NCBI RefSeq assembly: GCF_018905915.1
Contig: NZ_CP064782.1
Location: forward strand, 992,001-1,056,000
Source of the DNA: Azospira inquinata
Lineage (GTDB): Bacteria; Pseudomonadota; Gammaproteobacteria; Burkholderiales; Rhodocyclaceae
DNA: 64,000 nucleotides
Direction of reading: 5' to 3'
Shown: in pieces, positions 1 to 64,000 of the stretch
Numbering within the stretch: the first letter of the stretch is position 1
How the letters are laid out: each line of letters begins with the position of its first letter
Translations under genes and position numbers: made by a program
Notes under the pieces: generated by a model
What the model was told of the DNA's origin: nothing
What the model saw: the letters and a program-made list of their open reading frames with translations, nothing else
The model's database searches: none

Positions 1-183
1 GGGCAGCTCCAGTCGCCCGGCCAGGGGCTGCTGCGGGTACAAAACTGCCAAGTGGCCTGGGCCGAGCCCCCGGAGGAAGGGGGGCTCACCGGAGAGCCTC
101 CCCAGCCTGGAGCCCTGGCAGCCGACTGCCGGGTGGAGCGGCTCACCCTCCAGGCTCCCCCTCCAGGGGAGACATCACCATGA
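1..183 (+). CDS. C-terminal end of an unknown protein (partial, runs off the left edge)
   Basis: An open frame enters from the left edge and ends at TGA 181-183, giving the last 60 residues of a protein. The tail is rich in Pro, Gly and Glu, has two cysteines (in NCQVAW and DCRVERL) and no recognisable domain. The stop overlaps the next start (ATGA at 180-183), so the two genes are translationally coupled. The next gene resembles MshK, and MshJ/PilO-type genes usually precede mshK, so this may be the end of a PilO-like inner-membrane protein. That is inference from order only; the visible residues do not prove it. Confidence 0.6.
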   Translation, partial: GQLQSPGQGLLRVQNCQVAWAEPPEEGGLTGEPPQPGALAADCRVERLTLQAPPPGETSP

Positions 184-602
184 CCCGGTCCCAGGCCGAA
201 CTCCTGGCCGCCTTGCTGCTGGGCATAAGCCTGCCCGTCCCCGGGGAGGAGGAACTGGGGCGCCTTTTCTATACTCCGGAGCAGCGGCAACTGCTGGACT
301 GGCAGGCCCTGCACCCGGGAGGGGCCCCGGCACCAGCGCTGGGCGCCCCCACCCTGGTGCTGAACGGCCTGGTACAACGCTCCCGAGGCCCCCAGACCCT
401 GTGGATCAACGGTCAGGCCCTGTCCGCCCCGGGCCGGGAGGCGCCCCCGCCTTTCCGCTACCTGCCCCGGCATCCGGGAGCCCTTCTCCTGCCCGCCTCC
501 CCCCGGCGCCCGGCCCTCAGTTTCCGGGTGGGGGAAACATGGCAGCAGGGCCATGCCCGTCCCCGCTCCCTCCTGGAACCGGGCCATGCCGCCAGTCCCT
601 GA
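180..602 (+). CDS. Small exported MshK-like pilus-accessory protein
   Basis: 140 residues. Residues about 5-20 form a hydrophobic signal-like segment ending near PVPGEEE. A GRLFYTPEQR segment then leads into a central LNGLVQRSRG...LWINGQAL block. A short beta segment with a conserved 'ING' turn is the hallmark of MshK/PilP/GspC-type proteins that lie between inner-membrane pilus components and the secretin. The family is usually annotated hypothetical. It overlaps the upstream gene by 4 bases and the downstream pilin-like gene by 17, so all are probably one operon. A periplasmic accessory role in a type IV pilus or type II secretion-like machine is inferred from motif and context. Confidence 0.6.
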   Translation: MTRSQAELLAALLLGISLPVPGEEELGRLFYTPEQRQLLDWQALHPGGAPAPALGAPTLVLNGLVQRSRGPQTLWINGQALSAPGREAPPPFRYLPRHPGALLLPASPRRPALSFRVGETWQQGHARPRSLLEPGHAASP

Positions 603-2745
603 GCGGCGCTGCCCTGAAAATCGGGGGCTACGGGGCGGCCACCTTCCGCAACAAGGCGCCGCCTTGTTGCTGCTTCTGGTCCTAATGGCCGGATGGCTGG
701 CCCTGGTCCCCTGGTTTTTCCCCCGCCCCGCCAGCCCGGACCCGGCCCTGAGCCAGGCCAAGGAAGCCCTGATCGGCTTTGCCGCCACCTATCGGGATCG
801 CTATCCGGACCAGATGTTCGGCTACCTGCCCTGCCCCGACCGGGATGGGGACGGGGTGGCCGATCCCCCCTGCGGCGCCCAGGAGCAGGCCGCCATGGGC
901 TATCTGCCCTACAAGACCCTGGGGCTTCCGGCCCTCACGGACAGCCAGGGCAACTGCCTCTGGTACGGAGTGGCCGGGGGCTTCAAGGACAATCCGGCCA
1001 GTGCCACGCCCCTGAATTGGGACACGCCGGGCCAATTTCTCCTCCCTGCCCCGGCGGGCGCCACTCCCCTGGAGGGGGCCCTGGCCGCCGTGATTTTCGC
1101 CCCCGGACCGCCCCTAACCCCGCAGCGGCGCCGCCCGGGAGCGGGCAACTGCGGCGGAGATCGGGCCGAGGACTGGGCCCAATACCTGGAAAGCCTCAGC
1201 CCCGGCGCTGATCTGGCAGCCCCCCTAACCCTCCGCCCGGGACTCCCCGGCCAGGGCGACAACAATGACCGGCTGCTGGGCATCGGCACGGAGGAGCTGT
1301 TTTTCCGCCGCATCCGCCTGCGCCGGGATTTTCAGGGGCCCGGGTCGGGGCGCCGGGGCATCAACGGCTGGCTCGCCAATATCCGGGACTGCCTGCAAAG
1401 TGGGGCCGCCTTGCCCCGGCCCTCGCCCGCGGCCCCCCAGGCCGCCAATCCGGAACTGGTCACCGGCCGGATACCGGCTTCCTGCGCCAATCTGGCACCC
1501 CTGGGCTATGGCCGGGCCTTTGGCGATCACCTGTTCTACTCCCTGTGCGCCAGCAACCGGACCTGCCTCTCGGTCAATAGCCAGGCTTGCAGCGGCGCCC
1601 TGGTCTTCGCCGGGGAGCGGCAGACGGGCCAGGCACGGCAAACTCCGGCCCAGCGGGAACGGTGGGAAAACTACCTGGAAGCCCCCAATCTGACGACTCT
1701 GACCCGGACCGGACTGACCCTGGCGGGGGCCAGCACCTACACGGTCAGTGACGTGAGCCGCCCCGCCGCCCAGGACGTGGTTCTCTGCCTCAATCCACCC
1801 GCCGACCGGCTGTCCTTTGCCCAGAACATGGACAAGCTGCTGCCCGGCACGCCCTCTGGCGGCCCGTCGCCCGCCCTGGCCACCCCGGACGGCCCCCAGC
1901 AGACCCTCACCCTGGGCGCTCTGGGGGCAACCACTAGCCACGGCCTTCCCGCCGCCAGCCTATCCGGCTGTGCCTGGTTTGGGGATACCCTGGCCTTTGA
2001 CGGGGGCCTGCGCCTTTATTTTCGCTTCCAGATCAAGAAAATCGGGGAGGGCTTCACCCTGGTCCTGGCGGACGGGGAGCGGAATTCCGGGGCCGACCAT
2101 TGTGGCGGCGGGGGCGGCCTGCTGGGCTATGGGGGGCAAAGCCCGGGCAGCGGCATCGCCCCCATCCTGGCCCCCAAAATCGGTCTGGAAGTGGACACCC
2201 GGGCCAATCCGGGCTGGGCCGCCCCGAGCGCCCCCAACGGGGGACGGAACGATCCGGACAATCGGCACGCCGCCCTGGTGTTCTGGGGCAGCGCGCCCTA
2301 CCCGGCCAGCCCCGACAATCCGGGACCGGGGGACGACAATGTGCATGGGGCCGGGGCCAATCCCACCAATCCCTCCGGCCCGCCAGGGCTGGCATCTCTG
2401 GCCGCCCTCCAGGCCAGCAGCGCCGCCCAGCGGGCTTTCCACCTCCGCCTGGACGTGGTGCGCCAAAGCACCGCCCAGGGCGCCACCTTCCTGATCCAGG
2501 CCTGGATTCTGGATGTAAATCAACCCGCCCTGACCCTCCCGGTGCTGGAAGCCATGGGGGATATAAACCAGGATTTCTCCCCCCGTTTTCCCCGCCTGGC
2601 GCCGACCCTCAGCCAGACCCTGACTCTCCCTGCCCTCTCCGGGCAGGACCTCTGGCGCCGGGTGCGCCTGGGCTTTACCAATGCCCAGAGCTCGGTGGAT
2701 CAGCAAATTCTCATCACCCTGTTCGCCGCCCGCAGTCGACCATGA
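586..2745 (+). CDS. Large PilX/GspK-like minor pilin with L-type (legume) lectin-like domain
   Basis: 719 residues from ATG 586; an in-frame ATG at 553 would add 11 residues and overlap the upstream gene more. The N-terminus has a short basic stretch, then QQGAALLLLLVLMAGWLAL, a membrane helix of PilX/GspK type with no Glu at mature position 5, as in tip minor pilins. A module around residues 60-130 (FGYLPCPD...GYLPYKTLGL) resembles the next gene's product. The C-terminal part matches a legume-type lectin fold: GFTLVLADG, GGGGGLLGYGG, GLEVDT (E535 and D537) and NDPDNRHAAL, corresponding to the Mn/Ca-binding E-x-D and DP..RH motifs of legume lectins. A surface or pilus-tip glycan adhesin is likely. 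The stop overlaps the next start (ATGA). Confidence 0.7.
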   Translation: MPPVPERRCPENRGLRGGHLPQQGAALLLLLVLMAGWLALVPWFFPRPASPDPALSQAKEALIGFAATYRDRYPDQMFGYLPCPDRDGDGVADPPCGAQEQAAMGYLPYKTLGLPALTDSQGNCLWYGVAGGFKDNPASATPLNWDTPGQFLLPAPAGATPLEGALAAVIFAPGPPLTPQRRRPGAGNCGGDRAEDWAQYLESLSPGADLAAPLTLRPGLPGQGDNNDRLLGIGTEELFFRRIRLRRDFQGPGSGRRGINGWLANIRDCLQSGAALPRPSPAAPQAANPELVTGRIPASCANLAPLGYGRAFGDHLFYSLCASNRTCLSVNSQACSGALVFAGERQTGQARQTPAQRERWENYLEAPNLTTLTRTGLTLAGASTYTVSDVSRPAAQDVVLCLNPPADRLSFAQNMDKLLPGTPSGGPSPALATPDGPQQTLTLGALGATTSHGLPAASLSGCAWFGDTLAFDGGLRLYFRFQIKKIGEGFTLVLADGERNSGADHCGGGGGLLGYGGQSPGSGIAPILAPKIGLEVDTRANPGWAAPSAPNGGRNDPDNRHAALVFWGSAPYPASPDNPGPGDDNVHGAGANPTNPSGPPGLASLAALQASSAAQRAFHLRLDVVRQSTAQGATFLIQAWILDVNQPALTLPVLEAMGDINQDFSPRFPRLAPTLSQTLTLPALSGQDLWRRVRLGFTNAQSSVDQQILITLFAARSRP

Positions 2746-3488
2746 ACCACCCCCGCCCAACCCCGCCCCAGCCCTTCATGACCGGCTTTTCCCTGGTGGA
2801 ACTGGCCCTGGTCCTCATCGTTGCCGCCCTCCTGGCGGGCAGCCTGATGACCGCCGCCCGGGGGCAACGGGACCAGACCGCCCGCCAGCAGACCCAGCAG
2901 CAACTGGTGGACGCCCAGGAAGCCCTGCTGGGCTTTTTCCTCGCCCAGGGCCGTTTCCCCTGCCCCATGCCCCCGGGCCAGGGGGGCGTTGCCCGGGAAA
3001 TGCCCGAGGGGGGCGGGGATTGCCTGGCTTGGAGCGGCTATCTGCCCGGCACTACCCTGGGCCTGGGGCCCACGGATGAAGCGGGTTATGTGCTGGATGC
3101 CTGGGGCCAGCGCCTGCACTATCAGGTCAGCAGCGTTGCCATTGGCGCCCAGAGCCACGGTTTCACCACCGCCAACGGCCTGCGCAGTAACTGGGCCTCC
3201 CTGGCCGCCCCTCCGGCCCCGGACCTCTGGGTCTGCCCCGGGGCCGATACCTGTAGCACCACCACCGCCCTGACCCGGGAAGGGCTGGTGGTGGTTTTTT
3301 CCACCGGGGCCAACGGGGAAACGCCCCGGGGGGCGGACGAAACGGCCAATCTGGATGGGGACAACCGCCTGGTCAGCCACCCGCCCACCCCGGCGGACCA
3401 TCCCCAGGGGGCCTTTGATGACCAGCTGCTCTGGCTCTCCCCGGTGATTCTCTACAGCCGTCTCACGGCGGCGGGGCGGCTCCCTTGA
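2742..3488 (+). CDS. Prepilin-type pseudopilin
   Basis: 248 residues from ATG 2742, which overlaps the previous stop. The class III prepilin signal is clear: a leader ending in TG, then FSLVELALVLIVAALLAG with Glu at mature position 5, so it should be cut by a PilD-type peptidase such as the one at 41957-42814. The globular part has GRFPCPMPPGQGG, a later Cys in GGGDCLAW, and GYLPGTTLGLGPTD, the same order of motifs as the N-terminal module of the lectin protein upstream. Two more cysteines occur in WVCPGADTC. It probably assembles with the upstream lectin pilin; the exact pilus type is not evident from the sequence. Confidence 0.8.
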   Translation: MNHPRPTPPQPFMTGFSLVELALVLIVAALLAGSLMTAARGQRDQTARQQTQQQLVDAQEALLGFFLAQGRFPCPMPPGQGGVAREMPEGGGDCLAWSGYLPGTTLGLGPTDEAGYVLDAWGQRLHYQVSSVAIGAQSHGFTTANGLRSNWASLAAPPAPDLWVCPGADTCSTTTALTREGLVVVFSTGANGETPRGADETANLDGDNRLVSHPPTPADHPQGAFDDQLLWLSPVILYSRLTAAGRLP

Positions 3489-3561
3489 CCCGACCCGGAG
3501 GGGGCTGTCAGTATTGTTGCGTCACCTCTCTCTTTTCCCGACGCCGCCGCGCTCTTTCTTC

Positions 3562-4833
3562 ATGACCTTCGGTTCAGGCTTTCGCCATTCCCTGGAGACC
3601 CTGGGCATTCGCCCGGAAGACCCGCCCGCCCTGCAAACCGGCAAACTGATCCTGGTCCTGGCCACCGTGCTGGTCTGCGCCGCCGCCATGGCCTGGACCC
3701 TGCTCTACAGCTACCTGGCCCCCCAACTGCCCCTGGGCACCGCCCTGGTCTTTCAAGGCCTGCTTCTGGGCAACCTGGCCTTTTTCCTCAAAAACGGCAA
3801 TTTCCCCCTCTTCCGCCTCACCCAGCTGGGCCTCTTCATGGTGCTGCCCTTTGTCGCCCAATGGCGCCTGGGCAATTTCATCAACGGCAGCGGCATCAGC
3901 CTGTGGGGACTGCTGGGGCCCATCGGCGTCATTCTGGTCTCCGGGGTAAAAAAGTCCGCCCCTTGGTTCATCGCCTACCTGCTCCTCACCCTGCTCACCG
4001 GGATCTGGGACATTCTCCAGACTTCCCTGCCGGGCCACGGCCCCGTGGCCATTCCGGAAGCCACCCAGCTGATTTTCTTCACCCTCAATTTCGCCTGTGT
4101 TTCCTCCATCGCCTACCTCATGCTGCGCTTCGCCGCCCAGGAAAAGGACCGGATCCAGGCCCGCATGGAAGACACCCTGCACATGCTGGAGCAGGAGCAG
4201 GAACGGGCCGAAGCCCTGCTCCTCAACGTGCTGCCCGAGCCCGTGGCCAAGCGCCTCAAATACGAAGACGCCATCATTGCGGACGGCTTCGCCGAGGTGT
4301 CGGTCATGTTCGTGGATATCGTCAATTTCACCCGGGTGGCGGAAGGCCTTTCGCCCCAGCAGGTGTTTTCCATGCTCAACCGGATTTTTTCCTCCCTGGA
4401 CGAGCTGGCCGAGTCCTTCGGTCTGGAAAAAATCAAAACCATCGGGGACGCCTACATGGTGGCCGGGGGCTTGAACGGGGATCAGGGGCCTTACACCCAG
4501 GCCATGGCCAGCATGGCCCTGGCCATCCAGGAACTGCTGCACCGGGATTTCGACATCAACCGCATGCATCTGGAAGTCCGCATCGGCATTGCCACGGGGC
4601 CGGTGGTGGCCGGGGTGGTGGGCAAGAAGAAATTCATCTACGACCTGTGGGGCGACACGGTGAATACGGCCAGCCGCATTTCCAGCGAAGGCTCCCCGGG
4701 CAATATTCTGGTGGATGCCCCCACCTACCAGCGCCTAGCCAGCCAATTCTCCTTTGCCCCGGCGGAAACCCTGGAACTCAAGGGCAAAGGCCCGGTCCCA
4801 GTGTACCGGCTGCAGGCCCCCTCCAACCTTTAG
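3562..4833 (+). CDS. Membrane class III adenylate cyclase
   Basis: 423 residues from ATG 3562 (a TTG at 3514 would add 16). Residues about 25-200 contain roughly six hydrophobic segments, a helical linker follows (about 205-235), and the cyclase catalytic domain runs from about 245 to 415. Metal-binding Asp252 (FVDIVNFT) and Asp296 (GDAYM) are present. The adenine-selecting pair is Lys292 (KIKTIG) and Asp361 (DLWGDTVN), with Asn368 and Arg372 stabilising the transition state, so ATP rather than GTP is the expected substrate. The product would be cAMP made at the inner membrane. It sits between two pilin genes, so a link to pilus regulation is possible but unproven. Confidence 0.85.
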   Translation: MTFGSGFRHSLETLGIRPEDPPALQTGKLILVLATVLVCAAAMAWTLLYSYLAPQLPLGTALVFQGLLLGNLAFFLKNGNFPLFRLTQLGLFMVLPFVAQWRLGNFINGSGISLWGLLGPIGVILVSGVKKSAPWFIAYLLLTLLTGIWDILQTSLPGHGPVAIPEATQLIFFTLNFACVSSIAYLMLRFAAQEKDRIQARMEDTLHMLEQEQERAEALLLNVLPEPVAKRLKYEDAIIADGFAEVSVMFVDIVNFTRVAEGLSPQQVFSMLNRIFSSLDELAESFGLEKIKTIGDAYMVAGGLNGDQGPYTQAMASMALAIQELLHRDFDINRMHLEVRIGIATGPVVAGVVGKKKFIYDLWGDTVNTASRISSEGSPGNILVDAPTYQRLASQFSFAPAETLELKGKGPVPVYRLQAPSNL

Positions 4834-4909
4834 CGGGGCCGGTAGTTCCGACAAAAATATTTATATGGCATTATTTTGACCTCCTCTTCTCTCCTGCTGG
4901 AGGCGGTCC

Positions 4910-5545
4910 ATGCCCACCCGGAACCGGGGTTTTACCCTCATCGAAATCGCCATTGTGCTGGTCATCATCGGTCTCCTGCTGGGCGGGGTGCTCAAGGGCC
5001 AGGAGCTGATTACCCAGGCCAAGATTCGCAACATCGCCAATGACCTGAACGGCTTGTCCGCCGGCATCCTGTCCTACCAGGACCGGTACCGGCGCCTGCC
5101 CGGGGACGACCCGGGAGCCACCCGCTGGAGCCTGATTACCGCCCCGGGCAACGGCAACAGCATCATCGAAGGAAGCTATCAGGACACGGATGCCGCCCAG
5201 GAAAGCCGCCTGTTCTGGGCGGAAATGCGCCTGGCCGGTTTTCTCGCCGGGAACACGGCCACCCTGGCCGCCGCCACCCAACCGGCCACCAACGCGGCCA
5301 ACGGGATCATGGGGGTGCAATGGGGCGCCCTGGGCCTTTCCGGCCTGGTGGTCTGTTCCGGCAATCTGCCGGCCAAGGTCGCCCAGGCCCTGGATGCCCA
5401 GTTCGACGACGGGGCTCCGGCCACCGGCAATCTCCGGGCAAAACTGGAAACCACCGTCCCCACCAGCGTGGGCGCGGGGGAAAGCCCGGCGGGGAATTAC
5501 CAGGACAACAACACCAATCTCTACGTGGTCTGCAAGAGTGTCTGA
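4910..5545 (+). CDS. Type IV pilin-like protein (prepilin)
   Basis: 211 residues. Very short leader MPTRNRG, then FTLIEIAIVLVIIGLLLGGVL with Glu at mature position 5: a textbook class III prepilin signal. The globular part begins QELITQAKIRNIANDLN, carries LPGDDPGA and has cysteines in VVCSGN and YVVCKSV that could form the C-terminal disulfide loop of type IV pilins. A strong ribosome site (ggagg) precedes the ATG. The gene is separated from the cyclase by 76 bases, so it may be transcribed alone. It ends 21 bases before the convergent antiporter gene. It could be a pilus subunit or a T2SS-like pseudopilin. Confidence 0.8.
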   Translation: MPTRNRGFTLIEIAIVLVIIGLLLGGVLKGQELITQAKIRNIANDLNGLSAGILSYQDRYRRLPGDDPGATRWSLITAPGNGNSIIEGSYQDTDAAQESRLFWAEMRLAGFLAGNTATLAAATQPATNAANGIMGVQWGALGLSGLVVCSGNLPAKVAQALDAQFDDGAPATGNLRAKLETTVPTSVGAGESPAGNYQDNNTNLYVVCKSV

Positions 5546-5566
5546 GCTGGGCCCGACCTCCGCCCC

Positions 5567-7531
5567 TCAGCCTTTCAGGAGGCGCCGCTCCGCCCCATCC
5601 AGGGCCTCGTCGGTGCCGAGGAGCACCACCACATCCCCGGCCAGAAAACGGGTTTCGGGCAGGGGCTCCATGGCCCGAATGTCCCGGCGGCGAATGGCGC
5701 TCACCTCCACCCCCAGGGGCGCCAGAGCCAGTTCCCCGATGCTTTTGCCCACCCCGTAAGCCCCTTCGGGCAACACGATGGAATGGAGACGGGATTCCTG
5801 GCCTTCCGGCTCCTCCTCTCCCCGCAGACCGCCCTTAAAAAAGCCCCGCAGCAGTTTGTAGCGCTTGGCCCGAATGGCCCGCAGGCGCCGCAACACCCGC
5901 TTCATAGGCACCCCGAGCAGCACCAGGGCGTGGGAGCCCAGCATCAGGCTGGCTTCCAGGGATTCGGCCACCACCTCCGCCGCCCCGGCCCGGGACAGGA
6001 CTTCCAGACTGCCCTCGTCCGCCGCCCGTACAATGACCGGCAGGTCCGCCTTGATTTCCCGGGCATGGAAAAGAATTTTTTCCGCCATGGCCACATTGGC
6101 AAAACTGACAATGATGACGCTGGCCCGGGCCGCCCCCACGGCCATGAGGTTTTCCCGCTGGGAAGCGTCCCCATAGACCACGTTTTCCCCGGCGGCGGCG
6201 GCCTCCTGAACCCGTTCCGGGTCCAGGTCCAGGGCCACGTAGGACACTCCTTCCTGGGCCAGATAGCGGGCCAGGTACTGGCCGCTGCGGCCAAAGCCGC
6301 AGATGATGGCGTGTTTTTCCGTGGCCATGGTCTGGGCCGCCATGCGGGTCAGGGCCATGGAACGGAGCATCCATTCGCTGCGGGCGAAGCGCAGCACAAT
6401 TTTCTCGCTGAACTGGACGATCAAAGGCGCCAGAAGCAGGGACAGCACCAGCACGGACAGGGTTACCTGCAACACCCGGGCGGGCAGCAGGTGGGCGTCG
6501 GCAATGTCCGTGAGGAGCACAAAGCCGAACTCCCCCCCAGCGCACAACCACAGGCCTGAGCGCATGGCATTGCCCGGAGTCGCCCCAAAAGCCCGGGAGA
6601 GCAGGGCCACAATGCCGAACTTGGCAGCCAGCAGGGCTACCAGCCCGGCGGCTACCCAGGGCAGGGCGCGCAAAACCTCGTGGAGATCCAGCAACATGCC
6701 CACGGTAATGAAAAACAGGCCCATGAGCACATCCCGGAAAGGCTTAATGTCCTCTTCCACCTGATACCGGTATTCGGTTTCCGATATCAACATCCCGGCC
6801 ACAAAGGCCCCCAGGGCCAGGGACAGACCCGCCATTTCCGTAATGTGGGCCAGCCCCAGGGTGATGAGGAGAATGTTGAGGATAAAGAGTTCCGCCGACT
6901 TGCCCCGGGCCACGATGAAAAACCAGGGCCGCACCAGTTTTTGCCCGAGGAACAAGACCACGGTCAGCACCCCCGCCGCCTTGAGCAGGGCCCAGGCCAA
7001 TTCCAGGGCCATGGCGGAAGGGGGCTGGGTAAAGGCGGGAATCAGAATCAACAGGGGCACCACGGCCAGATCCTGGAACAGGAGCACCCCCAGCACCTCC
7101 CGGCCATGGGGAGATTCCAGCTCCATGCGCTCGGCCAGGAGCTTGGAAAGCACGGCGGTGGAAGACATGGCTACGGCGCCCCCCAGGGCCACCCCGCCCT
7201 GCCAGGACAATCCCAGCCCCAGGGCCAGGGCCGCTGCCACCGCCATGGTCAGCAGCACCTGGGCCATGCCCAGGCCAAACACCAGGCGCTTCATGGCGTA
7301 GAGCTTGGGCAGGGAAAATTCCAGGCCAATGGAGAACATGAGGAACACCACCCCGAATTCCGCCAGATGCTCCGCCCCCCGCACGTCCTTCATGATGGAG
7401 AAGGCGTGGGGACCCACCACCACTCCCACCACCAGGTAGCCCAGGATGGGAGGCAGACCCAGGCGGCGGAAAAAGATCACCACCAGAACGACGGCCAGCA
7501 GGAGGAAGAGGAGAAATTGCAGGGAGTGCAT
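5567..7531 (-). CDS. CPA2-family K+/H+ antiporter with RCK domain (KefB-like)
   Basis: 654 residues. The first ~385 residues form about 12-13 membrane segments of a Na+/H+ exchanger fold, starting MHSLQFLLFLLLAV. From about residue 405 there is a TrkA-N nucleotide-binding (RCK) domain with IICGFGRSGQYLARYL, and a TrkA-C domain occupies the last ~90 residues (VLPEGAYGVGKSIGEL). Full-length KefB/KefC/YbaL architecture. It should exchange K+ (or Na+) for H+ across the inner membrane under control of a bound nucleotide. It is divergent from kdsD with about 100 bases between, an arrangement common in betaproteobacteria. Substrate ion cannot be told from the sequence. Confidence 0.88.
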   Translation of the reverse strand: MHSLQFLLFLLLAVVLVVIFFRRLGLPPILGYLVVGVVVGPHAFSIMKDVRGAEHLAEFGVVFLMFSIGLEFSLPKLYAMKRLVFGLGMAQVLLTMAVAAALALGLGLSWQGGVALGGAVAMSSTAVLSKLLAERMELESPHGREVLGVLLFQDLAVVPLLILIPAFTQPPSAMALELAWALLKAAGVLTVVLFLGQKLVRPWFFIVARGKSAELFILNILLITLGLAHITEMAGLSLALGAFVAGMLISETEYRYQVEEDIKPFRDVLMGLFFITVGMLLDLHEVLRALPWVAAGLVALLAAKFGIVALLSRAFGATPGNAMRSGLWLCAGGEFGFVLLTDIADAHLLPARVLQVTLSVLVLSLLLAPLIVQFSEKIVLRFARSEWMLRSMALTRMAAQTMATEKHAIICGFGRSGQYLARYLAQEGVSYVALDLDPERVQEAAAAGENVVYGDASQRENLMAVGAARASVIIVSFANVAMAEKILFHAREIKADLPVIVRAADEGSLEVLSRAGAAEVVAESLEASLMLGSHALVLLGVPMKRVLRRLRAIRAKRYKLLRGFFKGGLRGEEEPEGQESRLHSIVLPEGAYGVGKSIGELALAPLGVEVSAIRRRDIRAMEPLPETRFLAGDVVVLLGTDEALDGAERRLLKG

Positions 7532-7598
7532 GGAAAGACTAGGCGTAGGGGGTGAAACCGCAGGGCGGAGGGCCCGGCCGGGGGGCCTCCGTGGGCAA

Positions 7599-7607
7599 TG
7601 GTATACT
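7599..7607 (+). promoter_or_regulatory. Extended -10 promoter element upstream of kdsD
   Basis: The sequence TGGTATACT gives a TG-N-TATACT extended -10 box, 28 bases before the kdsD start. No good -35 lies at the expected distance, which is usual for extended -10 promoters. It would drive the kdsD-kdsC-lptC-lptA operon. Confidence 0.45.
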
Positions 7608-7634
7608 GCAACGCATCATAATCGCTGTCAGAAC

Positions 7635-8642
7635 ATGAACCAAATTTCTCCCAGTCCGGAACACCCGATCCAGCCCAGCCCCCGGGCCCTGGACCTGGCC
7701 CGTCAGGTGCTGCGCATCGAGGCCGATGCGGTGGCCGGACTCATTCCCCGCATCGACGACGCCTTTCTCCGGGCCGTGGGCCTGGTGCTCAATTGCCGGG
7801 GCCGGGTGATCGTCAGCGGCATGGGGAAATCCGGCCACATCGCCCGGAAAATCGCCTCCACCCTGGCCAGCACCGGCACCCCGGCCTACTTCGTCCATCC
7901 CGGGGAAGCCAGCCACGGGGATCTGGGCATGATTCTTCGGGAAGACCTGGTCATCGCCCTCTCCAATTCGGGGGAAAGCGACGAACTGCTGGCCATCCTG
8001 CCCAGCGTCAAACGTCAGGGCGCCAAGCTGGTGGCCATCACCGGCCATCCGGAGTCCACTCTGGCCCGGGAGGCTGACGTACACCTGAACGGGGCCGTAG
8101 CCCAGGAAGCCTGTCCCCTCAATCTGGCCCCCACCGCCAGCACCACCGCTGCCCTGGCCCTGGGCGACGCCCTGGCGGTGGCCCTGCTGGACGCCAAGGG
8201 TTTCGGCCCGGAAGACTTCGCCCGCTCCCATCCGGGGGGCGCCCTGGGGCGCAAGCTCCTCACCCATGTACGAGACGTGATGCGCCCCGGCCCGGAAGTG
8301 CCCCAGGTGCGACCGGAAGCTTCCCTGGCGGAAGCGGTCCTGGCCATTTCCCGGGGCGGCTTGGGCATGACCACGGTCACCGATCCAGAGGGCCGGGTGC
8401 TGGGCATTTTCACCGACGGGGATTTGCGCCGGGCTTTTGAACGGGATGTGGATCTGCGCCGGGTGCCCATCGGTCAGGTCATGAGCGTCCAGCCCCGCAG
8501 CATCCGGGAAGACAAGCTGGCCGTGGAGGCGGTGGAAATGATGGAACGGCACAAGATCAGCCAACTGCTGGTCACGGACGCAACGGGGCACCTCCTGGGG
8601 GCCCTGAACATGCATGACCTGTTCCAGGCCAAGGTGATCTGA
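7635..8642 (+). CDS. kdsD: Arabinose-5-phosphate isomerase KdsD
   Basis: 335 residues from ATG 7635. An N-terminal SIS sugar-isomerase domain (about 40-175) contains GMGKSGHIARK near residue 63 and ALSNSGESDE, followed by a pair of CBS domains (about 215-335). This is the standard architecture of the enzyme that turns ribulose 5-phosphate into arabinose 5-phosphate, the first step to Kdo for lipopolysaccharide. The stop overlaps the kdsC start (TGATG), and the next three genes continue the Kdo/LPS pathway, so the assignment as KdsD rather than a paralogue such as GutQ is well supported. Confidence 0.93.
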   Translation: MNQISPSPEHPIQPSPRALDLARQVLRIEADAVAGLIPRIDDAFLRAVGLVLNCRGRVIVSGMGKSGHIARKIASTLASTGTPAYFVHPGEASHGDLGMILREDLVIALSNSGESDELLAILPSVKRQGAKLVAITGHPESTLAREADVHLNGAVAQEACPLNLAPTASTTAALALGDALAVALLDAKGFGPEDFARSHPGGALGRKLLTHVRDVMRPGPEVPQVRPEASLAEAVLAISRGGLGMTTVTDPEGRVLGIFTDGDLRRAFERDVDLRRVPIGQVMSVQPRSIREDKLAVEAVEMMERHKISQLLVTDATGHLLGALNMHDLFQAKVI

Positions 8643-9157
8643 TGCCCACCTCCTGCAACGATCTGCGCCTCATGGCCTTTGACGTGGACGGGGTGCTCAC
8701 GGACGGGCGCCTCTATTACAGCGACCAGGGGGTGGAGCTGAAGGCCTACCACGCCCAGGATGGCCGGGCCATGAAGCTCCTGCAAAAGGCCGGCATTACC
8801 CTGGCCCTCATCACCGGCCGCAACACCCCCGCCGTGGCCAACCGAGCCCGGGACCTGGGCATCGACATCGTGCTCCAGGGCATTCTGGACAAGCGCACCG
8901 CCATGGGCGAACTGCTCGCCGCCCGGGGCCTGGATTTCAGCCAGGCCGGTTACATGGGGGACGATGTGCAGGACATCAAAATCCTGGCCGCCTGCGGCTT
9001 TTCCGCCGCCCCCGCCGACGCCCACCCCCTGGTCAAGGACCATGTGGCCTATGTGAGCACCCTGGGGGGGGGCCACGGCGCGGTGCGGGAAGTCTGTGAA
9101 CACATTCTGGCGGCCCAAGGCCGTCTGGACGCCCTCTTTGCGAGTTATCTGCCATGA
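8642..9157 (+). CDS. kdsC: 3-deoxy-D-manno-octulosonate 8-phosphate phosphatase KdsC
   Basis: 171 residues, the normal size for this capless HAD phosphatase. Motif I is FDVDGVLTDG with nucleophile Asp14 and Asp16; motif III/IV is MGDDVQD with Asp107 and Asp108. It removes phosphate from Kdo-8-phosphate in the cytoplasm, acting as a tetramer in the family. It overlaps kdsD at the start and lptC at the end (4-base ATGA-type overlap), so it is translated within the same operon. Confidence 0.95.
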   Translation: MPTSCNDLRLMAFDVDGVLTDGRLYYSDQGVELKAYHAQDGRAMKLLQKAGITLALITGRNTPAVANRARDLGIDIVLQGILDKRTAMGELLAARGLDFSQAGYMGDDVQDIKILAACGFSAAPADAHPLVKDHVAYVSTLGGGHGAVREVCEHILAAQGRLDALFASYLP

Positions 9158-9729
9158 AGCGTTTTACCGGCGCCCTTTTCCCCCTGGTCCTGCTGGCCGC
9201 CCTGGCCGGGCTCACCTTCTGGCTGGCCAAGGCCGTGGAATTGCCGCCCCTGGATTCGGGAGGCCGTTTCCGCCATGATCCGGATTACGAGGTAAGCAAT
9301 TTCACCGTGCGCAAGTCGGACGAAACCGGCACCCTGCGCTACACCCTGACCGCCAAAACCCTGGTCCATTACCCGGATACGGAAGGGTCGGACGTGCAGC
9401 AGCCCAAGGTGGTCTTCCTTAAACCCGGCCAGCCCCCGGTGAGTCTGGGGGCCGACTGGGCCAAGCTCAACAGCGATGCCAGCGTGGTCAAGCTCTACCG
9501 CAACGTCACCCTGATCCGGGCCGCCACCGCTGACCGGGAAACCCTGGTGGGCACCGCTCCGGACCTGACCATCCTGCCCGATGCGGAAACCGCCCACACG
9601 GACAGCCCAGTACAACTGGTCCAGGGCCAGTCCTGGCTCAAGGGCAAGGGGCTGGACGTGGATAACGCCACCATGACCTACACCCTCCGTTCCCGGGTCA
9701 CCGGGGAATTTCAACCCCATAAGCACTAG
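9154..9729 (+). CDS. lptC: LPS export protein LptC
   Basis: 191 residues. One N-terminal membrane helix (about 7-24) anchors a periplasmic beta-jellyroll domain with the family pattern DYEVSNFTVRKSDETG near the start. LptC links the LptBFG transporter in the inner membrane to LptA in the periplasm during LPS export. It overlaps kdsC by 4 bases and is followed two bases later by lptA, the conserved order. Confidence 0.92.
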   Translation: MKRFTGALFPLVLLAALAGLTFWLAKAVELPPLDSGGRFRHDPDYEVSNFTVRKSDETGTLRYTLTAKTLVHYPDTEGSDVQQPKVVFLKPGQPPVSLGADWAKLNSDASVVKLYRNVTLIRAATADRETLVGTAPDLTILPDAETAHTDSPVQLVQGQSWLKGKGLDVDNATMTYTLRSRVTGEFQPHKH

Positions 9730-9731
9730 CC

Positions 9732-10352
9732 ATGATCCCATTCCTCTCCTCCCCCCGCCTTTCCTCCCCCCTGCTCCTGGCCGCCTGTCTGTTGTTTACC
9801 GGCACCTCCGCCCTGGCGGAAAAAGCCGACCGGGATAAGCCGGTGACCCTGGACGCGGACCGGGCCTCCGTGGATGACGCCAAGAAGCAGCACATTTTCG
9901 AAGGCAACGTGGTGCTCACCCGGGGCACCCTGGTCATCCATGCGGACAAGCTGGTGGTGACCCAGGACCAGGACGGCTTCCAGAAAGGGGTGGCCTACGG
10001 CAAACCGGCCCGCTTCAAGCAAAAGCGGGAAGGCAAGGATGAGTACGTGGAAGGGGAAGGGCTGCGCATCGAGCACAACGAGCGCACCCAGGTAACGGAA
10101 TTCTTCGACCGGGCCTATGTGAAGAGCGGCCAGGACGAGGTGCGGGGCCAGTACATCCAATACGACGGCCTCACGGAGCAGTACTACGCCACTGCCAGCG
10201 GTAAAAAAGGCAATGGTCCCGGCGCTTCCTCCGCCCCCACCGGGCGGGTACGCGCCATCATCCAGCCCAAGAATGGGCCCCAGGCGCCGGCCCCCAAGGG
10301 TCGTGGCATGACCTTGAAGCCGGCCTCCCAACTACCATCAGAAACGGAGTAA
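9732..10352 (+). CDS. lptA: Periplasmic LPS-transport protein LptA
   Basis: 206 residues. A signal peptide ends at about residue 28 (TSALA, then EKAD). The OstA/LptA beta-jellyroll domain follows (about 33-165) with [16 protein letters not shown] and [19 protein letters not shown], both family hallmarks. LptA polymerises into the bridge that carries LPS from LptC to LptD. The C-terminal 40 residues are Gly/Pro/Ala-rich and probably disordered. In most proteobacteria lptB follows; here an enoyl-CoA hydratase gene does, 5 bases downstream. Confidence 0.92.
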
Positions 10353-10357
10353 GCCCC

Positions 10358-11134
10358 ATGTCTTACGAATACATCACCGTGGAAACCAAGGGCAAGGTCG
10401 GTCTCATCACCCTGAACCGGCCCAAGGCCCTGAATGCCTTGTGCGACGCCCTGGTGGACGAACTCGGTGAAGCCCTGACCCAGTTCGAAGCGGACGAAGC
10501 CATCGGTGCCATGGTCATCACGGGCTCCGACAAAGCCTTCGCCGCCGGGGCCGACATTGCGGCCATGAAGGATTACAACTACATGGACGCCTACAAGGGC
10601 GACTACATCACCCGCAACTGGGAAAAGGTCAAAACCTGCCGCAAACCCGTGATCGCCGCCGTGGCCGGTTACGCCCTGGGGGGCGGCAATGAACTGGCCA
10701 TGAGCTGCGATTTCATCATCGCCGCCGACACCGCCCAGTTCGGCCAACCGGAAGTGAAGCTGGGCATTCTCCCCGGCGCCGGCGGCACCCAGCGTCTGCC
10801 CCGGGCCGTGAGCAAGGCCAAGGCCATGGACCTCTGCCTCACCGCCCGCATGATGGATGCGGCGGAAGCGGAACGGGCCGGTCTGGTCTCCCGGGTGGTC
10901 CCCGCGGACCGGCTGCTGGACGAAGCCCTGGCCGCCGCCACCAAGATCGCCTCCTACTCCCTGCCCGTGGTGATGATGATCAAGGAAAGCGTGAACCGGG
11001 CTTTTGAAGGCCCCCTCCACGAAGGCATGCTCTTTGAACGCCGCCTCTTCCACTCCTGCTTCGCCCTGGAAGACCAAAAGGAAGGCATGGCCGCCTTCCT
11101 GGAAAAGCGCAAACCGGCGTTCAAAAACGCCTGA
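10358..11134 (+). CDS. Enoyl-CoA hydratase
   Basis: 258 residues, the usual size of a crotonase-fold enoyl-CoA hydratase. The oxyanion-hole region [11 protein letters not shown] and both catalytic glutamates are present: Glu112 in [11 protein letters not shown] and Glu132 in FGQPEVKLG. It hydrates 2,3-enoyl-CoA to 3-hydroxyacyl-CoA in fatty-acid or PHA-linked metabolism. It follows lptA by 5 bases but has no obvious link to LPS, and it ends in a strong terminator. The specific substrate (short-chain, PaaF-like or other) cannot be decided from sequence alone. Confidence 0.9.
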
Positions 11135-11149
11135 GCGCCAAGCGCCCAC

Positions 11150-11181
11150 AAAAAAGCCGGGGAATCTCCCGGCTTTTTTTT
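11150..11181 (+). terminator. Rho-independent terminator after the enoyl-CoA hydratase gene
   Basis: A GC stem (AGCCGGG / CCCGGCT) with a six-base loop is flanked by A6 on the left and T8 on the right, so it can work in both directions. It ends the kdsD-to-hydratase transcript and closely abuts the 3' end of the minus-strand gene. Confidence 0.9.
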
Positions 11182-11521
11182 ATGGCTCCTTCGGCACTTC
11201 CGCTGCCCCCTGGGAATCGCAGCCCCAGCCTTCCCCGATCCAGCGCAATATCAACCGCCGGAAGAGGGGCAACCAGGCCTCCGGCAGGCCGGGCACCAGG
11301 CGCCGGGGATCTTCCGCCAGGCCGCAACTGTAACGCCCCAGGGAAGCCCGCCAGATCAGAGCCGGACAGGGCCCGGTGCGGCGCAGGTAGCGCAGGCGCC
11401 CCAGGGGACAGGTGGTAGAAGCGCAACAAACGCCGCAGCCGTTGCAGCGAGCGCCATAGGAGGGTTTGGCGGGAGCGGAGCCTTGCAGCTCCACCCAATC
11501 CGGATTTTCTGGGGCTTTCAT
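11180..11521 (-). CDS. Small cysteine-cluster protein (CxxCxxCC, YkgJ-like)
   Basis: 113 residues from ATG 11521, the start nearest to the conserved part. The cluster C26-x2-C29-x2-C32-C33-x4-C38, with C52 and C66 further on, resembles the CxxCxxCC proteins (YkgJ/UPF0153) thought to bind zinc or an iron-sulfur centre. The C-terminal half is Arg/Trp-rich (LPLFRRLILRWIGEGWG). Function is unknown. It is separated from pyrF by about 190 bases in which I see nothing coding. The 3' end overlaps the bidirectional terminator. Confidence 0.65.
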   Translation of the reverse strand: MKAPENPDWVELQGSAPAKPSYGARCNGCGVCCASTTCPLGRLRYLRRTGPCPALIWRASLGRYSCGLAEDPRRLVPGLPEAWLPLFRRLILRWIGEGWGCDSQGAAEVPKEP

Positions 11522-11714
11522 GGTCTCAGGCGCCTCCCAACGGGGACCGGCGACGATTCCCCGCCCAATCATCCCCCGTGCTCGGGAAAGCCCTGCGGGT
11601 GGCAAACCTGAGCCCGGCCCACCAGCCAAGCGCCAACCGCAGCACCAGGCCTAAACGCCCCCCGGTCTTCTGGCTCCCCAGGAGCCGCCCGTCACCCCCC
11701 ATACCCCGCCCCCG

Positions 11715-12554
11715 TTAGCGCCAGCGGTTAATGCTGTTCCGGGTTTCCAGGGCCGCCTGGCGGGAAACCTGGGCGAAATCCTCCCCGGTACCCGCGTAGA
11801 GAATGGCCCGGGAGGAATTAATCATCAGCCCGGTACCGGCGCCGGTACGGCCCGCTTTCACCGTGGCTTCAATATCCCCGCCTTGGGCGCCGATGCCGGG
11901 CACCAGCAGGGGCATGAAACCGGTGATTTCCCGTACCCGGGCGATTTCATGGGGATAGGTGGCGCCCACCACCAGGGCGCATTGGCCGGTCCGGTTCCAT
12001 TCTTCCGCCACCAGCCGGGCCACCCGTTCGTAAAGCCGCTCCGGTTCTTCCCCGGCCTTGCCTCCCTGCACGTGGAGGAATTGGAGGTCGCTGCCCCCCG
12101 GGTTGGAGGTGCGGCACAGCAGAATCACCCCCTTGTCCGGATAGGCCAGATAGGGCTCCACCGAGTCCCGGCCCATATAGGGATTGACCGTTACCGCGTC
12201 GGCACGGAAGCGCTCAAAGGCTTCCACCGCGTACTGCTGGGCGGTACTGCCGATATCTCCCCGTTTGGCGTCCAGAATCACCGGAATGCCCGGATGGCGC
12301 TCGTGGATGTGGGCGATCAGGTCTTCCAGCTGGTCTTCGGCCCGCCGAGCGGCAAAGTAGGCAATCTGGGGCTTGAAGGCGCAGACCAGATCGGCGGTGG
12401 CATCCACAATGGCTTTGCAGAATTCCAGGATGGCGTCGTCCCGGCCCTTGAGATGGGCGGGGAATTTGGCCGGGTCCGGGTCCAGGCCCACGCACAACAG
12501 ACTGTTGTTGCGCTCCCAGGCGGAGGCCAGGGTCTGGGTGAAGGTTGCGCTCAT
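11715..12554 (-). CDS. pyrF: Orotidine 5'-phosphate decarboxylase (type 2)
   Basis: 279 residues from ATG 12554. A longer upstream frame exists but belongs to the next small gene. Motif [11 protein letters not shown] (catalytic Lys and Asp, around residue 95) and [14 protein letters not shown] identify the longer 'type 2' OMP decarboxylase subfamily. It converts OMP to UMP in pyrimidine synthesis. Its start codon overlaps the stop of the small Cys-rich gene (ATGA), so the pair is translationally coupled; the two follow glnS closely. Confidence 0.93.
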
Positions 12555-12748
12555 TTCTTGTCCTCGGTTGGCGTCGCGGCGGGCTCCGGAACAGGCTGGG
12601 CCGGCCGCGGCGGGCGATTCTTGTCGTCGTTGGCAAAACGGAAGCGGCCGTAGAGCACGCAGCCCTTCATGCCCGGATCGCAGGGCAGGCCCTTGATCCG
12701 GGTGCAACGGTCATCCACCTCATGGGGGCATCCCCAGCCGCCGCCCAT
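12551..12748 (-). CDS. Small conserved Cys-rich protein upstream of pyrF
   Basis: 65 residues. The N-terminal part has a compact pattern C7-P-H9 ... C15 ... C23-DPGMKG-C30, followed by [11 protein letters not shown] and a Pro/Ala-rich tail. Spacing of four Cys and one His suggests a small metal-binding knuckle. I recall similar proteins as uncharacterised in betaproteobacteria, but no function is known to me. It starts 3 bases after the glnS stop and overlaps pyrF by 4 bases. That close packing is good evidence that it is real despite its size. Confidence 0.7.
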
Positions 12749-12750
12749 CT

Positions 12751-14565
12751 TTAGGCTCCCACCTTGCCCCAGGAGTCCTTCAGGGTCACGGCCCGGTTGA
12801 ACACCGGGGCGCCGTCCCGGGAATCCACCCGGTCGGCGACAAAATAGCCGTGCCGCTCAAACTGGAAGCGGTCTTCCGCCCGGGCTTCCTTCAGGGAAGG
12901 CTCCAGCTGCGCCCGGATGACCACCTTGGCATTGGGATTGATGTCGTCCAGGAAACTCCGTTCCAGACCTTCCGGGTCCCCTTCCCGCCGGGCGCCCGGG
13001 GCAGGCACGCTAAAGAGGCGGTCGTAGAGGCGCACATCGGCCGGGTAGGCCTGGGCCACGGACACCCAATGGAGGTTGCCCTTGACCTTGACGCTGTCCG
13101 CCCCCGGGGTGCCGGACTTGGTGTCGGGCAGATACTCGCAGAGCACGGCGGTCACGTTGCCGTCCCCGTCCTTTTCACAGCCGGTGCATTTCACCACATA
13201 GCCGTAGCGCAGCCGGGCCATGTTGCCGGGGAAGAGACGGCGGTAGCCCTTGCTGGGCACTTCCATGAAATCTTCCCGTTCGATCCACAGTTCCCGGGAG
13301 AAAGGCATGGGCCGATGGCCCAGCTCCGGCTTCAGGGGATGGTTGGGGGCCTGGCATTCTTCCACCTGGCCTTCCGGGTAATTGGTGATGATCAGCTTCA
13401 AGGGGTCCAGCACCGCAATGCGCCGCTGGCAGGAGTCATTCATAGTCTCCCGCATGCAGTCTTCCAGCAGACTGTAGTCGATAAGGGAGTCGGACTTGGA
13501 GACCCCGATGCGCTCAGCGAAGAGGCGGAAGCCTTCCGGGGTATAGCCCCGGCGCCGGGCGCCCACCAGGGTGGGCATGCGGGGATCGTCCCAGCCTTCC
13601 ACGTGCTTTTCTTCCACCAGCTGAATCAGCTTGCGCTTGGAGAGCACCACATAGGTGAGGTTGAGCCGGGAAAATTCGTACTGCCGGGGCAGGGGCTGGT
13701 TGAGGCAGCCCATTTCCCCCAGACGCTCGTTGAGCCAGTCGTAGAGGGGGCGGTGATCCTCGAATTCCAGGGTGCAGATGGAGTGGGTAACATTTTCCAG
13801 GGAATCGGACACCCCATGGGTGAAGTCATACATGGGGTAAATGCACCACTTGTCCCCGGTGCGGTGGTGGCTGGCGTGACGAATCCGGTAGGCGATGGGG
13901 TCCCGCAGGGTGACGTTGGGACTGGCCATGTCGATTTTCAGGCGCAGCACGTATTTGCCGTCGGGGAATTCTCCCCCCTTCATGCGCCGCAGCAGGTCCA
14001 GGTTTTCCGCCACGGGCCGATCCCGCCAGGGGCTGTTCTTGCCCGGCTCGGTGAGGGTGCCCCGGTTGGCCCGGATTTCTTCCGGGGTCTGCTCATCCAC
14101 GTAGGCCAACCCCGCTTCCACCAGCTTTTCCGCAAAGGCATAGAGGTGGTCGAAATAGTCGGAGGCGAAATACTGGTGGGAAACTCCGTTCCATTCCCAG
14201 GTAAAGCCCAGCCATTGCACCGCATCCACAATGGAATCCACGTATTCCTGGTCTTCCTTGGTGGGATTGGTGTCATCGAAACGCATGTGGCAGACGCCGC
14301 CAAAATCCCGGGCCAGGCCGAAATTGAGGCAGATGGACTTGGCGTGACCGAAGTGCAGGTAACCGTTGGGCTCGGGGGGAAAACGGGTGCGAATCTTGGC
14401 CGGGTCCAGGGGGCCCTGGGCATGCTCGGCGGCGGTGCCAGGATGGCCGGCCCAATGGCGGGTGGCGTATTTACCGGCCGCCAGGTCGGCTTCCACCACA
14501 TTGCGAATGAAATTGGCAGCCGGCGCGGCAGCGGCGGCTTCGTTGGCTTGACCCTTGTTGCTCAC
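12751..14565 (-). CDS. glnS: Glutaminyl-tRNA synthetase
   Basis: 604 residues, about 50 longer than the Escherichia enzyme. The extension is an Ala-rich N-terminus, with additional loops in the C-terminal anticodon-binding barrels. Class I signature [12 protein letters not shown] (residues 63-74) and the KMSKS-type loop VLSKRKL (about residue 306) are intact, as is the Gln-specific RFDDTNP motif. It charges tRNA-Gln with glutamine in the cytoplasm. A Cys pair in [10 protein letters not shown] lies in the C-terminal domain. It is first in a minus-strand group with the Cys-rich protein and pyrF. Confidence 0.96.
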
Positions 14566-14687
14566 GGCGAGTTCCTTGATTGGGGATGGGGTATTTTACC
14601 GGCTGCCACGGCAAAATCCCTAGAAATCCAGCCATCTCCCCCGGTCTCGCCCTCAGAACCGGCTTTTTTCAGGCCCTGCCCCACCCG

Positions 14688-14921
14688 TTAATAGGTGGTA
14701 TCGGAAAAGGAGTCTTCCTTGCGGTGAGCGGCCAACCAGCGGTGGCGCAGGCCGTGGGTGAACACCACAAATAGGGAAACCAGACCGGCCAGCAGCAGGA
14801 AGGCCATGAGCATGGCGCCGAACCAGCGAACCCAAACGCTGTGGCCGGATAGGGCGGCCAGGGTGAACCCAGCGACCAACAGAAACAGCAAGGCAAAGCC
14901 GATACGGGTCAAGAATTTCAC
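14688..14921 (-). CDS. Small two-helix inner-membrane protein
   Basis: 77 residues from GTG 14921, chosen because AGGAGA lies six bases upstream; an ATG at 14951 has no ribosome site. Two hydrophobic helices (about 5-27 and 33-57) are followed by a basic/acidic tail ending KEDSFSDTTY. I do not recognise the family. It lies just upstream of glnS in the same direction with 122 bases between, and its own 5' region has two hairpins. Confidence 0.6.
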   Translation of the reverse strand: MKFLTRIGFALLFLLVAGFTLAALSGHSVWVRWFGAMLMAFLLLAGLVSLFVVFTHGLRHRWLAAHRKEDSFSDTTY

Positions 14922-15250
14922 GGCGTTCTCCTCATGCCGGCGGCGGATCATTCCCCTCTGTCCGCCCCCTTATTAGGCTCGCCCGCTTAGGCGGCGGGCC
15001 CGCAAATTATGCCTTTCGGATAGACCGCCTACCATTAGACAAAAGTCAGATTTGCCCGGCTTTCCCGGGCCTATTTCTCCGCCGGGAGGAGCCTCTCCGG
15101 TACTCCCGGGAAGAGAACAGACGCCCTCCCCTCCGGTGAGTGGATTTTTAGCCCCGGCGCCCCTTGCCCAAACCGGCTTTTGGCGGGAGACTTGGGCCCT
15201 TTTTCCCCTTTGCGGCCGTTCTTTTCGGGACGGCTTTGGATGCATCGCCC
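14922..15250. other. Divergent intergenic region between the small membrane protein and hrpA
   Basis: No credible coding sequence. Reading the minus strand there is a CATAAT -10-like box near 15010 and two hairpins between it and the start of the small gene: GCCCGC/GCGGGC at 14983-15001 and GGCGGA/TCCGCC near 14940-14970. On the plus side, GCCCGG/CCGGGC near 15054-15071 and several smaller GC-rich inverted repeats precede hrpA. I could not match any riboswitch consensus. Confidence 0.4.
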
Positions 15251-18200
15251 ATGAAGTCTGCCCCCCCCCGCTCCGCGCCCCTTCCGGATTTTTCTGACTG
15301 TCTGACCACGGATCGCCCCCGGCTGCGCGCCCTGGCCCGGACCGCCGCCCAGGGCGGGCCCCGGGGCGATCAGGCCCGGGAAGATTTAAATGCCCTGGTG
15401 GAGCGCTCCCAGGCGGCCTGTGGGGAACGTCGGGCCCGGCTGCCCAAGCCTGAATTTGCCAAAGATTTGCCGGTCAATCTCCGACGGGAGGAAATCAAGG
15501 AATTAATCGCCGCCCATCAGGTGGTCATCGTCTGTGGGGAAACGGGCTCGGGGAAAACCACCCAGTTGCCCAAAATCTGCCTGGAACTGGGCCGGGGTGC
15601 GGCGGGCCTCATCGGCCACACCCAGCCCCGGCGTCTGGCGGCCCGTTCCGTGGCCAGCCGGGTGGCCCAGGAGCTCCACACCCGCATCGGGGAAGGGGTG
15701 GGGGTGAAAATCCGCTTCCATGACCGGACCGGACCCGCTTCCTACCTGAAGCTCATGACCGACGGCATTCTTCTGGCGGAGACCCAGACCGATCCCTACC
15801 TCAACGCCTACGACACCATCATCATCGACGAGGCCCATGAGCGCAGCCTGAACATCGACTTTCTTCTGGGCTATCTGAAGCAGCTCCTGGTCAAGCGCCG
15901 GGACCTGAAACTCATCATCACCTCCGCCACCATCGACGCGGAACGCTTCGCCTCCCATTTCGCCCACCAGGGCCGGCCCGCCCCGGTGATTGAGGTTTCC
16001 GGCCGTCTTTACCCGGTGGAAATGCGCTATCGCCCGGTACAGGACGACGGGGAGGACGAGCGGGATCTTTACGACGCCATCAGCGACGGGGTGGATGAGC
16101 TGTGCCGCCTGGGCCCAGGGGACGTGCTGGTCTTCCTGCCCGGGGAGCGGGAAATCCGGGAGGCTGCGGAAACCCTGCGCAAGCGCCGTTTCGGCGGGCC
16201 CCAGCCGGAAATTCTGCCCCTCTTTTCCCGGCTTTCTGCGGCGGAGCAGGACCGGGTTTTTAAGACCGGCGGCGGGCGGCGCATTGTGCTGGCCACCAAT
16301 GTGGCGGAAACCTCCCTCACCGTGCCGGGCATTCGCTACGTGGTGGACACGGGCCTGGCCCGGGTGAAGCGCTATTCCTACCGGAACAAGGTGGAACAGC
16401 TCCAGGTGGAGAAAATTTCCCAGGCGGCGGCTCGGCAACGGGCCGGGCGTTGCGGCCGGGTGGCTTCCGGGGTCTGCGTCCGGCTCTACGATGAGGCGGA
16501 TTTCAAGGCCCGCTCCGAATACACGGACCCGGAAATCCTGCGCTCTTCCCTGGCCGGGGTAATTCTGCGCATGAAGGCCTTAAAACTCACCGAAGTGGAG
16601 AGCTTTCCCTTCATTGAACCGCCCTTGCCCAAAGCAGTGGCGGACGGCTACACCCAGCTCCAGGAACTGGGCGCCCTGGATGAGCAGAACCGGCTCACGG
16701 ACGTGGGCCGGGCCCTGGCCCGCCTGCCCCTGGACCCGGCCATCGCCCGCATGATCCTGGCGGCCCGCCATTACGGCTGCCTGGAGGAAATGCTGGTGAT
16801 TGCCGCTGCTCTGTCCGTGCAAGATCCCCGGGAGCGGCCCCAGGAAAAGCAGCAGGCGGCGGATCAGGCCCATCACCGCTTTGCCGACGACAAGTCCGAA
16901 TTTCTCACCTGGCTGAAACTGTGGCGCTGGTACAGCGAGGAACTGGAACACAAAAAATCCCAGCGCAAGCTCCAGGACCATTGCCGGGCCAATTTCCTCT
17001 CTTGGCTGCGCCTGCGGGAATGGCGGGAAGTGCATCAGCAGCTGCGCTCCATGGCTGCCGAACTGGGCTGGTTGCCCCATGCCGCCCCGGCCCCCCGGGA
17101 CGAGGATGGGGCTCGCCCGCCCCTGCCGGAGGCCAAGCTCCCCGACCTGCGTCCCGAGCTTTACGCTCCCCTGCACAAGGCCCTGCTCACGGGGCTCCTG
17201 GGCAACATCGGCTGCCGCTCCGACGAGTCGGCCCATTATCTGGGGGCCCGGGGCATCAAATTTCTTATCCACCCGGGCTCGGCCCTGCATAAAAAGGCCG
17301 GGAAATGGGTGGTCTGTGCCGAATTGACCGAAACCAGCCGGCTCTACGCCCGCTGCGTCGCCCGCATTGAGCCAGACTGGCTGGAAGAGGTAGGTGCCCA
17401 CCTGATCCGGCGCAGCTATTTCGACCCCCACTGGGAAAAGAAGTCCATGCAGGTGGCGGCCTACGAGCGCACCACCCTCTACGGCATCGTGGTCAATCCC
17501 AAGCGGCGCATTAACTACGGCCCCCTGCACCCGGAGGAAGGCCGGGAGATTTTCCTGCGCCAGGGGCTGGTGGGGGGGGAAATCGCGGAGGATTACGCCC
17601 GCCGCTGGCCCTTCTGGCAACACAATCAGAAACAGATCCACGCCATTGAAAACCTGGAGCACAAACAGCGCCGCCAGGATGTGCTGGTGGATGACGAGCT
17701 CATCTATGCCTTCTACGACCAGCTAATTCCGGCGGGCCTCTACAACGGAGCGGACTTCGACAAGTGGCGCAAGGAGGCGGAGCGGGACAATCCCCAGCTG
17801 CTGTTCCTGGCCAAGGACGATCTCATGCGCCACGAGGCGGCGGGGGTCACCACCGACGCCTTCCCCTCCCGCATGCGCCTGGGGGGCTTGGAATATGCCC
17901 TCAGCTACCACTTCGAGCCGGGCAGCCCGAAAGACGGGGTGACCCTGGTACTGCCCCTGGCCCAGCTCAACCAGGTGCCCGCCCCCCGTTGCGAGTGGCT
18001 GGTGCCCGGCCTGCTCAAGGAAAAAGTGGTGCAGCTGGTGAAAACCCTGCCCCAGCGCATCCGGGCCAAGCTGGTACCGGTGCCGGAATTTGCCGAAGAA
18101 TTCATCGCCTGGGCTAGGGCGGAAGACAAGCGCATGGCCCCGGGTCTGATTGGCCCCCTGATTGACTTCATTCTCAGCGCCCGAGGCCTAAACGCCCGGG

Positions 18201-19243
18201 GCTGGTCCGTGACCCCGGATGCATTCCGTCCAGACCAGCTGCCGGCCCACCTCACCATGAATTTCAAGCTGGTGGATGAACATGGGCGCCAACTGGACAT
18301 GAGCCGCAGCCTCAGCGCCCTGCGGGCCGAATGGGGCCGGGAAGCCAAGCAGGAATTCGCCGAGGCCCACGAAACACCCCGGGAATACACCGGGCTTACC
18401 GACTGGACCTTCGACGCCCTGCCCGAGCTCATGGAAGTCACCGTGGGGGGCCAGCGCCTGTTGGGCTACCCGGGGCTGGTGGATGAGGGGGACAGTGCCT
18501 CCCTGCAAGTCTTCGATTCCCCGGAGGAAGCCCTGGTGGCCCATCGCAAGGGCCTCTCCCGCCTGTTCCAGATCCAGCTCAAGGAGCAGGCCCGGTACTT
18601 TGAGAAAAATCTTCCCGGACTCTCCCAGATGTCCATGCAGTACATGGCCCTGGGCTCGGCGGAGGACCTGCGGGATCAGCTGGTAGGCCTGATTTTCCAG
18701 CGGGCCTGTCTGGGGGATCCCCTGCCCACGGACGCCCGCAGTTTCAAGTCCCGCTGCGGCGATGCCAAGAACCGGCTCGGCCTGCTGGCCCAGGAAATCT
18801 GCCGCTTGGTGGGGGCCATTCTGAGCGAGTGGCAGGGGCTGGAGAAAAAACTGGGAGCCACCAAAGGCCACCCGGAAGCGGTACAGGACGTCCGCCAGCA
18901 GGTGGGCCGCCTGATCCACAAACAGTTTGTGGCGGCCACCCCCTTTGAGCGTCTGCAACACTTCCCCCGCTATCTGAAGGCCGCCGCCCTGCGCCTGGAT
19001 AAGCTGAAAGCCAATCCAGCCCGGGACGCCCAGCAGTTAAAGGATTACACGCCCCTGTGGAGTCACTACGAGCGCCGGGCCGTGCAGGTGGCCCGCCAGG
19101 GCGTCCCCAACGCCCAGCTGGAGCAGTTTCGCTGGCTGCTGGAAGAGCTGCGGGTTAATCTCTTCGCCCAGGAACTCAAAACCCCCGTGCCCGTTTCGGT
19201 GAAACGGCTGCAAAAAATGTGGGAAAGCATCCAATATGGTTAA
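15251..19243 (+). CDS. hrpA: ATP-dependent RNA helicase HrpA
   Basis: 1330 residues from ATG 15251, close to the 1300 of Escherichia HrpA. Walker A GETGSGKT at 96-103, DEAH box at 193-196 and SAT motif (ITSATID) are present, followed by helicase-C, HA2 and OB-fold regions and the long C-terminal HrpA-specific domain (PF11898 type). HrpA is a DEAH-box 3'-5' RNA helicase; in Escherichia coli it is involved in mRNA processing and in rescue of stalled ribosomes. A TTG/ATG 87 bases upstream would add a poorly conserved extension, so I prefer 15251. Confidence 0.94.
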   Translation: MKSAPPRSAPLPDFSDCLTTDRPRLRALARTAAQGGPRGDQAREDLNALVERSQAACGERRARLPKPEFAKDLPVNLRREEIKELIAAHQVVIVCGETGSGKTTQLPKICLELGRGAAGLIGHTQPRRLAARSVASRVAQELHTRIGEGVGVKIRFHDRTGPASYLKLMTDGILLAETQTDPYLNAYDTIIIDEAHERSLNIDFLLGYLKQLLVKRRDLKLIITSATIDAERFASHFAHQGRPAPVIEVSGRLYPVEMRYRPVQDDGEDERDLYDAISDGVDELCRLGPGDVLVFLPGEREIREAAETLRKRRFGGPQPEILPLFSRLSAAEQDRVFKTGGGRRIVLATNVAETSLTVPGIRYVVDTGLARVKRYSYRNKVEQLQVEKISQAAARQRAGRCGRVASGVCVRLYDEADFKARSEYTDPEILRSSLAGVILRMKALKLTEVESFPFIEPPLPKAVADGYTQLQELGALDEQNRLTDVGRALARLPLDPAIARMILAARHYGCLEEMLVIAAALSVQDPRERPQEKQQAADQAHHRFADDKSEFLTWLKLWRWYSEELEHKKSQRKLQDHCRANFLSWLRLREWREVHQQLRSMAAELGWLPHAAPAPRDEDGARPPLPEAKLPDLRPELYAPLHKALLTGLLGNIGCRSDESAHYLGARGIKFLIHPGSALHKKAGKWVVCAELTETSRLYARCVARIEPDWLEEVGAHLIRRSYFDPHWEKKSMQVAAYERTTLYGIVVNPKRRINYGPLHPEEGREIFLRQGLVGGEIAEDYARRWPFWQHNQKQIHAIENLEHKQRRQDVLVDDELIYAFYDQLIPAGLYNGADFDKWRKEAERDNPQLLFLAKDDLMRHEAAGVTTDAFPSRMRLGGLEYALSYHFEPGSPKDGVTLVLPLAQLNQVPAPRCEWLVPGLLKEKVVQLVKTLPQRIRAKLVPVPEFAEEFIAWARAEDKRMAPGLIGPLIDFILSARGLNARGWSVTPDAFRPDQLPAHLTMNFKLVDEHGRQLDMSRSLSALRAEWGREAKQEFAEAHETPREYTGLTDWTFDALPELMEVTVGGQRLLGYPGLVDEGDSASLQVFDSPEEALVAHRKGLSRLFQIQLKEQARYFEKNLPGLSQMSMQYMALGSAEDLRDQLVGLIFQRACLGDPLPTDARSFKSRCGDAKNRLGLLAQEICRLVGAILSEWQGLEKKLGATKGHPEAVQDVRQQVGRLIHKQFVAATPFERLQHFPRYLKAAALRLDKLKANPARDAQQLKDYTPLWSHYERRAVQVARQGVPNAQLEQFRWLLEELRVNLFAQELKTPVPVSVKRLQKMWESIQYG

Positions 19244-19339
19244 TTCGGGCCTTTGCCCCCGGCGTCCCGCCTTATCTGGCGGGGTCGCCCTTTTCCAGCC
19301 TGCCCGGCTCGGCGGGCCCATTTTCCTGGGAGTCTCCCC

Positions 19340-20098
19340 ATGTCCGGTCTGATCCTGGCGTTCATGCGCAGCCTCAACACCCTGGGCCGGGGCCGAGCCT
19401 GGGCTTTTTTACTGGCTCCCGCCGGCATCGCCCTGGTGGCCTGGGCCCTCCTCACCATTTTCGGTCTGGAGCGGCTGACCACCCTGTTCCTGGAATTACC
19501 CCCCATGAACTGGGTAGCCTCCTGGGGCTGGCACGGTTTGGCGGGCTTCATGGCCCGGGTGGGCGCCTGGCTGACCCTGCTGGCCCTGGCCTATTTTCTC
19601 GCCATCGCCCTGGCGGGGGCCTGGATTCTCCCTTGGCAGCTGGGCTGGCTGGCCCAGGCCGAATATCCCCGGTTGACGCCTCTGGGTCGGGCAAGCCTGA
19701 TCGGCTCCACCGCCAACAGTCTGTGGGCGGGAAGCCTGTTTCTCTGCGGCTGGCTGGTGACCCTGCCCCTTTGGCTGATCCCGGGCCTGGGCCTCATCCT
19801 GCCCGTGCTCTGGACTGCCTGGCTTTACCGTCGCACCTTCGCCTATGAAGCCCTGAGCACCCACGCCACTCGGGAAGAATGGGCCCAGTTTCGCCGGGAA
19901 CAGGGCCAGCCCCTGCTGCTCATCGGTCTGGCCCTGGCCATTCTTTCCCCGATTCCCCTGGTGGGGCTCCTGGCCCCGGGCTTCGGTGCCTTTGTTTACG
20001 GTCACTTTGCTCTGGGCGCCTTGGCGCGTCTGCGGGCCGAGTCCGCTGAATCCGGCCCCACCGTTATCGACGGCGAAGCCATCCTCATTGATCCCTAA
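19340..20098 (+). CDS. EI24-domain (CysZ-like) membrane protein
   Basis: 252 residues from ATG 19340. Long hydrophobic stretches (about five to six helices) with the EI24 pattern: LILAFMRSL at the N-terminus, LPLWLIPGLGLILPVLWTAWLYRRTFAYEALS in the middle shared with CysZ/EI24 proteins, and LSPIPLVGLLAPGFGAFVYGH near the end. CysZ mediates sulfate uptake, but most EI24 proteins in betaproteobacteria are uncharacterised and no cys gene is nearby, so a sulfate role is not claimed. The next gene starts 10 bases downstream. Confidence 0.75.
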   Translation: MSGLILAFMRSLNTLGRGRAWAFLLAPAGIALVAWALLTIFGLERLTTLFLELPPMNWVASWGWHGLAGFMARVGAWLTLLALAYFLAIALAGAWILPWQLGWLAQAEYPRLTPLGRASLIGSTANSLWAGSLFLCGWLVTLPLWLIPGLGLILPVLWTAWLYRRTFAYEALSTHATREEWAQFRREQGQPLLLIGLALAILSPIPLVGLLAPGFGAFVYGHFALGALARLRAESAESGPTVIDGEAILIDP

Positions 20099-20108
20099 AG
20101 GAGTTCCC

Positions 20109-20891
20109 ATGGAAGTGTCCGCCACCCGCTTCGGCGCCCTCATCATTGGCGACGAGATCATCTCCGGCAAACGCATCGACAAGCACTTCAGCCGATTGGC
20201 GGAGATTCTCGGCGCTCGAGGCCTCCAACTGACCTGGGCCGAATACCTGGGGGATGACCGGGCCCGGCTCGCCGCCACCCTGCAACGCACCTTTGCCAGC
20301 GGCGAAGCGGTGTTTTCCTTCGGCGGTATCGGCAACACCCCGGACGACCACACCCGTCAGGCGGCCGCTGCTGCGCTAGGGGTGGATTTGGTCCTGCAAC
20401 CCGACGCGGAGCGGGAACTACGGGCTCGCTTCGGGGAGGAAACTACGGACGTGCGGCTCCTCCTGGGCACCTTCCCCCGGGGAGCGGAAATCATCCCCAA
20501 TCCGGTAAATCGCATCGCCGGTTTCATGATCCGGGAGCATTACTTTGTCCCCGGTTTTCCCCAGATGGCCCATCCCATGGCGGAGTGGGTACTGGACACC
20601 CATTACCCCCACCTCTTCCATCAAAACATCAAAGCCGATAAGGCGGTCCTGCTCTCCGGCCCCAACGCCTACGAAAGCGCCCTCCTGGACTTAATGGAAC
20701 GGATAGTAGCCACCTACCCGGACCTGCGCCTTTATTCCCTCCCTTCCATGAGCGCGGAAGGGGTGCGCCGCCACCTGGAGCTGGGCGTGGAAGGTGCCCC
20801 CGCCCGGGTCGATGCGGCAATGCAAGATATCTTGCAGGAAGTAGCAGCTCGCCAGCTCACCTGGCAGTGGCGGGACCCGGTCAATCAGTGA
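20109..20891 (+). CDS. CinA/MoaB-type molybdopterin-binding domain protein
   Basis: 260 residues from ATG 20109 behind a good AAGGAG site. The MoCF/CinA fold is shown by ALIIGDEIISGKRIDKH at the N-terminus and FSFGGIGNTPDDHTRQAAA, the equivalent of the nucleotide/molybdopterin-binding GG-G-P-DD loop. The rest resembles the short 'competence-damage' CinA N-domain proteins such as YfaY-like members. Its activity may be pyrophosphatase on ADP-ribose-like compounds, as in CinA, but this is family knowledge rather than visible. It likely shares an operon with the EI24 gene. Confidence 0.75.
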   Translation: MEVSATRFGALIIGDEIISGKRIDKHFSRLAEILGARGLQLTWAEYLGDDRARLAATLQRTFASGEAVFSFGGIGNTPDDHTRQAAAAALGVDLVLQPDAERELRARFGEETTDVRLLLGTFPRGAEIIPNPVNRIAGFMIREHYFVPGFPQMAHPMAEWVLDTHYPHLFHQNIKADKAVLLSGPNAYESALLDLMERIVATYPDLRLYSLPSMSAEGVRRHLELGVEGAPARVDAAMQDILQEVAARQLTWQWRDPVNQ

Positions 20892-20982
20892 GTAACACCG
20901 GCGTCTTTCCGAGCCAGGGAACCGCACCCCAAACCTTTGTTATATATAAAAAATAATTTCCAATTTGATCATCTGTTAGGTG

Positions 20983-21010
20983 TTGACAGTGGAAGCAAAG
21001 CCCATATAAT
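20983..21010 (+). promoter_or_regulatory. Strong sigma-70 promoter of the first phasin gene
   Basis: TTGACA at 20983-20988 and TATAAT at 21005-21010, separated by 16 bases, form a consensus promoter about 110 bases before the phasin start. An AT-rich stretch (20938-20965) just upstream could be an UP element. High expression is expected, as phasins are abundant. Confidence 0.88.
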
Positions 21011-21120
21011 GACTTCCACATGTTGCATCGCAGCAACGATTCCGCAGACGCAATAAGAGAATCGTCATCTTTGGCGAGCATCATCCACCTTTCCGCAGGC
21101 CTTCTATCTTGGAGATGAAC

Positions 21121-21699
21121 ATGACTTTCTTCGCTACCCCCGAACAATTTGCTGCCGCCAACAAAGCCACTGTCGATTCCCTGCTGACCCTGGCCAACAC
21201 CGCTTTCGCCAGCGCCGAACGTATTGCCGCCCTGAACCTGCACACCGCCCGTTCCGTACTGGAAGACGGCGTTGCCAACGCCAAGACCCTGCTGGGCGCC
21301 AAGGATGCTCAAGAAGCCCTGGCCATCCAAGCTTCCCTGGCCCAACCCAGCGTGGAAAAGGCCGTTGCCTACTCCCGCAGCGTCTATGAAATTTCCGCCC
21401 AGACTCAGGAAGAACTGTCCAAGCTGGTGGAAACCCAATTCGCCGAATTCAACAAGAACGTTGCCGGCCTGCTGGACAAGGTCTCCAAGACCGCTCCCGC
21501 CGGCTCCGACGTGGCCGTGGCCGCCGTCAAGTCCGCCATTGCCGCCGCCAACTCCGCCTACGACAGCCTGAACAAGGCCGCCAAGCAAGTGGCCGAAATC
21601 GCCGAAGCCAATGTAGCCGCTGCCACCAACGCCACCGTTAAGGCCGTGGGCGCCACCACTTCCGCTGCTGCCTCCAGCAGCAAGAAAAAGGCCGCCTAA
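21121..21699 (+). CDS. phaP: Phasin (PHA granule-associated protein) 1
   Basis: 192 residues from ATG 21121, chosen because GGAG sits six bases before it. Ala-rich amphipathic helices throughout and the phasin_2 pattern: EQFAAANKATVDSLLTLANTAF, a segment around VLEDGVANAKTLLGAKD, and a Lys-rich tail SSSKKKAA. Phasins coat polyhydroxyalkanoate granules and control their size and number. It has its own consensus promoter and a terminator behind it, and a paralogue follows at 21960. Confidence 0.93.
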   Translation: MTFFATPEQFAAANKATVDSLLTLANTAFASAERIAALNLHTARSVLEDGVANAKTLLGAKDAQEALAIQASLAQPSVEKAVAYSRSVYEISAQTQEELSKLVETQFAEFNKNVAGLLDKVSKTAPAGSDVAVAAVKSAIAAANSAYDSLNKAAKQVAEIAEANVAAATNATVKAVGATTSAAASSSKKKAA

Positions 21700-21742
21700 G
21701 CTTTACCGACAAAGCGCGCTACCGCGCCTTTTCTGCAACACC

Positions 21743-21769
21743 AAAAGCCTCGCCTAAGCGGGGCTTTTT
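21743..21769 (+). terminator. Terminator after phasin 1
   Basis: AAAAGCCTCGC and GCGGGGCTTTTT form an imperfect stem around a CTAA loop with a T-run, 44 bases after the phasin stop. It separates the two phasin genes into independent units. Confidence 0.85.
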
Positions 21770-21959
21770 CTTAGCCTCAGGCAAATTAGCTAACTAATTT
21801 CCGCCGACGCCCGGATTCATTGTGTAACGCCATGGAAAACATTTCCGGGGTATGCTAGTTTGATAGGGGTGGGAGACAAACTACCCCTGGTGTTTCGTTT
21901 CCCGACGCCAATGGAGACTGGCGGAATTTCATATTTTGACGCTACTTGGAGGACTACCC

Positions 21960-22505
21960 ATGAGCAGCACGAACTTGGATCAAATTTCCGCAGCACAAAA
22001 AGCCAACGCCGATGCCTATGTGGCGCTCATTCGCTCCACCTTCGACGGAGTGGAGAAAATCGCTGAACTGAACCTCTCTGCGGCTCGGGAATTCCTCAAC
22101 ACCTCCGTGGAAACCACCCAGTCCCTCATGGGCGCCAAGGATCTCAAGGAAGCGACTGAACTGCAGACTTCCCTGGCTCAACCCAACCTCTCCAAGCTGA
22201 CGGAGTATTATCGGAAGCTGTACGAGTTAATCACGGAGACGCAGAAGGACGTCACGGGGATCATGGAGGAGCACTACAACAGCCTGTCCCAGCGGGCGGC
22301 GTCGGCGATTGAAACGTCTTCGTCCAAGGCGCCGTTGGGAGGCGACGTAATGGCGGCCGCCATGAAGACCCTGATGGGAGCCTCCACCCAGGCTTTCGAG
22401 AACTTCACGAAGTTGAGCAAGCAGATCACAGAGATAACGGAGGGAGGGGTAACGGCGGGGAGCGTGACGGCGAAGGCAGCGCGGAGCACGGCGAAGAAAG
22501 CGTAA
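21960..22505 (+). CDS. Phasin 2
   Basis: 181 residues from ATG 21960 behind TTGGAGG. It aligns by eye with phasin 1: NADAYVALIRSTFDGVEKIAELNLSAAREFL, a segment around TTQSLMGAKDLKEATEL and a basic tail RSTAKKA. Probably a tandem duplicate with a related role on PHA granules. The second half (from about 22200) switches to ACG, GCG and GAG codons, unlike its neighbours, which favour ACC, GCC and GAA. The protein family pattern is kept through the switch. Confidence 0.9.
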   Translation: MSSTNLDQISAAQKANADAYVALIRSTFDGVEKIAELNLSAAREFLNTSVETTQSLMGAKDLKEATELQTSLAQPNLSKLTEYYRKLYELITETQKDVTGIMEEHYNSLSQRAASAIETSSSKAPLGGDVMAAAMKTLMGASTQAFENFTKLSKQITEITEGGVTAGSVTAKAARSTAKKA

Positions 22506-22527
22506 GCCAAGGAATAGGAAGAAATGG

Positions 22528-22552
22528 AACCCGGCGGAAGCCGGGTTTTTTT
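22528..22552 (+). terminator. Terminator after phasin 2
   Basis: AACCCGGC, a GGAA loop, GCCGGGTT and T7 form a strong stem with a U-run directly after the phasin 2 stop. Confidence 0.9.
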
Positions 22553-22742
22553 ATGGGGGGGGCTGGGGGAAGGAGTTGGCGGGAAGCGCTGGCGGCGGGG
22601 AGAAAGGAAGCCTAGAGAGGGGATGCAGGGGTTTTCTCCGTCGGAGGCCGGGAAGCCCACAGCGGATAGCCTAGGCAGCAAGGAAACAAGGAGAGGGAGG
22701 AAGGTAAAGCGAGGAGAAACGAGTGGGGGGAGATACAAAAGT
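22553..22742. other. Purine-rich non-coding spacer beyond the rRNA operon terminator
   Basis: About 190 bases without a gene. The plus strand is strongly G/A-rich, so RNA read from the minus strand would be C/U-rich and G-poor. That composition suits a Rho-utilisation region that could stop read-through beyond the rRNA terminator at 22743-22776. The Rho idea is inference. Confidence 0.4.
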
Positions 22743-22776
22743 AAAAGCCCCCGCCAAGAGAATGGCAGGGGCTTTT
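22743..22776 (-). terminator. rRNA operon terminator
   Basis: AAAAGCCCC...GGGGCTTTT with an inner GCCA/TGGC extension forms a long stem; the minus-strand copy ends in a T-run just past 5S rRNA. Confidence 0.9.
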
Positions 22777-22785
22777 GAGGAGGAG

Positions 22786-22899
22786 CCTGGCGGTGACCTA
22801 CTTTCGCACAAGAGATATGCACTATCATCGGCGCAACTCCGTTTCACGGTCCTGTTCGGGATGGGAAGGGGTGGGTCCAGAGCGCTATGGCCGCCAAGC
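22786..22899 (-). rRNA. rrf: 5S ribosomal RNA
   Basis: The minus strand starts TTGGCGGCCATAGCG and ends GTAGGTCACCGCCAGG, the paired ends of bacterial 5S rRNA, with the internal CGAAC-containing loop (plus gttcg at about 22855-22859) in place. Length about 114. It follows 23S rRNA and is followed by the operon terminator. End positions are accurate to a few bases. Confidence 0.95.
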
Positions 22900-22970
22900 G
22901 TAACTTGTCCGTGCTCCGCTAGGCGGGGCACGCAAAAAGGAGAAAGAGTTGTGATTGCAGCTGAGTTGCT

Positions 22971-22983
22971 ACTTAAAGTTATA

Positions 22984-22992
<9 letters not shown>
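22971..22992. repeat. Left arm of the 23S processing stem
   Basis: A 22-base arm that is an exact reverse complement of 25860-25881. In the precursor RNA the two arms pair and bring the 23S ends together for RNase III cleavage. Confidence 0.85.
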
Positions 22993-25859
<2,867 letters not shown>

Positions 25860-25868
<9 letters not shown>

Positions 25869-25881
25869 TATAACTTTAAGT
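25860..25881. repeat. Right arm of the 23S processing stem
   Basis: Exact reverse complement of 22971-22992, spanning the 5' end of mature 23S rRNA. Confidence 0.85.
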
Positions 25882-26006
25882 CCTCCGAAGAGGCGTTATA
25901 GGCAACTCAGTTTGTGCGTATCGTGCTAGCTGTAACACGATACGATGCAATCACAACTTGTATCTGGTCTTCGGTTGTCGGCAACCAGATACATCTTTCT
26001 CCAATT

Positions 26007-26017
26007 TGTTAAAGAAC
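26007..26017 (-). promoter_or_regulatory. boxA antitermination site in the 16S-23S spacer
   Basis: The minus strand reads GTTCTTTAACA, matching the rRNA boxA consensus bound by NusB/S10. It lies between tRNA-Ala and 23S, where a second boxA is usual. Confidence 0.75.
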
Positions 26018-26085
26018 GAACAGCATTTAAGCTTTCTGACCAAGGGTCAGAGATAAGAGCACTGCGTGCGCTTATCTCTAAGTCC

Positions 26086-26161
26086 TGGTGGAGGCAGACG
26101 GGATCGAACCGACGACCCCCTGCTTGCAAAGCAGGTGCTCTCCCAGCTGAGCTATGCCCCC
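26086..26161 (-). tRNA. tRNA-Ala (anticodon TGC)
   Basis: 76 bases on the minus strand from GGGGGCATAGCTCAGC to TCTGCCTCCACCA, with the anticodon loop TTTGCAA and an encoded CCA end. The T-arm GGTTCGATCC is standard. It sits in the 16S-23S spacer after tRNA-Ile, the common order. Confidence 0.97.
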
Positions 26162-26168
26162 GATAAGT

Positions 26169-26245
26169 TGGTGGGTCAGGTTGGAATCGAACCAACGACC
26201 CCCGCCTTATCAAGACGGTGCTCTAACCGACTGAGCTACTGACCC
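26169..26245 (-). tRNA. tRNA-Ile (anticodon GAT)
   Basis: 77 bases on the minus strand from GGGTCAGTAGCTCAGTC to AACCTGACCCACCA, with the anticodon loop TTGATAA and an encoded CCA end. It lies next to 16S rRNA in the spacer. Confidence 0.97.
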
Positions 26246-26373
26246 TGTTTGTCGGGGCCAGCGGCAAGACCAGGAGCCAGCACCTTTCGGTTACTCCTCA
26301 CTCCTTGCTTCTTACCCCTTGCTGCTCTTTATTGACAACCGATAGGTTGTGGATACTTGGCGGATGCTTTCTC

Positions 26374-27916
<1,543 letters not shown>

Positions 27917-28047
27917 AATCTCTGCTTAAAACTCGCTTGACGGATGTGAATTCAAGTTTCCTTGAACTACATCTGTGTAAGCGCTCAATCTTTTGCCTGA
28001 CTTACGTCAGTACATCCAACCAAGCACCCACACCTATCGGTTGTCTT

Positions 28048-28060
28048 CTTTTTAAAGAAC
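28048..28060 (-). promoter_or_regulatory. boxA antitermination site in the rRNA leader
   Basis: The minus strand reads GTTCTTTAAAAAG, close to the boxA consensus, in the leader between the promoters and 16S rRNA. Confidence 0.65.
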
Positions 28061-28122
28061 TCTCTGCAAATTCAACTACTTACCGCTCTTTTGCAGCGCT
28101 GCCGTAGCAACGAAAGATGCGC

Positions 28123-28151
28123 ATTTTAGAGAAAACCCAGAACCTCGTCAA
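28123..28151 (-). promoter_or_regulatory. rRNA operon promoter (proximal)
   Basis: On the minus strand, TTGACG (28146-28151), 17 bases, then TAAAAT (28123-28128) followed by GCGC, a GC-rich discriminator typical of stringently controlled rRNA promoters. About 205 bases upstream of mature 16S. Confidence 0.85.
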
Positions 28152-28262
28152 CTCTTTTTTGCAGCACCCGGAAAATTTTCTTTCCGTCTGTCGCGCCTTT
28201 CCAACGAATTCCCGGTCGCTTCCGCTTCCTTCACATCCGCCGTCAGTCACAACAGGCCGCGC

Positions 28263-28290
28263 ATTCTATACGTTCCCCAATTACCGTCAA
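28263..28290 (-). promoter_or_regulatory. rRNA operon promoter (distal)
   Basis: On the minus strand, TTGACG (28285-28290), 16 bases, then TAGAAT (28263-28268) followed by GCGCGG. It is 140 bases upstream of the proximal promoter, giving the tandem arrangement usual for rrn operons. Confidence 0.85.
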
Positions 28291-28431
28291 CCCCTAGGGA
28301 ACGCCGGAAAACGCCTTTTCACCCCGATCATCCCTCGAATCCCCACGCAAACAACACCTTAGCTTCCCTATATAAATACGAATTTTTTTAGAAAAATAGC
28401 TTTACCAGAGCGAATTGCCACAAAAGCCCCG

Positions 28432-28463
28432 AAGAAAAACAAAAGGCGACCGAAGTCGCCTTT
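28432..28463 (-). terminator. Terminator after erpA
   Basis: On the minus strand AAAGGCGAC, a TTCG tetraloop, GTCGCCTTT and then TGTTTTTC, starting about 20 bases after the erpA stop. Confidence 0.9.
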
Positions 28464-28483
28464 CATTCCGTTCAGCAAGAAAA

Positions 28484-28831
28484 TTAAACGGAAAAGGAAG
28501 AGCCGCAGCCACAGGTGGAGGTAGCGTTGGGGTTCTTGATGACGAATTGGGACCCCTCCAAGCCTTCCGAGTAGTCGATTTCCGCTCCGACCAAGTACTG
28601 GAAGCTCATGGGATCAATTAGCAGGGTCACGCCATTCTTTTCCATTAGGGTATCGTCTTCGTTGGCCGCTTCATCAAAGGTAAAGCCGTACTGGAAGCCG
28701 GAACATCCGCCACCGGTCACAAACACACGCAGCTTGAGGGCCGGATTACCTTCTTCTTCGATCAATTCCTTGACCTTGTTAGCAGCGCTATCGGTAAAAA
28801 TCAAAGGGCCATTTTCGACAGCCGTATCCAT
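28484..28831 (-). CDS. erpA: Iron-sulfur cluster insertion protein ErpA
   Basis: 115 residues of the HesB/IscA (A-type carrier) family. The three cluster-binding cysteines are Cys43 in [11 protein letters not shown] and Cys107/Cys109 in [10 protein letters not shown]. The [10 protein letters not shown] and [16 protein letters not shown] stretches match the ErpA branch rather than IscA. It delivers Fe-S clusters to apo-proteins, including enzymes of isoprenoid synthesis and respiration. It follows bactofilin on the minus strand by 65 bases and has its own terminator. Confidence 0.95.
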
Positions 28832-28896
28832 GGTTCATCTCCAATAAGAGTCAAAACAACGCTATTCAGCAAGATCCACGCCAGTTGTCGAACCTG

Positions 28897-29265
28897 CTAT
28901 TCACCCAAAAACCGCAAGGCACCGGAGACCACCGCCCCCTGGCGCACCTCCAAGCTTTTGTATTCCACGTTCCCTGTGACCTTCGCTCCCGCCTGTAGTT
29001 CCAGGGACTCACTCACCGTTAACGGCCCCGCCACTTCCCCGTTCAGGATAGCGTGGGCCACGGAAACGCTGCCTTCCACCCGGCCATGTTCGCTTAGCAC
29101 CAAAATGCTGGAGCCCCCGTCTGCCGCCGTAATATTCCCGACAACCTCACCATCAATACGCAGACCGCCGGAAAACGAGACGTCACCACATACCTTGACT
29201 CCCCGCCCTATCAGCCCATCTATTCTTGAATGGGGCGAAGTCCCCCGCTTTCCACGACCAAACAT
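28897..29265 (-). CDS. Bactofilin
   Basis: 122 residues. A short polar N-terminus leads to a repeating beta-helix domain (about 18-115): GRGVKVCGDVSFSGGLRIDG, EGSVSVAHAILNGEVAG and GAKVTGNVEYKSLEVRQGA, one turn per 17-18 residues, with a short C-terminal tail. Bactofilins self-assemble into non-polar filaments that scaffold cell-wall enzymes and appendage machinery. It starts 17 bases after the DUF6776 gene, so the two are co-transcribed and may work together. Confidence 0.92.
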   Translation of the reverse strand: MFGRGKRGTSPHSRIDGLIGRGVKVCGDVSFSGGLRIDGEVVGNITAADGGSSILVLSEHGRVEGSVSVAHAILNGEVAGPLTVSESLELQAGAKVTGNVEYKSLEVRQGAVVSGALRFLGE

Positions 29266-29282
29266 TCCTGCCTCCCTGAAAA

Positions 29283-30011
29283 CTACAGCCCCACTTCTTG
29301 ATGAATCATCACCGCATCGCCATCCAGAATCTGCACATCCACTGAGGAGATCGCGGCCGCTTCCGGCACACGGAAAGCACCGCGCACACGGACAAAGCGC
29401 TTAACCACAATCAGAAATTCCTTGGAAGCGGCTTGATCGCCGGGGGATGGATAGAAAATCATAGCATCTTTCCCCCCCTGGTTTAGCTTGATCGCCAAAC
29501 GCAGCCGCCCCCGGAATTCCCCCTTTGCAGGCCCAGCTCCGCGCTGAACAACGAACTCATAGACGTAAACGCCCTTGCCGCCAGCCCCCGGTTTTACGGA
29601 AACTCGAGCGATTTTTGGTAGAGCACTATCAGGGACTGGGCCAGGAGCATCCGGGAGCGCCCCGCCTTTCATCCGTTCATAAAAGGTGAGTCGCTCTTGA
29701 AGACGGGAATTTTTTGCCTCCAAATCGGCGATTTGCTGAAGCAAGCCCTGTTTTATCGATTCTTCTACCTTTTTCTGCCCCCCGTCCCGCGCAGAAAAAA
29801 CGCTTGAACCGGCAGCTTTTCCCTCGGCAACTGGCCCCCACCAACGAGCAGCACCAACGCCCGCCACCGTCAGAGCACATCCCACGCAAACGCCAACCCC
29901 CACCTTGAGGTAATCCGGTACCACGCGGCCCACCGGCACCGTTGGGGCATCAATGCCAATCCCCAAGAGGCGCCGCAGCCAACGGAATCTGTGTTTAAGC
30001 GACCTAAGCAT
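29283..30011 (-). CDS. DUF6776 membrane-anchored coiled-coil protein
   Basis: 242 residues from ATG 30011; a GTG at 30029 would add 6, and neither has a clear ribosome site. An Arg-rich cytoplasmic N-terminus, one membrane helix (about 35-57) and a coiled coil (around LQQIADLEAKNSRLQERLTF) precede a beta-rich periplasmic domain with KEFRGRLRLAIKLNQGG-like strands. The layout recalls PilO and other bitopic scaffold proteins. Function is unknown. Its position directly before bactofilin suggests it could anchor the filament to the membrane, which is inference. Confidence 0.75.
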   Translation of the reverse strand: MLRSLKHRFRWLRRLLGIGIDAPTVPVGRVVPDYLKVGVGVCVGCALTVAGVGAARWWGPVAEGKAAGSSVFSARDGGQKKVEESIKQGLLQQIADLEAKNSRLQERLTFYERMKGGALPDAPGPVPDSALPKIARVSVKPGAGGKGVYVYEFVVQRGAGPAKGEFRGRLRLAIKLNQGGKDAMIFYPSPGDQAASKEFLIVVKRFVRVRGAFRVPEAAAISSVDVQILDGDAVMIHQEVGL

Positions 30012-30049
30012 AGCGATATTATGAAGCACATGCCCGCGTCAAACCACAT

Positions 30050-30078
30050 AAAAAAAGCCGCCAAAAGGCGGCTTTTTT
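30050..30078. terminator. Bidirectional terminator after rpsI
   Basis: A6-AGCCGCC, AAAA loop, GGCGGCT-T5. It ends the rplM-rpsI transcript on the minus strand before the DUF6776 gene. Confidence 0.9.
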
Positions 30079-30092
30079 CTGAATCCAGGCGA

Positions 30093-30485
30093 TTAACGCT
30101 TGGAGAACTGTTTCCGGCGACGGGCTTTGTGGAAGCCGACTTTTTTCCGTTCCACTTCCCGAGCATCCCGAGTCACGAAACCAGCCTTGGACAGAGCAGG
30201 CTTCAGGGCGGCGTCGTACTCGATCAGAGCACGGGTAATACCGTGACGCACGGCACCGGCTTGGCCGGATTCGCCACCACCGGTCACGTTGACCTTGATG
30301 TCGAAGCCTTCCAGTTGTTCCACCAGGGCCAGAGGCTGACGCACAATCATGCGCCCGGTTTCACGGGAGAAGAATTCATCCACGGGCTTGCCATTCACGG
30401 TGATGGCGCCGCTGCCCCGCTTCATGAACACACGGGCAACCGCGCTTTTCCGGCGACCAGTACCGTAATAGTAGTTTTCAGCCAT
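30093..30485 (-). CDS. rpsI: Ribosomal protein uS9
   Basis: 130 residues. N-terminal [15 protein letters not shown] and C-terminal RRKQFSKR are diagnostic of uS9, whose basic C-terminal tail reaches the P-site tRNA. It lies 9 bases after rplM and shares its promoter, the near-universal rplM-rpsI pair. Confidence 0.98.
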
Positions 30486-30494
30486 GACTTAACC

Positions 30495-30923
30495 TTAGAT
30501 ATCCAGAGTTTTGGGCTGTTGAGCACTGTGCGGATGGGCGGCACCGGCATAGCACTTCAGCTTCTTCAACATTGCGTAGCCCAGGGGGCCCTTCGGCAGC
30601 ATCCCTTTGACCGCATTCTCCAGAACGCGAGCGGGGAAGCGCTGTTGCAGCTTGTTGAAAGTCGTTTCGTAAATGCCACCGGGGAAACCACTGTGCCGAT
30701 AGTACTTCTTGTCAGTAGCCTTATTGCCCGTCACCCGAATCTTTTCCACATTGGTGACCACAATAAAATCCCCCGTATCCACGTGGGGCGTGTATTCAGC
30801 TTTGTGCTTGCCACGCAGCCGGCTAGCGATTTCGGTGGCGAGGCGACCCAGCACCTTGTCCGTGGCATCCACCACGAACCACTCGCGCTTCACCTCGTGC
30901 GGCTTGGCGGAAAAAGTTTTCAT
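30495..30923 (-). CDS. rplM: Ribosomal protein uL13
   Basis: 142 residues, standard length. Conserved uL13 motifs: [43 protein letters not shown] and [12 protein letters not shown]. It binds 23S rRNA early in 50S assembly. A good promoter lies 41-70 bases upstream. Confidence 0.98.
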
Positions 30924-30963
30924 CTACCTCGTCCTTTAAATGCCTAATATCAGAAAGGCGCGG

Positions 30964-30993
30964 ATTCTATCCTACAAATTCATGCACAGTCAA
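30964..30993 (-). promoter_or_regulatory. rplM-rpsI promoter
   Basis: On the minus strand TTGACT (30988-30993), 18 bases, TAGAAT (30964-30969), then CCGCGCC, a GC-rich discriminator expected of stringently controlled ribosomal promoters. Confidence 0.8.
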
Positions 30994-31462
30994 GCGCTTA
31001 ACCCGCCGAGCAGGAAATCCCTAGCCCTCAGCCGCCCTTTAGACTCCTTTAGGCAAAAAAAAACGCGACTCACGAGGAGTCGCGCTAAATCCACACCAAA
31101 GGAGGAGGGTGGAGGAGACAAACAGTGGAAGTACGAACAACCGGTTTGGCTGCTATCCGCACTTCGGTCAGTTTCATTATTGACCAAACTCAAACCGGAG
31201 GCAAGAATTTTTTTGTGCAACGCACCAGCGCCCATTTTTCCTCAAGCGGGCCCGTGCCCGGAAAGCCAGTTTCCGTTTTTATTTTGCCGGGCTCCCCTTA
31301 TAGCAAGCCCAGGCACTTAGACACACCGCCTTGACCAACCATACGTTGCCGTATCTTTTTGTGCGGCGCACAACACCGCCCCACCAGGCTCCAGAACCCG
31401 AAAATTCGGGGGACCGGTAAAATGAAGCACCTTTACCCTTTACCAACAGAGAGCCGATAACA
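30994..31462. other. Intergenic region between rplM and the osmC-type gene
   Basis: No protein gene that I can support. It contains the candidate small RNA (minus, 31055-31169) with its promoter and terminator, and from about 31205 to 31462 the upstream region of the OsmC gene. That region includes a short inverted repeat ATACG-TTGC-CGTAT near 31343-31356 and a TTGACC at about 31331 that may be part of its promoter. Confidence 0.5.
31055..31169 (-). ncRNA. Candidate small RNA upstream of rplM with C-rich anti-SD-like stretch
   Basis: A free-standing minus-strand unit. It has a possible promoter (TTGCCT at 31199-31204, 17 bases, AATAAT at 31176-31181). The terminator is perfect: CGCGACTC (31064-31071), loop ACGAG, GAGTCGCG (31077-31084), T9. 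The RNA would be about 115 nt and carry CTCCTCC-ACC-CTCCTCC (about 31102-31119), complementary to Shine-Dalgarno sequences. A 30-codon reading frame (ATG 31177, ending LVWI) is possible but would begin inside the -10 box. rplM has its own promoter downstream, so this is not simply its leader. Boundaries are approximate. Confidence 0.55.
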
Positions 31463-31882
31463 ATGGAATGCACCGTCAAGTGGGTAGACAACGTCACTTT
31501 TCTCGCCGAGACCGGCAGCAATCACGCCATTTTGATGGATGGCGCCCCGGAGGCGGGCGGGCGGAATCTAGCACCCCGCCCTATGGAGCTGTTACTGGCA
31601 GGGGCAGGCGGCTGCACCGCCTTCGATATTGTGCTGATTCTGAAGCGGGGCCGGCATCAAGTGTCTGGCTGCGAAGTTTCCCTGAAGGCCGGCCGGGCGG
31701 AAACCGACCCGAAAATATTCACCCACATTCACTTCCACTTCAAGGTAAGTGGCAAGCAATTGAAGCCCGAGGCCGTGGCTCGGGCCATCGACTTATCCAA
31801 GGATAAATACTGCTCCGCTTCCATCATGCTGGGAAAGACGGCCACTATTACCCACGACTACGAAATTATTGAGGAGGCCTAA
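31463..31882 (+). CDS. OsmC/Ohr-family protein (YhfA-like)
   Basis: 139 residues of the OsmC fold. The two peroxidatic cysteines are Cys51 (GAGGCTAFD) and Cys117 (DKYCSAS). PRPMELLLAGAGGCTAFD is the signature of the YhfA branch, whose members are thought to reduce organic peroxides or have a related redox role. The start ATG 31463 follows AGAGAG. It stands alone, convergent with coq7 (9 bases between stops). Confidence 0.9.
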   Translation: MECTVKWVDNVTFLAETGSNHAILMDGAPEAGGRNLAPRPMELLLAGAGGCTAFDIVLILKRGRHQVSGCEVSLKAGRAETDPKIFTHIHFHFKVSGKQLKPEAVARAIDLSKDKYCSASIMLGKTATITHDYEIIEEA

Positions 31883-31891
31883 CCCTAGGCC

Positions 31892-32515
31892 TTATACATA
31901 ATAGGTGAGCTTGGTCATCAGGCGAGACGTCACCTTCATGGCCAGCTTTACCGCACCGGGCAATTCGGCCGCCCCCAGAGACTCGGCCATACGGGAGTGG
32001 CCGATTTCATCTTCCTTCATCTGCTCCAGAATAGCCCGGGAGCGTTGATCCTGGGCAGGCAACACGGCCAAATGTCCCTGCAGGTGGCGCTCCACCTGCC
32101 GCTCCGTCTCCGCCAGGAAACCCAGATTAAAGGCATCCCCCGCCTTTCCCGCCAGCACCCCGATGGTAAGGGACCCCATATACCAGAGGGGATTCAGCAA
32201 ACTCTTGCGGGAACCCAGTTCCGCCAAACGGCCAGCGGTCCACGCCAAGTGTTCCGTTTCTTCGTCGGCGGCGGCCGCCAGGTTTTTTTTCAAGGCTACG
32301 GAGGGAGAGGCGATGGCCTGCCCTTGATACAAGGCCTGGGCGCAAATTTCTCCGCAATGGTCGATACGCATCAAGCCCGCCACGTGGCGGCGCTCCGCCT
32401 CCGATAGCTCCGCCTCCGGCTTGTCCCCTCCCGGGAGAGGTCGTCGGGAGTGGGCGGGAGCAAACACGGCCCGGAGGGCCTTATCGAATTCCGTGATGAC
32501 CTGATCCAACGCCAT
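31892..32515 (-). CDS. coq7: Demethoxyubiquinone hydroxylase Coq7
   Basis: 207 residues from ATG 32515. The di-iron ligands of the Coq7/UbiF-replacing family are all visible: MRIDHCGEICAQALY, EETEHL, ETERQVERH and EDEIGH. The enzyme hydroxylates demethoxyubiquinone in ubiquinone synthesis at the inner membrane. The longer upstream reading frame is the antisense-like overlap with the next gene and is not used. It follows the CNP1-like gene with 1 base between stop and start. Confidence 0.95.
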   Translation of the reverse strand: MALDQVITEFDKALRAVFAPAHSRRPLPGGDKPEAELSEAERRHVAGLMRIDHCGEICAQALYQGQAIASPSVALKKNLAAAADEETEHLAWTAGRLAELGSRKSLLNPLWYMGSLTIGVLAGKAGDAFNLGFLAETERQVERHLQGHLAVLPAQDQRSRAILEQMKEDEIGHSRMAESLGAAELPGAVKLAMKVTSRLMTKLTYYV

Positions 32516-32516
32516 G

Positions 32517-33053
32517 CTATTTCTTACCTCCCGCCTTGAGCGCGGCCACACCTTCTTCCGCTTTCTGGATGGCGATACCGTCCGGGCAGAAAAACTCCCT
32601 GGCCAGGGTCTGGGCGTAGCCATTCACCGTATCGGTACGCAACCGGCGCCACTCATTGCCCCGAGCTTTAGACCAGCTGCCGTCTTCCCGCCCGAAGGCG
32701 TAGTAGCGCCGCTCATAGGTATCGCAGCGCAGGCCTTCGAAACTCACGTTTTTGGCGCCGGAGGGGGAAAGAATGATTGCCACATAGCGCACCACCCGGT
32801 CCGCCCCCACTGATAGGCTGGCTTCATCGACGAAAAAGCGATTGCGAGCCGTAGGCCCCAGGTCCAATTCCACCATGGATTTTTCCTGGGGAGCAGGGGG
32901 TAATTGGGCGGCGATTTCCGCCCAGGGCTTTTTCTCGTAGTCCTCTTCAAAGCCCGGGTTATCGATGCGGCCGTTCAAGCTTCTCAGATAATCCTGGTCC
33001 GCCCGGGCAAAAGGAATCAAGGCCCACAGCAGACCACACACCACACCTACCAT
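32517..33053 (-). CDS. CNP1-like exported protein
   Basis: 178 residues from ATG 33053. A signal peptide (about 1-18, MVGVVCGLLWALIPFARA) precedes an acidic segment with NPGFEEDYEKKPWAE, typical of the CNP1-like family found in betaproteobacteria. The C-terminal part has a pair of Cys (RCDTYERRYYAFG and FFCPDGIA). The family was first noted as a cryptic neisserial protein of unknown function. Periplasmic location is likely. It lies in a minus-strand run rppH, rubrerythrin-like, CNP1-like, coq7. Confidence 0.75.
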   Translation of the reverse strand: MVGVVCGLLWALIPFARADQDYLRSLNGRIDNPGFEEDYEKKPWAEIAAQLPPAPQEKSMVELDLGPTARNRFFVDEASLSVGADRVVRYVAIILSPSGAKNVSFEGLRCDTYERRYYAFGREDGSWSKARGNEWRRLRTDTVNGYAQTLAREFFCPDGIAIQKAEEGVAALKAGGKK

Positions 33054-33072
33054 TCTCAGATTGGGCGACACC

Positions 33073-33492
33073 CTAATCCTCCAGCTGATCCAGCGCTTTT
33101 TGCAAACGATTGGCATGGGCCCGCTCTGCTTTGGTGAGCGCTTCGAACCAGGCGGCGAGTTCCACCAACCCCTCTTCTCGCGCCTCCAGGGCCATGCGGG
33201 GGTACATTTGATCACAATCGGCCAGTTCGCTGACCAAGGCTGCTTTAAGACTTTCCCGCAGGGAAGAAAAAGGCAGATCCGTAACCGGATCACCACAGCT
33301 TTCCAGATATTCCAGATGGCCGTGGGCGTGCCCCGTCTCCCCTTCCGCAATGGCGCGGAACACCTCCGCCACTCCTGCTTGGCCCAGCACATCGGCCTTG
33401 GCAGCAAAATAAAGGTAGCGGCGGTTAGCCTGGGCTTCCTTGGCGAAAGCTTCCTTCAGGTTGGCCTCGGTACGGCTGCCTTTCAAACGCAT
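33073..33492 (-). CDS. Rubrerythrin-like di-iron protein (no rubredoxin domain)
   Basis: 139 residues from ATG 33492. A four-helix ferritin-like domain with di-iron ligands Glu19 (KEAQANRRYL), Glu52 and His55 (EGETGHAHGH) and a second set in the C-terminal half (EARE...FEALTKAERAHANR). The rubredoxin tail of classical rubrerythrins is absent. It probably detoxifies peroxide or stores redox equivalents in the cytoplasm. It starts 11 bases after rppH. Confidence 0.85.
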   Translation of the reverse strand: MRLKGSRTEANLKEAFAKEAQANRRYLYFAAKADVLGQAGVAEVFRAIAEGETGHAHGHLEYLESCGDPVTDLPFSSLRESLKAALVSELADCDQMYPRMALEAREEGLVELAAWFEALTKAERAHANRLQKALDQLED

Positions 33493-33502
33493 GGTCGGCA
33501 AC

Positions 33503-34027
33503 CTAGGCCTTGCCGCCGTCGGGACGGCGATTGTGGCCCCGATGGTGTGGACGATCGGCGTCAATGAAGCGCATCAATTCATTCAAGGCTTGTTCGTACA
33601 CGCCCCGCTTGAACTCGATGACCGACTCCAGGGGCACCCAGTAATCGTTCCAACGCCAGGCGTCGAATTCCGGGTGATCGGTCGCCCGCAGGGAAACGTC
33701 CGAATCCCGGCCGGTGAGACGCAACAAAAACCAGATTTGCTTCTGGCCCTTGTAACTACCCCGCCACTCTCTCTTTATCCACTGCGTCGGCACATCGTAG
33801 CGCAACCAATCCCGGGTTCGCCCCAGAATCCGGACATGCTCGGGCATCAGCCCCACTTCCTCATGCAGTTCCCGGTACATTGCCTGCTCGGGAGTTTCAC
33901 CGCGCTTGATACCGCCTTGAGGGAACTGCCAAGAATGTTCGCGTATCCGCTTACCCCAAAAAACCTCATTTCGGGAGTTGCAAAGAATGATGCCGACGTT
34001 CGGGCGATAGCCTTCGCGATCAAGCAT
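33503..34027 (-). CDS. rppH: RNA pyrophosphohydrolase RppH
   Basis: 174 residues. The Nudix box [20 protein letters not shown] (start residue 38) is complete with the REXXEE core at 52-57. HSWQFPQGG and the [11 protein letters not shown] segment match RppH, which removes pyrophosphate from the 5' end of mRNAs and triggers decay. It is divergent from proS, the usual neighbourhood in betaproteobacteria. Confidence 0.95.
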
Positions 34028-34183
34028 GAAAAAACCTGCTAAAAATATTGGGTTACCAGCATTTTTTCACATTTCAAAACGCTTGGAAAGGAAACCGCCC
34101 CGGCCTGCCAGGCACCACCATTCCCCCTTCTCTCCCCACGTCTTGTAAAATTAGATATTTAGATACCCTTATAACCATTCATC

Positions 34184-35896
34184 ATGCGCACCTCGCAATT
34201 TCTCCTCTCCACCCTTAAAGAAGCTCCGGCAGAAGCGGAAGTCATTAGCCACAAACTGATGATCCGAGCCGGCCTCATCAAGCGCCTGGCTGGCGGCATT
34301 TATACCTGGATGCCCCTGGGCCTGCGGGTGTTGCGCAAAGTAGAAGCCATTATCCGGGACGAAATGAACCGGGCGGGCGCCCAGGAACTGCTCATGCCCG
34401 CCGTGATACCGGCGGAGCTTTGGCAGGAAACGGGACGCTGGGAAAAATACGGCCCTGAGCTGCTGCGCATCAAGGACCGGCACCATCGGGACTTTGTCAT
34501 CGGCCCGACCCACGAAGAAGTGATCACCGACGTGGTACGGCGGGAAATTAAGAGCTACCGCCAGTTGCCCATCCACCTCTACCAAATCCAGACCAAATTC
34601 CGGGACGAAATCCGTCCCCGTTTCGGCGTCATGCGGGGCCGGGAATTCCTGATGAAAGACGGCTATTCCTTCCACACCAGCTTTGCCGACCTGGAGCGGG
34701 AATACGGGAATATGTACGACACTTACCACCGGATTTTCCAACGCCTGGGGCTGAAATTCCGGGCAGTGGCAGCGGACACCGGCTCTATCGGCGGTACGGG
34801 TTCCCACGAATTCCACGTACTGGCGGACTCGGGGGAAGACGCCATCGCCTTCTGCCCGGATTCGGACTATGCCGCCAACGTGGAACTGGCGGAGGCCCTG
34901 GCCCCCACCACGCCCCGGGTCGCTCCCGACGCCCCCCTGGCTAAGGAACCTACCCCGGACAAAACCCAATGCGGGGATGTGGCCCAATTCCTCGGCACGG
35001 ACGTTACCCAGCTGGTCAAATCCATTGCCGTGGTGGCCGCAGAAGGCGGCTTCACCCTGCTGCTCCTCCGGGGCGACCACGAGCTGAACGAAATCAAGGC
35101 GGAAAAGGTGATTGGGGAATTCCGCTTTGCCAAGGACGACGAAATTGTCACCGCCCTGGGCTGCAAGCCCGGCTACATCGGTCCGGTGGACATTGATGCG
35201 GGCATCCGGGTTATCGCTGACCGCAGCGTGGCGGCCATGGGGGACTTTGTCTGCGGCGCCAACCAAGCGGGTTACCACTTCACCCACGTCAATTTTGGTC
35301 GGGATCTGCCCGAGCCCGCTCAGGTGGCGGACATCCGCAACGTGATTGCGGGGGACCCCTGCCCGGACGGCAAAGGGCCTCTGGAACTTTGCCGGGGCGT
35401 GGAAGTGGGCCATATTTTCCAGCTCCGCACCCGATACTCCCAAGCCATGAACTGCAAGTTCCTGGACGAAAACGGCAAGGAGCAGGTCATGGAAATGGGC
35501 TGCTATGGCATCGGGGTTTCCCGGATTGTGGGAGCGGCCATCGAACAGAATTTCGATGATCGGGGCATTATTTTCCCCGCCGCCATCGCCCCCTTCCAAA
35601 TCGCCATCGTCCCCATGGGCTATCATAAGAACCCGGTGGTGAAAGAAGCGGCGGACAAACTGCTGGTGGAACTGGAAAGCCTGGGCCTGGATGTGCTGCT
35701 GGATGACCGGAACGAACGCCCCGGCTCCATGTTCGCCGATATGGAACTGATCGGCATTCCCCATCGCCTGGTAATCGGTGAACGTACCCTCAAGGAGGGG
35801 CAGCTGGAATACAAGGGACGCCGGGACGAAGCCGCCACCCTGATCCCCGCCGGGGATGTGCAAACCTTTATTCGGGAGAAATTGTGCGCCGCCTAA
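34184..35896 (+). CDS. proS: Prolyl-tRNA synthetase
   Basis: 570 residues, standard bacterial type. Class II motifs are visible: motif 1 region [23 protein letters not shown], motif 2 [21 protein letters not shown], and motif 3 [16 protein letters not shown]. An editing insertion (INS/YbaK-like, about residues 225-400) between motifs 2 and 3 has the KSIAVV and RGDHELN patterns that clear mischarged Ala-tRNA-Pro. The C-terminal anticodon domain has [12 protein letters not shown]. Its end overlaps the next gene by 13 bases. Confidence 0.97.
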
Positions 35897-36486
35897 CGGC
35901 CTTGCTCCTGGTCCTGGGCCTGCCTTTGGTAGCCCAGGCCGGGGCCCAGCGTTACGAACCCCTGTCCGCCAGTGTCCAGGCCGCTTTGTCCAAAGCGGTG
36001 GCGGACCAGGCGCCGCCCTACAGTTCCTTCAAAAACCCCATGGCGGCCGCGGACTGGCTGACGGAAATGTCCCGTCGCCTGACGAAACGCATCCCGGACC
36101 AGAAGGAACGCCTGGAATTTCTGCGCTCAGTCCATTACGAAGCCACCCGGGCGGGGTTGGACCCCCAGTTGGTCCTGGGCCTGATCCAGGTAGAGAGCGG
36201 CTTCAAGAAATACGCCCTATCCTCCGTGGGCGCCCGGGGCTATATGCAGGTCATGCCCTTCTGGATCAAGCAGATCGGAACCCCGGGCAACGACCTGTTC
36301 CAGATGCGCACCAACCTGCGCTACGGCTGCACCATCCTGCGCTTCTATCTGGACATCGAAAACGGCGACCTGTACCGGGCCCTGGGCCGCTACAACGGCA
36401 GTCTGGGCCAACCCGAATACCCCAATATGGTCCGTGCCGCCTGGCAGGGCCAATGGTCCTACAGTACACGCATGGCCATGCAATAA
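35884..36486 (+). CDS. SLT-family lytic transglycosylase
   Basis: 200 residues from GTG 35884, overlapping the proS end. A signal peptide (about 1-19, ending AQAG) is followed by a helical part and an SLT domain (about 80-190). The catalytic Glu104 sits in [19 protein letters not shown], followed by [12 protein letters not shown], a hallmark, and LGRYNGS. It cleaves peptidoglycan between MurNAc and GlcNAc in the periplasm. Related to MltE/MltC-type catalytic domains, but soluble since no lipobox is seen. Confidence 0.9.
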
Positions 36487-36514
36487 AAAAGGCGGCTTCA
36501 GCCGCCTTTTTTAT
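36485..36514. terminator. Bidirectional terminator between the transglycosylase gene and ffh
   Basis: A6-GGCGGC, TTCA loop, GCCGCC-T6. It serves the plus-strand transglycosylase gene and the convergent ffh on the minus strand. Confidence 0.9.
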
Positions 36515-36537
36515 TGGGCAAACCCCAGAAACGATCT

Positions 36538-37893
36538 TCAGCGCATCCCGGGCATCATGCCCTTCATGCCCCGCATCAGCTTGCCCAGGCCACCCTTGGC
36601 AAAGGACTTCATCATTTTCTGAGTCTGTTCGAACTGGTTGAGCAAGCGGTTCACCTCCTGCACCTGCACCCCAGCTCCCGCCGCAATGCGCCGCTTGCGG
36701 CTGGCTTTGATGATTTCCGGCTTGGACCGTTCCCCCGGAGTCATGGAATTAATAATGCCTTCGATGCGCCGAATGGCTTTTTCCTCCGCCCCACCCTGCA
36801 ACTGACCAGCCGCCTGGGCAAACTGGGCCGGCAACTTGTCGATAAAGGCCGACATGCCCCCCATGTTGCGCATCTGGGCAATCTGATCCTTGAAATCATT
36901 GAGGTCGAAGCCCTTGCCGGACTTCAACTTCTTGGCCATGGCCTTGGCCTTTTCCTCATCCACTCCCTTACGGGCTTCCTCCACCAGGGACAGGATGTCC
37001 CCCATGCCCAGCACCCGGGAGGCCATACGATCCGGGTAAAAGGGTTCCAGGCCGGAGAGTTTTTCCCCCACCCCGGCAAATTTGATGGGCTTGCCCGTGA
37101 CCTGACGCACGGACAGGGCGGCGCCCCCCCGGGCATCCCCGTCCAACTTGGTCAGCACCACCCCGGTGAGGGGCAGGGCGTCATTAAATGCCTTGGCCGT
37201 ATTCACCGCGTCCTGGCCCAGCATGGAATCCACCACGAACAGGGTTTCAATGGGCTTCAGCACTTCATGGAGGCGCTGAATTTCTGCCATCATGGCCTCA
37301 TCAATGGCCAGGCGCCCGGCCGTATCCACCAGCACCACGTCGTGATAATGGCGCTTGGCCCAATCCACCGCCGCCAGGGCAATAGCTTCCGGTTTATCTT
37401 CCGGGGAAGAGGGGAAAAAATCCACACCAGCCTGGGCCGCCACAGTCTGCAACTGTTCAATGGCGGCGGGCCGATAGACGTCACAGGAAACCACCAGCAC
37501 CTTCTTCTTTTGGGTTTCCTTGAGCCACTTCGCCAATTTACCGGTGGTGGTGGTCTTCCCCGCCCCCTGCAAGCCAGCCATTAACACCACGGCCGGCGGC
37601 TGGGTAGCCAGATTCAGGCTGGCATTGGCGCCCCCCATGAGGGCGGTCATTTCCTCGTGCACCACCCCGATCAGGGCCTGGCCCGGGGTCAGGGAACCCA
37701 CCACCGCTTCCCCCACGGCCTTTTCCTTGACGGCGGCGATGAAGTCCTTGATGACCGGCAGGGCCACATCCGCTTCCAGCAGAGCCAGCCGCACCTCCCG
37801 GAGCGCATCGGCAATATTGGCGTCCGTGAGGCGGGCTTCTCCGCGCAGGGTCTTCATTACGCGGGCAAGGCGTTGGGTCAGGTTGTCGAGCAT
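36538..37893 (-). CDS. ffh: Signal recognition particle protein Ffh
   Basis: 451 residues. N-domain helices, GTPase G1 GLQGAGKTTTTGKLA, G3 DTAGRL, G4 TKLDGDARGG, and a Met-rich M-domain at the C-terminus (MKSFAKGGLGKLMRGMKGMM). Ffh with 4.5S RNA targets nascent membrane proteins to FtsY. It is divergent from the CcsA-like gene with only 30 bases between start codons, so promoters must overlap coding sequence. Confidence 0.97.
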   Translation of the reverse strand: MLDNLTQRLARVMKTLRGEARLTDANIADALREVRLALLEADVALPVIKDFIAAVKEKAVGEAVVGSLTPGQALIGVVHEEMTALMGGANASLNLATQPPAVVLMAGLQGAGKTTTTGKLAKWLKETQKKKVLVVSCDVYRPAAIEQLQTVAAQAGVDFFPSSPEDKPEAIALAAVDWAKRHYHDVVLVDTAGRLAIDEAMMAEIQRLHEVLKPIETLFVVDSMLGQDAVNTAKAFNDALPLTGVVLTKLDGDARGGAALSVRQVTGKPIKFAGVGEKLSGLEPFYPDRMASRVLGMGDILSLVEEARKGVDEEKAKAMAKKLKSGKGFDLNDFKDQIAQMRNMGGMSAFIDKLPAQFAQAAGQLQGGAEEKAIRRIEGIINSMTPGERSKPEIIKASRKRRIAAGAGVQVQEVNRLLNQFEQTQKMMKSFAKGGLGKLMRGMKGMMPGMR

Positions 37894-37923
37894 GGGAAAT
37901 TGGGCTTGGTGTAAACTAATTAG

Positions 37924-38766
37924 ATGTCGCCCATTTTACTGCACTTCCTGCCCCACTACCTGGCCGCAGCGGTCTTTGGCTTGCTGGGCGTTCATTTCTG
38001 GCGCAGCCGCTGGGCGAATACGGAAAACGCCCGGGTCGCCGTGCCCATGCAACCCTGGGAACGGCTCCTGATCCTGGGGGGGCTGGTCCTCCATGGCCTA
38101 GCCCTATACGACGGCATTATGGGTAACGGGGAAATGCGCTTTTCCTTCGCCCTGGCCCTGGCCCTCATGCTCTGGCTGGCGGTGCTAATCTACTGGCTGG
38201 AAAGCTTCCACGCCCGCATGGAAGGGATGCAGCCCATGGTGTTGCCCTTGGCCGCCGTCTGCGCCCTAGCCCCGCCCCTCTTTCCCATCGCCCACCCCTT
38301 ACCCCACGCGGCCTCCTTGGGCTTCAAGCTTCACTTCATGGCCTCCATGCTGGCCTACAGCTTTTTCACCCTGGCCGCCATGCACGCCGTTTTCATGGGC
38401 TTCGCCGAGCGCAAACTGCATCGCCGGGCATTAACTAAAAGCCTGGCCAGCCTGCCCCCCATCCTGGTCATGGAATCTTTGCTGTTCCGCATGATTTTCC
38501 TGGGCTTCCTCCTGCTCACCGTCGCCCTGGCCTCCGGCGTCCTGTTTTCCGAGGAATTGTTCGGCAAAGCCCTGACCTTCGACCACAAGACCATCTTCGC
38601 CTTCATTTCCTGGGGCATTTTCGCCGCCCTGCTACTGGGACGCCGCATCTACGGCTGGCGCGGCCGCCTGGCCCTGCGCTGGACCATGACCGGCTTCCTC
38701 CTCCTGCTCCTGGCCTACATCGGCAGCCGCTTTGTTCTGGAAGTGATTTTGGGTAGGGCGGGTTAA
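37924..38766 (+). CDS. CcsA/ResC-type cytochrome c assembly protein (YpjD-like)
   Basis: 280 residues with about eight membrane helices and the CcsA-family core: LPLAAVCALAPPLFP, KLHFMASMLAYSFFTLAAMHAVFM, LLTVALASGVLFS and FDHKTIFAFISWGIFAALLLGR. These heme-handling proteins participate in cytochrome c maturation, but this shorter YpjD branch is present in all proteobacteria next to ffh and its role is not established. A TG-TAAACT extended -10 (37907-37914) sits just upstream, so the transcript may be nearly leaderless. Confidence 0.85.
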   Translation: MSPILLHFLPHYLAAAVFGLLGVHFWRSRWANTENARVAVPMQPWERLLILGGLVLHGLALYDGIMGNGEMRFSFALALALMLWLAVLIYWLESFHARMEGMQPMVLPLAAVCALAPPLFPIAHPLPHAASLGFKLHFMASMLAYSFFTLAAMHAVFMGFAERKLHRRALTKSLASLPPILVMESLLFRMIFLGFLLLTVALASGVLFSEELFGKALTFDHKTIFAFISWGIFAALLLGRRIYGWRGRLALRWTMTGFLLLLLAYIGSRFVLEVILGRAG

Positions 38767-38945
38767 AGCCCCACGCCCTAGCGCCCTGCGCGGCCCTTGC
38801 CTTCAAACTAGGCCTTATGACTTAAGGTTTACAATCCCAGACCACGCGGGCATCATCATCCCCACTTTGAGCGCGGGATTTGTCCTACACGTTTGCCCCA
38901 GCGCCCCTCCCTTCTAGTCAAGCCCAGCTGAATTCGAGAACTTTC

Positions 38946-40661
38946 ATGGCAGCAACGCTACAGGTACCCCTCAGCGGTTTAGCGCGTGCGCTGGTACAAG
39001 CGGAACGGATAAAGGAATCCGAAGCCGATACCTTCATGGCTCAAGCATCGAGCACCGGGGGTACATTCATTGGCCAGCTAGTAGCCACCAAACGCTTTTC
39101 CGCCCGGGATATTGCGCTCTTTGCCGCAGAAACCTTTGGTTACCCCCTGCTGGACCTGGATGCCTACGACGATAGTCAAATCCCTACGGATGCCATTGAC
39201 CGAAAGCTCATTGCAACCCACCGGGTCATCCCACTCAATAAGCGGGGCAACCGGCTCGCCATTGCTGTGGCCGACCCCACCAATCTGCGTGCTTTAGATG
39301 AGATCCGGTTTCAGACCGGCTTAGCCGTCGACCCGATTGTTGTTGAAGAAACAAAACTTACCCCCCTGGTCGCAAAACATTCCGAAGCCGCCGAAGACTC
39401 CTTGAAAGCCTTTGCTTCGGAAGATTTGAACCTTGAATTCGCAGAAGAGGAATCGGAAAAGGCGGACGAAGCCGTCACCTTAGAGGTGGACGATGCACCT
39501 GTCGTCAAATTTATTCAGAAAATATTGCTGGATGCTATTAACGATGGAGCCTCTGACGTCCATTTCGAACCCTATGAAAAGTATTACCGCATCCGCTTTC
39601 GTATCGACGGCGTATTAAGGGAAATAGCCACGCCCCCCTTGGTCATCAAGGAAAAAATCGCATCCCGGATTAAAGTCATTTCCCGTTTGGATATTTCCGA
39701 AAAACGTGTTCCCCAAGACGGCCGGATGAAATTGGTTTTATCCAAAAATCGGGCCATTGATTTTCGCGTTAGCACCCTCCCCACCCTGCATGGGGAAAAA
39801 ATTGTTATGCGGATTTTGGACCCCACATCCGCCACCTTGGGTATTGAAGCGTTGGGTTATGAACCCGAGCAGCAAGCCGCCCTAATGGACGCCATCCACC
39901 GCCCCTACGGCATGGTGCTAGTTACCGGTCCTACCGGCTCAGGGAAAACGGTTTCCCTTTATACTTGCCTGAATCTGCTCAACGACCCAGGAACCAATAT
40001 TTCCACAGCGGAAGATCCTGCTGAAATCAATTTACCGGGAATTAATCAGGTTAACGTAAACGAAAAAGCTGGCCTCACCTTTTCCTCCGCCCTAAAAGCC
40101 TTTTTGCGTCAAGATCCGGACGTCATCATGGTGGGGGAAATTCGGGATTTGGAAACGGCAGAAATCGCCATCAAGGCGGCCCAAACCGGGCACATGGTGC
40201 TTTCTACCCTGCACACCAACGACGCACCGACGACCCTGGAACGGCTAAAGAATATGGGGGTTCCTACCTTCAATATCGCCGCCTCGGTGATTCTCATAAC
40301 TGCACAGCGCTTGGCCCGCAGGCTCTGCACTTGCAAGGTTCCCCTTGATGTTCCGAGAGATACCTTACTGGATGCGGGCTTCAAAGAAAGCGATCTGGAC
40401 GGAAGCTGGACTTTGTTTGGCCCTCGAGATGGCGGCTGTGACCGCTGCAAGGGAACTGGCTATAAAGGCCGGGTTGGCATTTACCAGGTCATGCCGATTA
40501 CCGAAGAAATTCAGCGCATTATCATGGGCAATGGGAATTCCATGGATATTGCGGCTCAAGCCCAAAAAGAAGGGGTAAAGAACCTTCGCCAATCCGGCTT
40601 GTTGAAAGTAAAGCAAGGAGTGACCTCCTTGGACGAAGTTCTTTCCACGACCAACGCCTAG
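38946..40661 (+). CDS. pilB: Type IV pilus extension ATPase PilB
   Basis: 571 residues from ATG 38946 (a TTG at 38880 would add 22 residues). An N-terminal MshEN/PilB-N domain (about 1-150), a core ATPase with Walker A GPTGSGKT at 328-335, Walker B region IMVGEIRDLETAEIA and His box STLHTNDAPTTLERL, and the C-terminal zinc site Cys461/Cys463/Cys498/Cys501 (CTCK...CDRC). It powers pilus assembly from the cytoplasmic side. Runs into pilC 33 bases later. Base composition is lower in GC than in the flanking genes. Confidence 0.96.
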   Translation: MAATLQVPLSGLARALVQAERIKESEADTFMAQASSTGGTFIGQLVATKRFSARDIALFAAETFGYPLLDLDAYDDSQIPTDAIDRKLIATHRVIPLNKRGNRLAIAVADPTNLRALDEIRFQTGLAVDPIVVEETKLTPLVAKHSEAAEDSLKAFASEDLNLEFAEEESEKADEAVTLEVDDAPVVKFIQKILLDAINDGASDVHFEPYEKYYRIRFRIDGVLREIATPPLVIKEKIASRIKVISRLDISEKRVPQDGRMKLVLSKNRAIDFRVSTLPTLHGEKIVMRILDPTSATLGIEALGYEPEQQAALMDAIHRPYGMVLVTGPTGSGKTVSLYTCLNLLNDPGTNISTAEDPAEINLPGINQVNVNEKAGLTFSSALKAFLRQDPDVIMVGEIRDLETAEIAIKAAQTGHMVLSTLHTNDAPTTLERLKNMGVPTFNIAASVILITAQRLARRLCTCKVPLDVPRDTLLDAGFKESDLDGSWTLFGPRDGGCDRCKGTGYKGRVGIYQVMPITEEIQRIIMGNGNSMDIAAQAQKEGVKNLRQSGLLKVKQGVTSLDEVLSTTNA

Positions 40662-40694
40662 CTTAGCCAGTCATTCGATAAAGGGAGCTGATTC

Positions 40695-41933
40695 ATGAAC
40701 AGCGCCGCAAAAAAACCGATCAAGAAAATTGATAGCGGCTTAAAAGAAAGTGTTTTTCTTTGGGAGGGGAAAGACAAACACGGCAAATTGGTACGGGGGG
40801 AAATGCGCAGCACCAGCGTTACCGTGGTGCAAGCCACCCTGCGCAGGCAAGGTATTATCGTCGCAAAAGTATCTAAGCAACGATTTCGTTCTGGAAGAAA
40901 AATCACGGAGAAGGATATTACCCTTTTCACTCGGCAACTTGCTACCATGATGAGATCCGGCGTCCCGTTATTACAGGCATTTGATATTGTTGGAAAGGGG
41001 CACGCCAACCCCTCCGTATCAAAACTTTTATCAGATATTAAAAGTGATGTCGAAACAGGTAGCTCGCTTAATCAAGCCTTTAAAAAATACCCTCTATATT
41101 TTGATAGCCTATTTTGTAACTTGGTTGCAGCCGGTGAGCAGGCCGGCATATTAGACAGCATACTAGACCGCCTTGCGGTTTATAAGGAGAAAATCCTTGC
41201 AATAAAAAGCAAAATTAAATCTGCCTTATTCTACCCAACGGCAGTGCTTGCTGTAGCTTTCATTATCACAGCAATTATTATGATTTTTGTAATTCCAGCC
41301 TTTAAAAAGGTTTTTAGCGACTTTGGCGCTGACTTACCTGCACCAACTGTTTTTGTAATAGCAATTTCTGATTTTTTCGTCGCTTATTGGCCGCTTATAT
41401 TAATTGCCTTGGGCGGTGGCATATACGGCGCATTACAGGCATGGAAGCGCTCAGAAAAAGTGCAAATGTTTATGGACCGAGCGCTGCTAAGAGCACCGAT
41501 ATTCGGAGAGATTATCCGTAAATCCACTATCGCCCGTTGGACCAGAACCCTCGCCACGATGTTTGCTGCGGGAGTACCGCTGGTCGAAGCGTTGGATTCG
41601 GTAGGAGGCGCCTCGGGGAATTACGTATATAAAGTCGCCACCGCAAAGATTCAGAGTGAGGTCAGTACGGGCACCAGCCTGACCGCCGCTATGCAAAACG
41701 CATCCATATTTCCCAATATGGTGGTACAGATGGTTGCAATTGGGGAAGAATCCGGGGCTTTGGACGCCATGCTCTCAAAGGTCGCAGACTTCTTTGAACA
41801 GGAGGTAGACGACTCGGTAGAGGCTCTCTCCAGTTTAATGGAACCGATCATTATGGTGGTGCTGGGTACGCTGATTGGCGGTATGGTTATCGCCATGTAT
41901 CTTCCTATCTTCAAACTCGGCTCTGTGGTTTAA
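40695..41933 (+). CDS. pilC: Type IV pilus inner-membrane platform protein PilC
   Basis: 412 residues. Two GspF domains (about 75-200 and 280-400), each starting with FTRQLATMMRSGVPLLQAF or WTRTLATMFAAGVPLVEAL, with three membrane helices. An N-terminal basic part (KKPIKKIDSG) precedes them. PilC is the platform that links PilB to the growing pilin helix. Parts between about 40930 and 41480 are clearly A/T-richer than neighbouring genes. Confidence 0.95.
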   Translation: MNSAAKKPIKKIDSGLKESVFLWEGKDKHGKLVRGEMRSTSVTVVQATLRRQGIIVAKVSKQRFRSGRKITEKDITLFTRQLATMMRSGVPLLQAFDIVGKGHANPSVSKLLSDIKSDVETGSSLNQAFKKYPLYFDSLFCNLVAAGEQAGILDSILDRLAVYKEKILAIKSKIKSALFYPTAVLAVAFIITAIIMIFVIPAFKKVFSDFGADLPAPTVFVIAISDFFVAYWPLILIALGGGIYGALQAWKRSEKVQMFMDRALLRAPIFGEIIRKSTIARWTRTLATMFAAGVPLVEALDSVGGASGNYVYKVATAKIQSEVSTGTSLTAAMQNASIFPNMVVQMVAIGEESGALDAMLSKVADFFEQEVDDSVEALSSLMEPIIMVVLGTLIGGMVIAMYLPIFKLGSVV

Positions 41934-41956
41934 ATGTAAAGGGGCGGAAATAGAAG

Positions 41957-42814
41957 ATGGTTGAAATCTGGCAATTACCTAATTCCCTGGGACCAACGCT
42001 ACTGGCCGCCTTATTAGGCCTGTTGGTCGGCAGTTTCTTAAACGTCGTGATTTACCGTCTCCCCAAGATGCTGGAGCGGGACTGGCAGGGGCAATGCGCG
42101 GAATTGCGGGGGCTGCCGCCGCCGGAAGGGGAGCCATTCAATCTGGCCACACCCCGCTCCCGTTGCCCCCACTGCGATCACCTCATTTCCGCAAAAGAGA
42201 ACATTCCCATCCTTAGCTACCTGCTGTTGGGGGGGAAATGTGCCGCCTGTGGCGCTCCCATTTCCATACGCTATCCCCTAGTGGAGGGCCTGACCGCCCT
42301 GCTTTCGGGCTTTGCCATCTGGATTTTCGGGGCTAATGGGGCGGGGCTGGGCGCCCTGTGCCTGCTCTGGGCCCTTATTGCCCTGACCTGGATCGACTTC
42401 GACACCCAGCTGTTACCTGACTGCATCACCCTGCCCCTGTTATGGCTCGGGCTGGCTTTCAATCTTTACGGCACCTACACCTCCCTGGAAGCCGCCGTCA
42501 TCGGCGCCATGGCCGGGTATCTGAGCCTATGGACCGTTTATTGGCTGTTTAAACTGGCGACGGGCAAGGAAGGCATGGGCTACGGAGATTTCAAGCTACT
42601 GGCGGCCATCGGCGCCTGGCTGGGCTGGCAGATGTTGCCCCTGACCATTCTGCTCTCCTCCTTCGTCGGCGCCGTGGTAGGCATCGGCCTGATGGTGGCC
42701 ACCAAACGGGGCCGCAATGTGCCCATTCCCTTCGGACCCTACCTGGCCACAGCCGGATTGCTGGCGCTTTTTTGGGGCAAGGACCTGACCCACGCCTATC
42801 TGCGCCTGCTATAA
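41957..42814 (+). CDS. pilD: Prepilin peptidase PilD
   Basis: 285 residues. An N-terminal methyltransferase-like part with a CPHC...CAAC zinc site (about residues 72-99) after GSFLNVVIYRLP. Two catalytic aspartates of the peptidase fold: Asp147 (in WIDFDTQLLPD) and Asp211 (in GMGYGDFKL). It cleaves and N-methylates prepilins, so the pilins at 2742 and 4910 and those of the MSHA system are plausible substrates. In most betaproteobacteria coaE follows; here an FmdB gene does. Confidence 0.96.
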   Translation: MVEIWQLPNSLGPTLLAALLGLLVGSFLNVVIYRLPKMLERDWQGQCAELRGLPPPEGEPFNLATPRSRCPHCDHLISAKENIPILSYLLLGGKCAACGAPISIRYPLVEGLTALLSGFAIWIFGANGAGLGALCLLWALIALTWIDFDTQLLPDCITLPLLWLGLAFNLYGTYTSLEAAVIGAMAGYLSLWTVYWLFKLATGKEGMGYGDFKLLAAIGAWLGWQMLPLTILLSSFVGAVVGIGLMVATKRGRNVPIPFGPYLATAGLLALFWGKDLTHAYLRLL

Positions 42815-42912
42815 AAGCCTTGAAACCTGGGGCTCCGCCCCCATCTCCCGGAAAGGTTCCGGCAACCCGGGTTGCCGGTTCGGGTATAATTCCACCTTTC
42901 CGGAGTTTAGTG

Positions 42913-43161
42913 ATGCCGATCTATTCTTATCGTTGCGAATCTTGCGGTTACGAAGACGATCACCTGCAAAAGATGAGCGACGAACCGCTGACCACTTGCC
43001 CCAAATGCGGCAAGGAAACTTATAGCAAGCAACTGACCGCCGCCGGTTTCCAATTGAAAGGAAACGGCTGGTACGCCACCGACTTCAAGGACGGAGGCAA
43101 AAATACGGATGCCCCGGCCTGCCAGGGCGGCAGCGGAGGCTGCGCGTGCGCGGGTCACTAA
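42913..43161 (+). CDS. FmdB-family zinc-ribbon protein
   Basis: 82 residues from ATG 42913. MPIYSYRCESCGYEDD with C8/C11 and TTCPKCGKET with C29/C32 give the CxxC...CxxC zinc ribbon of FmdB-type proteins. The Gly/Cys-rich tail [11 protein letters not shown] is typical in proteobacteria. Function uncertain; the family was named from a putative regulator. It overlaps the DUF502 gene by 16 bases. Confidence 0.9.
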   Translation: MPIYSYRCESCGYEDDHLQKMSDEPLTTCPKCGKETYSKQLTAAGFQLKGNGWYATDFKDGGKNTDAPACQGGSGGCACAGH

Positions 43162-43784
43162 TCAAGCGCTACTTCATTACCGGGTTGGTGATCTGGGTAC
43201 CCCTGGCTATTACGGCCTGGGTACTCAACCTGATTATTGGCACCATGGACCAGTCCCTCCAGCTTTTGCCGGAGGCGGTCCACCCCAAGAATCTGTTTGG
43301 CTTTGACATCCCCGGAGCCGGGGCCATCCTGACCCTGCTGGTGATTCTCGTCACCGGCGTGGCCACCGCCAACTTCATCGGTCAGAAGCTGGTGCGCTGG
43401 TGGGAAAAGCTGTTAGCCCGCATTCCCGTGGTGAATTCGGTCTATAACAGCGTCAAGCAAGTTTCCGACACCCTTTTCTCCTCCAGCGGCCAGGCCTTTC
43501 GCAAAGCCCTGCTCATCGAGTATCCCCGCCGGGATTGCTGGACCATCGCCTTCCTCACCGGCCAGCCCGGGGGCGATGTGGTGAATACCCTGGAGGGGGA
43601 ATACGTGAGCGTTTACGTGCCCACCACCCCCAACCCCACTTCCGGCTTTTTCCTCATGCTGCCCAAGAAGGATGCAGTGGAGCTGGATATGAGTGTGGAC
43701 GAAGCCCTCAAGTACATCATTTCCATGGGCGTTGTGGCTCCGCCGGTCCGGCACAAGGACGCCACCGCCTCTCAGCACCCGTAA
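43146..43784 (+). CDS. DUF502 membrane protein
   Basis: 212 residues from GTG 43146 inside the end of the FmdB gene. Two membrane helices (about 9-30 and 58-80) are followed by the DUF502 signature: [39 protein letters not shown] and [18 protein letters not shown]. The family is widespread and often lies next to FmdB and aspS in betaproteobacteria. Its function is not known. Confidence 0.9.
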
Positions 43785-43806
43785 CACCCCAACTATCTGG
43801 ATCACC

Positions 43807-45621
43807 ATGCGTACTCATTATTGCGGACAATTGAACGCTGGCCTCGTCGGCCAGGAAGTTTCCCTTTGCGGCTGGGCCCACCGTCGGCGTGACCACGGCG
43901 GCGTCATTTTCATCGACCTGCGGGATCGGGAAGGGCTGGCCCAGGTGGTCTGCGATCCGGATCGGCCCGAAATGTTCCAGGTAGCCGAATCCGTCCGTAA
44001 TGAGTTTGTCCTGCGCATTACCGGCAAGGTCCGCCCCCGTCCGGCGGGCACGGTGAATCCCAATATCCCCAGCGGGGAAGTGGAAGTGCTGTGCCACGAA
44101 ATCGAAGTGCTCAACCCGGCGGTCACCCCCCCCTTCCAGCTGGATGACGAAAACCTCTCCGAAACGGTGCGCCTCACCAACCGGGTGGTGGATTTGCGTC
44201 GGCCCCAGATGCAGAAGAACCTGATGCTGCGTTACAAGACCGCCATGGCCTTCCGTCGCTTCCTGGACAGCAAGGGCTTCATCGACATCGAAACCCCTAT
44301 GCTCACCAAGAGCACTCCGGAAGGAGCCCGGGACTACCTGGTGCCTTCCCGGGTGCATCCGGGCCAATTCTTCGCCCTGCCCCAGTCCCCCCAGCTCTTC
44401 AAGCAAATGCTCATGGTGGCGGGCTTTGACCGCTACTACCAGATCACCAAGTGTTTCCGGGATGAGGATCTGCGGGCCGATCGCCAGCCCGAGTTCACCC
44501 AGGTGGATATCGAAACCTCCTTCCTGAACGAAACCCAGATCACCGGCCTCATGGAAGAGCTGATCTGCACCGTGTTCAAGGAAGCCCTGGGAGTGGATCT
44601 GCCCCAGCCCTTCCCCCGCATGACCTACGGGGAAGCCATGTCCCGCTTCGGTTCCGACAAGCCCGACCTGCGCGTCACCCTGGAACTCTCGGACGTGACC
44701 GATCTGGTCAAGGACGTGGCCTTCAAGGTCTTCTCCAACCCCGCCAATAGCGGCAACGGCCGGGTCGCGGCCCTGCGGGTGCCCGGCGGCGCCGCTGGCG
44801 ACAAGGCCCTGACTCGAGGCGAAATCGACGAACTGACCAAGTTCGTGGGCATCTACGGAGCCCGGGGCCTGGCTTACATCAAGGTCAATGACGTTACCCA
44901 GCCTAACGAACAGGGCCTCCAATCCCCCATCGTCAAGAACCTCCACGAAGCCGCCCTGAAGGGCATTCTGGAAAAGACCGGGGCCCAAAGCGGCGACCTG
45001 ATTTTCTTCGGCGCCGACAAGGCCAAGGTGGTGAACGACGCCCTGGGCGCCCTGCGTATCAAGCTGGGCCACGACAAGGGCTATGTCACCGGCGAAGCCT
45101 GGCGGCCCCTGTGGGTGGTGGATTTCCCCATGTTCGAATACGACGAAGAAGACAAGCGCTGGGTGGCCTGCCACCACCCCTTCACCAGCCCCAAGGACGA
45201 ACACGTGGAGTTGCTGGCCAGCGATCCGGGCAAGTGCCTGGCCAAGGCCTACGATCTGGCCCTGAATGGCTGGGAAGTGGGCGGCGGCTCCATCCGTATC
45301 CACAAGGCGGACGTCCAATCCAAGGTCTTCGACGCCCTGAAGATCGGTCCGGAAGAAGCCCAGCTCAAATTCGGCTTCCTCCTGGATGCCCTGAAGTATG
45401 GCGCGCCTCCCCATGGCGGCCTGGCCTTCGGCCTGGATCGGATCGTCACCATGATGACCGGCGCCGAATCCATCCGGGACGTAATCGCCTTCCCCAAGAC
45501 CCAGCGGGCCCAATGTCTGCTCACCAACGCCCCCTCCGAAGTGGACGAAAAGCAACTGCGGGAACTCCATATCCGTCTGCGGCAAAAGGCTGAAGCCCCG
45601 GCGGAAACGCCCAAGGCCTGA
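43807..45621 (+). CDS. aspS: Aspartyl-tRNA synthetase
   Basis: 604 residues from ATG 43807. An N-terminal OB-fold ([20 protein letters not shown]), class II motifs including [20 protein letters not shown] and [13 protein letters not shown], and the bacterial GAD insertion in the middle (about 290-420). Given the probable lack of a separate asparaginyl route in this window, whether it is discriminating or not is undecided. Its stop overlaps the RNase gene start (TGATG). Confidence 0.97.
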
Positions 45622-46010
45622 TGAAACGCCTGCTCTGGTGGCTGAGTCTGCTGGGGGCACTGGTGTGCCTCCTGCCGACCCAGACCCAAGCCCGGGCCTT
45701 TTACAGTAGTGCCGGAGTCGTCCGGGCCCAGGACCTGCCCCAGGAAGCCTGGGATACCCTGTCCCTGATCAAACGGGGCGGGCCTTTCCCCTACGCCCGG
45801 GACGGGGGGGTGTTCGGCAACTACGAGCGACGCCTCCCTTCCCGCCCCCGGGGCTATTACCGGGAATACACCGTGCCCACCCCCGGCCTGCGCAACCGGG
45901 GCCCCCGTCGTATCATCGCGGGCCAGGGACCGGGCCAGGACGTGCGTACCTCGGGTGAGTATTACTACAGCGACGACCACTACCGCAGTTTTCACCGCAT
46001 CCGGGAATAA
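45621..46010 (+). CDS. Secreted barnase-like ribonuclease (N1/T1 family)
   Basis: 129 residues. A signal peptide (about 1-25, ending QTQARA) precedes a microbial RNase domain. The barnase catalytic residues have clear counterparts: general base Glu82 in RGYYREYTVPTPG, Arg91 and Arg96/97 in LRNRGPRR, and general acid His120 in YYYSDDHYRSFHRIR. It should cut RNA at guanine after export to the periplasm or outside. It is translationally coupled to aspS and followed by its likely inhibitor gene, a toxin-inhibitor-like pair. Confidence 0.85.
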   Translation: MKRLLWWLSLLGALVCLLPTQTQARAFYSSAGVVRAQDLPQEAWDTLSLIKRGGPFPYARDGGVFGNYERRLPSRPRGYYREYTVPTPGLRNRGPRRIIAGQGPGQDVRTSGEYYYSDDHYRSFHRIRE

Positions 46011-46023
46011 GGACGTCAGGACC

Positions 46024-46437
46024 ATGGTTTCCTCCCCCAACCACCCTCCCGCCGCTGCACCTCACCGGCTCCAAGCCCTGCCTCCGGCAGGATTGGACGC
46101 CCTTATCGCTCAAGCCCGGCAGCAGGGCTGGCAAATCTTCCATCTCGCTTTACAAGACGCCCGGCTAGACCACGCCCTGGTTGCCCTTGGCCGCAGTCTG
46201 GCCTTTCCCGAGTGGTATGGCGCCAACCTGGATGCCCTGGCCGATTGCCTGGGGGATCTTTCCTGGCTCCCGGAGACGGGGCTGGTCCTATGTCTGACCG
46301 GCGGCGCCGCCATGGCCCGGGAAGCGCCCCAGGACTGGCTAGCCCTCCAGGAGGTGCTCCAGGACGCCGCTACCACTTGGGCCGCCACCCAGCGCCCCTT
46401 CCAGGTCTATCTGGACCCGCCCCCCGGGCATCCCTAA
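46024..46437 (+). CDS. Barstar-family ribonuclease inhibitor
   Basis: 137 residues from ATG 46024, 13 bases after the RNase stop. No signal peptide, so cytoplasmic. The barstar fold is shown by LDALIAQARQQGW, DHALVALGRSLAFPEWYGANLDALADCLGDLSWLP, the conserved core of barstar, where Tyr and Asp residues plug the RNase active site. It should protect the cell from RNase that fails to be exported. Confidence 0.88.
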   Translation: MVSSPNHPPAAAPHRLQALPPAGLDALIAQARQQGWQIFHLALQDARLDHALVALGRSLAFPEWYGANLDALADCLGDLSWLPETGLVLCLTGGAAMAREAPQDWLALQEVLQDAATTWAATQRPFQVYLDPPPGHP

Positions 46438-46441
46438 GCCC

Positions 46442-46891
46442 ATGCCGACGTACAAGCGCCCGGTTTCGGTACTGGTGGTAATCCACAGCCCGGATTTACA
46501 AATCCTGCTGCTGGAACGGGCCAGCCACCCCGGGTATTGGCAATCCGTCACCGGCAGCCAGGAAGGGGAAGAAAGCCTGGCTGACACGGCCCGACGGGAG
46601 GTAGGGGAAGAAACCGGCTTGGATTGCGACGCCTTCCGGCTCCTGGACTGGCACCAAACCCAGACCTTTGAAATTTTTCAGGAGTGGCGCCACCGCTACG
46701 CTCCCGGCGTCACCCACAACCAGGAACACGTGTTTTCCCTGGAATTACCCGCCCCCCAACCGGTGCGCCTCGCCCCCCGGGAACATCTGGCCTACCGCTG
46801 GGTACCCTGGCAACAGGCGGCCACGGAGGTCTTTTCCTGGACTAACCGGGACGCCATTCAGGCCCTGGGAGAGGGGTTCCGGCCTACCTAG
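46442..46891 (+). CDS. nudB: Dihydroneopterin triphosphate diphosphatase (Nudix)
   Basis: 149 residues. Nudix box GSQEGEESLADTARREVGEE starts at residue 38, with RREVGEETGL core. KRPVSVLVVIH at the N-terminus and WRHRYAPGVTHNQEHVFSLEL match NudB, which removes pyrophosphate from dihydroneopterin triphosphate in folate synthesis. The aspS-nudB neighbourhood is common in beta- and gammaproteobacteria. Its stop shares the palindrome CTAG (46888-46891) with the convergent CWC gene. Confidence 0.9.
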   Translation: MPTYKRPVSVLVVIHSPDLQILLLERASHPGYWQSVTGSQEGEESLADTARREVGEETGLDCDAFRLLDWHQTQTFEIFQEWRHRYAPGVTHNQEHVFSLELPAPQPVRLAPREHLAYRWVPWQQAATEVFSWTNRDAIQALGEGFRPT

Positions 46892-47112
46892 GCCTTTTCC
46901 GCCCGGCCTTGCCCTTCCAGCCCCTTAGCCTCGCTACGGAATTTCTCCAGGCAAGCCGGGCAATAGCAGCGTCCGCCCCCGTCCAGCACCTTGCCACTGG
47001 GGGGTAGATGAAAACACCAACAGTCTTTTTCTCCCGCCGCCACCCCACAGGCCACCGGCGCTCCACAGCCGGGGCAAGGGTGGAGTGGGCCTTGTTGCTT
47101 GGCTTCCGTCAT
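46888..47112 (-). CDS. Cysteine-rich CWC family protein
   Basis: 74 residues. Eight cysteines: C13-PG-C16, C22, C31-W-C33 and C49-Y-C51-PA-C54, which fit the small CWC family named for the central Cys-Trp-Cys. Probably a zinc-binding protein; no function is established. The tail is charged and likely flexible. Its stop codon overlaps that of nudB tail to tail. Confidence 0.8.
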   Translation of the reverse strand: MTEAKQQGPLHPCPGCGAPVACGVAAGEKDCWCFHLPPSGKVLDGGGRCYCPACLEKFRSEAKGLEGQGRAEKA

Positions 47113-47162
47113 GGAGTCATTCCAGAGTGATCAGGGCGCCCATTATGGCCAATCCCTCGGGC

Positions 47163-47190
47163 CTTGAAAAATTACCCCCCGACGCCATAT
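47163..47190 (+). promoter_or_regulatory. Heat-shock (sigma-32) promoter of hsp20
   Basis: CTTGAAA at 47163-47169, 13 bases, CGCCATAT at 47183-47190, very close to the RpoH consensus CTTGAAA-N13-CCCCATNT. It lies about 55 bases before the Hsp20 start. Confidence 0.8.
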
Positions 47191-47245
47191 GGGAGTTATG
47201 CGATCGCCAAGTCGCTTCTGGCAAACAAACGGAAAGGAGATTCCC

Positions 47246-47674
47246 ATGAGCAACCATCTGACCCGCTTCAGCCCGTCTCTGGATTCTTTGGACGATTTGT
47301 TGCACGGCTTTTTCGTGCGCCCCATGGAATTCCAAAGCCCGGTGACCACCCCCAGTATTAAGGTGGACGTGAAGGAGGATGCGGCGGCCTATCAGGTCCA
47401 CGCCGAACTGCCTGGGGCCAAGAAAGAGGACATTCATGTGGCCGTGGAAGGCAATACGGTATCCATCAGCGCGGAAATCAAGCAGGAAAAGGAAGTGAAA
47501 GAAGGGGAACGGGTGCTGCGTTCCGAACGCTACTTCGGTAAGGTAGCCCGCAGCTTCCAGCTGGCCCAGGAAATTGACGACGGCGCCGCCGTGGCTAAAT
47601 TCACGGACGGGGTGCTGGAACTGAACCTACCCAAGAAAGCCAGCGCCACCAGTAAGCGGCTGGAAATCCAGTAA
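47246..47674 (+). CDS. Hsp20/alpha-crystallin small heat-shock protein
   Basis: 142 residues from ATG 47246 behind AAAGGAG. An alpha-crystallin domain (about 38-130) with KVDVKEDAAAYQVHAELPG, RSERYFGKVARSFQL and the DGVLELNLPKK strand; the C-terminal I/V-x-I/V-like tail is short (KRLEIQ). It binds unfolding proteins under heat or oxidative stress. It has a sigma-32 promoter and its own terminator. Confidence 0.95.
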   Translation: MSNHLTRFSPSLDSLDDLLHGFFVRPMEFQSPVTTPSIKVDVKEDAAAYQVHAELPGAKKEDIHVAVEGNTVSISAEIKQEKEVKEGERVLRSERYFGKVARSFQLAQEIDDGAAVAKFTDGVLELNLPKKASATSKRLEIQ

Positions 47675-47697
47675 AACCCTGGCCCCCTTCCTCTGGA

Positions 47698-47728
47698 AGC
47701 CGACGCACACTGCGTCGGCTTTTTATTT
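47698..47728 (+). terminator. Terminator after hsp20
   Basis: AGCCGACGCA, CAC loop, TGCGTCGGCT, T5ATTT: a perfect 10-base stem followed by a T-run. Confidence 0.92.
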
Positions 47729-47764
47729 CCCTCCCCGGGCGGGTAAAATCCGCCCCACCATTGA

Positions 47765-48670
<906 letters not shown>

Positions 48671-48728
48671 GCCTTTCCGCCCTGAATCGTCACCAGGGGC
48701 CCGGCACCATGCGGCCGGGCCATTCCCC

Positions 48729-49400
48729 ATGTCCGCTCCCCACGCTGCTCCGGTCTGGATCTTCGATCTGGACGATACCCTGCACAACGCCAGCGCCCAC
48801 ATTTTTCCCCATATCAACCGGGCCATGACGGCGTTTATGGTGGAGCGGCTGAACCTGTCGGAAAGCGCCGCTTCCCAGCTACGCCAGCACTACTGGCAAC
48901 GCTACGGCGCCACCCTGCTGGGGCTGATGCGGCATCACCACATCGCCCCGGAGGATTTTCTCCACCATACCCACCAGTTCCCGGACCTGAAGTCCATGCT
49001 GGTGCTGGAGCGGGGCCTCAAAGCCATGCTCCAGCATCTGCCCGGGCGCAAGCTGCTGTTTTCCAACGGCCCCTGGCAGTATTCCCAGGCCGTGCTCAGC
49101 CTCACCGGCCTGCGGGAACAGTTCGCCGCCGTCTATTCCGTGGAACGGGTGCGTTTCCATCCCAAGCCCGACACCCGGGGCTTCCGCTACCTGCTCCAGG
49201 CCGAAGGCTTGCGGCCGGAACGCTGCGTCATGGTGGAAGACAGTCTGGCCAACTTGGCCACGGCCAAGCGCCTGGGCATGAAGACGGTCTGGATCAGCCG
49301 CAGCACCCGCCGCCCGCCCTGGGTGGATTTGCGCCTGCCTTCCGTCCTGGCCCTGCCCCGGCACTACGCCCGCTTCCGTCCCCAGCCGCTACAGCCATAA
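48729..49400 (+). CDS. HAD-family pyrimidine 5'-nucleotidase
   Basis: 223 residues. Motif I is IFDLDDTLHNASAHIFPHIN with Asp13 and Asp15; LLFSNGP gives motif II and VEDSLANLATAKRLGMKTVW motifs III/IV. The DxDxTLHN variant and the helical cap are typical of SDT1/YjjG-type pyrimidine nucleotidases commonly found next to argB in betaproteobacteria. Substrate is inferred from the family. It is convergent with hemB across a shared terminator. Confidence 0.85.
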   Translation: MSAPHAAPVWIFDLDDTLHNASAHIFPHINRAMTAFMVERLNLSESAASQLRQHYWQRYGATLLGLMRHHHIAPEDFLHHTHQFPDLKSMLVLERGLKAMLQHLPGRKLLFSNGPWQYSQAVLSLTGLREQFAAVYSVERVRFHPKPDTRGFRYLLQAEGLRPERCVMVEDSLANLATAKRLGMKTVWISRSTRRPPWVDLRLPSVLALPRHYARFRPQPLQP

Positions 49401-49427
49401 AAAAAAGGGGCCCCAGCCCCTTTTTTT
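49398..49427. terminator. Bidirectional terminator between the HAD gene and hemB
   Basis: A8-GGGG, CCCCAG-type loop, CCCC-T7; serves both convergent genes. Confidence 0.85.
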
Positions 49428-49441
49428 GGAAACAACGCCCC

Positions 49442-50458
<1,017 letters not shown>

Positions 50459-50537
50459 TCACGATTCCTTTTATGGAAAAACGGACGGGTGCCCCCAAGA
50501 GCAAAACTCAAGGGCGAAAAATTATTAGCTCCGTCCG

Positions 50538-50565
50538 GGAACTTTTCCCCCGGCTCCCCATCTCA
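50538..50565 (+). promoter_or_regulatory. Sigma-E-like (ECF) promoter upstream of the small RNA candidate
   Basis: GGAACTT (50538-50544), 16 bases, TCTCA (50561-50565). The -35 element matches the Escherichia sigma-E consensus exactly and the -10 approximately. The start point would be about 50571, where the first hairpin begins. No good sigma-70 boxes are seen in the same place. Confidence 0.5.
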
Positions 50566-50570
50566 CCACA

Positions 50571-50669
50571 AGATGGTTTACACCGTCTCCCGCTTTACCT
50601 CCCTGAGCGGGTGCCTTAATCACCTTAAGGCATTTTGCCCCCGGTTACCCCTTTGCCGGGGGCTTTTTT
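50571..50669 (+). ncRNA. Candidate small RNA: four consecutive hairpins with C-rich loops
   Basis: About 99 nt, almost wholly hairpins: HP0 AGATGGT/ACCGTCT (50571-50588, one G-U pair); HP1 CCCGCT/AGCGGG (50589-50611) with loop TTACCTCCCTG; HP2 TGCCTTAA/TTAAGGCA (50612-50632) with loop TCACC; HP3 GCCCCCGG/CCGGGGGC (50637-50663) with loop TTACCCCTTTG, then T6. The loops of HP1 and HP3 share TTACC and are anti-Shine-Dalgarno-like. HP3 with its T-run is a terminator only in the plus direction, though no plus-strand protein gene ends here. The last hairpin overlaps the antisense end of engB. Confidence 0.65.
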
Positions 50670-51388
50670 ATTTGTCCCCTCTGTACCACCGCCCGTTTGC
50701 CACCAGGCGCATGGCGGGAATTGCGTTTGGCGCCGGCAGCGCTCCGGGCCGAACGAATCGGCCGGGGCGCCGGGGCGGGTTTCGCCTCGGGGATCTCCAT
50801 GCCCAGCCACTGGGCGATCAGGGCTTCCGCCTCCTCCACCCCCAGCTTTTTCAGGCTGGAAAAAAGCTGCACCGTACACCGTTCCCCCAGGGACGCCAAG
50901 GCCTGGCGGACCTGACGCAGGGCCAGGGTCTGCTCCTGCCGGGTCAGCTTATCCGCCTTGGACAGGAGAATATGGATGGGCTTGCCAGTGGCGCCAAACC
51001 AGTCAATCAAATGCTGGTCCAGGTCGGTAAGGGGATGGCGGCTATCCATAATGAGCACCAGGCCCACTAGGGGCGCCCGCTCTTGCAGATAGGGGCCGAG
51101 GAGGTTTTCCCACTGGCTGCGGATTTCTTCCGGGGCCTTGGCGTAACCATAGCCGGGCAAGTCCACCAGATATTTGCCTTCGGCCAGGGTGAAATAATTG
51201 AGGTTCTGGGTCCGCCCCGGGGTCTTGGAGACAAAGGCCAGCCGGGTCTGATTGGCCAGGGTATTGATAGCCGAAGACTTGCCCGCATTGGAGCGTCCGG
51301 CAAAGGCCACCTCGCCGGTGGCGTCACCCGGCACATCCCGTAATTGGGCCACCGTGGTGAAAAATTGCGCTTTCTGAAACAACGCCAT
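50645..51388 (-). CDS. engB: Ribosome-biogenesis GTPase YihA/EngB
   Basis: 247 residues from ATG 51388. G1 GRSNAGKSS (31-39), G3 region DLPGYGYA (from 76), G4 LSKADKL. The family ends near residue 200; this protein has an extra basic Pro/Arg/Lys-rich tail of about 45 residues (PAPAPRPIRSARSAAG...KKPPAKG), probably flexible and RNA-binding. EngB helps 50S assembly and is essential in many bacteria. The stop lies inside the terminator hairpin of the plus-strand small RNA candidate. Confidence 0.93.
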   Translation of the reverse strand: MALFQKAQFFTTVAQLRDVPGDATGEVAFAGRSNAGKSSAINTLANQTRLAFVSKTPGRTQNLNYFTLAEGKYLVDLPGYGYAKAPEEIRSQWENLLGPYLQERAPLVGLVLIMDSRHPLTDLDQHLIDWFGATGKPIHILLSKADKLTRQEQTLALRQVRQALASLGERCTVQLFSSLKKLGVEEAEALIAQWLGMEIPEAKPAPAPRPIRSARSAAGAKRNSRHAPGGKRAVVQRGQIKKPPAKG

Positions 51389-51552
51389 GGCGCGGCTCCC
51401 TCCCTTTCCTGCCTCGCTCACGAGGTTCAAAGTGTTATAGAATAACAGGATTTGCTAGGTTAATTTCCCTAGCCCCTGGTTTCCCAAGCTCGCAGGCCGG
51501 CCCGGTGGCCTGATCAGGCTCAAGATTTTTGAATCCTTAGAAGGAGTTGGAC

Positions 51553-52191
51553 ATGATTCGTACCACGGCACTGGCGCTCCTGCTCGCCGCCAGTTTCACC
51601 GCCTCCGCCGCTGACCCGGTCAAACCCAAAGCCGACCCCGCCAAGGGGCAGCCCATTGCCGCCAGCGTCTGTGTTGCCTGCCACGGCGCCGATGGCAACA
51701 GCCCGGTTCCCGTGAACCCCAATCTGGCCGGTCAAATCCCTGACTACATCTACAAGCAACTGACCAACTTCAAGGCCGGTGCGGACGGTAAGCCCCCGGT
51801 GCGTAACAACGCCACCATGAACGGCATGGTAGCCGCCCTGTCCGATGACGACATGCGCAATCTGGCCGCCTACTTCTCCCAACAAAAACTCCATCCGGAC
51901 GTAGCCAAGGATCCCAAGCTGGTGGCGGAAGGCCAAAAGCTGTGGCGCGGTGGTGACGTGAACCGGGGTATCCCCGCCTGTGCCGGTTGCCACGGCCCCG
52001 CCGGTACCGGTCTGCCCGCCATGTTCCCCCGTCTGGCCGGTCAACATCCGGACTACACCACGGCCCAGTTGAAGGCCTTCCGTAACGGGGACCGGGCCAA
52101 CGACCCGAGCAAGATGATGCAGACCATTGCCGCCAAACTGAGCGACAAGGACATCGCCGCCCTGGCCGATTACGCTGCCGGCCTGCGCTGA
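51553..52191 (+). CDS. Di-heme cytochrome c4
   Basis: 212 residues from ATG 51553 with AAGGAG six bases upstream. A signal peptide ends near residue 20 (TASAA, then DPV). Two heme sites, Cys40-V-A-Cys43-His44 and Cys143-A-G-Cys146-His147, in two homologous cytochrome c domains with the PNLAGQIPDYIYKQL and PRLAGQHPDYTTAQL repeats. Cytochrome c4 passes electrons to terminal oxidases in the periplasm. It is divergent from engB, the usual order in betaproteobacteria. Confidence 0.95.
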   Translation: MIRTTALALLLAASFTASAADPVKPKADPAKGQPIAASVCVACHGADGNSPVPVNPNLAGQIPDYIYKQLTNFKAGADGKPPVRNNATMNGMVAALSDDDMRNLAAYFSQQKLHPDVAKDPKLVAEGQKLWRGGDVNRGIPACAGCHGPAGTGLPAMFPRLAGQHPDYTTAQLKAFRNGDRANDPSKMMQTIAAKLSDKDIAALADYAAGLR

Positions 52192-52207
52192 GCTTTACGC
52201 TTCCCCC

Positions 52208-52238
52208 AAAAAAGGCGGTCAATGACCGCCTTTTTTAT
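52208..52238 (+). terminator. Terminator after cytochrome c4
   Basis: A6-GGCGGTC, AAT loop, GACCGCC-T6. Starts 17 bases after the stop codon. Confidence 0.92.
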
Positions 52239-52333
52239 TGCCGCTTTTCCACCCAGCTATTCGCGCACTGCCCGAGGCTAAATACCACTGCCCCAGGCAA
52301 AACCAGGCGCTTCTGGGGGAGCAACGCCCCCGT

Positions 52334-53245
52334 TTATTTGCCTTGAGGTTGAAAGCGGATGATGGCCCGGCCATCGGCGGTCTGCTTGGGGACGCCCTTC
52401 CAGGCGTGACCAAAGAGGATTTCCACGGTGGCGGGCAGTCGCCCCTCCCGACGCAAGGCCTCATAGCCCGCGGCGACCTGGGCCCACCATTGGCGCCCGC
52501 CCAATCCCTGGCGATGGCCCGGGGCGGCGCAGGCGTTGCCACCAAAACGGCACTCCCGAATCAGGGTAGCGAAATCCCCATAGGTGAGGGTCAGCATTTC
52601 CATGTCCATGACAGGATCGGCAAATCCGGCGGTCACCAGCATGTCTCCCCAATCGTGCATATCCAGGAAACTCTGGGTATGCACGTCCCCATCGGGAAAC
52701 ACGGAACGTAACTCCTTCAGAGTATCCGGTCCCAGGGTGGAGAACATGAGCAGGCCATCCACCGCCAGCACCCGGTGCATTTCTGCCAGGGCAGCCCGGG
52801 GATCGTCCAGCCAGTGGAGCATTTGATTGGACCAGACGAAATCTATCTGGTCGGAAGCCAGGGGCAGAGTCTCAGCCCGGCCGCTCACCAGGACGGTAGA
52901 AGGAGTGGATTGGCGGCCCAGCAGCCGCCGCAGGTAGGACGGGGCCCGGCAATGGGGACGGGCTGCCGCCACCATAGCGGGCGCCCCATCCAGGCCCATC
53001 AGGAGGGAGGCCTGGGGAAAACGAGCTTTGAGGTGGGGTAGGAAGGCCCCGGCGCCGCAGCCCAGGTCCAGAATGCGCTGGGGCTCCAGACGCAAATACT
53101 CCAGCCTTTCCCCCATGCGCTGCTGCACTTCCTGATCCAGGAAGCTGGAGAATTCCCCGGCCGCCGCCGCCCGGTCAAAGCGGCGGCGCACCAGGGCCCG
53201 GCTGCTAGCCGGAGGCGCCCCAAGGGAAAGCTCCGAGGAACTCAA
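52334..53245 (-). CDS. bioC: Malonyl-ACP O-methyltransferase BioC
   Basis: 303 residues. SAM-binding motif [12 protein letters not shown] (about 58-68), a post-motif loop [22 protein letters not shown] that is diagnostic for BioC, and [13 protein letters not shown]. It methylates malonyl-ACP so that fatty-acid synthase can build pimeloyl-ACP for biotin. Translation is coupled to bioB (4-base overlap). Confidence 0.93.
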
Positions 53246-54231
53246 ACCGCTTTCAGGCCCAGTTTGGCAAAGAGGGCGTCGTCCTGGCCGAACTCCCCGT
53301 TAGGGGTGGTCAGCAGGGCTTCCCCGTAAAAAATGGAATTGGCACCGGCCAGGAAGCAAAGGGCCTGCTGCTCTTCCGACATCTGGGCCCGACCGGCGGA
53401 AAGCCGCACGTAGGAAGCAGGCATGGTGATCCGAGCGGCGGCGATGGTACGCACAAATTCAATGCCGTCCACCGGCTTGGCGTTTTCCATGGGGGTCCCC
53501 GCAATGGGCACCAGATTGTTGATGGGCACGGATTCGGGGGCCGGGTCCAGGTTGGCCAGTTGGGAAATCAGAGCCGCCCGATTACGCCGGCTTTCCCCCA
53601 TGCCAATGATGCCGCCGGAGCAAATGTGGATACCCGCGTCCCGCACGTGGTGCAGAGTGTCCAAACGGTCTTCCTGGGTATGGCTGCGGATGACCTGGCC
53701 GTAAAAATCCTTGTCCGTATCCAGATTGTGGTTGTAGTAATCCAGGCCGGCTTCCTTGAGGCGGGAGGCCTGTTCTTCCTTCAACATCCCCAGGGTAACG
53801 CAGGTTTCCAGACCCAGGGCCTTCACGGCGCTGATCATTTCCGCCACCTGATCCAGGTCTTTGTCCTTGGGGCTACGCCAGGCGGCCCCCATACAGAAGC
53901 GGGAAGAGCCGTTGGCCTTGGCTACCTTGGCTGCCGCCACCACTTCATCCACGCTCATCAGCTTTTCCCGTTCCAGGCCCGTATCGTGGCGAGCAGACTG
54001 GGAACAGTAGCCGCAGTCCTCGGAACAACCACCGGTCTTCACGGACAGCAGGGTAGAACGTTGGATGGCGTTGGCGTCGAAATGCTGCCGATGCACCTGC
54101 TGGGCCCGGTAGATCAGGTCCATGAAGGGCAATTCATACAGGGCCAGCACTTCCTCTACCGTCCAAGCCTTGGCCGGCTGGGGAGAGGGGGCAGATGGGG
54201 ACACAGAGGCGGGAGTGACAACAGCATTCAT
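53242..54231 (-). CDS. bioB: Biotin synthase BioB
   Basis: 329 residues from ATG 54231. Radical-SAM cluster Cys69/Cys73/Cys76 in [13 protein letters not shown]; further BioB patterns include [26 protein letters not shown] and [16 protein letters not shown] GGIIGMGES. It inserts sulfur into dethiobiotin using a second [2Fe-2S] cluster. bioB is transcribed first, then bioC. A promoter-like pair and a palindrome lie upstream. Confidence 0.96.
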
Positions 54232-54263
54232 GGCAGAATCCTTACGAAAAACCCTACTGGCTT

Positions 54264-54281
54264 CCATACTACTCAGTATGG
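54264..54281. promoter_or_regulatory. Palindrome (candidate operator) in the bioB leader
   Basis: CCATACT-ACTC-AGTATGG, a perfect 7-base inverted repeat located just downstream of the predicted bioB promoter. It could be an operator for a biotin-responsive regulator or a hairpin in the mRNA leader. It does not resemble the BioR box or the Escherichia BirA operator. Confidence 0.5.
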
Positions 54282-54294
54282 ACGGTAATTATGA

Positions 54295-54323
54295 ATAATC
54301 GGATATGGGAGGCTAAATGTCAA
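54295..54323 (-). promoter_or_regulatory. Candidate bioBC promoter
   Basis: On the minus strand TTGACA (54318-54323), 17 bases, GATTAT (54295-54300). The -35 box lies inside the first codons of comF on the other strand. Confidence 0.6.
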
Positions 54324-55039
54324 TTTTAGCTCAGATATCTCATAGGCTTAGGGACTTGGGTGAGGACCTGACCCAATTGCTGCTCCCCGGCACCTGCCTG
54401 CTGTGCGGCAATGCCACGGCCCAGCCCCTGATCTGCCCAGGCTGCGAGGTGGATCTACCGGGTTTAGGGAGCGATCTTTGCCCGGCTTGCGGCCTGCCCT
54501 CCCCCGGTGCCCAGATTTGCCTCCATTGCCGCCGCCAGCCCCCAGCTTTCGATGGCGTTACCGCCCTGTGGCCTTACGACTTCCCTGCCGACCGGCTCAT
54601 CCAGGCCCTGAAATACGGTCACCAACTGGCCGTGGGCGGCTACGTGGCACGGCGGCTGGCCCAGCGCCTGGAAGGGCCCCACTGGGACGGGATACTGGCC
54701 GTCCCCCTCCATCCGGACCGGCTGAGTCAGCGAGGCTTCAATCAAAGCATGGAAATCGCCAGACCCCTGGCGAGGCGCCTGGGCCTCCCCCTGCTACGGC
54801 AGGTTTGTGTGCGGGCCGTGGACACCCGGCCCCAGGCCGCGCTTCCCCACCGGCAGCGGGCCAAGAATATCCGCAATGCCTTTCTTTGCCACCAGGATTT
54901 GACGGGCCGACACTTACTGGTGGTGGATGACGTACTCACCACCGGGGCCACCCTCAATGAACTGGCCCGGATTCTGAAAATCCACGGGGCCGCCACGGTC
55001 CATGTGGCCGTGGCCTGCCGCACCCTGCCCCACCATTAG
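54317..55039 (+). CDS. comF: ComF-family phosphoribosyltransferase-like protein
   Basis: 240 residues. An N-terminal zinc region with four CxxC pairs (Cys27/30, 40/43, 55/58, 68/71) and a C-terminal PRTase fold with LLVVDDVLTTGATLNEL, the PRPP-binding loop. ComF is needed for DNA uptake in competent bacteria, where it acts with PriA. The gene is divergent from bioB and convergent with the MSHA gene cluster (8 bases between stops). Confidence 0.9.
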   Translation: MSILAQISHRLRDLGEDLTQLLLPGTCLLCGNATAQPLICPGCEVDLPGLGSDLCPACGLPSPGAQICLHCRRQPPAFDGVTALWPYDFPADRLIQALKYGHQLAVGGYVARRLAQRLEGPHWDGILAVPLHPDRLSQRGFNQSMEIARPLARRLGLPLLRQVCVRAVDTRPQAALPHRQRAKNIRNAFLCHQDLTGRHLLVVDDVLTTGATLNELARILKIHGAATVHVAVACRTLPHH

Positions 55040-55047
55040 GTGGAAAT

Positions 55048-56208
55048 TCAGCGGCTGTGCTGTTCCGCATAGTTGGCCAGATCCCCGGGCAAGCCCATGG
55101 CCTTGGCCGTGGCAAAAGCCTTTTTGGCCTCTGCCCCGTTACCCTCTGCTTCCAGGGCCATGGCCAGACCGAGCCACCAACGGCCCTCATTGGGGGCAAT
55201 GGAAAGGGCGGCCCGATACTGGTCCGCCGCCTCATGGTGGCGCCCCAGGCGCTGGAGAACCGCGGCGGTCAAGGCGTGGTATTCCACACTGGCCGCCCCC
55301 TGGGAACTCATGCGTTGCAAGGTGCGCCAGGCACCGTCCCCATCCCCTTTTTCCATTTGCAGCCGAGCCAGGGCTAGGCCCCAGGAAAGACGTTCCGGAT
55401 TCTGCTTCAAGCCCTCTTCCAATAAGGCTATCGCCTCCCCAAAGGCCCGCTGATCCACCAGCAGCTTAAGCAACAGCTGCCGGGAAGGGCCGTGGCCCGG
55501 GTTTTCCTTTAACACCGCCCGCAGCACATTGGCCGCCTCACTGCCTCGCCCCTGGCCAACCAGCCCGGCGGCCCGGCGATATTCCTGGTCGCTGTGTTCC
55601 TGGGCGCTCCCCCCCGGCAGACTTTTTTCTATCTTGCCCCGGGGAGCCCCATCCCCCAGGGCCACCCCTTTAGGCTTTTCTCCAGCAGGCAAAGGCATGG
55701 GGCCGCTCTTGGCGGCGGGGACCGGGGGAGTTTCGTTTTTACTAGAGGCCGGGGCCTTGTCCCCCACACCGGCGGCCCGGGGCGCGTTGGTAGCCACGGA
55801 AGGCTTGGCGGGAACCTCCTCCGCCGACCGGACCGGAGCGGCGGGCGGCGGGGAAAGGGTATCGTCCCACTTCAGGATGGGGTCGGCCTCAAGCATGGCG
55901 GTGGATACGGCCGCCGGGGCCGGAACGGGGGGAGTGGCAGAGGCCGCCACAGGCGGGGTGGGGGCACTCCCCACCGGGGCCTTACCGGCGGGCCCGGACA
56001 GGGGCCCGGCCCAGAACGCCCAGGCGGCGACGCCGGCAACCAATACCAGGGCGCCCCCCAAGGCCCCCCACAGGGCCCCGGACATACCGCCGGAAGACGG
56101 GGGAGGCAGATCCGGCAAAGGGCGCACCCCGGGGGGCAAACCACCCCGCTCCTCGGAGGAAGCGTGGCGGGCGTCCAGGTCTTTCAGCATCTGATTAATC
56201 AGGCTCAT
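55048..56208 (-). CDS. mshN: MSHA biogenesis protein MshN-like (TPR)
   Basis: 386 residues. A short cytoplasmic N-terminus MSLINQMLKDLDARHASS is characteristic of MshN/GspA-associated proteins. One membrane helix (about 47-66) and a long Pro/Ala-rich linker (about 70-200) lead to TPR repeats (about 205-386) with EHSDQEYRRAAGLVGQGRG at the start. It is likely a periplasmic scaffold in pilus assembly. It is the last gene of the operon, 6 bases after mshM. Confidence 0.82.
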   Translation of the reverse strand: MSLINQMLKDLDARHASSEERGGLPPGVRPLPDLPPPSSGGMSGALWGALGGALVLVAGVAAWAFWAGPLSGPAGKAPVGSAPTPPVAASATPPVPAPAAVSTAMLEADPILKWDDTLSPPPAAPVRSAEEVPAKPSVATNAPRAAGVGDKAPASSKNETPPVPAAKSGPMPLPAGEKPKGVALGDGAPRGKIEKSLPGGSAQEHSDQEYRRAAGLVGQGRGSEAANVLRAVLKENPGHGPSRQLLLKLLVDQRAFGEAIALLEEGLKQNPERLSWGLALARLQMEKGDGDGAWRTLQRMSSQGAASVEYHALTAAVLQRLGRHHEAADQYRAALSIAPNEGRWWLGLAMALEAEGNGAEAKKAFATAKAMGLPGDLANYAEQHSR

Positions 56209-56214
56209 GATTCC

Positions 56215-57045
56215 CTACCACCAGCGGCCGATGGAACGGGCCCCTTCCGTATCCCGGGCCGCATCCCGCACATGGCGGCGCAGGGCCTGATGACGGCCTT
56301 CTCCGAATACGGACATGAGGGTCTTGTGGCCCAGGATATTGACCAGGCGGGGAATGCCGCCGCTGGCCTGGGCCAGGGCTTTGAGGGCCGCAGGAGAAAA
56401 GGGATTCTGGCCCAGCAGCCCGGCCACTTTAAGACGGTGGGCCACATAGGCGGCCACCTCCGTCCGGCCCAGGGGCTGAATGCGGTAATGGAAGGCAATG
56501 CGCTGACGCAGCTGACGCAGGCCTTCCTGGGCCAGTTTTTCATCCAATTCGGGCTGGCCGAACATGACCCATTGGAGCAGCTTGCGCTTCTGGGTTTCCA
56601 GATTGGACAGGAGACGGAGGGATTCCAGACTGGCCTCGGGCATGGCCTGGGCTTCATCGATGCACACCACGGCCGCCTTACCCGACTTGGCAATATCCAG
56701 CAGGCGCTGGTTGAGGGCCTTGAGCAGGTGATACTGGTCCGCATCCGGGTCCAGATCCGCCTCCAGCTCCTCCCCCACCGCCAGAAGCAGGGTCCGGGGT
56801 TCCAGATCCGGATTGGGCAGGTAGGCCACCTGATACCGATCCCCCATAGCCTGAAGCAGGCGGCGGCAGAGCAGGGTTTTCCCCGTGCCCACCTCCCCGG
56901 TAATCTTGATGAAACCTTCCCCGCTGTTCAGGGCAAAGGCCAAGGTATTCAGCGCTTCCTGGTGGGTGGCAGCGCGAAAGGCAAAGCTGGTATCCGGCGT
57001 CAGGCCGAAGGGCAGTTCCCGGAGACCGAAATACTTCAGGTACAC
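56215..57045 (-). CDS. mshM: MSHA biogenesis ATPase MshM (ExeA-like)
   Basis: 276 residues from GTG 57045, with GAGGTGA upstream. MYLKYFGLRELPFGLTPD at the N-terminus is typical of ExeA/MshM. Walker A GEVGTGKTLL (about 50-60) and Walker B AVVCIDEAQAM are intact, with the arginine finger region GIPRLVNILGHK. ExeA-like ATPases help insert the secretin through peptidoglycan. It has no C-terminal peptidoglycan-binding domain. Confidence 0.9.
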   Translation of the reverse strand: MYLKYFGLRELPFGLTPDTSFAFRAATHQEALNTLAFALNSGEGFIKITGEVGTGKTLLCRRLLQAMGDRYQVAYLPNPDLEPRTLLLAVGEELEADLDPDADQYHLLKALNQRLLDIAKSGKAAVVCIDEAQAMPEASLESLRLLSNLETQKRKLLQWVMFGQPELDEKLAQEGLRQLRQRIAFHYRIQPLGRTEVAAYVAHRLKVAGLLGQNPFSPAALKALAQASGGIPRLVNILGHKTLMSVFGEGRHQALRRHVRDAARDTEGARSIGRWW

Positions 57046-57054
57046 CCGGTCACC

Positions 57055-58788
57055 TCAAGGCTGGCTACGGGGGGGATTCAAATCCTCCAGCCGGCTTTCC
57101 GTGGCTTCCAGATCCCCCTTCCAGTCTTCATCGTCCTGGATCACGGTGGGCTTGATGAGGATCACCAGTTCCCGCTTGCTCAAATTCTTGGAGCGCTGAC
57201 CGAACAGATTGCCCACCACGGGAACGGTGGACACACCGGGCAAGCCACTTCGCGTGTCATCCTGATCCTGCTTCATCAAGCCGCCGATGGCCACAATATT
57301 GCCATCCCGCACCCGAACGATACTGTCCGTCTCGCTCACATCGCTACTGGCCATGGGTAGCTGGTAATTGCCCATGGAGCCCAAATTGATGGTGCGGTTA
57401 TCCTGGGTCACCACCGCAATGGAGGGATGGATGTGCAGGGTAATCATGGAATCGTCGTCGATCTGGGGCGTCACATCCAGGGAAATACCGGAGAAAAAAG
57501 GCTGCAGGGTAATGGACGGAGTGGTCACCGTCCCGCTGCCAGAAGCGGTGGTAGTGCTGCTCACGTTAGTCACGTAGTAATTATCCGTACCCACCTTCAG
57601 CACTGCCTTTTGATTGTTGATGGTAGCGATGCGGGGATTGGACAACACATGAACGGTCCCCTGGGTATCCAGGAAATTAAGCAGGGCGGCAAAATTCCGG
57701 GTTTGTAGGGCTAAACCCGAGAAGCCGCCCCCCAAGGTATTGGTACCGGTGGTCGCCAAAGCGCCCTGGGCCACGGCCACCGTACCATTGGCGGTGGTAG
57801 CCCCAATGGTGGTGCCTGCTGGCCCCAGGGCTGCGTTGTTGCCCGCCACACCGATGGCCACATTAGGGCTGTTGCCCATTTTGAAGGAGCTCCAATTTAC
57901 CCCGGCCTGATAGGAGTCGTTCAGGCGAACGTCCAGGATTTTGGCTTCCAGCATCACCTGGCGTTCGATCACCAGCTGGGTAGCTTTCAGATACTTTTCC
58001 ACCTCCCGCATTTCCGTGGGGAAGGCCTTCACCACGATAACCCCGGACATAGCGTTGAGCACCACGCTGCGACCGTTTTCGTTGCCCACAATGGCCTCCA
58101 GGGAGGTCTTCAGATCCGGCCAGAAATCCGCGTCCTGGGTGGTAAAGACCCGGGCTGCGTCCTGGGCCCGGGTGCCCGCCGGGCTGTTGGGGTCGTTGGT
58201 GGTCTGGGTGCCCGTATTGCTGCCCGTACTGGTACCGCTCCCGGAGGTGCTCCCCGGAGCCACCACGCTGATGGAGCTGGAGGTGACCCGCACGTCGCTG
58301 GTCCCCCGACGCCGCCCGGACAAGTAATTCACCTTGAACACCCGGGTTTGCAGGGTGTTGGGCATGACCGTGATACGGGTACCCTTCACCCGATAATCGT
58401 AGCCGTACAAATCCCGCAGGGAATCCAGGGCTTCTTTCAGGGTGACATTTTTCAGGCTAATGGAAATGGAGCCTTCCACTTCCGGCGGCACCAGCATGCT
58501 GTAACGGGTGCCGGACACCAGGGCCATGAACACCTGGGGCGCAGGGGCGTTGCTGACGGAAAGGTCAAAGCGGGATTCATGCTTGCTGGGGGCCGGCATA
58601 TCCACCTGGATGGGAGGCAGCAGGGCCTGGCTCACCGCATCCACGGAATCCTTCTTGCCCGCGCTGGCAATGGCCCCCTTCATCTCGGACTGAATCTGAT
58701 CGTAGGTGGCCCCCGGGCGCCCGCCAATATTGCTGCAAGCCGCCAGCACCCACGCCAGACCAATTGCCAGATATGCGCTCTTCATCAT
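57055..58788 (-). CDS. mshL: Pilus secretin MshL
   Basis: 577 residues. A lipoprotein signal with lipobox LAACS (Cys18) follows MMKSAYLAIGLAWV. N-terminal secretin_N-type domains (SLKNVTLKEALDSLRDLYGYDY) are followed by a Ser/Thr/Gly-rich linker (about 185-220) and the secretin domain (about 285-545), with LSNPRIATINNQKAVLKVGT and IVRVRDGNIVAIGGL. The C-terminal tail ends ESRLEDLNPPRSQP. It forms the outer-membrane pore. Start overlaps mshK by 4 bases. Confidence 0.95.
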   Translation of the reverse strand: MMKSAYLAIGLAWVLAACSNIGGRPGATYDQIQSEMKGAIASAGKKDSVDAVSQALLPPIQVDMPAPSKHESRFDLSVSNAPAPQVFMALVSGTRYSMLVPPEVEGSISISLKNVTLKEALDSLRDLYGYDYRVKGTRITVMPNTLQTRVFKVNYLSGRRRGTSDVRVTSSSISVVAPGSTSGSGTSTGSNTGTQTTNDPNSPAGTRAQDAARVFTTQDADFWPDLKTSLEAIVGNENGRSVVLNAMSGVIVVKAFPTEMREVEKYLKATQLVIERQVMLEAKILDVRLNDSYQAGVNWSSFKMGNSPNVAIGVAGNNAALGPAGTTIGATTANGTVAVAQGALATTGTNTLGGGFSGLALQTRNFAALLNFLDTQGTVHVLSNPRIATINNQKAVLKVGTDNYYVTNVSSTTTASGSGTVTTPSITLQPFFSGISLDVTPQIDDDSMITLHIHPSIAVVTQDNRTINLGSMGNYQLPMASSDVSETDSIVRVRDGNIVAIGGLMKQDQDDTRSGLPGVSTVPVVGNLFGQRSKNLSKRELVILIKPTVIQDDEDWKGDLEATESRLEDLNPPRSQP

Positions 58789-59183
58789 GCACCGCCCCTA
58801 TTTTTCTTGCTGTCCTGCCGAATCAGCGGAGACTTGACCGTTTGTTTCGCCACATCGGGCGTCAGATAGAGCACCTGAAGCCCCCCCGGCCCGCGCAACA
58901 CGACCCGGTTCTGGGTAACCCGCACCAGGGTGGCGTCCCCCACCTTATCGCCCTGCATTACGGTCATGCCGTTGATCACCGCCACGGACTTGCGGCCATG
59001 GCGATACAAAATGGATTGCAACACCGGCGCCGCCCCTTCCCCTTCCGGGGCGCTTTCCCCGCTCGCCACGCTAGCGGGAGGCCGGGTGGGGTCCGCCAGA
59101 CCGTCCTCCGCGAAAGCGGCTCCGGTCCAGAAAGCGCCCAGAAAGCCCAGCAGTACGGCAGCTTGCCAAAATTCTTGTTTCAT
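58785..59183 (-). CDS. mshK: MSHA biogenesis protein MshK
   Basis: 132 residues from ATG 59183. A signal peptide or membrane helix (about 5-28) precedes the periplasmic part. The segment LADPTRPP, then VLQSILYRHGRKSVAVINGMTVMQGDKVGDA, is the conserved MshK core, with the ING turn also seen in the small protein at 180-602. It probably bridges the inner-membrane MshI/J complex and the secretin. It overlaps both neighbours by 4 bases. Confidence 0.85.
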   Translation of the reverse strand: MKQEFWQAAVLLGFLGAFWTGAAFAEDGLADPTRPPASVASGESAPEGEGAAPVLQSILYRHGRKSVAVINGMTVMQGDKVGDATLVRVTQNRVVLRGPGGLQVLYLTPDVAKQTVKSPLIRQDSKKNRGGA

Positions 59184-59887
59184 AGCTTCAACCACACCTT
59201 GTCCAGACTCAGGGTATAGACCCGCAAGGTCAGTACGGTTTTGGGATAGGCATCCACTTTGAAGCTTGCCTGATCCCACAATAATCGCTCCGGTGCCTGC
59301 TCCAGCTCGGACAGATAGCCCAAGAGATCGGCGTAGGAGCCCACCAGTTTCAACTCCACCCCGTGCCGGTAAATATTGCCCGAATCTTCCCCCTTGGCGA
59401 CCAAGGCTGGGGCCGGGGAGCCCCCATTCGGGGCTTTGCCGTCATCCGCCTTCTTGGGCCGTTGCAGCACCGGCTCCGGCGCCAGGGTTTGCAGGGATTG
59501 CAGGCGAATTCCCTTGCGGTGGCTGAGGAGATGCTCCAGCAGGGCATCCATGGCTTCCGGCCGCACCAGGGTGGCATCGTACTCATGGAGCTTGGCGTCC
59601 GCGTCGTCCAGTTCCTTTTGCAGACGCGCCATCTCCTGCTTATGGGTCTGGGTCAGGGAAGCCGCTTCCAGGGAAAGGTTCTTGATCTGTTGCTGGGTCG
59701 TCTGCAAGTCCGCCTGGCTTTGATCCGCCCCACTGGTTTGGGCGTTAACCTTTCGGCTCAGGGGAGTCAGGGCCAGCCCATCCATCAGGGAAAACAGGCA
59801 GACCAGCACCACGCCAGCCAGCAGGGCCCGTTCCCGTCGGCTACGGGCCTCAAATTTTTCGACCAGGGCTTTCCAATCCAGGGTCAC
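59180..59887 (-). CDS. mshJ: MSHA biogenesis protein MshJ (PilO-like)
   Basis: 235 residues. A membrane helix (about 22-42, RALLAGVVLVCLFSLMDGLAL) is preceded by KFEARSRRER and followed by a coiled coil (about 55-105) and a ferredoxin-like PilO domain with VELKLVGSYADLLGYLSELE. It forms an inner-membrane heterodimer with the PilN-like partner. It overlaps mshK at one end and the PilN-like gene at the other. Confidence 0.88.
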   Translation of the reverse strand: MTLDWKALVEKFEARSRRERALLAGVVLVCLFSLMDGLALTPLSRKVNAQTSGADQSQADLQTTQQQIKNLSLEAASLTQTHKQEMARLQKELDDADAKLHEYDATLVRPEAMDALLEHLLSHRKGIRLQSLQTLAPEPVLQRPKKADDGKAPNGGSPAPALVAKGEDSGNIYRHGVELKLVGSYADLLGYLSELEQAPERLLWDQASFKVDAYPKTVLTLRVYTLSLDKVWLKL

Positions 59888-60612
59888 GACTTACCTCCCA
59901 CGGACGTGGATGCCGCCGGGGCGCTCACCGCACCACCTTTGGAATCGCCAACCGGGGGCACTGCGGCCACGGGCTTCAATACAAATTCCAGGTAATTGGC
60001 CGGAGTACCGGCCTTCGCCGTCCCGGCCCCACTATCGCCGCCCTCCTTCTTGCCGTCGGCATCCTCCGGCGTATTCACTTCCAGGGCGGAAAACTGAATG
60101 TTCTTGAAAACTTCTTCCTGTTCCAGGTGCCGGATGTATTCGGCCAGTACGGACTGGTCCGTCATCCGGCCCCGAATCTCGATCCCCGTACCACCTGCCC
60201 CCACGGTAAAGCCGGTCAGCCACAGGCCGGACACGGTGCGCTTGGCCAAACCGCGGAAATAGTCGGAAAAGCCCTTACCCTCTTCCGGGGAGCCTTTCGC
60301 CAGGTTATCCAGGATTTGCTTCCGGTCATCCACCCGCCCCTGAAGCGCGTCCCGGGCCTGGATCAAGACCGGGTTCTTACGGGCATCATCCACCTGCTTG
60401 GAGAGGGTATCCAGAATCGCCCGCTGCTTCGCCAACTCGGCGGCGGTTGTCTGGGCCCGGGCGGTTTCACGATGCAGGCGATAGGTCTGGATGCCCATCC
60501 AGGCGAAAAGCACTACGGCCAGGGCAACCGCCGCCACTAGGGTATTGCGGGCAGTTAGCCAATCCTTGACCGGCAGCAGGGCCCGATTGCAGAGATTTAC
60601 CTGTTGGCTCAT
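59884..60612 (-). CDS. PilN-like fimbrial assembly protein (MshI2-like)
   Basis: 242 residues. QVNLCNRALLP at the start is the PilN hallmark (VNLLP-like), then one membrane helix (about 25-42), a coiled coil (about 45-100) and a ferredoxin-like domain with GLWLTGFTVGAGGTGIEIRG. The C-terminal tail (about 180-242) is Gly/Ala/Lys-rich. It pairs with MshJ and binds the cytoplasmic MshI/PilM-like protein. The overlap with mshI is 4 bases. Confidence 0.85.
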   Translation of the reverse strand: MSQQVNLCNRALLPVKDWLTARNTLVAAVALAVVLFAWMGIQTYRLHRETARAQTTAAELAKQRAILDTLSKQVDDARKNPVLIQARDALQGRVDDRKQILDNLAKGSPEEGKGFSDYFRGLAKRTVSGLWLTGFTVGAGGTGIEIRGRMTDQSVLAEYIRHLEQEEVFKNIQFSALEVNTPEDADGKKEGGDSGAGTAKAGTPANYLEFVLKPVAAVPPVGDSKGGAVSAPAASTSVGGKS

Positions 60613-61547
60613 GACGAAAACGGCCTCAAGGCGGCCCCTATAGCCAACAGGGCAGAAGCCTGGACTTCAGGGCGCAGCAAATCCGGTTGCAGGGACAAAT
60701 CCATCACATTGGAGAGGGCAAAGTTTTCCACCGGCACGTAAACGCTTTCCGCCAGTTCCTTTTGCAGTTCTTCCGCTCCAGGCAAGGGGCCCAGGTACAG
60801 GCGATCAATGGGCAGGTGGCCGAATTGGCGATCAAAGGTATCCAGGGTGCGCTGGATTTCCAGCACTACCCGTTCATAGAGCTGGGCCCGGCGCTCCCCA
60901 TCCGCCTGACGCAGACTGGCCAGGGAAACTTCAATGCGTCGGGAGGCGTAAAGGTCGCCGCCCCCGGAGAAGGTCAGCAAGCCCCCCTCATCGCTGAGGC
61001 TGAAAAACGCTACACCCCGTCCCGGCTTTTCACACAGGATGGCCAGGTTACGCTGGGCCATTTCCGGAATATCCACCACGGCCAAATCCAGCTTGGCTTC
61101 GGCAAACGCCAACATGAGTGGACGCAAGGCACTGTTATTGGCGGCCACCGCATAGAGCTGACCGGGGCGTCCAGGGGCACCGGGAACGGTAAACACGTCC
61201 AGGGAAGCATCTTCCACGGGAAATCCCAAAGCGTCCTTGATCTGCCAGCGGACCGCCTCTTTCACTTCATCCACCGCCACTCCGGCGGGGGCCTCGGTCT
61301 GGACCAACTGATAATCCCCAGGCAACAACAGGGTAGTACAGCGGTAAGCGCCCCCCAGGGCTTTGCCCAGACGCAACAAATCCTGGGCCAGCACATCGCC
61401 CCGCTCGAAACTGGCAAAGGTCTCCACTTGGGGCAGGTTATCGGTGATTTGACGCACCCGAACCACATCTATCCTCCCTGGATAGACATTGACCGCCTGC
61501 CACCCTGCCGTACCGCCCGGTTTTTTACCTATAAACGGAAGTCCCAT
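60609..61547 (-). CDS. mshI: MSHA biogenesis protein MshI (PilM-like)
   Basis: 312 residues. A PilM/actin-like fold: WQAVNVYPGRIDVVRV, LLPGDYQLVQTEAPAG, EVKEAVRWQIKDALGFPVED (the conserved PilM stretch) and LLTFSGGGDLYASRRIEVS. No membrane segment, so cytoplasmic. It should bind the N-terminus of the PilN-like protein. It is 70 bases downstream of the mshQ-like gene and probably in the same operon. Confidence 0.85.
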   Translation of the reverse strand: MGLPFIGKKPGGTAGWQAVNVYPGRIDVVRVRQITDNLPQVETFASFERGDVLAQDLLRLGKALGGAYRCTTLLLPGDYQLVQTEAPAGVAVDEVKEAVRWQIKDALGFPVEDASLDVFTVPGAPGRPGQLYAVAANNSALRPLMLAFAEAKLDLAVVDIPEMAQRNLAILCEKPGRGVAFFSLSDEGGLLTFSGGGDLYASRRIEVSLASLRQADGERRAQLYERVVLEIQRTLDTFDRQFGHLPIDRLYLGPLPGAEELQKELAESVYVPVENFALSNVMDLSLQPDLLRPEVQASALLAIGAALRPFSS

Positions 61548-61617
61548 AGGGTTTTCTTCATGTTTTATGGGAGAAGGATAGCATAGCCCCCTAATAACAC
61601 TCAGGAATTATTTCTCT

Positions 61618-64000
61618 TTAGTAGCGTTCCCGCATATAGATATAGGGGGCTTTGGAAGACCCGAAACGCAAGCGAGCATTAGGATCTTGGTAATAGGCGG
61701 CAGCATTGCGACAAGAGGTCGCCGGCCCCCAAAAACCGCGCAACCAGGGCATGCTGGCCGGGGTCACCGTTGTGGAACCTTGTAAGGACGACACGCAGGT
61801 ATTGAAGGTATCCCCCACATTGCCCAAGTCCAGGGCCACATCCATACTTCCCGAGACCGGCGTACCGCCAGAAGAGGGGGCGGAGAAGGCCAAATAGCCC
61901 TGCCCCCCGCTAAGCTGTAACTTGGACAGGGAAGAAGACAAAGCACTGGCACCCAGGGTCGTGGCCGCCACGTTGTTCGTGGCTACCGTTGTGCAATTAT
62001 CCAGACCATTTAGTTGAAAACCTGTATTGGTGTAATAAAGCGCCTGCATGGGCAGGTTCAGGCCCAACAGTTCAGAACCGTAGGCGCTGAGCAGGCGCAG
62101 GACTCCGAAACGCTCCTTGGTAGCGGTGGAGGCCACCCGGTCATTGGTGCTATCCCCATCCGCGCTGAGATTCAAGGCCTTGGGGTCCAATGTCACCTGA
62201 TCCGCATCTTTGGGCACCACCCCTAAAGTAAAGTTGTCGTATGGGCCGTCGGGAGACGCGGCACGAGCGAGCTGGACACAAGCAGAAAATTTCCCCTTCC
62301 CAGCAGAAAAGCTCCCAGAAGGAAGGGCACAACTTCCTACGGACGCGCTATTTACCTGGATACGCCCAGCGGGAAAAGTGGTTTTTTGCCCCCCCAAATC
62401 AATGCCCCAAAGGTTTAAATTGGAGGCGGAAACGCTGCTAGCCCCAGTAGAAGAAATCCAGTTAGCAGCCACCGTACCGTCAAGACGAGCCCAGGAAGTG
62501 GAATTGCTATCCAATTTGCTGGTGTCGTAATTCACCGTGGGAGCGTTTGCCGAATTCCTCGCGGTAAGAATAAATGCCACCTGAATCGGCTCCCCCATAT
62601 AAGTAAAGCCGTCCCCATTTCTGGAGTTGCAGGTCGTTTCACTTCGATTATCTAAGGTCACTGTGTCAACATCAAAATGGTCCGGCACGAACCTACCCCA
62701 CAACGACTTTTGCGAAGTAGCAATATAACAACCTACTTTATCATTATCATTATTATCAGCCTGATTCAGATAGGCCGCCCCGCTAGTCTTATCGGTATAG
62801 CAATCCTGAATACCATTTCCCTGGTCTACAGCGGTAAAAGTAGTGTCAACTATCGCGTAGGGGTTAAGAATAAAATAACCAACTTCCCCATAATTACACT
62901 TCCCGCTGGCCGTACCGCTTACCGCAGCATCGATGGCACAAGTCAAAGGAGCGGGGGAAATAGAAGAAACACCTGTACTGGCATTAAAAGATGCCCCATC
63001 AAATATATTTGAGCTATCCAAACCAGGCGTACCGGAATAGCTGGATACGATGGCTGAGTTATTATCATAAGCTTGGATGCTCACGGAAAAATCCGCCCCA
63101 GCCTTAACCACCGAAGCCGTAGCAACCGTTCCACCGCCACTGGTGGGGCCCGTCGCAGAAAAGCTCAAATAGGCCGGACGGACAGAAAATGCATCAGTAG
63201 AGCAAGCCGGACCTACCTTAGAGGGAGATGTTTGAGTAACCTGCACATGGACTATTTTATACGCACTATTTAACGTTATATCGGAGGTAAGCCAATATCC
63301 ATTCTGCCCATCATGGGAACCTGCTGGAATAGTTATAGTCTGAGGCCCTCCAATCGGAGCGCCTTTACAAGCGGTTGATGAGTTACTGTCATCAAACAAC
63401 TGTACCTGAACCGTCTTCGGCACACTGGTGACATATCCGGAAAGAATGCTCGTAGCAACCCCCCCTGACACGTTTAAAGCAGCAATCACTAGCTTGAATG
63501 GCTGATTTACTAGCTTCGTGAAAATATGGCCAGAAATAGCATCCATATTACCCACATTACCATTGGTGCTAGTCCAATAATAGCTATCTATTGCATTAAA
63601 AGCCCCAGCCGCCGAGCCGTTAACCGGATATATCTTTAGTGCGCAAATACGCAACCCACTCAGCTCATGATAGTTGTAATTATCCCCAGTCGACCCAGTG
63701 AACGACAATTTCCAAAAGTCAGGCACCGCATTAATAGGTGTAGTTGGTTTAAGCGAATAAATATTACCCACATTCCACAAGGACGAATAAGCCGTTGGGC
63801 AAAAATCCGTTGTACATCCAGTAGTATTTATCTGAACGTTAGCCGATTGATTCGCTGCGGTATAATTTCTTGCATCGACGACAATCTGATAATAAGTGCC
63901 CACAGAATTATTGATAGGAACCGAGTTTGATTTACCTAAGAATGGATACCCATGCAAGTAGTCATTATAAAATGAGCCTCTAGCCGCCACCACCCCCGGG
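61618..64000 (-). CDS. mshQ: MshQ-like DUF6701 adhesin (5' end beyond the window)
   Basis: The frame runs open to the right edge, giving 793 residues of the C-terminal part; the first visible ones are PGVVAARGSFYNDYL. The last ~530 residues are the DUF6701 domain (from about VRPAYLSFS), ending with RLRFGSSKAPYIYMRERY, the family hallmark. Many scattered cysteines (for example DNCTT, TSCRNAA) could form disulfides, in keeping with an exported surface protein. Upstream regions in relatives carry LamG or ConA-like domains. The right half (62700-64000) is strikingly A/T-richer than neighbouring genes. Confidence 0.85.
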   Translation of the reverse strand, partial: PGVVAARGSFYNDYLHGYPFLGKSNSVPINNSVGTYYQIVVDARNYTAANQSANVQINTTGCTTDFCPTAYSSLWNVGNIYSLKPTTPINAVPDFWKLSFTGSTGDNYNYHELSGLRICALKIYPVNGSAAGAFNAIDSYYWTSTNGNVGNMDAISGHIFTKLVNQPFKLVIAALNVSGGVATSILSGYVTSVPKTVQVQLFDDSNSSTACKGAPIGGPQTITIPAGSHDGQNGYWLTSDITLNSAYKIVHVQVTQTSPSKVGPACSTDAFSVRPAYLSFSATGPTSGGGTVATASVVKAGADFSVSIQAYDNNSAIVSSYSGTPGLDSSNIFDGASFNASTGVSSISPAPLTCAIDAAVSGTASGKCNYGEVGYFILNPYAIVDTTFTAVDQGNGIQDCYTDKTSGAAYLNQADNNDNDKVGCYIATSQKSLWGRFVPDHFDVDTVTLDNRSETTCNSRNGDGFTYMGEPIQVAFILTARNSANAPTVNYDTSKLDSNSTSWARLDGTVAANWISSTGASSVSASNLNLWGIDLGGQKTTFPAGRIQVNSASVGSCALPSGSFSAGKGKFSACVQLARAASPDGPYDNFTLGVVPKDADQVTLDPKALNLSADGDSTNDRVASTATKERFGVLRLLSAYGSELLGLNLPMQALYYTNTGFQLNGLDNCTTVATNNVAATTLGASALSSSLSKLQLSGGQGYLAFSAPSSGGTPVSGSMDVALDLGNVGDTFNTCVSSLQGSTTVTPASMPWLRGFWGPATSCRNAAAYYQDPNARLRFGSSKAPYIYMRERY

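Follow-up and report, generated by a model that had tools for sequence, protein, structure and literature searches.

A conserved RpoE-type promoter precedes anti-hemB, a small RNA with constant C-rich loops encoded between hemB and engB

In a 64,000-nucleotide stretch of Azospira inquinata DNA (contig NZ_CP064782.1, positions 992,001 to 1,056,000; hereafter the window), a small regulatory RNA lies between two housekeeping genes, hemB and engB. The RNA is a Rhodocyclaceae (Azospira-like) member of an already known but barely studied Rfam family, RF02837 (anti-hemB), and in many of its relatives a promoter of the RpoE (sigma-E) type is conserved upstream. We consider it likely that the RNA is driven by sigma-E and acts in trans, its C-rich loops masking ribosome-binding sites. 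The features of the locus, numbered from the first nucleotide of the window, are as follows.

49442–50455, minus strand: hemB, divergent neighbor, not overlapped by the RNA
50538–50544, plus strand: -35 element GGAACTT, sigma-E type
50561–50565, plus strand: -10 element TCTCA, after a 16-nt spacer
50571–50588, plus strand: HP0, 5′ hairpin at the putative transcript start (about 50570–50572)
50586–50671, plus strand: match to Rfam RF02837 anti-hemB
50589–50611, plus strand: HP1, with the nearly invariant, putatively anti-Shine-Dalgarno loop UACCUCCCU
50612–50632, plus strand: HP2, with loop UCACC
50637–50669, plus strand: HP3 (50637–50663) and T6 (50664–50669), an intrinsic terminator with ACCCC in the C-rich HP3 loop
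50645–51430, minus strand: open reading frame of engB (yihA), convergent neighbor whose last codons overlap HP3; the true start is probably at about 51388 (MALFQKAQ)

The arrangement on which the original prediction was built, GGAACTT-N16-TCTCA followed by four hairpins and six T residues, is present in the sequence. The four predicted hairpins abut almost without unpaired bases, and the minimum free energy of positions 50560–50680 is -47.8 kcal/mol, compared with a mean of -27.3 (sd 2.8) for shuffled versions (z = -7.3; none of 200 shuffles folded equally well). HP3 with T6 was correctly described as a plus-strand terminator at a place with no plus-strand protein gene, the frames listed on that strand being taken for chance frames. 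That description needs one correction, as about 25 nt of the RNA, comprising T6, the 3′ arm of HP3 and most of the HP3 loop, lie opposite the final codons of engB.

The RF02837 covariance model matches at 77.6 bits (cut-off 49.5) over its full length (positions 1–81 of 81), and hemB and engB flank the RNA as in the family. Of 300 genomes of the order, 190 have a match above the cut-off and 232 have one at E 1e-3 or better. The corresponding counts are 79 and 91 among 101 genomes of the family, and 10 and 89 among 185 genomes sampled across the class, where eight of the 10 are outside the order. A pattern scan for GGAACT..TCTNA together with exact HP1 returned at least 120 genome stretches; among the 80 matches listed, most are betaproteobacterial (Nitrosospira, Thauera, Azoarcus, Aromatoleum, Dechloromonas, Methylovorus), and a few are assigned only to Proteobacteria or Gammaproteobacteria.

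Conservation bears out the sigma-E-like promoter of the original prediction. Within 118 places (58 loci and 60 further places), we scanned positions -72 to -19 relative to the Rfam start. The strict motif GGAACTT-N15..17-TCTNA occurs in 31 (shuffle mean 0.01), the relaxed motif GGAAC-N17..19-TC[TA]NA in 67 (shuffle mean 0.14) and GGAACT in 81 (shuffle mean 3.06). Control windows further upstream contained no strict or relaxed motif and GGAACT in 1 of 116, and downstream windows none of the first two and GGAACT in 4 of 118. Among the 67 loci with the relaxed motif, the spacer is 16 nt (42) or 17 nt (25), and the -10 element is TCTTA (28), TCTGA (13), TCTCA (11), TCATA (10) or another sequence (5), with TCAAA rare (2 of 67). 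When 89 sites were aligned on GGAAC, the next base was T in 89%, the spacer was near random and a TC-type -10 appeared again. In its GGAACTT -35 and the conserved TC-type element that follows at 16–17 nt as the -10, the locus has the hallmarks of a sigma-E promoter. Its -35 is the same as that of micA and rybB, given as GGAACTTTT with a -10 of GTCAAA (PMC1804206), whereas the agreement between GTCAAA and TCTCA is only partial (TCTCA fits TCNNA). The relaxed motif is absent from 51 of the 118 places, among them three f31 loci, which are probably Burkholderia-type in view of their likeness to the Rfam consensus; a fourth f31 locus carries GAACTT-N16-TCATA further upstream. As promoters at the f31 loci are weaker or of another type, control of the RNA may differ between lineages.

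Azospira has a canonical RpoE of its own, whose DNA-binding regions match; the protein scores 322.8 bits against TIGR02939 (cut-off 236) and closely resembles the sigma-E chains of E. coli (61.5% identity over its length). The motif is not enriched in this single-contig genome of 3.28 Mb, with two strict sites versus seven in the reversed control and six relaxed sites versus 17, nor is the strict motif enriched over 13 genomes (27 versus 44 reversed). The above-chance signal is thus conservation across relatives. Each of three genomes of the same genus contains only two strict sites, one of which is the promoter of the small RNA. Besides the promoter in the window, the Azospira genome has one strict GGAACTT-TCTNA site (contig C1, 1448454–1448481, minus strand), just upstream of a frame that, by eye, is cytochrome c-like. 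The genome's own rpoH lacks the motif, and no GGAAC motif was found upstream of its rpoE. In one relative, rpoH is preceded at 39 nt by a strict site, the sole recognized sigma-E target among 20 further sites inspected, and a relaxed site precedes rpoH in 7 of 29 genomes, a count made without a shuffle control. In several of the rpoH upstream regions (L285–L313), a GGAAC-type -35 is accompanied at the -10 by TTAGCACTC, which we take to resemble half a CIRCE operator; this combination suggests joint control of rpoH by sigma-E and HrcA.

The hairpins do not all behave alike. In an alignment of 36 sequences, HP0 changes on both sides at all seven of its pairs while 96% of cells remain paired, and both-sided changes occur at seven of eight pairs in HP2 and five of seven in HP3. 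The covariation score is 0.304, compared with 0.140 for shuffles and 0.044–0.068 when partners are slid, as expected of the structured RNA gene that the original prediction proposed. An unforced consensus fold returned the same HP0 and HP1, together with part of HP3 and all of HP2 except the outermost pair. HP0 lies almost wholly outside the Rfam match, with only its last 3 nt inside; a script that looked for a stem adjoining HP1 gave scores of 5 or more for 82% of 116 sequences, versus 8% of shuffled segments. HP1, in contrast, is nearly constant. Its stem is paired in 100% of cells and four of seven pairs never vary, CTCCCT is present in 115 of 116 sequences and CCTCCCTGAGCGGG in 108 of 116, and CCCCTT occurs in the 3′ part of the RNA in 89 of 116. 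The C-rich loops noted at the outset are borne out as constant by these counts, and such loops together with stems that covary elsewhere form the pattern expected of a trans-acting anti-Shine-Dalgarno RNA. It is curious that in HP1 the stem as well as the loop scarcely changes across the order, whereas the remaining stems covary. Pairing may extend into this stem, or a protein may read it.

The RNA most likely acts in trans; how might it work? In our model it has its own gene, about 100 nt long, which RNA polymerase with an RpoE-type sigma factor would transcribe from GGAACTT-N16-TCTCA; the transcript would begin at HP0 and end at the HP3-T6 terminator. Envelope stress would free the sigma factor and the RNA would be made. 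The exposed CCUCCC loop of HP1, with the likewise C-rich HP2 and HP3 loops assisting, could then pair with purine-rich Shine-Dalgarno regions and so block translation of selected mRNAs. When the Azospira genome was searched for AGGGAGGTR-N-ATG, there were nine hits at eight places, versus three in the reversed control, and about two are plausible as ribosome-binding sites. These two precede frames that are HoxY-like and DnaJ-domain-like by eye, neither a convincing target. At the start of the sole Porin_4 gene, no strong complement was seen by eye.

Other members of the family have been described in Burkholderia. ncS04 of Burkholderia cenocepacia is an RF02837 member of 105 nt, its start mapped by dRNA-seq and its 3′ end by RACE, with a Northern blot panel; its neighbor genes are oriented as in the Azospira window and it reportedly binds Hfq, as judged by co-purification (PMC5688073, PMC4603805). 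Since 105 nt exceeds the 81 positions of the Rfam model, this length fits a transcript that includes HP0. The Azospira RNA and its ncS04 kin share sequence, HP1 to HP3, the order hemB-sRNA-engB and a length of about 100 nt; the clear GGAACTT promoter and the covarying HP0 distinguish the RNA in the window. A listing of B. pseudomallei small RNAs includes anti-hemB (PMC3521395). Bc7 of B. cenocepacia is probably RF02837, going by the names alone ("Burkholderia RNA 7"), and a review gives hemB as its predicted target and RybB as a homolog, and nothing more (PMC6321483). In the literature searched, we found no mention of RF02837 by its identifier and no function for the family. Our searches, which left most subscription papers outside, also found no account in print of a sigma-E-type promoter, a covarying HP0, retention of the promoter in the absence of hemB or a link to polA and engB. 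The same holds for a probable shared origin with the small RNAs of the polA-engB locus.

Could the RNA instead be a constitutive, sigma-70-transcribed small RNA with the same anti-Shine-Dalgarno action, its likeness to GGAACTT being secondary? TA precedes the -10 in 16 of the 67 relaxed-motif loci, giving elements of the TATCTTA and TATCATA types that also resemble a sigma-70 -10. Expression data on ncS04 are compatible with constitutive synthesis. Its level shows no significant change in any of seven tabulated conditions (biofilm, stationary phase, starvation, glucose medium, osmotic stress, low pH and low iron) and is the same in log phase, and short stresses of B. cenocepacia, SDS and H2O2 among them, caused largely no induction. 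In B. cenocepacia these data argue against stress induction, which the original prediction had inferred. The -35 region points the other way, as GGAAC at 16–17 nt from the -10 in 67 of 118 places, with T as the next base at 89% of the aligned sites, is unlike TTGACA, and we regard a sigma-70 promoter as unlikely, if a serious alternative.

The family name implies a different role, as a cis regulator of hemB. Among the 118 places, in which some fetched stretches stop at contig ends, hemB lies upstream on the minus strand in 93 (84 with engB also on the minus strand as the other flank, nine without), and hemB is the predicted target that the review gives for Bc7. However, about 116 nt separate the hemB start codon from the start of the RNA, and the two genes are divergent and without overlap. 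In three places only engB is in the expected position, and 22 have neither expected neighbor; in 15 of these 22, engB is flipped and upstream. Although these 15 places lack hemB, 12 keep GAAC[TC], and eight GGAAC, in the promoter window, and three of the other seven keep such a GAAC element. The RNA and its promoter thus also occur as a unit without hemB, and hemB is beside none of the 20 matches from outside the order described below. We therefore find cis control of hemB improbable, and our results suggest that the name anti-hemB misleads. Direct antisense action on hemB we rejected on the grounds of synteny and the lack of overlap. It might also be argued that the element is mainly a terminator between the two genes, the other hairpins being incidental, as HP3 with T6 would serve well as a terminator and extends over the end of engB. 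Against this, wherever engB lies, HP0, HP1 and HP2 are either conserved or covarying, the promoter is conserved, and the homolog ncS04 is an independent transcript; this explanation we find barely credible. Since the stems covary and the distance between RNA and engB varies widely, we also rejected the idea that the hairpins are a by-product of engB codons; loss of the stems with engB codons kept, the outcome named beforehand as fatal to an RNA gene, is not what the alignments contain. A sigma-E-driven, trans-acting RNA is the reading that we carry forward.

Matches from outside the order place the family in a wider setting. We fetched 20 of the 23 best-scoring genomes, whose matches reach 43–58 bits (7 of 20 above the cut-off; L322 and L328 are near-identical). 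engB follows downstream in convergent orientation in 13 and is flipped in one; polA is upstream on the same strand in 11, within 180 nt in 10 and at 688 nt in one. Both genes are present in nine, at least one in 16 and neither in four, while hemB is in none of the 20 fetched stretches. polA was found near none of the 118 places within the order. Folding gave at least four hairpins in 19 of the 20 and at least two CCC loops in 18. GAAC[TC]-N16..18-TC[TA] lies upstream in 14 of the 20 (shuffle mean 0.18), as it does in 89 of the 118 places within the order (1.1 in shuffles).

The polA-sRNA-engB arrangement of these nine matches is that of Spot 42 (RF00021), as E. coli has polA (plus strand), spf (plus) and yihA/engB (minus). 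The RNA in the window differs in being flanked by hemB and engB. RF02837 did not find E. coli spf, which has its own model, and RF00021 did not find the window RNA, among matches up to E 1. Spot 42 is regulated by CRP. The sX13 RNA of Xanthomonas (RF02232) resembles the anti-hemB relatives in adjoining polA, in its C-rich apical loops and in its link to G-rich ribosome-binding-site motifs. Its model scores 20.2 bits on the window (cut-off 50), and at one locus outside the order (L326) anti-hemB reaches 47.3 bits (cut-off 49.5) and sX13 37.9 (cut-off 50), both below threshold. Encoded downstream of polA and bearing three C-rich loops, sX13 represses mRNAs with G-rich ribosome-binding-site motifs and functions without need for Hfq, and its authors compared its locus with those of Spot 42 and alpha-r7 (PMC3771888). 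The dispensability of Hfq sets sX13 apart from ncS04, which is reported to be Hfq-bound. ErsA of Pseudomonas aeruginosa, whose gene presumably lies by engB and polA, resembles our proposal, when compared by description only, in combining dependence on an RpoE-type factor (sigma-22) with action at ribosome-binding sites. ErsA is strictly sigma-22-dependent and, acting with Hfq, represses algC at its ribosome-binding site (PMC7565897, PMC6321483).

The original prediction had instead drawn a parallel with the Neisseria sibling RNAs. The NmsRs and RF02278 do share C/U-rich unpaired anti-Shine-Dalgarno stretches that act, or are predicted to act, on ribosome-binding sites. However, the NmsR promoters are sigma-70-like, unlike the sigma-E-type promoter here, and RF02278 scores only 23.5 bits on the RNA (cut-off 50). 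The nearest relatives we found belong to the polA/engB locus and are not the sibling RNAs of Neisseria.

We are evenly divided on a broader proposal, that anti-hemB, the polA-engB RNAs of other Gammaproteobacteria, sX13 and probably ErsA form one ancient, RpoE-type-driven lineage adjoining engB and bearing C-rich anti-Shine-Dalgarno loops, with Spot 42 a diverged occupant of the same locus, and that anti-hemB supplies a non-coding arm of the betaproteobacterial envelope stress response. The MicA-like RNA CT_532 of Bordetella, from a different locus, was reportedly unchanged on loss of RseA and so did not depend on it. The conserved RpoE-type promoter gives an orphan family a direct, testable likely function and links it to the better studied RNAs of the polA-engB locus.

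Some genomes contain additional copies. One genome of the order (G234; loci L071, L113, L114) has six RF02837 matches, and the four copies inspected, two of them in tandem, all lack a GGAAC promoter. Tandem copies also occur outside the order (L317, L324). Elsewhere in the Azospira genome there are two weak RF02837 matches (29.1 and 27.3 bits), one of which scores with several C-loop RNA families, all below their cut-offs, while the other, by eye, looks like a terminator only. The window itself contains a second candidate of a known family at 31055–31120 (minus strand), a double hairpin with UCUCCUCC-type stretches that matches RF02278 (Betaproteobacteria_toxic_sRNA) at 62.5 bits (cut-off 50). 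Finally, at about 912867–913170 of contig C1 (minus strand) lie two neighboring hairpin elements with C-rich loops that match ar14 and anti-hemB below threshold, one of them also matching 6C and Scr3202 below threshold. It is possible that this pair represents further sibling small RNAs.
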